From Bacteroidaceae bacterium (GTDB taxonomy: Bacteria > Bacteroidota > Bacteroidia > Bacteroidales > Bacteroidaceae): a DNA stretch of 44,284 nucleotides. Positions 1 through 44,284 of this stretch are shown one piece after another. Position numbers and translations under genes: made by a program. Location: positions 1-44,284 of the forward strand of contig JAFYAT010000053.1 in assembly GCA_017540585.1 (NCBI GenBank), given 5' to 3'. Numbering within the stretch: the first letter of the stretch is position 1; every line of letters starts with the position of its first letter. Below the pieces are notes generated by a model, which saw nothing but the letters and a program-made list of their open reading frames with translations, was not told where the DNA came from and made no database searches.

Positions 1-1053
1 ATAGGAATCAACATTACCTCGCCACACGTTTTCGTTGCGCCCATTCTTCTTACACAAGGCACGAGCATCGTCCACATGACCAGGACCTGCATTGTAAGCG
101 GCAAGTATGAAGTTGATGCGCTCTTCTGGATTAGTAATTGATGAATAGTGGTTGTCAAGTTGAGCAATAAGTCTTACAGCACCACGAAGACTTGACTCTG
201 GCGAGAACACCTCATTCTCCCCCACTCCCATGTCTGCAGCTGTGGAAGGCATGAGCTGCATAAGTCCGAGAGCACCCATCCATGACACAGCATTAGGGTC
301 AAAACCTGACTCCTGATATGCTTGTGCTGCAAGGAGTCGCCAGTCCCAGTTACATTTGGAAGAATATGTTCTAAAGAGATGGTCATAGACGGAAATCTGT
401 CCCTTAGCAAGATTGAGTATTGGTGCTGCTACCTTGCGACGTGGGGCATAACTCTTGTATTTGCCCGACTTACCTCCACGACGATGGAGCGTAGTCATAT
501 CAAAGAAACGGCTCTCGTTGGCATTCATCCACGCCACAAGCGACTTTGATAGGTCAACAGAACTCTTGCGAACCGCCCATGCTACAGTTCCGCTGGAGAG
601 GGAACGGTCACCACGAACAACCGCCATGCTGTCGAGGTAATGAGTCAAAGGCATAGCTCCACAGAAAGTGACTTTGTCCTTCAAGGAATCAGTCACGGCA
701 ATATTATAGGCAATAATATCGCCATCACCTTTCTTCAGTTTATCTATCATCTCACTCTGGCTTCGACACACATCAACCCTCATGCTCACGCCTATGCTGT
801 TGGCATATTCGTCGGCAAGCATATACTGACTACCAAAATTTTCTCCACGAAACTCAAAATAACTGACTGGTCCATATAGCGTGAGCACTATGAGTTCGCC
901 ATTATCCTGAATTTCGTGGAGGTCAAACAAGTCATCTTCTCCCACCTGCGAGTGACTGGAGAACACGCTTGATTCAGTTGTTTGCGTACCATTATTGCAT
1001 GATGTCAGTATGGTAGCAATAGCCATGAATGAAACGAGAACGATGTTCTTCAT
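1..1053 (-). CDS. MltF-like lytic transglycosylase lipoprotein (3' end beyond window)
   Basis: I translated 351 codons from an ATG at 1053; the gene has no stop in the window and runs off the left edge. The N-terminus is a lipoprotein signal with lipobox LTSC, lipidated Cys19. Residues about 38-215 resemble a periplasmic solute-binding (SBP_bac_3) domain. The C-terminal part is a soluble lytic transglycosylase domain: AYQESGF holds the expected catalytic glutamate (Glu248), followed by GALGLMQLMPSTA and LAAYNAGPGHV, all typical of the family. This architecture is that of membrane-bound murein transglycosylase F, which cleaves peptidoglycan with formation of 1,6-anhydromuramic acid ends. It probably sits in the periplasm anchored by lipid. 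It starts 6 nt after the upstream small basic gene, so the two are likely co-transcribed. The fold assignment is firm; which Mlt paralogue it is cannot be settled. Confidence 0.9.
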   Translation of the reverse strand, partial: MKNIVLVSFMAIATILTSCNNGTQTTESSVFSSHSQVGEDDLFDLHEIQDNGELIVLTLYGPVSYFEFRGENFGSQYMLADEYANSIGVSMRVDVCRSQSEMIDKLKKGDGDIIAYNIAVTDSLKDKVTFCGAMPLTHYLDSMAVVRGDRSLSSGTVAWAVRKSSVDLSKSLVAWMNANESRFFDMTTLHRRGGKSGKYKSYAPRRKVAAPILNLAKGQISVYDHLFRTYSSKCNWDWRLLAAQAYQESGFDPNAVSWMGALGLMQLMPSTAADMGVGENEVFSPESSLRGAVRLIAQLDNHYSSITNPEERINFILAAYNAGPGHVDDARALCKKNGRNENVWRGNVDSY

Positions 1054-1059
1054 TTTCTT

Positions 1060-1269
1060 TTATCCCTTACGCTGACTTGGTCTGTTCTGTACACGTTTCT
1101 TGATTTCTGCCTTATGCTTTGCAGCTCCCGAACCGTGTGCACCAGTCTTGTACGATTTAATTCTTGCCTTGGTCTTTACCTTGTTAGGATTTTCCTTTTT
1201 CTCCTTCTTGGCTCCGCCAAAGCTGATGCCATTCATCATGGCATACATAATCTCGTTGTCTGTTGCCAT
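1060..1269 (-). CDS. small basic protein of unknown function (69 aa)
   Basis: A 69-residue protein, strongly basic from residue 21 onward (many Lys/Arg, ending in RPSQRKG), with a short neutral N-terminus MATDNEIMYAMMNG. It has no signal peptide or membrane segment. Its stop lies 6 nt before the start of the lytic transglycosylase gene, and both are on the - strand, which suggests one operon. The basic tail would suit nucleic-acid or ribosome binding, but this is only inference from composition. The overlapping + strand frame is hydrophobic and is judged a shadow. I do not recognise the family. Confidence 0.65.
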   Translation of the reverse strand: MATDNEIMYAMMNGISFGGAKKEKKENPNKVKTKARIKSYKTGAHGSGAAKHKAEIKKRVQNRPSQRKG

Positions 1270-1275
1270 TTCCGT

Positions 1276-1432
1276 TAATTAGTAATGAATAATTAGTAAT
1301 TAGTAATGAGAAGCTGTTTGTCAATGAGTAATTAGTAATGAATAATTAGTAATAGCAATCCAGCCCATAGCTAACAACAAATGGCTGTGCCTATATTACT
1401 AATTACTAACTACTAATTACTCATTATAGATT
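1276..1432. repeat. heptamer tandem-repeat tract with inverted arms
   Basis: Perfect-phase 7-nt units: five of TAATTAG/TAATGAA type at 1276-1310, four more at 1329-1356, and the reverse-complement form ACTAATT/ACTAACT/ACTCATT at 1398-1425. A 25-bp stretch at 1276-1300 recurs exactly at 1329-1353. The forward and reverse blocks can pair as a long AT-rich hairpin. The tract lies between the stop of the AICAR transformylase gene and the start of the small basic gene, both on the - strand. Confidence 0.85.
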
Positions 1433-1433
1433 A

Positions 1434-2615
1434 TTAGTGGTGGAAGAGGCGGATTCCTGTGAACGCCATCGCAATGTTGTACTTATCACAAGTCTCGATA
1501 ACATTGTCGTCACGTACAGAACCACCTGCCTGAGCAATATATTCTACACCACTCTTGTGTGCACGCTCGATGTTGTCACCGAATGGGAAGAACGCATCAC
1601 TACCAAGTGCTACACCTGTATTCTTTGCAATCCATGCTTTCTTCTCCTCGATTGTAAGAGGCTCTGGCTTCTCTGTGAAGAACTGCTGCCAAGTACCCTC
1701 ACGGAGTACATCCTCCCACTCATCGCCAATATATACGTCGATTGTATTGTCACGATCAGCACGACGGATGCCCTCCTTGAATGGAAGGTTCATAACCTTT
1801 GGACACTGACGCAACCACCAGATATCTGCCTTATTGCCTGCAAGACGTGTACAGTGGATACGGCTCTGCTGTCCAGCACCGATACCGATAGCCTGTCCGT
1901 CCTTCACATAGCATACAGAGTTACTCTGAGTGTATTTGAGAGTGATAAGTGCAATCTTGAGATCACGCTTAGCTTCTTCTGTGAATGTCTTGTTCTGTGT
2001 AGGAATATTCTCAAAGAGATTATCACCAGTAAGGTCAATCTCATTACGTCCCTGCTCAAAAGTAACACCAAACACCTGCTTGCTCTCTATTGGAGCTGGC
2101 TTGTACTCTGGATCAATCTTGATTACACAGTAAGTACCCTTACGCTTCTCACGAAGAATCTGAAGAGCCTCAGGAGTATAGTCAGGAGCAATGACGCCAT
2201 CACTTACCTCACGCTTGATGAGTGTAGCTGTAGCCTCGTCACAAGTATCGCTAAGAGCGATGAAATCACCGTAAGAAGACATACGGTCTGCACCACGTGC
2301 ACGAGCGTATGCTGTTGCGATAGGAGTCAAAGGAATCTTTACATCGTCAACGAAATAGACCTTCTTGAGTGTGTCGCTCAATGGAGCGCCAACAGCAGCA
2401 CCAGCAGGACTGACATGCTTGAACGAAGCTGCAGATGGCATACCTGTGGCAGCCTTAAGCTCCTTTACCAACTGCCAGCTGTTAAGTGCATCAAGGAGGT
2501 TAATATAACCTGGACGACCTGACAACACCTCGATTGGAAGTTCACCTTCCTGCATATAAACGCGTGAAGGCTTCTGATTAGGGTTACACCCGTACTTCAA
2601 TGCTAACTCTTTCAT
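1434..2615 (-). CDS. stand-alone AICAR transformylase (PurH C-domain type)
   Basis: A 393-aa protein resembling phosphoribosylaminoimidazolecarboxamide formyltransferase without the N-terminal IMP cyclohydrolase domain of bifunctional PurH; about 390 aa is the usual size for this stand-alone form. The motif SAASFKHVSPAGAA places Lys66-His67 where the family has its catalytic Lys-His pair. Other family-like stretches are GADRMSSYGDFIAL, YTQSNSVCYVKDGQAIGIGAGQQSR and a C-terminal SDAFFPFGDNIERA. It would transfer a formyl group from 10-formyl-THF to AICAR in the last steps of purine synthesis, in the cytoplasm. It starts at 2615, with a promoter-like TACCTTTG about 40 nt upstream. A 361-aa frame on the other strand is a shadow. 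Confidence 0.9.
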   Translation of the reverse strand: MKELALKYGCNPNQKPSRVYMQEGELPIEVLSGRPGYINLLDALNSWQLVKELKAATGMPSAASFKHVSPAGAAVGAPLSDTLKKVYFVDDVKIPLTPIATAYARARGADRMSSYGDFIALSDTCDEATATLIKREVSDGVIAPDYTPEALQILREKRKGTYCVIKIDPEYKPAPIESKQVFGVTFEQGRNEIDLTGDNLFENIPTQNKTFTEEAKRDLKIALITLKYTQSNSVCYVKDGQAIGIGAGQQSRIHCTRLAGNKADIWWLRQCPKVMNLPFKEGIRRADRDNTIDVYIGDEWEDVLREGTWQQFFTEKPEPLTIEEKKAWIAKNTGVALGSDAFFPFGDNIERAHKSGVEYIAQAGGSVRDDNVIETCDKYNIAMAFTGIRLFHH

Positions 2616-2654
2616 TTGATTCTTTTATTTAGATAGATATTACTTTTCTGACTG

Positions 2655-2662
2655 CAAAGGTA
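2655..2662 (-). promoter_or_regulatory. -7 element of the AICAR transformylase promoter
   Basis: On the - strand this reads TACCTTTG, a match to the Bacteroidetes -7 consensus TAnnTTTG, 40 nt upstream of the start codon at 2615. I see no good TTTG -33 element at the usual 19-21 nt distance. Confidence 0.5.
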
Positions 2663-2724
2663 ACACAAAATATTCAAAAAAACATAAAATAATTTCGTTT
2701 AGAACAATCAAATACAAAAAAGGT

Positions 2725-2756
2725 ATTGCTACTAAAAAAGAAAAGTTGTATTTTTG
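2725..2756 (+). promoter_or_regulatory. promoter of the acidic-tail protein gene
   Basis: ATTG at 2725-2728, 20 nt, then TATTTTTG at 2749-2756 match the Bacteroidetes TTTG-N20-TAnnTTTG pattern with one change. Transcription would start near 2763, about 37 nt before the gene. Confidence 0.6.
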
Positions 2757-2799
2757 CAACCAAAATATCAATATAGTTTAAAACTAAACAGGATTTTAG

Positions 2800-3609
2800 A
2801 TGAAAAAGAATTCTAAGATGTCATTAGACTGTCTCACTAAAGGAAACATCTGGACAATAGACGAAGCAGAGCTTAACCAGATGATTCTCGATGCTAAAAA
2901 GAATGACGACTTTGCAGAGAATGAGTCACACTACATGAACATTATCCGCACAGTATTCGACATTCAGTACCTCAACAGAGAAGACGAGAAGAAGATAGCT
3001 CAACTCGAGGACATGCATTACGAGATATTCTCTTCACCAAGCGAAGGAGAGAACAACGCCATTGCCATCCGTAAGCACCCTATCAAGAAGATTACAGACC
3101 TTACTCTCGAAAACATCACACACCTTGAACCATACGAGGTGCTTAATCTTATCGAGAAGAACATGGGTACAGGATGGAAGGGACTTCCACTCGCTATTCA
3201 GGACATTATAGAATCAAACTTCTTTGTTGACTGTAGTGTACTTCCAGCAACAACCATGCACCGCCCAGGCGGAATCATTGACCGAAGAAAGGATGACGGC
3301 TACGAGGTACTCGAGATTGTTCGCGGTACATGGATAGAGGCTGTATTCATCAAGGAAAAACCAAAGGTAGAACGAGTTAAGTACAACTCCGGACTCAACA
3401 ACTTCAAGAGCATGAACGGAGATGAAAGTCTCGACGAGAACCTTGACGAAGATATGGATGAGGACGAGGAAGACCTTGACGACGACATGGAGGATCGCGT
3501 ACCAGATCAGGATGATGACGATATGGACGATGAGCTTGACGAGTCAAATGCTCAGATTGAGGAGAACATCGACCTTGAAGATCCATCTTACGATGACGAA
3601 GACGAATAA
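2800..3609 (+). CDS. protein of unknown function with acidic C-terminal tail (269 aa)
   Basis: I do not recognise this family. Residues about 1-200 form a mixed, charged cytoplasmic-looking domain without a signal peptide or membrane segment; recognisable patches are MGTGWKGLPLAIQDII and GYEVLEIVRGTWIEAVFIKE. Residues about 206-269 are almost entirely Asp/Glu, with runs such as DEDEEDLDDDMED, a tail like those of DNA mimics, histone-like chaperones or the Firmicutes RNA polymerase delta subunit. Methionine 7 (2818) is an alternative start. The gene has its own promoter and ends at a strong terminator hairpin, so it seems monocistronic, and it directly precedes the tmRNA gene. Function unknown; the acidic tail suggests interaction with basic proteins or with nucleic-acid-binding surfaces. 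Confidence 0.8.
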   Translation: MKKNSKMSLDCLTKGNIWTIDEAELNQMILDAKKNDDFAENESHYMNIIRTVFDIQYLNREDEKKIAQLEDMHYEIFSSPSEGENNAIAIRKHPIKKITDLTLENITHLEPYEVLNLIEKNMGTGWKGLPLAIQDIIESNFFVDCSVLPATTMHRPGGIIDRRKDDGYEVLEIVRGTWIEAVFIKEKPKVERVKYNSGLNNFKSMNGDESLDENLDEDMDEDEEDLDDDMEDRVPDQDDDDMDDELDESNAQIEENIDLEDPSYDDEDE

Positions 3610-3640
3610 TCTTTCACACAACTTCCGCAAATTTCAGACT

Positions 3641-3677
3641 AAAAGCGTAGTGTAATAATGTGTTACACTACGCTTTT
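3641..3677 (+). terminator. Rho-independent terminator
   Basis: A perfect 15-bp stem (3641-3655 with 3663-3677), 7-nt loop, running into a T-rich stretch. It closes the acidic-tail gene and insulates the tmRNA promoter. Confidence 0.9.
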
Positions 3678-3708
3678 CTTTATATATAGATAAAAAAGGA
3701 AAGAAAAA

Positions 3709-3740
3709 TTTGGGTAAAAAAAATATATGTAGTAATTTTG
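3709..3740 (+). promoter_or_regulatory. tmRNA promoter
   Basis: TTTG at 3709-3712, exactly 20 nt, then TAATTTTG at 3733-3740: a full match to the Bacteroidetes housekeeping promoter. The expected start is a few bases before the mature tmRNA 5' end at 3756. Confidence 0.85.
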
Positions 3741-3755
3741 CAACGAATTTCATCT

Positions 3756-4149
3756 GGGGCTGACTGGATTTGACAGCGAGATGAAGTGGTATGTAAGCAT
3801 GCAGTGAGTCGCTGGCCCTCACTATAATATCAGTCTGCAAAAGTTTAATTGGCGAAAATACTTACGCTCTCGCTGCTTAATCGAAGTATAGTAGATTAGC
3901 CTTATTTCCTTGCCAGGCGAGGAAACGAGACATCGCCCTGGAAGCTGTTGTTCCGAAGCGTCCAGATCAGCGGTGCTAAAAATTCGGGAATAGTCATGCG
4001 TAGCCTCGTGCGTATGATGAAACTTAGAGGATAAGGGTGTGATTGGTGGTCCAGGTCTTGTTACATCACGAAAACCGAAGGCTGGAATAAGCATGTAGAA
4101 AGCGTATGGCTTCCTTGTTTGGACGAGGGTTCAATCCCCTCCAGCTCCA
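3756..4149 (+). ncRNA. ssrA: transfer-messenger RNA (tmRNA)
   Basis: The 5' end GGGGCTGACTGGATTTGACA is the conserved tmRNA start, and the 3' end GGTTCAATCCCCTCCAGCTCC gives a T arm and an acceptor strand whose last seven bases pair with the first seven (one G-U). The CCA is not encoded. The tag reading frame starts at the resume codon GGC at 3851 and reads GENTYALAA, stop at 3878-3880. The RNA rescues stalled ribosomes and marks the unfinished protein for proteolysis through the hydrophobic ALAA end. Its length of about 394 nt fits Bacteroidales. It is transcribed from its own promoter just upstream and followed by a large hairpin. An open frame starting at 4106 inside the 3' part is not a gene. 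Confidence 0.97.
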
Positions 4150-4156
4150 CAAAACG

Positions 4157-4173
4157 ATGTATGAACAATACAG
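4157..4173. repeat. 17-bp dyad, copy 1
   Basis: ATGTATGAACAATACAG, 8 nt after the mature tmRNA end and before its terminator-like stem. Sixteen consecutive bases are identical to 7681-7696. Confidence 0.6.
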
Positions 4174-4176
4174 ACC

Positions 4177-4261
4177 AAAGGCTAAAGAATTCAGACTAAT
4201 GACTAAAGACAAAAGTCACAAAGACTTACTCTTATCGTCACGTCTTCATTCTTTAGCCTTT
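4177..4261 (+). terminator. large stem-loop after tmRNA
   Basis: A perfect 14-bp outer stem (4177-4190 with 4248-4261) encloses a loop with further short GACT/AGTC pairings. Position and structure suggest the tmRNA terminator or processing signal, though no long T run follows. Confidence 0.6.
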
Positions 4262-4305
4262 ATCATTTCGACTCACGCCTCAAAGTATAGACCCAAAGAA
4301 CAAGA

Positions 4306-5217
4306 ATGAGAATAAAGATAATCATACTGTTAGCAGCATTTCTCACAGTGGCAGATGCGTACCCGCAGGAGGTCACAAGAATACATTCGGGAGAAAGAAC
4401 TTTTCAGTTTCTTACTTCCGAGATAGACTCCATCACCTTCGTAGATGCTTCATCTACAAAAAAGACGGAGATTACCAAAGAAACCTACAAGGACATCATG
4501 AAGATGTTTAAGGAGACAGAGGAGTATAAGAATTTTTTCTACTGTGACTTCTCAACATCTTCGGACACAGAATACTTGAACAAACTGACAGCACAATGTG
4601 GTCAAATACTATCGTTCAACGGCGAGGGAATAAGGTCGTCCTACATCAAGGACGGAAAGATGTGCAACGAAAAGAACTATTACATCTACGGAAAACTGAA
4701 CGCTCCAATCAACTACATCGGGATGAAATACTCGTATGAGCACGTAAGAAACATCAAAGAGGAGGATAATTTTCCTCCTTGTGTCCTACTTCTCGGTCAG
4801 ACAGGAGATTCAAAAGACCCGTGGGCTTACATCATTCATATTCTTTTCTACAACGACAAGTTGTACATCAACACACGGCATGGTGGCAACTTCGTCATGG
4901 ATTGTGTACACGTAGAGGGAACATCAAAATATGCTCCCAAGAAAGATGGTGAACAGTACGAGGTGAGTGCACAGATTGTAGATGACAAAATACACATCCG
5001 AAAGCCAGACGGCAGTTATATTGTCTATCAAAACGAGTTCTTCAGAGAGAACTTCACTTTTGCGTGTTGGCAGATATACAACAAGACAGAGCAGAACATC
5101 AACGGCTTTCTCCATGAGTTGTACGCAGGCGACAAACCAGGAATGGAGGAGGCTTTCCGCACTATAAACACCATGAGGACAAGTACCATCCCAAGCATAG
5201 CCAAAGGAAAAGAATGA
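4306..5217 (+). CDS. exported protein of unknown function (303 aa)
   Basis: The N-terminus MRIKIIILLAAFLTVADAYPQ is a Sec signal peptide. Directly after it the protein has FLTSEIDSITFVD, a short motif commonly seen near the N-terminus of Bacteroidales exported and surface proteins. The rest, about 270 residues, has no catalytic motif I recognise; it is rich in Tyr, Lys and Asp, suggesting an extracytoplasmic beta-rich fold. It stands alone between the tmRNA and the polysaccharide cluster. No clear promoter is visible before it. Periplasmic or surface location is inferred from the signal peptide; function unknown. Confidence 0.7.
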   Translation: MRIKIIILLAAFLTVADAYPQEVTRIHSGERTFQFLTSEIDSITFVDASSTKKTEITKETYKDIMKMFKETEEYKNFFYCDFSTSSDTEYLNKLTAQCGQILSFNGEGIRSSYIKDGKMCNEKNYYIYGKLNAPINYIGMKYSYEHVRNIKEEDNFPPCVLLLGQTGDSKDPWAYIIHILFYNDKLYINTRHGGNFVMDCVHVEGTSKYAPKKDGEQYEVSAQIVDDKIHIRKPDGSYIVYQNEFFRENFTFACWQIYNKTEQNINGFLHELYAGDKPGMEEAFRTINTMRTSTIPSIAKGKE

Positions 5218-5293
5218 TTGAAAGCAAGTACCTTCATATCATGACAGAGATTACAATAAATCAGTCATCATGTATGAAAAAGCATACTTGAAT

Positions 5294-5324
5294 TTTGTCA
5301 TTAGGCAGAAAATGCTTAATTTTG
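5294..5324 (+). promoter_or_regulatory. promoter of the polysaccharide cluster
   Basis: TTTG at 5294-5297, 19 nt, then TAATTTTG at 5317-5324: full Bacteroidetes consensus. Predicted start about 5331, leaving a 75-nt leader before the first acyltransferase gene at 5406. Confidence 0.8.
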
Positions 5325-5405
5325 CGTACTAATACGTTTTATGTCCTTATGATATTAAGAGTATTCGGACATATCCGTATGGAACTACAATGTTGATACA
5401 GCTTA

Positions 5406-5996
5406 ATGACTCTATATACTGTAACATATAAGGTACTCAAGAAGATTGCATTATTTCTGCATACTCTATGGATGTTTTTGGAGAAAAAACAACTTGGCGC
5501 ATGTGGAAAGAATGTTGTCATATTATATCCTAACAGACTTAGTAAAAGGATGTTCATCGGCAACGATGTGAACATATATGAGCACGGGCAGTTCATCATT
5601 GGACCTGGAGGCAAGTTCATCATGAAGGATCGTTCGGGATGTGCCCAACACCTTACGGTCATAACAGGCAAACACGGGCATATTGTAGGCAAGTGGAACA
5701 AGGATATCACCATGAATCGCCTTGACGATACGGAGACAACCATAACGGTGGAAGAAGATGTAAGAATCGGGGCAAACGTGACATTACTGGCTGGAGTCAC
5801 ATTAGGCAGAGGATGCAGGATTGGCGCAGGAAGCGTGGTGACCAAGGATGTTGCTCCCTACTCCATTGCAGCAGGCAATCCAGCACGGCACTTACGGTTC
5901 ATCTTCACACCAGAAGAAATTGTGGAACACGAAAAGAAACTGTATAAGGAAGAAGACAGATTAAGTTACGATGAGATAAAAGGCATGTTCAAATAA
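5406..5996 (+). CDS. hexapeptide-repeat acyltransferase
   Basis: A 196-aa protein of the left-handed beta-helix acyltransferase superfamily. Repeats of the [LIV]-G-x4 type run from about residue 50 and are clearest at 115-155 (IGANVTLLAGVTLGRGCRIGAGSVVTKDV). They end in the signature SIAAGNPARHLRF, which is typical of the xenobiotic/maltose/serine acetyltransferase branch. The N-terminal 30 residues are hydrophobic and may lie along the inner membrane. It probably adds an acetyl group to a sugar or repeat unit of a surface glycan, using acetyl-CoA. It is the first gene of the polysaccharide cluster and has its own consensus promoter. The acceptor cannot be told from sequence. Confidence 0.85.
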   Translation: MTLYTVTYKVLKKIALFLHTLWMFLEKKQLGACGKNVVILYPNRLSKRMFIGNDVNIYEHGQFIIGPGGKFIMKDRSGCAQHLTVITGKHGHIVGKWNKDITMNRLDDTETTITVEEDVRIGANVTLLAGVTLGRGCRIGAGSVVTKDVAPYSIAAGNPARHLRFIFTPEEIVEHEKKLYKEEDRLSYDEIKGMFK

Positions 5997-6112
5997 TAAG
6001 AATGCTATTCAGGTAAACAGACATTTAGGCACAGCATGCCACAAGAGGTGGACTACCAATGTGGCAAAAGAGACTTGAGACAGAAACAATATTTGAGACA
6101 GAGAAAAAGAAA

Positions 6113-7540
6113 ATGGACGCGTTGAATTACAAAATTCCAGCAAAAGGTTTACTGCTTATCCTGTTCGAACTGGGCTTCGGCTTGAAGGTAGAACTGGTGG
6201 GCAGTATGTCCCTTAGCGAGATATTCGTATTTTGCTACACTCTGTTTTACCTGTTCCGCGAGCCTATGCTTGAAGAGAAGTCTTTCAAGCGTCTCATATT
6301 CGGTTACCTGCTCCTTATCGGTGCTCAATGTACTTCAGAAGCCATGGTGGGTTCATCCACTACAACCTCACTCAAAGGTATTGCCATCACGGTAATATCA
6401 TTCTGTCACTTATATTTTCTTATCAACGCATTCAAGAGTTCAAGGCACATGCTACCATGGGCATTCATCGGCATGCTAATACGTCCGATGATTATGGGTA
6501 CTGACTTTGATGGTAACACGATTGATGCCCTCAACGGTATGAATGTAGCATACCTCAAATTTGTAATTGCACCACTTATCCTCAACCTATTGATGTTGTT
6601 CTGCTACTTCAGAGATAACATCAGGACAAGTTTACTGCTCCTTGCCGTAGGTTCATTCTTCCTGCTCCTTGGAGCAAGATCATGGGGAGGTGTAGCGTTC
6701 TTATCAGGTATCATATCAATAGTAATTACAGCATTCAAACGAATAAGGTTCAGGTATATATTTGTTCTACTTTGTGCAGCATCAGCCATAACATTCAACT
6801 CATACACATACTATGTGGACAGGGTCTTGAAAGGTAAGATTTCGGGTGGTAATAGTGGACAGATTCTCCGTGCCGACAACCCATACAATCCAATCAACCT
6901 GTTGAAGGTAGGACGAACAGAGACATTCATCGGTACTATTGCATTCCTTGATGCGCCTTTGTGGGGACACGGAGCATGGAAAAAGGATTCCGACTACGGT
7001 TTCAAATATACGAAGATGAAGAGCTACTACCAGAACCTCAACGAGAAAGTGTATGAAGATGATGTTGACCTCGTGCCTTGCCACTCAATCTTGGTTGGAT
7101 TCGGCTGCTACAATGGTATATTCGCTTTCATAGCAGGAGGATTGCTCTTAGGTGCATTCTTTTACATGGGACTTCACAACATATTCGTGACGCGACGGTA
7201 CATCATCATATCCACATACTTCCTCATCATCTTTGCATGGCACTCGCTATTCTCGCCACAATCTAACTTCCGTCTCACACATCCGCTCTACATGGCGTTC
7301 TTCTATGTCATCTTCGTATATAAGAGCAAGGAGTTAGTAATCAAGCCAAAGGTATTGAGTCGCTACAAAGTACTTGAAGCTATCATGCGTGCCGAAGAGC
7401 GCGAGCGCGAATTTGAGGAAAAAGAGAGCAATATTGAGTCAGAAGCAGAGACAGAGGCAGATAAGACTGAGCAGGTGGAGGAGACAAATAAACGTGACTA
7501 TGCAGCTGAGTTCCGCAGACGACACAAGAAGTTGATATAA
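6113..7540 (+). CDS. polytopic O-antigen polymerase/ligase-like protein
   Basis: About ten hydrophobic segments occupy residues 5 to 395 of a 475-aa protein. A large loop (about residues 245-325) precedes the short pattern VPCHSILVGFG, similar to the (P)xHS motif in the periplasmic loop of Wzy and WaaL proteins. The C-terminal 75 residues are cytoplasmic, very charged and rich in Glu (EEREREFEEKESN) with a basic end, an unusual tail for this family. The role would be to polymerise or ligate polysaccharide repeat units at the periplasmic face. I chose ATG 6113, preceded by an A-rich stretch; ATG 6059 would add 18 hydrophilic residues. Sequence conservation in this family is low, so polymerase versus ligase stays open. 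Confidence 0.75.
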   Translation: MDALNYKIPAKGLLLILFELGFGLKVELVGSMSLSEIFVFCYTLFYLFREPMLEEKSFKRLIFGYLLLIGAQCTSEAMVGSSTTTSLKGIAITVISFCHLYFLINAFKSSRHMLPWAFIGMLIRPMIMGTDFDGNTIDALNGMNVAYLKFVIAPLILNLLMLFCYFRDNIRTSLLLLAVGSFFLLLGARSWGGVAFLSGIISIVITAFKRIRFRYIFVLLCAASAITFNSYTYYVDRVLKGKISGGNSGQILRADNPYNPINLLKVGRTETFIGTIAFLDAPLWGHGAWKKDSDYGFKYTKMKSYYQNLNEKVYEDDVDLVPCHSILVGFGCYNGIFAFIAGGLLLGAFFYMGLHNIFVTRRYIIISTYFLIIFAWHSLFSPQSNFRLTHPLYMAFFYVIFVYKSKELVIKPKVLSRYKVLEAIMRAEEREREFEEKESNIESEAETEADKTEQVEETNKRDYAAEFRRRHKKLI

Positions 7541-7569
7541 CTTGCATTACTCATTCTTCATAATGCAAG
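7541..7569 (+). terminator. stem-loop after the polymerase-like gene
   Basis: CTTGCATTA (7541-7549) pairs perfectly with TAATGCAAG (7561-7569), loop of 11 nt, directly after the stop codon. No T run follows, so it may be an attenuator or a 3'-stabilising hairpin. Confidence 0.5.
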
Positions 7570-7679
7570 AGTTAAGAGCTAAGAATTAGAAGTTATAGGT
7601 TTGAGATTACTCGTATTCCATGGTGTTTACAACAACTCCAAACGTCTCAGCTCAATTTTTAACTTTTAACAATTAACTT
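7568..7679. repeat. second heptamer tract with inverted arms
   Basis: Left block of 7-nt units AGAGTTA, AGAGCTA, AGAATTA, GAAGTTA at 7568-7595. Right block TCAATTT, TTAACTT, TTAACAA, TTAACTT at 7652-7679, in the reverse-complement sense (AAGTTAA). The arms lie 56 nt apart in the only sizeable gap within the polysaccharide cluster. Confidence 0.7.
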
Positions 7680-7696
7680 CTGTATGAACAATACAG
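7680..7696. repeat. 17-bp dyad, copy 2
   Basis: CTGTATGAACAATACAG, ending 13 nt before the start codon of the GT2-acyltransferase gene. A further copy, differing only in the first base, is at 4157-4173. Confidence 0.6.
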
Positions 7697-7709
7697 GTAA
7701 GAAACATCT

Positions 7710-9161
7710 ATGGAAAAGGACATCTTAGTTATAACAGCCACACGAGGCAAGAGGCAGACTCTGGGGGAGACCATCCGTTCGGTACGTGAAATAGGTTCTG
7801 ACAGAGTAAGACACATAATCATTGCCCCTAAGACAGTACTTCAGAATATTGCGAGACAATATCCTGATACCGAATGTGTGGCAGAGCCTGATGATGCCAA
7901 TGGAATATATTCCGTATTAAACTATGGTTTCCGCACCTACGGCAAAGACTACAGATTCCTCACTTTCCTTAATGATGATGACACATGGCTTCCTGAGTAC
8001 AGGAAGTTGATAGATACAATAACGAACGATGACACCCTTGCACTTGTTTACGGCAATACAAGATATGTAAACAAGTATGGCGTAAAGATTGGTACACAGA
8101 CCTGTTCAAGCCAGTTTGACAAGTTCATTCCACTACTCCATTCGGGCATAATATTACTTACGCAACAAGCCGTGATAATGAAGAGCGACCTGTTTTTCTC
8201 CATTGGCGGCTTCGATGAGTCATACAAGCTTGTGGCTGACACCAAGTTATGGGCACAGTTGTCAATGAAGAGCATCAACTACAAATACATAAACGAGGAA
8301 TGTGCCACTTACAGGATTCAGGAGGGACAGTTGTCATCTGACCACACACTCCAGAAAGAAGAACACGCACGTCTTCTCAAAGAATTAGGAGATACATCAA
8401 GCATATTCAGCACGTTAACATTCCGTATCAGAAACATTTCCACATACATCAAGCGTGCATTAGGATGTAAGGGACACAGAAGGAAACCAATCACATCTAA
8501 GGCAGCACAAGTGCTGACCGTAATGCTTCCTTGGCGACTGAGACGCTATGTACTCAACAAGTATTTCCTTTACGACATAGCTCCAACGGCACATATCGGC
8601 TGGTCATTCATCTATCCTAAGCACCTGACCATGGATGAAGGTGCAACAATAGGTCATCTTAATGTAGCCATCAACCTCGACTGCATCAAGATGGGACGCA
8701 ACTGTATCATCAGTCGCAGCAACTGGATAACAGGATTCCCGACTGGTACAGACTCGCCACACTTTGCACACGACAAGGAACGCAGGTCAGAACTGATAAT
8801 GGGTGACGAGTCATCCATAACCAAGAAACATCACATCGACTGTACCAATAGTGTGATATTAGGCGAGTTCGCTGCCATTGGCGGTTACGACACACAGATA
8901 CTTACTCACTCTGTTGACATGATGGAATGTCGTCAAGACAGCCACCCTATCATCATAGGCAAGTACAGCCTCGTTGCTACACGTTCTATCATAACAGGTG
9001 GGGCACAACTACCAGCATATTCCGTTCTATGTGCAGGTGCATATCTCGGTAAGCACTACGAAGAGGAATGGAAGATGTACGGAGGTGTTCCTGCACGTCC
9101 TATCAAGGACATACCAAAGGAAGCAAAGAGATTCCACAGGACTCAAGGCTTTATAATTTAA
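7710..9161 (+). CDS. GT2 glycosyltransferase fused to hexapeptide acyltransferase
   Basis: A 483-aa two-domain protein. Residues 1 to about 240 look like a GT-A fold, family 2 glycosyltransferase: ILVITATRGKRQTL at the start, the metal-binding Asp run FLNDDDTW at residues 89-91, and GGFDESYKLVADTKLW, the usual acceptor-side motif. Residues about 285-475 form a left-handed beta-helix acyltransferase with CoA-binding type ending (YSVLCAGAYLG, YGGVPARPI). A basic amphipathic linker (about 245-285) with MLPWRLRRYVLNKYF may contact the membrane. The protein would transfer a sugar and acylate a sugar of the same glycan. It starts 14 nt after a 17-bp dyad. There is no stop or frameshift between domains, so this is a true fusion. 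Confidence 0.85.
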   Translation: MEKDILVITATRGKRQTLGETIRSVREIGSDRVRHIIIAPKTVLQNIARQYPDTECVAEPDDANGIYSVLNYGFRTYGKDYRFLTFLNDDDTWLPEYRKLIDTITNDDTLALVYGNTRYVNKYGVKIGTQTCSSQFDKFIPLLHSGIILLTQQAVIMKSDLFFSIGGFDESYKLVADTKLWAQLSMKSINYKYINEECATYRIQEGQLSSDHTLQKEEHARLLKELGDTSSIFSTLTFRIRNISTYIKRALGCKGHRRKPITSKAAQVLTVMLPWRLRRYVLNKYFLYDIAPTAHIGWSFIYPKHLTMDEGATIGHLNVAINLDCIKMGRNCIISRSNWITGFPTGTDSPHFAHDKERRSELIMGDESSITKKHHIDCTNSVILGEFAAIGGYDTQILTHSVDMMECRQDSHPIIIGKYSLVATRSIITGGAQLPAYSVLCAGAYLGKHYEEEWKMYGGVPARPIKDIPKEAKRFHRTQGFII

Positions 9162-9234
9162 GGGTTTTACTATTAACAACAAAAAAGGAGTAACAATATC
9201 CAGATGCCCCCCTCTTTCGTGGGATGGTGAACCT

Positions 9235-11529
9235 ATGAATGTTCTTCACTACATACCTTCCGTAGATGCCTATTCAGGCGGTCTGGGTTCCTACATGCAG
9301 ATAACGACTCCCGAACTGGGAAAGTTGGTCGATTTGCATGTAGCCACTCATCGTACGGATAATGAGTTACCACTGAAGAACTGTACCAAGCATTATATAA
9401 GTGGCACGGGCATCAACATAAGCAGTTATGTGAAAGATGAGGTCTTTGCCCTGATAAATAATGTAAAGCCAGACATCATACATATCAACTGCTGCTGGAC
9501 TCCACTGAGTGCATACTTTGCTATATGGGCAAGGGAGTACTGTAAGACAAGGTGCATACATATTCCTATTATATATACTCCACACGGAATGCTTGAGCCG
9601 TGGATTATTGCTCACAACTACTGGACAAGGAAGATGCCTGCCACAATCATTTACCAGCGCAAGGCGTTGAAATGTGCAGACATGATTCACTCTACGGCAG
9701 AGTCGGAGAGACGCAATCTCCGCAAGCTCGGCTGGAACAAGAACATACACATCATTCCTAACTGCGTGGATGTGACCAACATCATGCCTAAGGCATCATG
9801 GCGCAAGACACACAAGATACTGTTTCTCTCACGTGTACATGAGAAGAAGGGTATCAACTTCATCATCGAGGCTGTGGCACAACTGAAGGAAGAGCTTCAC
9901 GACTACCGCATATCCATCGTTGGACCAGGTGAAGACAGATATGTCAAGCAACTTGTTGCCATGGCAAAAAGCCACGGAGTGAGCGACATCATCACGTTTG
10001 AAGGTTCTGTATTCGGTGACAGAAAGTTCGAACTTTACAAGGAAGCAGACCTATTCCTTCTCCCTACCCACTCCGAGAACTTCGGTATCGTGGTGGCAGA
10101 AGCTTTAGCATGTGGAACACCAGTCATAACGACTGTGGGCACGCCGTGGAAGGAACTCAACGAGAGACATTGCGGATGGTGCATAGAGATTGGCACTAAA
10201 CCTCTGGTAGATAGCCTGCATGAGTTCCTTCGTATGACAGAGACAGAACTTGAAGTGATGGGACGTAACGGCAGACAACTTGTAGAGGATAAATATTCAT
10301 GCGAGAGCATTGCACAACAATTCTACAGTCTCTACAACGACCTCACCAATCGTCCACTCACGGTACTCCACTACATACCACGAATCGACCGAGGCTCAGG
10401 AGGACTGGGCGCATTCATGCAACTCATGTCAAAGGAGATAGGTGCACGTTGTCGCCTGCACGTGCTTACACACAAGCATAGCGACAACATACCACTGGAG
10501 AACTGCACTATCAGTTACCTCAGTTCTATATGGCCAACATTCATCACCAAGGGGGAGTTCTGTAGAATACTCGACAAGATACATCCCGACATCGTACACG
10601 TCAACACCTGTTGGATGCCGCTCAGCGCATACACCGTGATGTGGGCAAAGGAGATGGGATACAAGGTGGTACTCACACCACACGGTATGCTTGACACACT
10701 AATTATCAAGCACAACTACTGGACAAGGAAGATGCCAGCCATACTCTCCTACCAACGCAAGGCGGTAAACAAGGCAGACATCATACACTCCACATCAGAG
10801 CATGAACGTAAGGTTCTCCATCACATCGGATGGAACAGGAACATAAGGGTCATACCTAACGGAGTGAATCTCGACAGCATAAAGATGAAGGAAGATGACG
10901 AGTCGTCACGCACCATCCTATACCTCGGACGCATACATCCACAGAAGGGACTGGAGCACCTCATCGAGGCAGTCGTTAAAACGAAGAAACAGCTCATGGC
11001 AAATGGCTACAGCGTGAAGATTGTGGGTATGGGTGAAGAGTCATACATCACAAAAATCAAGGATATGGCTTATACGTTCGGACTAAATGACATCATACAT
11101 TTTCAAGGTCCACGCTACGAGGAACGCAAATTTGACGTGTTCCGTCATGCAGCCCTTACCATACTGCCATCCCACTCCGAGAGTTTCGGACTCGTAGTAG
11201 CAGAATCGCTCGCATGTGGCACACCCGTCATCACCACCAAGGGTACACCTTGGAGCGAGATAAACGGACACATCAATCCACAGACAGGCACACGCGAAGG
11301 TTGCTGCGGATGGTGGATAGACACAGGTACAGAACCTTTGGCAGCAGCCATAACCGAGTTCCTCAACACACCTGACAATGAACTCCGACAGATGAGTCAC
11401 AACGGCAGGGCACTCATCGAGAACCGTTACTCTACCATCATCGTAGCAGAAGAACTGATTGATGTGTACAACAAGATAAAGGATGAAACATCCGCACAAC
11501 AGCACTCAAACTTTAACCACAAATTATGA
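9235..11529 (+). CDS. tandem double GT4 glycosyltransferase
   Basis: A 764-aa protein containing two complete GT4 (GT-B fold) glycosyltransferases head to tail. Module 1 covers residues 1-372, module 2 covers 376-764. Each begins with the same VLHYIPs/rxD...SGGLG motif, continues with HGML...I..HNYWTRKMPA and ends with the nucleotide-sugar motif HSE(N/S)FG.VVAE(A/S)LACGTPVITT, including the EX7E glutamates. A usual GT4 is about 370-400 aa, so this is an in-frame duplication and fusion. Both modules keep their motifs and are probably active, perhaps adding two successive identical or related sugars. The stop overlaps the start of the next acyltransferase gene by 4 nt (ATGA), indicating translational coupling. 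Confidence 0.92.
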   Translation: MNVLHYIPSVDAYSGGLGSYMQITTPELGKLVDLHVATHRTDNELPLKNCTKHYISGTGINISSYVKDEVFALINNVKPDIIHINCCWTPLSAYFAIWAREYCKTRCIHIPIIYTPHGMLEPWIIAHNYWTRKMPATIIYQRKALKCADMIHSTAESERRNLRKLGWNKNIHIIPNCVDVTNIMPKASWRKTHKILFLSRVHEKKGINFIIEAVAQLKEELHDYRISIVGPGEDRYVKQLVAMAKSHGVSDIITFEGSVFGDRKFELYKEADLFLLPTHSENFGIVVAEALACGTPVITTVGTPWKELNERHCGWCIEIGTKPLVDSLHEFLRMTETELEVMGRNGRQLVEDKYSCESIAQQFYSLYNDLTNRPLTVLHYIPRIDRGSGGLGAFMQLMSKEIGARCRLHVLTHKHSDNIPLENCTISYLSSIWPTFITKGEFCRILDKIHPDIVHVNTCWMPLSAYTVMWAKEMGYKVVLTPHGMLDTLIIKHNYWTRKMPAILSYQRKAVNKADIIHSTSEHERKVLHHIGWNRNIRVIPNGVNLDSIKMKEDDESSRTILYLGRIHPQKGLEHLIEAVVKTKKQLMANGYSVKIVGMGEESYITKIKDMAYTFGLNDIIHFQGPRYEERKFDVFRHAALTILPSHSESFGLVVAESLACGTPVITTKGTPWSEINGHINPQTGTREGCCGWWIDTGTEPLAAAITEFLNTPDNELRQMSHNGRALIENRYSTIIVAEELIDVYNKIKDETSAQQHSNFNHKL

Positions 11530-12101
11530 ATTGTGAATTAAATACAACGGTTGACCTCTCAACCTTCACTACAGGTAACTTTGACAAGGGAGCAGGCAAA
11601 GTAAAGATAGCTCTTTGGTTCATAGTCAACGCCCTCATCGTGCGTGCAAGCTGGAATCCATTCATGAGCATCAAGATCATGCTGCTACGCTTGTTCGGAG
11701 CAAAGATAGGCAAAGGACTTGTAATCAAGAATAACGTCATCATCAAGTCACCATGGAACCTCGTCGTAGGCGACAATGTGTGGCTCGGCGAATACTGCTG
11801 GATAGACAACCTCGACAAGGTTGTCATCGGCAACAACGTGTGTATCAGTCAAGGGGCTATACTCCTGACAGGCAATCACGACTATACACGTACCTCATTT
11901 CCTTATCGTAATGCCCCTATCCACATCGAGGACGGAGCATGGATAGGCGCACGTACCATCGTGTGCCCTAACGTGACCGTACATACCAATGCCATCCTCA
12001 CAGCAGGCAGCACCATAACCGAAGACATGGAAGCCAACGGAGTATATCAAGGCAATCCAGCAAACAAGGTCAAGGAAAGAAAGATACAAAACAATTTATG
12101 A
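11526..12101 (+). CDS. WcaF-like sugar O-acetyltransferase
   Basis: A 191-aa left-handed beta-helix acetyltransferase. The N-terminus (VDLSTFTTGNFDKGAGKVKIALWFIVNALIVRASWNP) and the body (MLLRLFGAKIGKG, NVWLGEYCWIDNL, GAILLTGNHDYTRTSFPY, GAWIGARTIVCPNVT, GVYQGNPANKV) match the colanic-acid acetyltransferase WcaF type in order and length. The His in GNHDY is the likely catalytic residue. It should acetylate a sugar of the exported glycan, with acetyl-CoA as donor. Its start codon overlaps the stop of the double GT4 gene, and the next gene follows after 9 nt, so it is in the same transcript. I do not assign the symbol wcaF because the substrate is unknown. Confidence 0.88.
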   Translation: MNCELNTTVDLSTFTTGNFDKGAGKVKIALWFIVNALIVRASWNPFMSIKIMLLRLFGAKIGKGLVIKNNVIIKSPWNLVVGDNVWLGEYCWIDNLDKVVIGNNVCISQGAILLTGNHDYTRTSFPYRNAPIHIEDGAWIGARTIVCPNVTVHTNAILTAGSTITEDMEANGVYQGNPANKVKERKIQNNL

Positions 12102-12110
12102 TACATAGGT

Positions 12111-13178
12111 ATGAACAGATTCCTTGAACTTATACGCATAGCATTAGGCACTCAGAAGGAGTTTACGGCACCACCATCAGATGACGAGTGGGAGAGACTC
12201 TATGTACTTGCCAACCGTCACGCCATAGGTGGACTACTCTTCAGGGCACTCACCACCCTGCCAAAAGAACAGATGCCACCAGCTACACTCGCTGCCGACT
12301 GGTTCACGCTTGCCAATAAGATGAAGGAAGACAACGCACGAAGGGAGAAGGAGGTAACACACACTACACGCATCTTCCTCAAGTACGGCTTTCGCTCCGT
12401 CATACTCAAGGGACAGTCACTCACACAATACTATCCGCATCCTGAGTTGCGACGTAGCAGCGACATCGACGTATGGCTCGATGGCTCACGCAAAGACATC
12501 ATCGCCTACGTCTGTTCAGTCAAGAAACCAGGCTCAATACTCTACCACCATTGCGATTTTGACGTACTCAATGGCACTAATATAGAAGTACACTTCACAC
12601 CATCATACTTCGCCAATCCATTCGCCAACCACAGATTCCAGGCATGGGCAAAACAACAGGGCGAACGACTCTTTCCGCATTGCCACAAAGACATGGAACA
12701 GAACTACAACACCACGGATGCCACATTCGACATCCCATATCTGCTCATACACCTGTTCCGCCATGTCATCGACGAAGAACTTGAACTGAAGCCCGTCATC
12801 GACTATTTCTTCGTGCTTCGTAGCCAACACCTCACAGCCGAGGACAAACGTAAGCACATACACACACTCCGTCAGTTTGGCATCGACCGCTTTGCCGCAG
12901 GAGTGATGTACGTTCTCCACGACATGCTCGGACTGGAAGATGAGTATCTTCTCTGCCCTCCCGACCAGCGACAAGGCAAGGCACTCGAGGCAGAACTGTT
13001 CCGCCCAATGCAAGACAAAGGATGCCTTGAACAAGGTAGGTCAGACAGCAACCACCTCCGTCGTTTCCTCCAGAGACAAGCCAATCTGCTACGATTCTTG
13101 CCATTTTATCCCTGCGAGATATTGTGGATGCCTTACTGGATGATAAAAATCTTCGTTTTGCTTCGTCGAAACAAATAA
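12111..13178 (+). CDS. nucleotidyltransferase-fold protein (NTP_transf_5 type)
   Basis: A 355-aa protein matching the uncharacterised nucleotidyltransferase group often found in capsule and exopolysaccharide clusters. The key stretch is VILKGQSLTQYYPHPELRRSSDIDVWL: the DID pair supplies two of the metal-binding carboxylates of the pol-beta fold, and IEVHFTPS probably supplies the third. The N-terminus (ANRHAIGGLLFRAL) and the helical C-terminal half, with HLFRHVIDEELELKPVIDYFFVL, also fit this family. The reaction is not established for the family; polymer tailoring or regulation of synthesis are guesses. It is translationally close to the acetyltransferase upstream (9-nt gap). Confidence 0.8.
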   Translation: MNRFLELIRIALGTQKEFTAPPSDDEWERLYVLANRHAIGGLLFRALTTLPKEQMPPATLAADWFTLANKMKEDNARREKEVTHTTRIFLKYGFRSVILKGQSLTQYYPHPELRRSSDIDVWLDGSRKDIIAYVCSVKKPGSILYHHCDFDVLNGTNIEVHFTPSYFANPFANHRFQAWAKQQGERLFPHCHKDMEQNYNTTDATFDIPYLLIHLFRHVIDEELELKPVIDYFFVLRSQHLTAEDKRKHIHTLRQFGIDRFAAGVMYVLHDMLGLEDEYLLCPPDQRQGKALEAELFRPMQDKGCLEQGRSDSNHLRRFLQRQANLLRFLPFYPCEILWMPYWMIKIFVLLRRNK

Positions 13179-13192
13179 TAATAGTACATTTG
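13162..13192 (+). promoter_or_regulatory. internal promoter before the last GT2 gene
   Basis: TTCG at 13162-13165, 19 nt, TACATTTG at 13185-13192. The -7 match is complete, the -33 has one change. It overlaps the end of the nucleotidyltransferase gene and would start transcription about 50 nt before the GTG at 13248. Confidence 0.55.
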
Positions 13193-13247
13193 CAAAAAAT
13201 TGGATATACCGAAGCTTCCCAAAACCAAAAATATTCTTAGACAATAG

Positions 13248-14003
13248 GTGAAAATAACAATAATCACAGTCTGTTACAACAGAGAAAGTACCATACGCGA
13301 CGCCATAGAGAGCGTACTCGCACAGGATTATGATGATATCGAGTATATCATCATAGATGGTTTATCCAAGGACAAGACTATGGATATTGTAAACGAATAC
13401 CGTGGACGAGTAACACACATCATCTCCGAGATGGACCGAGGAATGTACGAAGCAATAAACAAAGGCATACGCATGGCAACAGGCGACTACATCGGACTTG
13501 TACATTCTGACGACATGCTCATCTCTCCTCATACAATAAGTCACATAGCACAACGACTCACCGAAACAGGTGCTGATCTTCTCTATGCCGATGGCATATA
13601 CGTTGACCGCAACGACCTCAACAAGGTGAAACGAGTATGGCGAGGTGGTAACTTCACACGCCGCAAACTCAGTTTTGGATGGCTTCCACTTCACACCACG
13701 GTATATATGCGTAAGGACATCATCCTCAAGTGTGGACTATATGACGAACGCTACGAGATATCAGCCGATACCAAGTTCCTCATCAAGTGTCTATGCCACA
13801 AGGATATCCATATCACATATCTCCCTGAGACCGTCATCCGCATGCGCATGGGTGGACTCTCCACAACATGGGCGCACATCAGCCACGTATGGGCAGAGGA
13901 CATCCTCCTCTACCGCCAATTCGGTTTCAAGCACCCTTACATTCTCAAGTTCCTCAAGATGGCATGGAAGATACCACAGTACATCTCTGCCCTATTCTAT
14001 TAA
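13248..14003 (+). CDS. GT2 family glycosyltransferase
   Basis: A 251-aa GT-A fold glycosyltransferase. It opens with MKITIITVCYNRESTIRDAIESVLAQ, the classic family 2 nucleotide-binding start. The metal-binding pair is Asp88-Asp89 in GLVHSDDML, and EISADTKFLIKCL is the usual acceptor-side segment. It is short, with no membrane segments, consistent with a cytoplasmic enzyme acting on a lipid-linked intermediate of the surface glycan. The start codon is GTG at 13248, the first in-frame start after the stop of the preceding gene. It is the last gene of the cluster before a convergent gap. Confidence 0.9.
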   Translation: MKITIITVCYNRESTIRDAIESVLAQDYDDIEYIIIDGLSKDKTMDIVNEYRGRVTHIISEMDRGMYEAINKGIRMATGDYIGLVHSDDMLISPHTISHIAQRLTETGADLLYADGIYVDRNDLNKVKRVWRGGNFTRRKLSFGWLPLHTTVYMRKDIILKCGLYDERYEISADTKFLIKCLCHKDIHITYLPETVIRMRMGGLSTTWAHISHVWAEDILLYRQFGFKHPYILKFLKMAWKIPQYISALFY

Positions 14004-14032
14004 CGACTTGTTAATAACTCAAGTTTCATAAG

Positions 14033-14058
14033 TACTTCTCTTGCAGTAAAGAGAAGTA
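14033..14058 (+). terminator. stem-loop at end of polysaccharide cluster
   Basis: TACTTCTCTT (14033-14042) and AAGAGAAGTA (14049-14058) form a perfect 10-bp stem with a 6-nt loop, 29 nt after the last stop. The 3' flank is A-rich, so a T tail exists only for transcripts coming from the right. Confidence 0.55.
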
Positions 14059-14441
14059 AAAAGAAGTAAAAAGACATTACAATGTCAGCGATATTTGCAT
14101 TGCTCTATATCAATTGTACCCCCTATTTTGACTATATAGACTTTACAAATATTCACTTTATTTTATGTGCATAAATACGAAAAGGTAGATGTGTGTGAAT
14201 ACACATTCATTTGTCCATTAAAATCAGAGGCAAAAGGCTTATTTTTTTCTACGCGCACAAAAAAAATTTTTGTACGCGTACAAAAAATATTTCCTTCGTG
14301 AAGCAGAATTTTTTTCATCACGTACAAATATTGTCTTTATCGCCATGTAAGCGTAATTTTATGACTGATAATTTACGATAAGTCCATCGTATGTTGTAAA
14401 CTGTTATCGTACAAATAGAACAAAAGAGGACAAACAATAAA
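14059..14441. other. convergent AT-rich gap with phased A/T tracts
   Basis: There is no credible gene here. At 14250-14280 an inverted repeat (TACGCG arms flanking A8T5, 13 of 14 positions paired) could terminate transcription from both sides. Segments opening with TACGCGC, TACGCGT, TTCGTGA and TCACGTA begin at 14250, 14273, 14295 and 14318, a spacing of 22-23 nt. The first three carry an A run followed by a T-rich run, a layout expected to bend DNA. Confidence 0.5.
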
Positions 14442-16133
14442 CTAACTGATAGCCATGAGGCGACGATTAAATTCGTCCTTGTCGTATATAGAGTTATTGC
14501 GGATGCGGGAACGATAATTGTAGATAGTAGGAAGTGAGTAGTTGAGGAAGTGAGCAATCATGGTTGAGTCATCTACACCGAGACGGACAAGGGCAAAGAT
14601 GCGAAGCTCGATGTTGAGGAGTTCACCTTTCTTGGGAACAAGTTGGCAGTCATCCTTCAAGAGTGCATTGAACTCGCTGATGAAGTCTGGATGAATACTG
14701 AGGAACGACTTGTCGAAGTCAGCAAAGAAACGTTTCTGCTCATCCTCCATCACGTCGTCTGACTTGAGTAGCTTCATAAGTTCCTGCTGCTGATTGTTCT
14801 TGGCGAGCTTGAGGAGTGACTTGCGGAAATTCTCAAAAGCATCCATATAACTACGACACATCTCAAGATAATGGGCGATGTATTCTTCCTTTATCTTGTT
14901 GGTATTCTGTAACAAGTCATTGGCACGTGACAACATATCGTTGTTCTCACCCAACTGCGAGTTGTAACCCTGTAACTGCATATTTGCCTCTTCGAGTTGA
15001 CGGTTGGCATCCTCCAACTGATTGTTAGTCACAGCAAGACGTTTATTAGCCTCCGACAGTTTCTCCTTGATATTATGCACACGCTTAATCTGTTTCTGGA
15101 GATAGAACAAGGCAAGAATGAGGAACACAGCAAAGGCACATACACCCGAAAAGAGCGTATGTTCAAACATCTGATTACGTTTCTCCTGCTCACGATACTC
15201 CTTATCTATAATAGGGAAGATGGTATTCACCTCGAAAGTACGAAGAAAAGCACTACAGAAATGAGCATCTTCCATGCTACAGAACAGATAGGTGTAAGCC
15301 CTGTCCACATCCCCCATCTTGAGCATGAGGCTTGCCAACTCAGGCAAGGCGACATACTCTGTCACTCCGTTTCTTATGTCCGCTATTGCCGTGAGAGCAA
15401 GATAGACGGCATACTTGTCATCATCCCCCTTCACCTTATAACATTGAGCAAGGTTATAGTAGGCATACACCTTCTGCTCATCCTCTGCCTTGGCAAGTAT
15501 GTCCTGAAGAACAGCTATAGCGACATCAGCCTCACCATGCACGATGTAGTTGTCCGCCAGCACATTGTCACGACGTATTCCCTGCGGAGTAAACTGAAGG
15601 ATAGAATCACGATAAGCCTGTGTGAGTTGTCCGTAATGATTGTCATCATGACGGAAGTCCTTGATATACTCAGCATACCATCCATACACCGTACGGCAAG
15701 TATGGAAATACTCGGCACGAACTTCGGACGAAGCATCATCCACATTGATAGTGTCAACAATATCTATGGCAGATGAGAAGTCGCCCATGATACCGAACGT
15801 GATAGCTTTCTTCATCATAATCATGAGACGACGTGTGTTGTCATGCTTCACGTCATCAAGTCTCTCCATCATCCTTATATAATGGAAGGAACTGTCCACT
15901 TGAAAATTATTGTAGCTGCTGTATATCTGTTCATACAACGAGTACAACTCATCATCGGATGCATTACCAACAAGCCGTTTGAGACTGTCAATCCTATCTT
16001 GAACCCTCTTGTGATATATGTCTTTTTTCTGTATGGCATTATCAAGTTCCGTTAACAAAGAAGGCAACTGCTGGCCGTATGTCTTGCCAATAAAGGCAAA
16101 TGAAATAAGTATAATTGTTACAATATGTTTCAT
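14442..16133 (-). CDS. susR: SusR-type membrane-bound transcriptional regulator
   Basis: A 563-aa protein that resembles SusR of the Bacteroides starch system. From the chosen start, MKHIVTIILISFAFIGKTYGQ is a signal peptide. A helical TPR-like sensor follows to about residue 315, then one membrane span (about 326-346, FSGVCAFAVFLILALFYL). Next come a long heptad coiled coil (about 350-440, LEDANRQLEEANMQLQGYNSQ) and a C-terminal helix-turn-helix (VDDSTMIAHFLNYSLPTIYNYRSRIR). The periplasmic part would sense maltose-type sugars and the cytoplasmic end would activate the divergent sus genes. I chose ATG 16133 because the promoter element at 16164-16171 overlaps the upstream ATG at 16166 and would start transcription after it. 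Confidence 0.87.
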   Translation of the reverse strand: MKHIVTIILISFAFIGKTYGQQLPSLLTELDNAIQKKDIYHKRVQDRIDSLKRLVGNASDDELYSLYEQIYSSYNNFQVDSSFHYIRMMERLDDVKHDNTRRLMIMMKKAITFGIMGDFSSAIDIVDTINVDDASSEVRAEYFHTCRTVYGWYAEYIKDFRHDDNHYGQLTQAYRDSILQFTPQGIRRDNVLADNYIVHGEADVAIAVLQDILAKAEDEQKVYAYYNLAQCYKVKGDDDKYAVYLALTAIADIRNGVTEYVALPELASLMLKMGDVDRAYTYLFCSMEDAHFCSAFLRTFEVNTIFPIIDKEYREQEKRNQMFEHTLFSGVCAFAVFLILALFYLQKQIKRVHNIKEKLSEANKRLAVTNNQLEDANRQLEEANMQLQGYNSQLGENNDMLSRANDLLQNTNKIKEEYIAHYLEMCRSYMDAFENFRKSLLKLAKNNQQQELMKLLKSDDVMEDEQKRFFADFDKSFLSIHPDFISEFNALLKDDCQLVPKKGELLNIELRIFALVRLGVDDSTMIAHFLNYSLPTIYNYRSRIRNNSIYDKDEFNRRLMAIS

Positions 16134-16163
16134 GTCGGTATAGACTTTTGTTACATTTGTGGG

Positions 16164-16171
16164 CAAATTTA
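16164..16171 (-). promoter_or_regulatory. -7 element of the regulator gene
   Basis: Reads TAAATTTG on the - strand, matching TAnnTTTG. Predicted start near 16157, which rules out the ATG at 16166 and supports 16133. No TTTG -33 element is seen. Confidence 0.5.
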
Positions 16172-16302
16172 AGATTATTTTTTTGTATTTCGTTTATATT
16201 TTTGCAATTATTTTTCAATAATTATCACTATTTATCAACATGTTAGTTTTTGACAGTACTTATATTTTTCTTATTATCACTTTATTGTGTCGTATAATAC
16301 CG

Positions 16303-16310
16303 TAATTTTG
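16303..16310 (+). promoter_or_regulatory. -7 element of the sus operon, no -33
   Basis: TAATTTTG matches the -7 consensus, 52 nt upstream of susA. The positions where TTTG should stand (about 16278-16283) read CACTTT, so the promoter probably needs an activator, in keeping with the divergent SusR-type gene. Confidence 0.6.
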
Positions 16311-16362
16311 CAATCGAGAAATTCACAAAGACAACTAACTCAGTCAACCAGATACATTACTA

Positions 16363-20506
<4,144 letters not shown>

Positions 20507-20519
20507 AAATTAAAAGTTG

Positions 20520-20666
20520 AGTTTGTAAGTTTGTGAGTTTATAAGTTTTTAAGTTATTGCGGAAAAGATAAACGTGAAAACTAAAAAACTCAAGAACTCA
20601 CAAACTCACGAACTTAAAAACTTAAGAACTCACAAACCTAAAAACTCAAAAACTTAAAAAACTAAA
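20520..20666. repeat. octamer tandem-repeat tract with inverted arms
   Basis: Left arm: 8-nt units AGTTTGTA, AGTTTGTG, AGTTTATA, AGTTTTTA, AGTTATTG at 20520-20559. Right arm: ten in-phase units of AACTCAAG/AACTCACA/AACTTAAA type at 20587-20666, the reverse-complement sense. The arms can form a stem of about 40 bp, in more than one register because the right arm holds twice as many units. The tract lies in the 187-nt gap before susC. Confidence 0.85.
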
Positions 20667-20693
20667 TATTAACAAACCTATAAATCAAAAAAC

Positions 20694-23600
20694 ATGAAAC
20701 AGAAACTTAACCTCAGGTTCCTCATGACACTGGTCATCGGAATCTTCGTATCTGTTAGCGCGTTTGCCCAAGACATACTTGTCAAGGGACACGTCAAAGA
20801 TGACATCGGCGAAGATGTCATAGGTGCATCCGTAAAAGTGAAAGGAACGTCACAAGGTGCCGTTACAGACGTTAATGGTAACTTCCAACTCAAGGTTGCA
20901 CAAGGTTCAACACTTGTCATTTCATTCGTAGGCTACGAGAGCCGCGAAGTAAAGGCTTCCCAAACCATGAACGTAATTCTCCATGAAGACATGAAGGTTC
21001 TCAACGAATCAGTCGTCATCGGTTATGGTTCAGTAAAGAAGTCCGACCTCACAGGTTCGGTAATCGCTATTAAGCCAGACGAGATGAACCATGGTCTTCA
21101 AACAAACCCTCAAGACATGATAATGGGAAAGATTGCTGGTGTGAGTGTTATTCCTGGTGATGGTACTCCTGGAGGTGGAGCAACAATCAGAATACGTGGT
21201 GGCTCATCTCTCAACGCATCAAACGACCCACTTATCGTTATTGATGGATTAGCTCTTGACAACTACGGAGCAAATGAGGGTTCTGCAAATGCACTTTCCT
21301 CTATCAATCCTGCTGACATTGAAAGTTTCACAGTTCTTAAGGATGCATCTTCCACAGCTATCTATGGTAGCCGTGCATCTAATGGTGTCATCATCATCAC
21401 CACTAAGAAAGGTTCCAATGGACAAAAAGCAAAGATTTCATATAATGGTAATGTGAGCGCAAGCTTCAATACAAAACGTCTTGAAGTTTTGAATTCTTCT
21501 GAATATATCAATTTTGCACAGAAACTTACAGGCTTTGAAGGTGATGACGCTGGTTGGTTGGCATCAAGCCAATACGCAAAACTTGGATATGTAAATGCTG
21601 CTGGTGAACATCTATTTGCAGATACAGACTGGCAGAAGGAAATCTATCGTACAGGAATCAATACAGACCATAATATAACAATAAGTGGTGGTCTTAAGAA
21701 TTTGCCTTACCGTGTTAGTTTAGGTTATACACACCAAGACGGAACACTAAAGACATCAAACTTCAACCGCTATACTGCAAGCATCAATCTCAGTCCAGTC
21801 TTACTCGACAAGCATCTGACTGTAAATTTCAATGCTAAGGCAATGTTCTCTCGTCACTCATTCGCAAACACTTCAGCAGTTGGTAAGGCAATCTATGCAG
21901 ACCCAACCAAGCCTATCTATGATGATAGAGAAAGTGCAAAGGAGTATGGTGGATATTGGCAATGGGAGACAACTGCTGACTTTGGCGATTCCGAATGGAC
22001 ACATTCATATTCTGGTCTTAATGCAGACAATCCAATTGCTGCACTTTATAACCAGTCAAATATAGGAAAGGCACGTGAATTTATTGGTAACCTTGAACTC
22101 GATTACAAAATTCACGGATTTGAGGATCTCCATATTCATGTTAATGGCGGTTTTTCCGTAGGACATGGTCATAGCGACAAGAAAGTCTCTCCATATGATT
22201 ATTCAGGCAATATTTACTATGGAAGCAATGGATGGAATGAAGGTGACAAGTACAATCTATCAGGTTCTGCATATGCACAATACATCAAGGATATAGACGA
22301 TATCCATCACATTGATGTAATGGCTGGTGCAGAGGAATCTCATTTCCATAGAGAAACAGACTGGGATTATCCTAAGTACTATCCATTGACAAACTTATTA
22401 CATCCTGGTGAGTTAACAGACCCAGAATATTATGACACAAAGAACTCTCTATATAAGACAGAAAATTTTCTTGTGAGCTACTTCGGAAGACTTAACTATA
22501 GTCTTCTCAATAGATATCTCTTCACATTCACAATGCGTGCTGATGGTTCTTCACGATTCCCATATCGTGGCGAGAACTTTGGATACTTCCCATCTGCTGC
22601 ATTTGCATGGAAGATTAACGAAGAGCCATTCTTGAAGAATTGCGATGCCATATCAGAAGCAAAGATTCGACTTGGTTGGGGTAAGACTGGTCAACAGGAA
22701 GGTATCAGTGACTATTCATACTTTGCAAACTACACGATAAACTCAGCTGGAGCTTACTATCCTGCAGTTGGCGATGGTACAACATATCGTCCAGAAGGAT
22801 ACAATCCTGACATTACGTGGGAAAAGACTACCACTTGGAATGCAGGTATTGATTTCGGTTTTGTCAACAATCGTTTCGTGGGTAGTGTTGATTACTATTA
22901 TCGCAAAACAACAGACCTTCTTAACACAAAGGCTGTTGCAGCTGGTACTAACTTCTCTACACGTATTTTGGGCAATATTGGTTCGCTTCACAATTCAGGA
23001 ATTGAAACACAACTCATATACCGTGCTATACAGACAAAGGATTGGCGTTGGGAAATCGGTTATAATTTAACTTGGAATCAGAATAAGATTGACGAGCTCA
23101 CAACTACCGATGGCGCACCTATCGGACATGCTTATGCTTCCGTAGGTGGAAGTGGTGCAGGTGCTGTCATGGCTTATGCACAGGGCCACCCAACAAGTTC
23201 ATTCTATGTTTATCAGCAGGTGTATAATGAAGCCGGTCAGCCAATCCAAGGCGAATTCGTTGATCGTAATGCAGACGGTGTTATCAACGAGAAGGACAAG
23301 TATTTCTACAAGAAAGCAGACGCAGATGTAATCATGGGTCTTTCTTCAAAACTCATATGGAAGAACTGGGATTTGGGAATTTCCCTTCGTGCAAGCCTCA
23401 ACAATTACATGTACAACTCAATAGAGGCAAATGACCGTGCTAATGTATCTGCATCATACGTTTACAGCAACGAGACATGGCATAATGTAGTGAAGTATCA
23501 GCTTGACAAGAGCTGGCAATACATTGACAATGTATCTTCACAATCAGACTACTTCATTCAGAATGCTTCATTCTTGAAGTGTGACAATATCACTCTCGGT

Positions 23601-23777
23601 TATTCTTTTGATAAGATTTGCAATTGGGATATAACTGGTCGTGTTTACTTCACAGCACAGAACGTGTTTACCATTACAAATTACAAGGGTATTGACCCAG
23701 AAGTTAGCGGAGGTTACGATAGTGCCATCTACCCACGTCCATTCACAGGTATTCTCGGCGTATCACTTAACTTCTAA
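20694..23777 (+). CDS. susC: SusC-type TonB-dependent outer-membrane transporter
   Basis: A 1027-aa SusC/RagA family protein. Signal peptide about 1-26, then a carboxypeptidase-regulatory-like domain (about 30-105, VKGHVKDDIGEDVIGASVKVKGT to LVISFVGYES). Next is the TonB plug (about 110-230) with GSVKKSDLTGSV, IRIRGGSSLNASNDPLIVIDG and STAIYGSRASNGVIIITTKKG, all diagnostic. The rest is the 22-strand beta barrel ending in the aromatic residue Phe (LGVSLNF). It imports malto-oligosaccharides across the outer membrane with energy from TonB, in complex with SusD, whose gene follows after 36 nt. No promoter consensus is visible before it, only the octamer hairpin, so it is likely read from susA/susB with attenuation. 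Confidence 0.95.
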   Translation: MKQKLNLRFLMTLVIGIFVSVSAFAQDILVKGHVKDDIGEDVIGASVKVKGTSQGAVTDVNGNFQLKVAQGSTLVISFVGYESREVKASQTMNVILHEDMKVLNESVVIGYGSVKKSDLTGSVIAIKPDEMNHGLQTNPQDMIMGKIAGVSVIPGDGTPGGGATIRIRGGSSLNASNDPLIVIDGLALDNYGANEGSANALSSINPADIESFTVLKDASSTAIYGSRASNGVIIITTKKGSNGQKAKISYNGNVSASFNTKRLEVLNSSEYINFAQKLTGFEGDDAGWLASSQYAKLGYVNAAGEHLFADTDWQKEIYRTGINTDHNITISGGLKNLPYRVSLGYTHQDGTLKTSNFNRYTASINLSPVLLDKHLTVNFNAKAMFSRHSFANTSAVGKAIYADPTKPIYDDRESAKEYGGYWQWETTADFGDSEWTHSYSGLNADNPIAALYNQSNIGKAREFIGNLELDYKIHGFEDLHIHVNGGFSVGHGHSDKKVSPYDYSGNIYYGSNGWNEGDKYNLSGSAYAQYIKDIDDIHHIDVMAGAEESHFHRETDWDYPKYYPLTNLLHPGELTDPEYYDTKNSLYKTENFLVSYFGRLNYSLLNRYLFTFTMRADGSSRFPYRGENFGYFPSAAFAWKINEEPFLKNCDAISEAKIRLGWGKTGQQEGISDYSYFANYTINSAGAYYPAVGDGTTYRPEGYNPDITWEKTTTWNAGIDFGFVNNRFVGSVDYYYRKTTDLLNTKAVAAGTNFSTRILGNIGSLHNSGIETQLIYRAIQTKDWRWEIGYNLTWNQNKIDELTTTDGAPIGHAYASVGGSGAGAVMAYAQGHPTSSFYVYQQVYNEAGQPIQGEFVDRNADGVINEKDKYFYKKADADVIMGLSSKLIWKNWDLGISLRASLNNYMYNSIEANDRANVSASYVYSNETWHNVVKYQLDKSWQYIDNVSSQSDYFIQNASFLKCDNITLGYSFDKICNWDITGRVYFTAQNVFTITNYKGIDPEVSGGYDSAIYPRPFTGILGVSLNF

Positions 23778-23813
23778 CATCATATCAATACACTCTGATA
23801 AAAATAAAACATT

Positions 23814-25424
23814 ATGAACATCAATATAAAGAAAACAATACTGTCTGCTACAATTGCTACTATGGCAGTTGGCGGATTGACAACATCATGTGTCAAAGAC
23901 CTTGATGTTACTCCTATCAATCCTCAGCAAACACTCATTCTAAACCAAGATGCCCTACTTAATAAGATATATGCTAGTTTCGCTCTGACTGGTCAGAATG
24001 GTGGTGCAGGATCTGGCGATATTCCAAAGGAAATCTTTGACAACGAAGGTATGTCAGGATTCTATCGTATGTCATGGTCACTCAATGAGTTTACTTCTGA
24101 CGAGGCTGGCTGGGTCTGGTCTGATGCAGGAGTTCCAGAGTTGTTGCACAATGCCTTTGCAGCAAGCAACACATTCTCTTTTGCCATGTACTATCGTCTA
24201 TACTTCACAATCACTCTTTGTAACTCATATCTTGATCAGGCAAGTGATCCACAGAAGTGTGCAGAAGCAAGATTGATACGTGCATTGAACTATATGTATG
24301 TGACAGACTTGTTTGGTGCAGGCCCTATGTCAACCTCCATTTCATCAGAGTTGGCTCCATACTATGACCGCAAACAACTCTTTGCGTTCTGCGAGTCTGA
24401 GCTTAAGGCTTGTGTTGAAGACCTTGCTGATGAAGGAACAAATACATATGGTCGCTTGGACAAAGCAGCTGCCTACATTCTTCTTTCACGTCTTTATCTC
24501 AATGCGGAAGTCTATACAGGCGAAGCACGTTGGGATGATGCCATGAAATATGCAGAGATGGTCATCAATAGCAAGTACTACCACTTGCTTGAAACTGGAA
24601 AGACAAATCCTGTTACTAACGAAGTGTATTCTCCATATCAGATGCTTTTCCTTGCTGACAACAACGAGAATGGAGCACAATACGAAGCTATATTCCCTGT
24701 AATACTTGATGGTATCAGGACGCAGAGTTATGATGCAACAAACTTCCTTGTCTTCTCTACATACGGAAGCAAAGAGAGCGATGCCATTCCATCTGGAACA
24801 AACAACAGCTGGGGTAAATGTGCAAGAGTAAAGGGTAAACTCGTAGAGAAATTCTTCCCTAATGGAGATGCTCCGGAAACTGACAATCTCGCAGAGATGA
24901 TATCAAAGGCTAAGGACGATCGTGCTCTATTCTTCAGCAAAGGCTATAGCCAGTATGTTGAAACTGAAGATGCAAGTGAAGGCTTTAGCTGTGTAAAATT
25001 CCGTAACGTACGTTCTGACGGAAAGAAAGCACAGGCAGAGAATTTCGTAGATACAGACCTTCCTCTTCTACGTGTAGCAGAGGCATACCTAACGTATGCT
25101 GAGGCTTCTATCCGCAAAAACGGACAGAATCCAACTGCAAACAAGTACATAAACAAGATACGTGCTCGTGCAAATGCCGAGCAGAAGGGTTCATACGACC
25201 TTGAAGATGTATTTGACGAGTGGGCACGTGAGTTCTGGTTCGAAGGACGCCGACGCACGGATCTTGTCCGTTTCAATCGTTTCGGAGGTCAATCAGAATA
25301 TCGTTGGGAGTTCATGAGCAATCAGCCTAACGGCGGCTCTTTCTCTTCTAATTTCAACGTGTTTGGTTTGCCATCAACAGACCTTGACACAAATACTAAT
25401 CTTAAGCAGAACGAAGGTTATTAA
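23814..25424 (+). CDS. susD: SusD-type starch-binding lipoprotein
   Basis: A 536-aa RagB/SusD family lipoprotein: signal peptide with lipobox TTSC, lipidated Cys26. The N-terminal part has LDVTPINPQQT, the middle EARLIRALNYMYVTDLFGAGP (TPR-rich SusD core), and the end ARAN(A)EQKGSYDLEDVFDEWAREFWFEGRRRTDLVRF, a hallmark of the family. It sits on the cell surface as the lid of the SusC barrel and binds starch helices. Aromatic-rich segments such as GWVWSDAG may contribute to glucan stacking. Genes for SusE- and SusF-like proteins follow after 26 and then 66 nt. Confidence 0.95.
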   Translation: MNINIKKTILSATIATMAVGGLTTSCVKDLDVTPINPQQTLILNQDALLNKIYASFALTGQNGGAGSGDIPKEIFDNEGMSGFYRMSWSLNEFTSDEAGWVWSDAGVPELLHNAFAASNTFSFAMYYRLYFTITLCNSYLDQASDPQKCAEARLIRALNYMYVTDLFGAGPMSTSISSELAPYYDRKQLFAFCESELKACVEDLADEGTNTYGRLDKAAAYILLSRLYLNAEVYTGEARWDDAMKYAEMVINSKYYHLLETGKTNPVTNEVYSPYQMLFLADNNENGAQYEAIFPVILDGIRTQSYDATNFLVFSTYGSKESDAIPSGTNNSWGKCARVKGKLVEKFFPNGDAPETDNLAEMISKAKDDRALFFSKGYSQYVETEDASEGFSCVKFRNVRSDGKKAQAENFVDTDLPLLRVAEAYLTYAEASIRKNGQNPTANKYINKIRARANAEQKGSYDLEDVFDEWAREFWFEGRRRTDLVRFNRFGGQSEYRWEFMSNQPNGGSFSSNFNVFGLPSTDLDTNTNLKQNEGY

Positions 25425-25450
25425 CCATTGTTAAACATAATTAGAAGTAT

Positions 25451-26638
25451 ATGAAACTAAATAATATATTTTCATTTGCATTAATTGGACTTGGTATCAT
25501 CGCCACAACATCATGTTCTGACGACAATGGCTCAAATCCGACAATGCACCAGCCAGAGACATTTGCTCTCAACACGCCAGCATTGGCGGGAATGGCTATT
25601 GATTTGGAATCAAGCAAAGATTCACTTGCTATTACGTGGAGTCAACCAGACTATGGTGGTTACCCTGCTGCAGTTAGCTATTACATTCAGTACACCACGG
25701 AGGATGAGTTTAAAGAAAGCATAGACGACGAGGGTAAGGTAACATACAACTATGTTCAGATAGATGACCCAGTTAACGTTTGTCGTGGTTACTTGGCTTA
25801 TGAAGACATAAACCGTAACATCATGCACTTACTCGACATCACAAAAAGCGAGCAAGTTCCAGCCACACAAAAGTTAAACATCCGTGTGAGTGCAAAGACA
25901 TACTCTTCACAACTGATCTATTCTAACACTGTAAGCGTGCTTGTCAAGCCATATTTCAGGACACTTGTGGCTACCGACCCAATAATATGGTATATGACAG
26001 GTTCAACTATTGGTGATGGCTCATGGTCAGATCCTATTCCTAATGGATGCCAACCATTGTACATTGACCCTAACAACACTTATGATGAAGTTACGGGTAC
26101 AGGTGTAATTACTTGGACAGGTTATCTGATGGGCACAGGAATGAAGTTCCGTGGTTCAAACACAGACGGATGGAAAGTTCAGATTGGACAAGGCTCTGCG
26201 TTTGGTGACTATGTTCTTAATGATGGTGGGTCTGGTAACATTACTGTCCCTGCCGACGGATACTACGTTGTAAATCTCGACACAAAGACAAATACACCAG
26301 AGATAACAGCCTACGAAGGAAAAGTCAATGTGTTTACAGGCATTGCACTTTCTGGTAGTTTCAATGAATGGGAAGACACACCTATGACTGCCGTTACAAC
26401 AGTATGCGAGAATCATGACTGGTACGCAGTTATTGACCTCAATGCTGGAGACGAGGTTAAATTCAAGGAAGAAGGCTCTTGGGATCACAACTGGGGCGGT
26501 GGAATGTTCAACAAGGTATCATACGGACATTATGGTATTGGAGCTTCTAACGGTTGGAACTTCTACATTCCAGAGACGGGAACATACGAGATATTCTTCA
26601 ATGATATCACAGGACTTTTCCGTTTTGTAAAACAGTAA
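25451..26638 (+). CDS. SusE-like surface glycan-binding lipoprotein
   Basis: A 395-aa lipoprotein (lipobox TTSC, Cys22, followed by SDDNG, a surface-export type sequence with acidic residues). The N-terminal part (about 35-170) is an immunoglobulin/Fn3-like domain typical of SusE, with LAITWSQPDYGGYPAAVSYYIQ. Two starch-binding-like modules follow: one around TGWKVQIGQGSAFGDYVL (about 175-285), one around ALSGSFNEWEDTPM (about 295-395). The order SusC-SusD-SusE matches the Bacteroides locus, and B. thetaiotaomicron SusE is of similar length. It should bind starch on the cell surface without catalysis. I call it SusE-like because SusE and SusF proteins diverge quickly. Confidence 0.85.
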   Translation: MKLNNIFSFALIGLGIIATTSCSDDNGSNPTMHQPETFALNTPALAGMAIDLESSKDSLAITWSQPDYGGYPAAVSYYIQYTTEDEFKESIDDEGKVTYNYVQIDDPVNVCRGYLAYEDINRNIMHLLDITKSEQVPATQKLNIRVSAKTYSSQLIYSNTVSVLVKPYFRTLVATDPIIWYMTGSTIGDGSWSDPIPNGCQPLYIDPNNTYDEVTGTGVITWTGYLMGTGMKFRGSNTDGWKVQIGQGSAFGDYVLNDGGSGNITVPADGYYVVNLDTKTNTPEITAYEGKVNVFTGIALSGSFNEWEDTPMTAVTTVCENHDWYAVIDLNAGDEVKFKEEGSWDHNWGGGMFNKVSYGHYGIGASNGWNFYIPETGTYEIFFNDITGLFRFVKQ

Positions 26639-26653
26639 AACAAACAGGTACGG

Positions 26654-26676
26654 AGTAGAGACCGTCGTCTCTACTT
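26654..26676 (+). promoter_or_regulatory. intercistronic hairpin between SusE- and SusF-like genes
   Basis: AGTAGAGAC (26654-26662) and GTCTCTACT (26667-26675) form a perfect 9-bp stem with a CGTC tetraloop. There is no long T run. It probably stabilises the upstream message or limits read-through. Confidence 0.6.
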
Positions 26677-26704
26677 CATACCACTAACCTAAAACGAAAC
26701 AACT

Positions 26705-28147
26705 ATGCTAAAAAAACTATTATACGGATGTGCGCTCATGGCTTTTGTCTCTTCTTGTGACGAGAATTTTGACGATTGGGCAGCACCACAGGGATTTGAA
26801 CCTGAGGAATCACAATTGATACAAATAAATGTCACTCCTGCAGAGGATGTTGACATTGCTACGGCAAAAGACACGATTGATCTGTTTTCCTTCGGCACAG
26901 ATGCGCCAGACTCATATTCCGTTGATTCGATAGAGGTGTATGTGGAAGACTCCACTGGTGTAAAATATCCTGTAACACCTACAAAGGAAAGCTTTAAGGC
27001 ACGTAAGGTCGGAGTATTAAAGGCTGAACTCATAGATGTTGTAGAAAAGATATATGGCAAACGCCCTACTCCACGTGAGTTGACTATAAAGTCCGCAATA
27101 TATGCCTATACAGATGCTTCAAAGAGTACGCTTGTACGTTCCGCATTCAGTACAAGCAAACTCAACGTTACATTGGTTGCTCCAAAGATTTCCGAAAACT
27201 ACTACGTTGTTGGTGGTACTCTTGACTGGGCTGAGTCTGCTGCTTCAAAGGCACAGAAGTTCAACCACAGCGATAAGGATGTGTATGATGACCCAATCTT
27301 CACGATTACCATTCCTGCTGCCGCTGAGGGCGACACTTGGTTTGCCATTGGTGATGACGAGGCTTGTGATGCTATTGCTGCTGGCGACTGGAGCAAACTC
27401 CTTGGCAACACAACAGGTAATGGTGAGAGCGGTACATCAGGTATGCTCAAGCCACGCAACGAAATCGGTAACGATGGCTCATTCAAGGTAGATGCTGGTG
27501 CTAAATTCATCAAGATTGAACTCAACATGATGGATGGAACATACAAGGTTACTCCACTCAACTTCAATCAGTACATTGGTGTTATCGGTAACCATAACGG
27601 ATGGGGTGCAGACGAGCCTATCGCTTCTCCTTCATACGATGGTATCTATCAGGGATATGTATATCTCAATGGAGATTTCAAGATTCGTCAGAATGCTTCA
27701 TGGGATGATGCTGATACTTGGGGAGGAAACGGCACAGACGGAGTCCTCGTACAGCCTGGTGCAAACCTCAATGTATCTGAGGCGGGAGTATATCAGGTAG
27801 ATGCTAATCTCCAGACAAGCACTTACAGCCTCACAAAGGTTGAATCTATCACTTGTGTAGGTAATCATAATGGTTGGAATGAATCTGATGCAAGTCAGCA
27901 CATGACATACAATGTTGAGAAAAAGTGCTGGGAAATCACAACTACGCTCACTAACGGATTCAAGTTCGCCATGAACGATAAATGGACTGTCAGCTGGGGT
28001 GGTGCAGACGGTAATCCTGCTAACTACGACAACCTTACTCAGTATAGTGGTAAGGACCTCGACGCTCCTAATGGCGATGGTGAATACCTCGTTCAGTTCT
28101 ACCTCACATGTGAGGGCAAGAGCAAGGTGGTACTCACAAAGAAATAA
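26705..28147 (+). CDS. SusF-like surface glycan-binding lipoprotein
   Basis: A 480-aa lipoprotein with lipobox VSSC (Cys18) followed by DENFDD. The N-terminal domain (about 30-160) is an Ig-like DUF5115/SusE-type domain. Three starch-binding-type modules appear to follow: about 160-280 (YYVVGGTLDWAE), about 285-385 (YIGVIGNHNGWGADEPI) and about 385-480 (ITCVGNHNGWNESD). The last two repeat the same GNHNGW motif and look like recent duplicates. B. thetaiotaomicron SusF also has three such modules and is of similar length. It should bind starch at the cell surface. It is the last gene before the 22-nt repeat region, and the amylase gene follows after 362 nt. Confidence 0.87.
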   Translation: MLKKLLYGCALMAFVSSCDENFDDWAAPQGFEPEESQLIQINVTPAEDVDIATAKDTIDLFSFGTDAPDSYSVDSIEVYVEDSTGVKYPVTPTKESFKARKVGVLKAELIDVVEKIYGKRPTPRELTIKSAIYAYTDASKSTLVRSAFSTSKLNVTLVAPKISENYYVVGGTLDWAESAASKAQKFNHSDKDVYDDPIFTITIPAAAEGDTWFAIGDDEACDAIAAGDWSKLLGNTTGNGESGTSGMLKPRNEIGNDGSFKVDAGAKFIKIELNMMDGTYKVTPLNFNQYIGVIGNHNGWGADEPIASPSYDGIYQGYVYLNGDFKIRQNASWDDADTWGGNGTDGVLVQPGANLNVSEAGVYQVDANLQTSTYSLTKVESITCVGNHNGWNESDASQHMTYNVEKKCWEITTTLTNGFKFAMNDKWTVSWGGADGNPANYDNLTQYSGKDLDAPNGDGEYLVQFYLTCEGKSKVVLTKK

Positions 28148-28162
28148 TCTCTAAAAATCATT

Positions 28163-28228
28163 AATGCGCATTATTGACCTCGATAATGCGGAATATCAGG
28201 GTCGATAATGCGCATTATGCTTTTTGAT
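28163..28228. repeat. three palindromic units at exact 22-nt spacing
   Basis: Units start at 28163, 28185 and 28207 with AATGCG. The first is centred on the perfect palindrome TAATGCGCATTA and the third on ATAATGCGCATTAT; the second is an imperfect version (GATAATGCGGAATATC). Each is linked to the next by a GAT or CGAT. They start 15 nt after the SusF-like stop. Confidence 0.8.
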
Positions 28229-28360
28229 ACTTTTTTCGTGACACGTATTTAATGGCTATATAACGGAAGTTTAACACTGTTCAAACACGGTTTAATCGTT
28301 GTTAAAAGACTGCTAAATATTCGTTAAAACGTGGAAACGATAAAAGGCATAAAAACAACT

Positions 28361-28482
28361 GATGCGCTTCAATGAACAGATTGACGCGCTCCAATGGACT
28401 CATTGACGCGCTTCGATAATTTAATTGATACGTATGAATGACTTCAATGATACGTATGATTGACTCGATTCATACGTATGAA
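28361..28482. repeat. six units at exact 22-nt spacing before the amylase
   Basis: Units begin at 28361, 28383, 28405, 28427, 28449 and 28471. The first three open with GATGCGC or GACGCGC; the last three with GATACGTATG or CATACGTATG, containing the palindrome ATACGTAT (the last being the 12-bp palindrome TCATACGTATGA). The second half of most units ends in ATT or AAT. The array ends 28 nt before the amylase start. Confidence 0.85.
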
Positions 28483-28509
28483 CATTTTTTAATCATAAAA
28501 CAAACAATT

Positions 28510-30327
28510 ATGAACAAGAAACTCTTCACACTTTTATTATCTTCACTTTTTGCTTTGCACTCTAATGCTCAAGGCTGGCCATCGAACTATGACGGCGTGA
28601 TGCTTCAGGGCTTCTATTGGGACAGTTTCGGTGACACCAAGTGGACTAAGTTGGAGAGTAAGGCTGACGAACTCTCTAAGTACTTCGACATTGTCTGGGT
28701 GCCTAACTCAGGCTTTTGTTCCGACCATAACAACATGGGATATCTCCCGCTTTACTATTTTAATCAGAACTCTACATTCGGTACTGAGGCTGAACTCCGC
28801 AGCATGATTAAGACCTTCAAGGATAAGGGTCTTGGAACCATTGCTGATGTGGTTATCAATCATCACAACACCAATGGTTGGTTTGGTTTCCCTGCAGAGA
28901 CATACAAAGGACAGACCTACCAGTTGCACTCAACCGATATATGCAGGAATGATGACGGCGGAGCTGCTCTCACGCAGGCAAACAAGGACGGCGTACAGTT
29001 GTCGGCAAACAACGATACAGGCGAAGGATGGGACGGATGCCGAGACATAGACCATAAGTCGGCTAACGTGAACAAGGTAGTCAAGGCTTACGAGGATTTC
29101 CTTATCAATGATCTCGGTTACGCAGGATTCCGTTACGATATGGTCAAGGGCTACTCTGCAAGCTACACAGCCGATTACAACACAGCATCCAAGCCTCAGT
29201 TCTCTGTAGGCGAATACTGGGACAGTTCTACAAATATCAAGAACTGGATAAACGGAACAAAGAAGGATGGTACACCAACGAGTGCTGCCTTCGACTTCCA
29301 GTTCCGCTATCGTGTGCGTGATGCCATCAACAGTCACAACTGGACATGTCTCAAGGACAACACGTCAGATGCAGCAGCACGTCCTCTTATCTACGACCCA
29401 GCATATCGTCAATATGCCGTCACATTTGTGGAGAATCATGACACAGAGAAACGTGTTTCTGCCAATCAGGATCCAATCAAGTCAGACACACTTGCCGCTA
29501 ATGCCTATCTGCTTGCCATGCCAGGTACTCCTTGCATATTCCTCAAGCATTGGCAGGATTGCAAATACGACCTGAAGAAGATGATATCTATCCGTAAACT
29601 CGTAGGCATAAACAACCAGAGCACATACGTCAATATGGCTTGCTCCAACGAGTACTACGCTGTACTCACCAATGGAACACGTGGCAAGCTCCTCTGCGTG
29701 GTAGGTTATGCTCCAGAGAAATATACTGCCAACACTTCACTATACACACTTGTTACTGAGGGCAAGGGCTACAGATACTATATCTCCAACGAGCTTGTTG
29801 CCGACTGGGTGACCACGCTTGACGGTATAGATGCAGAGCAGAAGGCTGAGGAAGACGAGCAGGCTAACTTCAAGCCATACAGCGTGAATGTGTATGTAAA
29901 GGCGGACTTCACTCCTGTCTATTTCTATGTATGGGACAGCAATAACAATACACAGCTCAACGGCAACTGGCCAGGCAAGCTGATGACCAACTCAACCGTC
30001 ACCATCAATGGCGAGACATGGTATCACCAGACTTTCGAGATAAAGTCATACGGCTACTACTTCAACATCATCTTCAACCAAGGTAGTGGTAAGCCACAGA
30101 CAACGGATATCGAGAACATCACCTCCGACCGTTACTTTGAGGCATCACTCACTGGCACCACCATTACCTACACAGACGTAACAGCGACTACCACCATTGA
30201 TAATGTCGAGGCAAACGCCAACACCTCCGCTCCTGTTATATACAACCTCATGGGACAGAAAGTAAAGAACGCCATTCCCGGCAACATTTATATTATTGAT
30301 GGTAAGAAGACAACAGTAAGATTCTAA
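28510..30327 (+). CDS. secreted GH13 alpha-amylase with starch-binding-like module and sorting-like tail
   Basis: I chose ATG 28510 (MNKKLFTLLLSSLFALHSNAQ, a signal peptide), giving 605 aa; the frame is open from 28438 but that part is repeat DNA. The catalytic domain starts at YDGVMLQGFYWDSF, with DVVINHHNT, GFRYDMVKGYS (nucleophile Asp210), VGEYWD (acid/base Glu235) and VENHDTEK (Asp311). Residues about 455-555 look like a CBM26-type starch-binding module (VYFYVWDSNNNTQLNGNWPG). The last 45 residues, with VIYNLMGQKV and IYIIDGKK, resemble the C-terminal domain of type IX secretion cargo. It takes the place SusG has in Bacteroides but is not a lipoprotein. A strong terminator follows. Confidence 0.92.
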   Translation: MNKKLFTLLLSSLFALHSNAQGWPSNYDGVMLQGFYWDSFGDTKWTKLESKADELSKYFDIVWVPNSGFCSDHNNMGYLPLYYFNQNSTFGTEAELRSMIKTFKDKGLGTIADVVINHHNTNGWFGFPAETYKGQTYQLHSTDICRNDDGGAALTQANKDGVQLSANNDTGEGWDGCRDIDHKSANVNKVVKAYEDFLINDLGYAGFRYDMVKGYSASYTADYNTASKPQFSVGEYWDSSTNIKNWINGTKKDGTPTSAAFDFQFRYRVRDAINSHNWTCLKDNTSDAAARPLIYDPAYRQYAVTFVENHDTEKRVSANQDPIKSDTLAANAYLLAMPGTPCIFLKHWQDCKYDLKKMISIRKLVGINNQSTYVNMACSNEYYAVLTNGTRGKLLCVVGYAPEKYTANTSLYTLVTEGKGYRYYISNELVADWVTTLDGIDAEQKAEEDEQANFKPYSVNVYVKADFTPVYFYVWDSNNNTQLNGNWPGKLMTNSTVTINGETWYHQTFEIKSYGYYFNIIFNQGSGKPQTTDIENITSDRYFEASLTGTTITYTDVTATTTIDNVEANANTSAPVIYNLMGQKVKNAIPGNIYIIDGKKTTVRF

Positions 30328-30345
30328 CACTACATTACAAACAGA

Positions 30346-30404
30346 AAAAGATGCCACTTACATCTCACAACTATCATAGTTACGGAGTGTAAAGTGGCAC
30401 TTTT
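30346..30404 (+). terminator. terminator of the starch locus
   Basis: A 16-bp stem with one-base bulges (30346-30362 with 30388-30404, AAAAG and TGCCACTT arms), running into TTTT. It lies 19 nt after the amylase stop. Confidence 0.8.
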
Positions 30405-30957
30405 CATGTCATAAACCTGATACTTATCACACACAAAGGATAAGAACACAGCGAAGCGATGTAAAAGTAACAAGTCAACAACCCAACTGCATTATGAATA
30501 ATGAACAATGCTGGATACCTGAGAAATGAAGTCTTCTGAAAAATTTTAGTAACGAGAAACAAAATTTTATTGAAAAACATTTGGAGTTTAGATATTTTTT
30601 TTTGACATTTGCACCAACATTTGAACTACTGAAAAATTCATTTAGTGAAAATATTGATAATTAACACAAGTTTTTAAGTGGTATAGAAATCGAGGAAAGA
30701 CAGAAGACAAAAGGATAGAGACTATTGATGATGGCACACTAATAAGTCGCATCCAAATTCTAATTCTTGATTCTAATCTGTATTCTTACTTTTCCTACTG
30801 CTCGAAAAAATAATATCTAACTAATCAACGTACAAAAACTAAAGAACGAAATTATAAATTAATCATCTCTGCGTGAGGTTTATCTTTACCTAATCCTTTC
30901 GCTCAGTTGTATTAGTCTATATCCTAATTAACAACTAAATAATAAAATAAATCAATT
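30405..30957. other. AT-rich gap without a gene
   Basis: I found no convincing gene, RNA or repeat in these 553 nt. There are several TTTG words at 30590-30623, including AACATTTG and GACATTTG, but none pairs with a -33 element at the right distance. The promoter of the 1204-aa gene probably lies here, with a leader of over 300 nt if it is at these words. Confidence 0.4.
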
Positions 30958-33900
30958 ATGAAGAAATGGTTACTTCTCGTAGCCTCTATTGCTACGAATG
31001 TCGGCGCATTTGCTCAGTGGACTCTCCCTGTTCCTTCTTCTACAGTGGAAATGCCTAAGGATGCAACAAATGCTGCTTACCTTTACAACATTGAAGCAGG
31101 TGGATTCCTTGCTGGTGCAAACGCATGGGGCACACGTGCATCTGTCTCAAAAACTGGTGACAAGGTATATCTTGAGACACCAGACGAAGAATTCTATTCA
31201 CTCAGATGTTATCCTTCAACAAAGAACGCATGGAAATACATCTCAGCAAACAATGACAAAGATAACTGGGTTGATGGAGACACTGGCAATGGTTATCAGG
31301 GAGTTCAGTCATGGTCATTCCAAGAGCATGACGGTTACTACACATTCACAAACAACAACGCTAAAGAACAATACGGTGGTGGAAACTTCGCAATGGTAGA
31401 AATCGTAAATGGTCAAAAGGGAAGGACAGAACTATGGTTCTACGATTCTAATATCACGAACAATGAGGGTGAGCCAATGTTCGATGGTAAGGTTTACGAC
31501 AAGTGGGTATTCATTTCCGAAGAAGTATATGGAGAACTCGCACCAGCAGTTGAATTATACCAGACTTCACAGTACCTCTATGCAGCTATACTCAATGCAA
31601 AGGCTAACGACGAGGCACACGATTACTCTCGTTTCGAAGATGTGTACAAGGCTAAGGCTACAGTTGAGGACATGGATGCAGCTATTGCAAACATCAACGC
31701 ATTCGTAGCACTCAACAATGAAATCAACGAAAAGACACCTGAGTATGAGGGTCGCTGCGACTTCTCTTCTGTTACAGCTGTTTACAACAATCCTGATGCA
31801 ACAACAGAAGAACTTGAAGAAGCAAAGAAGAAGATTACTGAAATCATCACAGAATACGAGCAGACAGTTGCTACATTCGATAATCCAGCAGAGATGGCTA
31901 TCGGTGACGGATCTTCATTTGACCCTTGGACTCGTGAGTTCACAGGAGATGGCACAACAGGCGACCCTGCAACTAACACATGGTCAACAGAGGCTAACGA
32001 TGGTGGTGACGGTACAGATATGCTCACTCCATTCTGTCAGGTATGGACAGGTGCAGGTGGTCTCCTTTCCGACCAGAAGGTTTACCAGAACTTCTATGCA
32101 ACACCAGGTCTCTACGAGCTCATTGTTGACCTTCGTGCTTACAACGAAGCTGGAGCAATAGATCGTTTCAAGGGACTCACGATGTTCTTCGGAAAAGACA
32201 CTATCGACCTTCAGGCACAAGTTGACATGTATGTTAAGAACAACAAGGCTGTTCTTTGGAAGGAAGACTACTTCAAGATTGTGTCAGTAGTAAAAGAAGC
32301 TGGACAGGTTCAGTTCGGATTCAATGTTAAAGATGCAAACTTCAACTGGTTCGCTTTCAAGAACACTTCTCTCAAATTCTACGGAAACGAGGATGCAAGC
32401 AAGAACGCAATCGCTCTTATGCAGGAGTCTATTCCTCCATTCGATCCATTTGAAGGAGAAGCATTACAGTCTCTCAAGGATGACTACAACAATAAGATTA
32501 AGGCATTCGAGGAGGCTACAGACTTCGATGAATACATGAAGTTGCTCGGTGAGATTGCTAATGCAAAGGCTGCCTTAGATGCAAATGTTAAGGCTTACGA
32601 GACTCTCGCTGCGAAAATCGGAAATTGGGAAACGACAAGACAAGAAAAGCAAGGACTTACTGGTGATGAGTGGAATGCTTTCTGGGATTTCATTGATGGC
32701 GAAGATGACATCGAAGGCTACCCAGAAATAAACATTGCAGAAATTTTCAATAATGGTGAACGCCCAATGACAACAGATGAGGTTTACAAACTCATCGACG
32801 AACTTACAGAGAAATTCACTAATGCACTTGCAGGTGCAATCGTTCCTGGTACAGACTGCTCTGACATGCTCACAAATGCATCATTCGGTAATGGATTCAA
32901 CGGATGGAGCGGAAAGAACATCAACGATGGCAGCAAGGTTTACACAGCAGGTGAGTACGGAATGAACAACGTAGAGGTTTTCCAGAATTCAGTTGACTGC
33001 TCACAGACAATCAACAAGGTTCCTAATGGTATCTATTCTCTCACATGTAGAGTTTACGAGCGTCGTGGTGACAATGATCCAGCAAACGTCTTCCTCTTCC
33101 TCAACCAGTTCAAGACTCCTGTACAGCACATCAAGACTGGTGCTATCAATCAGGAAAATGCAGAAAACAAGGTTAACTGCTTCGATACTAAGGATGATGG
33201 CTCTACTGAATATCCAGCAGATAGTCGTTATACAGACGGAGAGGGTGTTACATGGCTCTATCCAAACTCACAGGAAGGTGCATCTTACGCATTCGCTGCA
33301 GGACGCTATGAGCAGAAGGTATATGGTATTATCGACAATGGTAAGTTGAACATCGGTCTTACATCAAACGGCAAGAAGGTTGACTGGGTACTCTGGGCTG
33401 ACTTCAAGCTCGTTTTTGAAGGAAAGACAGAGAAAGCTGTAACAGAAATCCTTGCATCATATCTCGATCAGCTTGATGGCTTGATCAACGACAACCTCCC
33501 ATATTTGTCTCAGGAGGAGAGCGACAAGGCAGACAATATTCTTAAGGTAGCTAATAAAGCATTCCAGGACAAGGATGTCGATGCAATGTTCGACAACATC
33601 ACAATTGTAGCAGCTGAAATCGAAGCTATCAATGCAAGAGTGGCACTTATCCCACTTGCTGACGAAGCTAACACAGCTATTGTGACAGCAAAGAACAACT
33701 TTGAGGAGAAATTAGGAATCTTTGATGAGAATGTTCCTGAGGATGTTAAGAAGGCATACGAAGAGTGGATTGAGTCATACGAGAAAATTGCATACGAAAA
33801 GATGTCAGATGAAGACATCAAGGAATTTGCAGCAAGAGGTCACAAGGTTAGCGATATGATTAATGCTGTTGTAGGTCGTGACAGACTTGCTACTGTATTG

Positions 33901-34572
33901 GCAGACGTTAATTTCGATGAGGCAACAGACGAGGAGCCAATCGATGTAACTCCAGCAATCGAGAACAACAACTTCGAGTATGATGGCAACCCAACTGTTG
34001 AGGGATGGACAATCGTTAAGGGTGGCGATACTGATGCTAAGCCAATCAGCGATGGTACTTACACAGTAAACTTCCCAGAGGGTTATGAGGCAGCAGGTGC
34101 ATACGTATTCAACACTTGGTCTGGTTCTATTCCTGACGGTGGTCTTCCAATCTCTCAGGACATCTACGGACTCCCAGCAGGAACTTACACAGTTAAGGCT
34201 ATCCTCGCAAGTGATGCTAACAACATCGTTACTCTTTACGCTAACAACTTCTCTGAGGACTACAAGATGGAAGGTGACAAGACTCACGCTACATTGGCAG
34301 GATTCAAGTTCTACCTCAGCGAGGAAGAATCATTTAAGTTGACTATCAAGGTTAACTCTGCTTCATGGTACAAGTGTGACTACTTCCAGCTCTTCTACCA
34401 CGGTAAGGCTAACACAACAACTGCTATCAACGAGGTTGCTGCAGAGCCAGCTACAAATGCAGAGCCAGCTGCTATCTACAACATCTCAGGTGTACGTGTT
34501 TCTGCTCTCACTAAGGGCATCAACATCGTCAAGATGGCAGACGGCAAGGTTAAGAAGGTTATCGTAAAGTAA
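30958..34572 (+). CDS. large modular exported protein, three beta-sandwich repeats and sorting-like tail (1204 aa)
   Basis: Signal peptide MKKWLLLVASIATNVGAFAQ. The body alternates helical segments (about 185-310, 480-630, 820-990, FIVAR-like, rich in Ala/Glu/Lys) with three related beta-sandwich modules at about 315-475, 636-815 and 1000-1150. Each module has a strand motif of the form P-x-G-x-Y (YATPGLYELIVDLRAY, VPNGIYSLTCRVYE, LPAGTYTVKAILAS), as in galactose-binding-like carbohydrate-binding domains. The last 50 residues (TTAINEV, IYNISGVRV, GINIVKMADGKVKK) resemble the sorting tail of the upstream amylase. No catalytic motif is seen. It is probably a surface glycan-binding or adhesive protein. 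The specific ligand is unknown; its place between starch and xylan genes does not decide. Confidence 0.75.
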   Translation: MKKWLLLVASIATNVGAFAQWTLPVPSSTVEMPKDATNAAYLYNIEAGGFLAGANAWGTRASVSKTGDKVYLETPDEEFYSLRCYPSTKNAWKYISANNDKDNWVDGDTGNGYQGVQSWSFQEHDGYYTFTNNNAKEQYGGGNFAMVEIVNGQKGRTELWFYDSNITNNEGEPMFDGKVYDKWVFISEEVYGELAPAVELYQTSQYLYAAILNAKANDEAHDYSRFEDVYKAKATVEDMDAAIANINAFVALNNEINEKTPEYEGRCDFSSVTAVYNNPDATTEELEEAKKKITEIITEYEQTVATFDNPAEMAIGDGSSFDPWTREFTGDGTTGDPATNTWSTEANDGGDGTDMLTPFCQVWTGAGGLLSDQKVYQNFYATPGLYELIVDLRAYNEAGAIDRFKGLTMFFGKDTIDLQAQVDMYVKNNKAVLWKEDYFKIVSVVKEAGQVQFGFNVKDANFNWFAFKNTSLKFYGNEDASKNAIALMQESIPPFDPFEGEALQSLKDDYNNKIKAFEEATDFDEYMKLLGEIANAKAALDANVKAYETLAAKIGNWETTRQEKQGLTGDEWNAFWDFIDGEDDIEGYPEINIAEIFNNGERPMTTDEVYKLIDELTEKFTNALAGAIVPGTDCSDMLTNASFGNGFNGWSGKNINDGSKVYTAGEYGMNNVEVFQNSVDCSQTINKVPNGIYSLTCRVYERRGDNDPANVFLFLNQFKTPVQHIKTGAINQENAENKVNCFDTKDDGSTEYPADSRYTDGEGVTWLYPNSQEGASYAFAAGRYEQKVYGIIDNGKLNIGLTSNGKKVDWVLWADFKLVFEGKTEKAVTEILASYLDQLDGLINDNLPYLSQEESDKADNILKVANKAFQDKDVDAMFDNITIVAAEIEAINARVALIPLADEANTAIVTAKNNFEEKLGIFDENVPEDVKKAYEEWIESYEKIAYEKMSDEDIKEFAARGHKVSDMINAVVGRDRLATVLADVNFDEATDEEPIDVTPAIENNNFEYDGNPTVEGWTIVKGGDTDAKPISDGTYTVNFPEGYEAAGAYVFNTWSGSIPDGGLPISQDIYGLPAGTYTVKAILASDANNIVTLYANNFSEDYKMEGDKTHATLAGFKFYLSEEESFKLTIKVNSASWYKCDYFQLFYHGKANTTTAINEVAAEPATNAEPAAIYNISGVRVSALTKGINIVKMADGKVKKVIVK

Positions 34573-34598
34573 TCTGACAACAAACATACGTTATATTC

Positions 34599-34630
34599 AA
34601 GAAGGTGCCACTCATGTGACACCTTCTTTT
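34599..34630 (+). terminator. terminator of the 1204-aa gene
   Basis: AAGAAGGTG/CACCTTCTT stem (34599-34607 with 34620-34628), one internal mismatch, an inner CAC/GTG and a TCAT loop, then TTTTCTTTT. Confidence 0.9.
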
Positions 34631-34677
34631 CTTTTGTGTGGTTCTACAGGAATCCGTATATACAATGATTTTTCTGC

Positions 34678-34909
34678 CCACGAATTACACGAATTTACAC
34701 GAACTTCAAGTTCTCTTATTTGTGTTATTACACTAAGACAACTCGTGTTGTCTGCAAATAACACGAATGCCATCCGGTTTCATGCCGTGTACCAGATTAG
34801 TGTAATTGGCTACGCCGAGCTAAAGGTTCGTAATTGCACGAGCAATTCTTCGTGTAATGAAAACAACAATGAGTTACTAATTTTTAGTGTAAATTCGTGT
34901 AATTCGTGG
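34678..34909. repeat. dispersed element copy A with 23-bp terminal inverted repeats
   Basis: Positions 34678-34700 are the exact reverse complement of 34887-34909. Words of the type ACACGAATT fill the ends. Inside, AGACAAC-TCGT-GTTGTCT (34736-34753) forms a short hairpin. The same element, in opposite orientation and diverged, lies at 40931-41143. The 98-aa frame crossing it is not considered a gene. Confidence 0.9.
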
Positions 34910-34983
34910 TAAAAAAAATTCCAAAACAAAATCAGAAGGACTTTCTTTTTAAACAGTAATGCAGGTTAAACCTTTTACCATGC

Positions 34984-35021
34984 TTTCTGTCTAACTTCCA
35001 AATATAAACTATAGACAGAAA
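34984..35021. promoter_or_regulatory. 10-bp inverted repeat before the GH3 gene
   Basis: TTTCTGTCTA (34984-34993) and TAGACAGAAA (35012-35021) are perfect complements, 18 nt apart, 30 nt before the start codon. Either an operator for a dimeric regulator or a leader hairpin. Confidence 0.55.
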
Positions 35022-35051
35022 AATGATTAACTAACTTGAAACATTTGATAA

Positions 35052-37994
35052 ATGGCTAAGACAAGAATTTACTCCATCTTACTGTGCTCCATGCTTGCTG
35101 TTGCACCTATGGAAGCACAGGTAAAGAACAAGGCAGTCACATTTGACTCATACAAATGGGGCTTCGGAGACATTAACGCTGAGGATGGCACAATATGCCA
35201 TACCTTCACAATGAAGAACAATTCAAAGGAAGAAATCCGTATCACCAAGACAGTACCAAGTTGCGACTGCATACGTGCTTTCTACACTACCGACGCCATC
35301 AAACCAGGTGGCGAGGCTAAGGTTATGATTTCGCTTTCACCTACCAAGGGCGAAGGCAAGACATTCCGCTCTGTAGAATTGCTTGACCAGAACGGAAAAA
35401 CCCTTGGTTCACTCACAGCCTTCGGTAATGTGAAACGTGGTGCAGCATACGATGCAAACCACAAGTATCCTTATCAGGACACTAACCTCACCTATCAGGA
35501 ACGTGTGGAAAACCTTATCTCTTTGCTCACTCCTAAGGAGAAGGTAGGACTGATGATGAACAAATCCGTTAGTATCGACCGTCTCGGCATCCCTTCATAC
35601 AACTGGTGGAACGAGGCTTGCCACGGTGTGCGTCAAGGCGGTTACACTGTCTATCCACAGCCAATAGGTATGGCAGCAGCCTTTGACTCCAAACTTGTAT
35701 ATGATGTATTCTCAACGGTATCAGACGAGGCACGTGCCAACTGGAACCGTTCTGACCATAACATATTCAACGTGCCAATGGGTGTGACCTACTACCCAGG
35801 CAATCCTGAGCTTACATACTGGTGTCCTAACGTGAATATCTTCCGTGACCCTCGCTGGGGACGTGGTCAGGAGACTTGTGGTGAAGACCCATACCTCAAT
35901 GCCGTGCTCGGAGTACAGACGGTACTCGGTATGCAGGGCAACGATGACAGATACTTCAAGACTCATGCATGTGCAAAGCACTATGCCGTACATAGCGGTC
36001 CTGAACCTCTCCGTCATAGCTACAACGCAACAGTATCTATGCGTGACCTTTGGGAGACATACCTTCCTGCCTTCAAGGCTCTCGTGAAGAAAGGTAACGT
36101 GCGTGAGGTGATGTGTGCATACAACAGATACGAAGGCAAGCCTTGTTGTACAAGTGACCGACTACTCGTTGACATTCTCCGTCGTAAGTGGGGTTACGAT
36201 GCAATCGTGCTTACTGACTGCGATGCCATCAACAACTTCTACAACAGAGGACAGCACGAGACACACAAAGACCCTCTGTCTGCATCCGTAGATGCTGTAC
36301 TCAACGGTACAGACCTCGAATGTGGTAAGGTGTTCATGGTACTCACAGAGGCTCTTGACAAGGGTCTCATCAACGAGTCAACTCTTGACGAACACCTCCG
36401 CAAGACTCTCTACGGACGATTTGAACTCGGAATGTTCGACCCAGAAGATATGATTCCTTGGAAAGACCTCAAGCCAGAGGTGATAAGCAGCGAGTCAAAC
36501 AACGACCTCGCAGTACAGGCAGCACGTGAGTCAATGGTTCTGCTCAAGAACAATGGTGTGCTTCCACTCTCAAAGAGTATAAAGACCATTGCCGTTGTAG
36601 GTCCTAACGCTGACGACGTGGAACTGCTCAACGGTAACTATGGCGGTACTCCTACAGACAATCACAAGCACTCACTTCTCGAAGGTATCAAGAAGGCAGT
36701 ACCAGGAGCAAAGGTAATATACAAGAAGGCTTGTGAACTTACAGACGAATACAATACGGTTCACCATCTTGGCGAGTTCAACGATGGTAAGGGTGTGTTC
36801 GTGGAGTTCTACAACAACCGTAACCTTGCTGGCAAGCCAGACGTGACTGGCTACTACGACAAGTTGGAGTTCTCTACTTTCGGCGCATGGGGATTTGCCC
36901 AGGGCATCAACAACGACAGTCTCTCTGTACGTGTAAGCGGTAAGTACAAAGCAACATTCACTGGCGAGATGAAATATACGCTCAATACCGACAACGGTTA
37001 CTTGCTCAAGATAAACGGCGAGGTAGTGGAAGATGCAAAGCCAGAGATGCGTCGTGGCTTCGGTTTCCGTCGTGAGGCAAACTACAAGTCATTCAACGTG
37101 AAGGAAGGTGAGACATACGACGTAGTGATAGAGTACAAGCACGGCAACGGAAACTTTGCCATGCTCCGTGGCGACATCTGTGAGCGTCGTCTCGTTGACT
37201 ACACAGACCTCCAGAAGGAAGTAAAGGATGCTGATGCCATCATCGTCATTGGCGGTATCTCTGCCCGACTCGAGGGTGAAGGCGGTGACAAGGCAGACAT
37301 TGAACTTCCAAAGGTTCAGCAACGTCTCGTAAGGGCTATGCACGCAACAGGCAAGCCTGTGGTCATGGTCAACTGCTCTGGCTCTGCCATCGCATTCGGC
37401 AGCATAGAAGACCAGTATGACGCACTCGTACAAGCATGGTACGCTGGTCAGGGTGGCGCAAAGGCACTTGCCGAGGTTATCTTCGGTGACTATAACCCAT
37501 CAGGAAAGTTGCCAGTCACATTCTACGCTTCGAACAATGACCTCCCAGACTTCCTCGACTACAGCATGGATAACCGCACATACCGCTACTTCCGTGGTAC
37601 CCCACTCTATGCCTTCGGCTATGGTCTCTCATACACCACATTCGAGTATGGCAAGGCAAAGATAAGCAAGACATCCATGAAGGCAGACGGCAAGGTTACT
37701 CTCACTATTCCTGTAAAGAACACAGGAAAACGTGAAGGCGACGAGATAGTACAGGTATATGTCAAGGCACTTGACTACGCCGAAGCGCCTATAAAGTCAC
37801 TCCGTGGATTTGCAAGAGTACACCTTGCACCAGGTGAGACAGGCAATGCCGTTGTCACACTTGATGGTGAAGCATTCGAATACTACGACCCATCAATAGA
37901 TGAACTCTCAACACGTAGCGGACGATACAAGATTCTCTATGGTAGTTCATCACTTGACAAGGACCTCAAGGAGATAGAGTTTACAGTTAAGTAA
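35052..37994 (+). CDS. GH3 glycosidase with N-terminal DUF1573 domain
   Basis: A 980-aa exported enzyme. Signal peptide about 1-23. Residues about 27-130 are a DUF1573-type Ig-like domain (WGFGDINAEDGTICHTFTMKNNS, VPSCDC, IKPGGEAKVMI). The GH3 catalytic barrel follows (about 145-470) with YNWWNEACHGV, RGQETCGEDPYLN and the nucleophile Asp389 in VLTDCDAINN. The alpha/beta sandwich domain is split by a PA14-like insert (about 590-720), and an Fn3-like domain ends the protein. WWNEACHG and TDCDA are typical of Bacteroidales beta-xylosidases, so xylo-oligosaccharides are the likely substrate, but beta-glucosidase activity is possible. The next gene is a GH8, in agreement with xylan use. DUF1573 at the front is unusual for GH3. 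Confidence 0.9.
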   Translation: MAKTRIYSILLCSMLAVAPMEAQVKNKAVTFDSYKWGFGDINAEDGTICHTFTMKNNSKEEIRITKTVPSCDCIRAFYTTDAIKPGGEAKVMISLSPTKGEGKTFRSVELLDQNGKTLGSLTAFGNVKRGAAYDANHKYPYQDTNLTYQERVENLISLLTPKEKVGLMMNKSVSIDRLGIPSYNWWNEACHGVRQGGYTVYPQPIGMAAAFDSKLVYDVFSTVSDEARANWNRSDHNIFNVPMGVTYYPGNPELTYWCPNVNIFRDPRWGRGQETCGEDPYLNAVLGVQTVLGMQGNDDRYFKTHACAKHYAVHSGPEPLRHSYNATVSMRDLWETYLPAFKALVKKGNVREVMCAYNRYEGKPCCTSDRLLVDILRRKWGYDAIVLTDCDAINNFYNRGQHETHKDPLSASVDAVLNGTDLECGKVFMVLTEALDKGLINESTLDEHLRKTLYGRFELGMFDPEDMIPWKDLKPEVISSESNNDLAVQAARESMVLLKNNGVLPLSKSIKTIAVVGPNADDVELLNGNYGGTPTDNHKHSLLEGIKKAVPGAKVIYKKACELTDEYNTVHHLGEFNDGKGVFVEFYNNRNLAGKPDVTGYYDKLEFSTFGAWGFAQGINNDSLSVRVSGKYKATFTGEMKYTLNTDNGYLLKINGEVVEDAKPEMRRGFGFRREANYKSFNVKEGETYDVVIEYKHGNGNFAMLRGDICERRLVDYTDLQKEVKDADAIIVIGGISARLEGEGGDKADIELPKVQQRLVRAMHATGKPVVMVNCSGSAIAFGSIEDQYDALVQAWYAGQGGAKALAEVIFGDYNPSGKLPVTFYASNNDLPDFLDYSMDNRTYRYFRGTPLYAFGYGLSYTTFEYGKAKISKTSMKADGKVTLTIPVKNTGKREGDEIVQVYVKALDYAEAPIKSLRGFARVHLAPGETGNAVVTLDGEAFEYYDPSIDELSTRSGRYKILYGSSSLDKDLKEIEFTVK

Positions 37995-38016
37995 ACACCC
38001 GACTTTTTGACAAATG

Positions 38017-38074
38017 AAAATTTAGGAAATTAAAAGAATAAAGCATAATTTTCTTTTAATTTTCTAAATTTTCG
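38017..38074 (+). terminator. terminator after the GH3 gene
   Basis: 23-bp stem with a single G-U (38017-38039 with 38052-38074), AT-rich, 12-nt loop. It separates the GH3 transcript from the GH8 promoter. Confidence 0.8.
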
Positions 38075-38159
38075 TTACAAAAACAACAAAACACAAAACT
38101 CAATAACATAAAAACAACAAAAATATCACAATCAGACGCGTTAATTCCGATAACGTTTG

Positions 38160-38167
38160 TATATTTG
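38160..38167 (+). promoter_or_regulatory. -7 element of the GH8 gene
   Basis: TATATTTG matches TAnnTTTG. It lies just after the upstream in-frame ATG at 38157, so transcripts would start near 38174, and the gene must start at 38193. No clear -33 element. Confidence 0.55.
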
Positions 38168-38192
38168 TGCTATTCTAACGAACAAGAGAACC

Positions 38193-39485
38193 ATGATCCA
38201 ACCATTAAAAGCAATAGCAGTAGGCATGTCCATGATTATGGCAAGCTCACTAAGCAATGATTGCCCAAACAGCATTATGGCACAGACACCAGTAGCAAAG
38301 CCTGCATACAGATACAAGAACGTATTCCGTGAGGCGGGTCATTCAGAGAAAGAGATTGACAAGAAGTTGAATGCCGTATTCGACTCCTTGTTCTTTGGTG
38401 AGAACCGCATATACTTTGAAGTCGGTGATGACATGGGCTATGTGTCTGACATCAAGAACCATGATGTCCGCACAGAAGGAATGTCATACGGACTCATGAT
38501 TGCCGTACAGTTTGACCGCAAGGACATCTTCGACCGTATATGGCGATGGAGCAAGAAGTACATGCAGAATCAAGAAGGTGCTTACGAGGGCTATTTCCGT
38601 TGGAGTTGCAAGACAGACGGTACATCAAATGCAATGGGACCTGCTTCTGACGGTGAACTGTACTTCATCACCTCCCTACTCTTTGCATCAAACAGATGGG
38701 GCAACGATACAGGCATCAACTACCTTGCAGAGGCACAGCACATTCTCAAGTGTATGGAACCAAGGGAGACAACATTCCCTGCTTTCAGAAACTTCCCTAC
38801 ACGCACAGTAAGAATGTCACTCATAGACGAGAAGACTAAGCTCATTACCTTCGTTCCGGGTTCTAACCATACAGACCCTTCATATCATCTCCCTGCCTTC
38901 TATGAGGTATGGGCACGATATGCACAGGACGGTAAGTCAGACTATTGGATGGAATGTGCCAAGGCTGCACGTGAATACCTCCACAAGAGTATTCATCCAG
39001 AGACGGGTCTCACTCCTGACTACAATAACTATGACGGTACACTCCTGAACTCACGCCAACTTATAGGTGATGCTTTCCGCTACGACTCATGGCGAGTGCC
39101 TATGAACATCGTACTCGATTACACATGGTCAGGTGGCAAGGATGAAGAATGGCAGAGGATGTACGAGAACAAGATACAGAACTTCTTCTACTCACAAGGC
39201 ATAGACACCTTCGTTGACCAGTACAACGTAGATGGTACGACACCAGAGAGGATTCTCGGTGCTGGAGGCTACACTAAGTTACGCCATTCACTCGGAATAG
39301 TATCTACTCTTGCAGCTGCTTCATTGGTATCAACCAACGAGCATCGTATGGAGTTTGTTGACAGAATATGGAATTCATCACATCTCCCATACGCCGATGG
39401 TTACTACGATGCCTACTATGACGGTCTCATGCGACTCTTTGCCATGATGCATCTGTCAGGAAGATATAGGGTCATAGACAAATAG
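38193..39485 (+). CDS. GH8 reducing-end xylose-releasing exo-oligoxylanase type
   Basis: A 430-aa GH8 enzyme from ATG 38193. The (alpha/alpha)6 family signs are clear: VRTEGMSYGLMIAVQFD with the general-acid Glu, FRWSCKTDGTSNAMGPASDGELYFITSLLFA, and FRYDSWRVPMNIVLDY with the catalytic-base region. Spacing and sequence fit the reducing-end xylose-releasing exo-oligoxylanase (Rex) subgroup rather than chitosanases or endoglucanases. The N-terminus (MIQPLKAIAVGMSMIMASSLS...IMAQ) is a possible signal peptide, so the enzyme is probably periplasmic. It shortens xylo-oligosaccharides from the reducing end, complementing the upstream GH3. It has its own promoter element. Confidence 0.88.
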   Translation: MIQPLKAIAVGMSMIMASSLSNDCPNSIMAQTPVAKPAYRYKNVFREAGHSEKEIDKKLNAVFDSLFFGENRIYFEVGDDMGYVSDIKNHDVRTEGMSYGLMIAVQFDRKDIFDRIWRWSKKYMQNQEGAYEGYFRWSCKTDGTSNAMGPASDGELYFITSLLFASNRWGNDTGINYLAEAQHILKCMEPRETTFPAFRNFPTRTVRMSLIDEKTKLITFVPGSNHTDPSYHLPAFYEVWARYAQDGKSDYWMECAKAAREYLHKSIHPETGLTPDYNNYDGTLLNSRQLIGDAFRYDSWRVPMNIVLDYTWSGGKDEEWQRMYENKIQNFFYSQGIDTFVDQYNVDGTTPERILGAGGYTKLRHSLGIVSTLAAASLVSTNEHRMEFVDRIWNSSHLPYADGYYDAYYDGLMRLFAMMHLSGRYRVIDK

Positions 39486-39617
39486 AAAGCGTAAGTCGTA
39501 AGGCAAAGGGCTAAAACGAAACAAGTCAAAAGCGTGATGGTTAAGCCCACAAACTATAAACCATAAACGCTCAACTATCTTCACAAGAACAAGAAAGAAA
39601 CATAACATCCATAACCT

Positions 39618-40193
39618 ATGAGATTATTTCATTTACGTCATTTGACACTCATTTGGGCGATTATAGCATCAATTGCTTTCACAAGCAGTTGTAATAATGA
39701 CTATGGACCCGATAGGAATGTCTATTATGCATATTACACGTTTTCGGACGATATGCTTGACCTCTTTGACATTACTGTCAGCATCATAGATGCAGATTTT
39801 AATACTCTTGTGGAGCAGAATTTCAATACAGCCACGCCTTACGAGTATGACACAGAGAACATGAACAAGTCATTCCTGATTAAATGCAATGCCAAGGACC
39901 GATACAACGTTCTTCTGCTTTGCAGCATGAAAGCAAAGTCAACATACGATGAATTGTTAGTTTCAGGAAGACTATACGAGTTAAGATACGGACACTATAT
40001 TCACAGAATGCAGAATAACGAAACAGACGAAGAAGCAACTCAAATGGTAAAATCATCATGTAAGATAAAATCCATGGAGATTTCCTCCGATGTTCTTAGC
40101 ACTTATGACCGCAAATATGGAATGACCAAACTCGGAAAAATCATGGAAGAACTTGAACATGAATTATCACTCGATTCAAGTTTCAATCAATAA
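39618..40193 (+). CDS. lipoprotein of unknown function (191 aa)
   Basis: Signal peptide with lipobox TSSC (Cys25), followed by NNDYGPD. The mature part (about 165 aa) has no motif I recognise, though it has a beta-rich first half (VYYAYYTFSDDMLDLFDITVSIIDAD) and a helical C-terminal third. It lies alone, 132 nt after the GH8 gene, and ends before a strong terminator. It may be a periplasmic or surface lipoprotein. Any link to the glycosidases is unsupported. Confidence 0.7.
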   Translation: MRLFHLRHLTLIWAIIASIAFTSSCNNDYGPDRNVYYAYYTFSDDMLDLFDITVSIIDADFNTLVEQNFNTATPYEYDTENMNKSFLIKCNAKDRYNVLLLCSMKAKSTYDELLVSGRLYELRYGHYIHRMQNNETDEEATQMVKSSCKIKSMEISSDVLSTYDRKYGMTKLGKIMEELEHELSLDSSFNQ

Positions 40194-40241
40194 AGATGTT
40201 CTCAGATATAAGATATTAGGTCAATCTTCTAATATCCACAC

Positions 40242-40296
40242 AATAAGAAAAAGCCATAGAAACTATGAATGTATAGTTTCTATGGCTTTTCTTATT
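40242..40296 (+). terminator. strong bidirectional terminator
   Basis: 24-bp stem with one bulged A (40242-40266 with 40273-40296), 6-nt loop, with A-rich left and T-rich right flanks. It sits between the convergent lipoprotein and nrdG genes and can serve both. Confidence 0.92.
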
Positions 40297-40389
40297 TATG
40301 CCTCATTCTCCAAAGTTCTATCAGTTTCTTTCGACCTATACGGTCATTCTTTCACAGAGGAAGCTGATGTCAATAGGATTGATTAACAA

Positions 40390-40872
40390 TCACATATCAA
40401 CCAATACAACCTCGCCTTTAGCCAAGGATTGTTTCACATCTATTATTCTTTGGTTGCCACTTCCTCTGAAACGTAGGGAAATATCACGCTGAGCAAGTAT
40501 GAATGGGCTATCCACAAGTACGTCAATCGTTTCGAGCAAAGGACGGAAACGAGGATTATCAACAACATTCTCCCAACGATAACCAGTGTAGCACCAGATG
40601 TTCTTTCCAAGGCGACTCTTAATCTCACGGGCAAGTACTGTCACATCCTCCGCCTGAAAGAATGGGTCACCTCCCGAGAACGTGACAGGAAAGCCATTAT
40701 ACTCAATGACCTTCATCACCTCTTCGAGAGTTGTCTCCTTTCCTGCCTCATAGTCCCAGGACTGAGGATTATGGCAGCCTTCACACTTGTGAGTGCAACC
40801 AGAGAAATATATGGAAGTGCGAAGCCCAGGTCCATCAACGCTGGTTCCTTCGACAATATTCAGAATACGCAT
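40390..40872 (-). CDS. nrdG: anaerobic ribonucleotide reductase activating protein
   Basis: A 160-aa radical SAM protein; ATG 40872 (MRILNIVEGTSVDGPG) is chosen since the family starts there, four residues inside the longest frame. The 4Fe-4S site is CTHKCEGC (Cys26, Cys30, Cys33) and SGGDPF follows at the SAM-binding site. It uses S-adenosylmethionine to put the glycyl radical on NrdD. The partner gene is upstream on the same strand but, unusually, 355 nt away and beyond a strong terminator and a dispersed repeat element. No consensus promoter is seen directly before nrdG, so how it is expressed is open. Confidence 0.95.
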   Translation of the reverse strand: MRILNIVEGTSVDGPGLRTSIYFSGCTHKCEGCHNPQSWDYEAGKETTLEEVMKVIEYNGFPVTFSGGDPFFQAEDVTVLAREIKSRLGKNIWCYTGYRWENVVDNPRFRPLLETIDVLVDSPFILAQRDISLRFRGSGNQRIIDVKQSLAKGEVVLVDM

Positions 40873-40930
40873 CCTTTCCCCCAAGATTTTGAATAAGTAA
40901 ATTCTCTTTGTTCATGGAAGATGTTTTCAG

Positions 40931-41143
40931 CCACGAATTACACGAATTTTCACTAACATTTTCCATTAGCTTTAACGCCACGCATATATTACACTAAAAA
41001 TTGCGTCGCAATTACGAATTTCACGAATTCCTTCAACCGCCAATCATCCGAACGGCATTCGTGTCATTCGCAGACAACACATGTTGTCTTAGTGTAATAA
41101 AACAAGAGTGCTTGAAATTCGTGTCAATTCGTGTAATTCGTGG
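40931..41143. repeat. dispersed element copy B, opposite orientation to copy A
   Basis: The first 18 bases and the last 18 bases are perfect reverse complements (CCACGAATTACACGAATT ends), and the inner hairpin is AGACAAC-ACAT-GTTGTCT (41072-41089). The reverse complement aligns with copy A over most of its length, with best agreement in the first 110 bases. It lies between nrdG and the nrdD terminator. Confidence 0.9.
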
Positions 41144-41189
41144 TAAGAGAAAACATTGCCCACACGATTTATTGTAGAAATAAAAAGAA

Positions 41190-41212
41190 GCCCCACCCCA
41201 AAAGGGTGGGGC
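41190..41212 (-). terminator. nrdD terminator
   Basis: 9-bp GC-rich stem GCCCCACCC (41190-41198) with GGGTGGGGC (41204-41212), 5-nt loop. On the - strand it is followed by TTCTTTTTATTT: a textbook Rho-independent terminator 16 nt after the nrdD stop. Confidence 0.93.
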
Positions 41213-41227
41213 CTTCATGCTTATTTA

Positions 41228-43435
41228 TTACTTATGTACAACTCTGTCCTTCAGCTCAGCAAGCTTACCTGAGTTCCAACGGTCAGTTGTTCCTACGAGG
41301 TAACCTGTGATACGCTGGAGAGTATCAATATGTGTTCCACCACACTTAGGACAAACCTTGAGTCCCTCGGTTGCATCCTCATAACCACAAGTCATACAGC
41401 GGTTACGGTTGTGGTTAACAGAGCCATAGCCGATATTGTACTCATCCATAAGGTCAACAATATTCATGATTGCCTCTGGGTTGTGAGTTGCATCACCATC
41501 AATCTCTACATAGAAGATATGTCCACCACGAGTGAGGTCATGATAAGGAGCCTCAATCTCTGCCTTGTGACGTGGGCTACAATGATAATATACAGGGACA
41601 TGGTTAGAGTTAGTGTAGTAATCCTTGTCTGTTACACCTGGAACAATACCATACTTCTTCTTGTCACCACGAGTGAAACGGCCAGAAAGACCCTCAGCTG
41701 GTGTTGCAAGGATTGAGTAGTTGTGCTGATACTTCTCGCTGAACTCGTTTGCACGGTCACGCATATATGTTACGATACGAATACCAAGTTCCTGTGCCTC
41801 TGCGCTCTCACCATGATGCTTGCCTACGAGTGCGATAAGACACTCTGCAAGTCCGATGAAGCCGATACCAAGCGTACCCTGATTGATGACAGACTCTATT
41901 GTGTCGTTCTCCTTGAGGTTCTCTGAACCAACCCAAAGCTTAGACATAACGAGTTGGAACTGCTTTGCAAGGGCAGTCTTCTGGAACTGGAAACGCTCGT
42001 GCAACTGTTGTGCAGTAATTGCGAGAAGTTCATCAAGCTTAGCAAAGAAGGCATTGATACGTGTCTCCTTATTCTCAATGTCCATGCACTCAAGTGCAAG
42101 ACCTACAATATTGATTGTAGAGAATGAGAGGTTACCACGTCCGATACTTGTCTTCTCACCGAAACGGTTCTCAAACACACGTGTACGACAACCCATTGTT
42201 GCCACTTCCCACTTGTAACGCTCTGGGTCATCCTCTCTCCACTTCTCGTTGAAGTTATATGGAGCATCAAGATTGACGAAGTTAGGGAAGAAACGACGTG
42301 CTGTCACCTTACAAGCCAACTTGTAGAGGTCATAGTTACGGTCTGTTGGGAGATAGCTGATACCCTTCTTCTTCTTCCATATCTGGATTGGGAAGATGGC
42401 AGTTGCACCATTACCCACACCCTCGTAAGTAGATTCGAGAAGCTCACGGATGACGCAACGTCCTTCTGCACTTGTGTCAGTACCATAATTGATTGAGCTG
42501 AACACAACCTGATTACCACCACGAGAGTGGATAGTATTCATATTATGTATGAAAGCCTCCATTGCCTGATGCACACGTCCCACAGTACGGTTGATGGCAT
42601 GCTGCATTGCACGCTCATGTCCTTTAAGTCCGTCGAGGTCTTTCTTTATATAATCAGTAATCTCAGCATCATAAAGCTCTGAGAGGTCTTCGCCTGTCAT
42701 CTGCTCTATATACTGCACCTCCTCCTGATAAGAAGAACGCACGTAAGGAGCCATATAGAAGTCAAATGCAGGAATAGCCTGACCGCCATGCATCTCGTTC
42801 TGAGCTGTCTCAAGAGAGATACAAGCGATAACACTTGCTGTTTCTATACGCTTGGCTGGACGGCTCTCGCCATGACCTGCCATAAATCCATGTTGAAGGA
42901 TGTGATCCAACGGATGCTGAATACATGTGAGCGACTTGGTAGGATAGTAATCCTTGTCGTGGATGTGAAGAAGATTATGCTTTACAGCATCACGACTCTG
43001 CTCAGAGAGGAGGATATCGTCAACGTATGGCTTGGTACTCTCACTGGCAAACTTCATCATCATACCAGCAGGAGACTCTGCGTTCATATTGGCATTCTCA
43101 CGAGTCACATCATTGCTCTTTGCCTCAATGATTGACTGGAAAAGATTGTGAGTCTTTGCCTTACGCGCAATATCACGCTCGTGGCGATATGCGATATACT
43201 TCTTGGCTACTTCCTTGCGAGGGCTCTTCATGAGCTCAATTTCCACAAGGTCCTGAATTGACTCTACGGTCATCTGTTCCTTACCGGTAGTACCGATACG
43301 GTCAGAAATACGCTGGATGAGAGTTTCATCCTCACCCTTCTCTGTCTGCAGCATAGCCTTACGGATAGCTGCCTTAATCTTTTCCTCGTTATAGCCGACA
43401 ATACGACCATCACGCTTTATAACAGTTTGAATCAT
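41228..43435 (-). CDS. nrdD: anaerobic (class III) ribonucleoside-triphosphate reductase
   Basis: A 735-aa class III reductase. Residues 1-90 are an ATP-cone regulatory domain (MIQTVIKRDGRIVGYNEEKIKAAIRKAML). The ten-stranded barrel core follows, with HDKDYYPTKSLTCIQHPL and NTIHSRGGNQVVFSSINYGTD. The C-terminus has the Zn-binding cysteines 680, 683, 695, 698 (CMTC, CPKC) and the glycyl radical loop RITGYLVGTTDRWN, where Gly711 is the expected radical site. The Thr before that Gly (Cys, Ser or Ala in many homologues) is a small deviation. The enzyme reduces NTPs to dNTPs in strict or facultative anaerobes and is inactivated by oxygen. It is read from a promoter 200 nt upstream. Confidence 0.96.
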   Translation of the reverse strand: MIQTVIKRDGRIVGYNEEKIKAAIRKAMLQTEKGEDETLIQRISDRIGTTGKEQMTVESIQDLVEIELMKSPRKEVAKKYIAYRHERDIARKAKTHNLFQSIIEAKSNDVTRENANMNAESPAGMMMKFASESTKPYVDDILLSEQSRDAVKHNLLHIHDKDYYPTKSLTCIQHPLDHILQHGFMAGHGESRPAKRIETASVIACISLETAQNEMHGGQAIPAFDFYMAPYVRSSYQEEVQYIEQMTGEDLSELYDAEITDYIKKDLDGLKGHERAMQHAINRTVGRVHQAMEAFIHNMNTIHSRGGNQVVFSSINYGTDTSAEGRCVIRELLESTYEGVGNGATAIFPIQIWKKKKGISYLPTDRNYDLYKLACKVTARRFFPNFVNLDAPYNFNEKWREDDPERYKWEVATMGCRTRVFENRFGEKTSIGRGNLSFSTINIVGLALECMDIENKETRINAFFAKLDELLAITAQQLHERFQFQKTALAKQFQLVMSKLWVGSENLKENDTIESVINQGTLGIGFIGLAECLIALVGKHHGESAEAQELGIRIVTYMRDRANEFSEKYQHNYSILATPAEGLSGRFTRGDKKKYGIVPGVTDKDYYTNSNHVPVYYHCSPRHKAEIEAPYHDLTRGGHIFYVEIDGDATHNPEAIMNIVDLMDEYNIGYGSVNHNRNRCMTCGYEDATEGLKVCPKCGGTHIDTLQRITGYLVGTTDRWNSGKLAELKDRVVHK

Positions 43436-43645
43436 TTGGTATGAGGTTTTGAGAATATATATAATTCATTAATAAACGCGTCAGACATCAATCATTGAGT
43501 CCTTGACCATGTAACCAACACATGAGGACACAGATTTTTCACCTGATTAGTATCGAGACATTAAGTATTATTACAATCCGAGAGTTTTCCTAAGGTTCTC
43601 TTTTTTTAGATTGGATTCTCTTTCTTTAAAACTTAATTTCGCTTG

Positions 43646-43677
43646 CAAAAATATGAAAGAATTTCAATATGTGCAAG
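43646..43677 (-). promoter_or_regulatory. nrdD promoter
   Basis: On the - strand: CTTG (43677-43674), 20 nt, TATTTTTG (43653-43646). Full -7 match, one change in the -33. Predicted start about 43638, leaving a leader of about 200 nt. Confidence 0.6.
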
Positions 43678-43935
43678 AAATCTGAGAAGAAAAAAAAATA
43701 TATTATTAGTGTCAAATAAACATATCATTTAACAATATAATACAATACCAACAAAACCACATCATTAGAATCACATTTTGAAGTAAGAGACTATTTATCA
43801 AGACTATTTTGCCACTTTTTTGTCCACTGAAATCATTTTATCAGGATATACGAACCAACAAGCCCGTCACACCTACTACATCAGTAAAAAAGATAATAGT
43901 AAGGCAGAGAATACCTTGGTGAAACAAACCATATC

Positions 43936-43952
43936 CTGTATTATTCATACAG
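43936..43952. repeat. 17-bp dyad, copy 3
   Basis: CTGTATTATTCATACAG: 6-bp arms CTGTAT/ATACAG around a 5-nt spacer. In reverse complement it matches the copy at 7680-7696 at 16 of 17 positions. Confidence 0.6.
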
Positions 43953-44053
43953 GAGTTAACAGTTATAAATTAAAAGATTCAAGTTTCGCAAGCTACAGTT
44001 GAGAGGTTGTCAGGTTATAGGCGATAGTATTTGAGGATAGAGGACAGAGATAA

Positions 44054-44141
44054 AGTACGTACGCGTACGTACTGACAGTACGTCACGATTGTACTGAGAG
44101 TACGTAACGATAGAACTATGAGTACGTCCGCGACGTACTTT
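44054..44141. repeat. four palindromic units at 22-23 nt spacing
   Basis: Units start with AGTACGT at 44054, 44077, 44099 and 44121. Each is a dyad ending in GTACT or a near form; the first contains the 18-bp perfect palindrome GTACGTACGCGTACGTAC (44055-44072), the fourth ends GACGTACT. AAAGTACGT (44052-44060) and ACGTACTTT (44133-44141) bracket the array. Confidence 0.85.
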
Positions 44142-44166
44142 TACCCAATGTAGTTTAACGATTTTA

Positions 44167-44284
44167 GTTGATTACTTGTCCTCTTATTTTTAATGAAGGT
44201 TGACTCAGGTTTAACTTAATTTTATTTGTAGTTGACGACCCTTTACTTTAGTCGTAATATGGGTTGACTATTCTGTCACGGTTG
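44167..44284. repeat. degenerate 32-nt tandem repeat, running off the window
   Basis: GTTGA occurs at 44167, 44199, 44231 and 44263, exactly 32 nt apart; three of the four continue as GTTGAC. Units also share CTTA-T-TTTA-like stretches at unit positions 17-26. The fourth unit is cut by the window edge. Confidence 0.7.

Follow-up and report, generated by a model that had tools for sequence, protein, structure and literature searches.

A MITE-like family of palindromic intergenic elements in two sister rumen species of Bacteroidaceae, and a 21-bp module carried by some copies

Our data point to a family of short palindromic elements that we read, with a probability of about 0.7, as MITE-like, helper-dependent non-autonomous DNA transposons. 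Several features are supported directly: the family is dispersed, its members have common ends, duplications flank them more often than chance would have it, their sites are mostly intergenic, and presence and absence differ between two species, that of the window and a sister (G050, which we judge to be the water-buffalo rumen MAG RGIG8147). By the window we mean the whole stretch analyzed, 44,284 nucleotides; it corresponds to contig C119 in an assembly that has 149 contigs, totals 3.62 Mb, and is 86% complete.

Architecture and copy number

The initial annotation had described two copies of an element in the window, in opposite orientations, with inverted-repeat ends (23 bp in one, 18 bp in the other) and an identical 7-bp stem under differing loops, and repeat and alignment checks bore this out. 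The inverted repeat is perfect over 23 bp in copy A (34678-34909, 232 bp) and over 18 bp in copy B (40931-41143, 213 bp); by the alignment tool's count for two rows, B matches A with 83% mean column identity on the opposite strand versus 75% on the same strand. The stem AGACAAC/GTTGTCT is identical in both copies, while the 4-nucleotide loop reads TCGT in A and ATGT in B (minus strand). A 16-bp end word has six matches in the window at up to 3 mismatches, four of them exact, versus 0.31 expected. The boundaries first assigned were nevertheless too narrow: the 18- and 23-bp ends are inner repeats, and similarity within the family runs on outward to outer inverted repeats. As the flanks align past them, the inner CCACG ends were rejected as the termini of all copies. 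The parts of the two copies are as follows.

34640..34677, plus strand: outer left end of copy A, GGTTCTACAGGAATCC... and then a T-rich tract; 3 mismatches to GGTTCTACAAGAATTCGTG
34678..34909, plus strand: core of copy A, with inner inverted repeats of CACGAATT-type words and three internal hairpins
34736..34753, plus strand: hairpin AGACAAC-TCGT-GTTGTCT inside the core of copy A
34808..34828, plus strand: 21-bp module GGCTACGCCGAGCTAAAGGTT in copy A, preceded by TT and missing at that place in 20 of 25 aligned rows
34910..34942, plus strand: outer right end of copy A, decayed (7 mismatches in 19)
40931..41143, minus strand: core of copy B, opposite in orientation to copy A and without the module
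41072..41089, minus strand: hairpin of copy B, with the 7-bp stem of copy A and a different loop
41144..41181, minus strand: outer end of copy B, ATTTCTACAATAAATCGTGTGGG..., 4 mismatches

The second outer end of copy B, below 40931, is unrecognizable, with 9 mismatches. Neither copy had been judged to code for a plausible protein. A Pfam search with a 98-aa open reading frame (ORF) across copy A gave no match at an E value of ≤0.01, and the copies are too short to encode a transposase. The genes flanking copy B have Pfam matches to NRDD and radical-SAM. Beside copy B, 3' of the nrdD-like gene, a G/C-rich hairpin with a T run (41185-41215) looks terminator-like by eye. Elsewhere in the window lie another dispersed repeat (about 38016-38121), pieces of which match about ten places in G050, and a tmRNA gene (3756-4152; RF00023).

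Complete copies are nearly palindromic and measure about 270 to 330 bp. In them, the outer inverted repeat (GGTTCTACAAGAATTCGTGTGG on the left, its complement on the right) sits 30 to 40 bp outside the inner ends; a T/A tract comes next, and the arms, made up of recurring CACGAATT-type words, enclose three short hairpins. Two copies proved to be an undercount. With copy A as the query, 85 matching pieces were found in the window's genome, where, among the loci examined, 20 distinct copies have both inner ends (24 rows, minus three nested duplicates and minus L022, which is broken by a contig end); further copies are present in the sister species. An 18-bp end word has 48 matches there at up to 2 mismatches, and a 19-bp outer end has 33 at up to 3 mismatches, a few of them lone ends; the reversed controls gave 0 in both cases. 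The contrary case raised at the outset, that of two copies only or of mere tandem words, is excluded by these 20 copies, and tandem word slippage alone was rejected because boundaries and an ordered interior are common to the copies. By ORF heuristics, the 20 copies are located between genes, with seven overlapped by short ORFs of up to 129 aa and one, L020, overlapped by the earliest possible start of a 1,530-bp ORF.

Not every copy has recognizable outer ends. We scored 24 cores from the window's genome and the sister, leaving out L023, which is short, and any copy with a single inner end. At up to 7 mismatches in 19, both outer ends were recognized in 10 cores, one in 8, and none in 6; with the reversed pattern as a control, 1 of 48 ends passed. 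In the last six cores both inner ends are intact, and 3 of the 12 outer ends are borderline at 8 mismatches. Conversely, elements of 56 and 177 bp have nothing but the ends in common with the family, and a 144-bp element has the family ends and part of the interior. The 56-bp element, scarcely more than two outer ends, occupies a shared site in the two species with no difference in sequence (G000:C24:46178-46233 and G050:C156:8273-8328).

Mobility, distribution, and the search for a helper

Six of the 18 end pairs that we selected by hand (17 from two lists of end pairs, after alternates, overlaps, and poor ends were dropped, plus L007) are bordered by direct repeats of at least 8 bp, versus about 0.4 expected and 2.4% of mispaired flanks. 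Their lengths are 8, 8, 8, 11, 13, and 13 bp, and most are A/T-rich; only two, GATAAAAT and TTTTATTT, of 8 bp each, abut both ends exactly, and the other 12 pairs have no such repeat. Over 26 automated end pairs, some of them overlapping, 103 of 208 bases match versus a permuted mean of 72 (standard deviation, 7; P = 5e-5). Since the repeat lengths are uneven and most pairs have none, no single enzyme family can be named from them.

Comparison with the sister species gave further evidence on mobility. The interval that holds copy B is 187 bp in G050 versus 366 bp in the window, and it contains an array of AATTAAC words without the element. For copy A, the downstream gene is present in G050, the stretch from there upstream to the contig end is without a copy, and the upstream gene differs. 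An exact empty site was not seen in the sister species, as its intergenic DNA is too diverged there, with 88 to 89% identity in the large alignments around copies A and B. One copy (C82 here, L023; C107 in G050, L126) sits in the same flanks in both species, and the C82 copy shows a clean internal deletion relative to C107, lacking the stretch between two ACACGAAT words. The flanks of this shared copy are 96 to 99% identical, either because they were exchanged recently or because they are strongly conserved.

Of the 45 genomes covered for the genus, only these two were seen to contain elements with the family outer end. The 19-bp outer end at up to 2 mismatches matches four of the 45, with 15 matches in the window's genome, 8 in G050, and one in each of the other two, beside which no element was seen. 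When the whole element was used as the query, 17 of 41 genomes (a set without G050) matched at an E value of ≤1e-5; among the matches listed, those outside the window's genome cover the 21-bp module and its edges, except for two to right-end words (G013 and G036). The initial annotation placed words of the CGTGTAATTCGTGG type in other Bacteroidetes genomes; they are present in further species of the genus and, a single time, in a genome from another family of the order. Carriage by phages or plasmids was rejected: viral contigs contain no exact match of the end or module pattern, and a search with a full copy gave nothing in phages and a single match in plasmids, which spans 31 bases (E value, 7e-3). 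PMC text searches for the end words and module sequences returned no papers, and topical searches returned papers on BrickBuilt, Porphyromonas gingivalis, and REP sequences, with no such family in the titles and opening lines of the abstracts listed.

In the scenario that we infer, as regards enzyme type, role of the words, and identity of the helper alike, a DDE-type transposase acting in trans would recognize the outer repeat, possibly with the inner words as binding sites. The mobilized element would then insert into A/T-rich intergenic DNA and duplicate its target, by 8 bp in the cleanest cases. The helper may have been lost or may lie in unassembled DNA. A search for a full-length relative with a transposase had been suggested at the outset; no autonomous element with these ends was found in the window's genome or G050, both of which are about 86% complete drafts in which a partner may sit in unassembled DNA. 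A 12-bp end matches 16 times in the former and 5 times in the latter, and all 21 matches belong to short elements or lone ends; three lie close to the end of a contig, which could conceal a longer partner. The helper is left unnamed because no autonomous partner was found. Our search for transposases covered the ISL3 and Y1 families.

ISL3-family elements have ends starting with GG and duplicate 8 bp on insertion. The outer ends and cleanest direct repeats of the present family look similar to these: like MITEs of the ISL3 family, it has ends that start with GG, and its two cleanest copies have exact, A/T-rich 8-bp duplications; in the other copies such repeats are longer, shifted, or absent. 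Unlike those MITEs, it has no ISL3 transposase in its two hosts, and its match to the ends of an ISL3 element of the genus (GGTTCATCCGAC) stops after GGTTC. ISL3 transposases occur in 12 of the 45 genomes of the genus, and none is in the window's genome or G050, so that an ISL3 helper in the host was rejected; around the 9 of 30 ISL3 loci covered, GGTTCTACAAG was absent at up to 1 mismatch. The BrickBuilt MITE of P. gingivalis has a 23-nucleotide tandem minisatellite between a leader and a tail, and its ends are like those of ISPg1 and ISPg9 (PMC4596501). It resembles the present family in belonging to Bacteroidales, in numbering about 20 copies per genome, all of this intergenic, and in having inverted-repeat ends and internal repeats, as well as no internal transposase, both ends intact in few copies, and unequal target duplications (PMC4596501). 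In contrast, the present family has a palindromic interior of about 9-bp words with hairpins, GGTTCTACAAG ends, and no parent IS that we could find; visual inspection of the 25-row alignment, in which two rows come from one locus, showed no such 23-nucleotide minisatellite.

Alternative readings

The six cores without recognizable outer ends count against a simple MITE. They would be accounted for if the family consisted of two nested units, an outer MITE with GGTTCTACAAG ends and an inner palindromic element (CCACG...CGTGG) that at some time entered the MITE and also spreads by itself. The outer ends without a core, in the 56- and 177-bp elements, and the six intact cores of 24 fit such a history. 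We nevertheless consider it unlikely: several core-only copies retain, by eye, the T/A tract that joins core to outer end, and none of the six has a clear flanking duplication, their longest shared flank words being 6 to 8 bases versus a mispaired mean of 6.2 and a largest value of 9. A duplication belonging to the core-only copies themselves was thus rejected.

What has been conserved inside the elements bears on two further alternatives. In 18 aligned copies from the window's genome, the columns of the stem words have 93% pairwise identity versus 65% in the others, and between copies A and B the figures are 95% and 50%. Six of the seven pairs of the hairpin AGACAAC-TCGT-GTTGTCT are invariant, and the seventh pairs in 16 of 18 copies. 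Pairing does not exceed that in shuffled alignments (3 of 60 pairs changed on both sides versus 3.9), 10 to 13 of the 18 copies are unpaired at six variable pairs, and RNAalifold found 0 of 48 pairs with a change on both sides. As the words are nearly invariant and pairing is not above shuffles, it is the sequence words that have been kept, not the pairing, and this fits binding sites used in spread, or by a host protein, better than an RNA. A host function, with the words as sites for a nucleoid or regulatory protein and each copy under selection where it stands, would explain the 93% identity of the paired-word columns. Yet copy B is missing from the orthologous interval of the sister, elements with these ends occur in only 2 of the 45 genomes, and selection for transposability accounts for the same pattern of conservation; we therefore regard a host function as improbable.

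Less probable still is a palindrome of the REP/REPIN type that moves in single-stranded form and depends on a Y1 (HUH; RAYT/TnpA-REP) transposase supplied in trans. The family is strongly palindromic with hairpins, and the genome has one Y1 gene (G000:C31:18655-19002, L134). Orientation is also weakly biased: in 12 tandem contexts, ORF heuristics give 10 copies the same sense as transcription. RAYT subclass 2.6 of Bacteroidetes is reported beside atypical structures with copies elsewhere (PMC6006769), and REP/BIME and REPIN sequences with RAYT are likewise multicopy, palindromic, and intergenic, with hairpins of the size of our module (PMC3733652 and PMC6006769). The present family differs from them in having no GTAG/CGTC-tagged unit that could be seen by eye and no Y1 gene flanked by family sequences. 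Several palindromes around the Y1 gene are of the CCGTAGGTTCTACGAACCCACGG type, other than the family repeats, G050 has no Y1 match at an E value of ≤0.001, and flanking duplications suit a DDE enzyme better. With other repeats around the only Y1 gene of the genome, a RAYT helper was rejected.

A structured or cis-acting RNA, copied for its RNA function, is very improbable: the folds are very stable (z scores of -9.2 for copy A and -7.7 for the element strand of copy B), as is expected of a palindrome, the opposite strand of B gives an equally strong fold (-9.5), covariation stays within the shuffle level, and Rfam has no match over the copies at the gathering score, the weak matches at an E value of ≤1 being to unrelated families and mostly outside the cores. 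Of the two possibilities originally offered, a mobile element or a structured RNA, the first thus agrees with the dispersed copies, outer ends, direct repeats, and absence of copy B from the sister, whereas the second is opposed by the lack of covariation and of Rfam matches.

The 21-bp module

Copy A contains a 21-bp block, GGCTACGCCGAGCTAAAGGTT, that most copies lack. In the alignment, such blocks interrupt the elements at three positions, in one case inverted, and one copy carries the module near both ends. Elsewhere, the module sits in other intergenic sequence, often in arrays of short words. Arrays of 8- to 9-nucleotide words (TTCTTCAAT, ATTCCTCA, GTCAATT, and AATTAAC; L103, L104, L106, L107, L113, L121, and G050:C32 near 17860-18048) vary by site and species and often surround it. 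The module was found in 19 of 301 genomes of the family, namely, 16 of 23 in the window's genus and 3 in one other genus (reversed control, 0), and its copies total 323 when the table for these 19 genomes is summed.

Of these, 77 distinct instances with a fixed tail were examined, or 87 with a shorter core. TT stands before and after the module in 77 of 77; among the 87, the 81 that have the usual tail all have TT on both sides, and of the six that do not, four are preceded and two followed by TT. These figures carry a search bias, as the following TT was built into the search pattern for 30 loci and further loci came from similarity matches spanning TT. Away from the bait position, in instances some of which lie in the element family, TT is on both sides in 32 of 32. 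When the gap was closed, the local word was restored only by the removal of exactly 21 bp: 10 of 77 junctions then matched their own flanks at 12 or more of 14 bases, versus 0 to 1 for removals of 15 to 20 or 22 to 27 bp; the remaining 67 were not matched at that level. One host sequence is also seen in a module-free form, CAAGTTTCGCAAGTGCTCAAC in the window's genome, where G055 has CAAGTTT-module-CGCAAGTGCTCAAC. The mini-hairpin of the module covaries: stem position 2-8 is G-C in 50 of the 77 instances, A-T in 25, G-T in 2, and A-C in 0, with at least one A-C case among the instances listed in the genome survey.

Tentatively, and at clearly less than even odds, the module, TT^GRCTHCGYCGAGCTAAAGGTT, may be read as an independent unit of mobile DNA, one of the smallest so far known, which enters intergenic repeats of at least two genera with a precise junction at TT (mostly TT^C). 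So read, it would consist of a conserved 10-nucleotide tag and a 3-bp hairpin, with a GNA triloop on the other strand, and would be moved by an enzyme probably acting on single-stranded DNA. The GNA triloop is a type of DNA mini-hairpin of unusual stability. None of the Y1 genes at 10 loci examined is flanked by the module, which occurs at one of them, about 1.1 kb from the match, and G010, G154, G168, and G050 have the module without a Y1 match. Recombination between module-bearing repeats is another possible route of spread. Of the findings presented here, the module is the one that could be categorically unusual.

In conclusion, the elements form a real multicopy MITE-like family, seen in two sister species. 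As the family was seen in only two sister rumen species and has arms built of recurring words, its copies and empty sites can be traced in strains and its helper can be sought. The module, with its uniform junctions and covarying stem, offers a clean test of whether a gene-less sequence of 21 bp spreads alone. Should it do so, mobile DNA would have to be credited with a smaller minimum size, and the enzymes known to move it would have to be listed anew.
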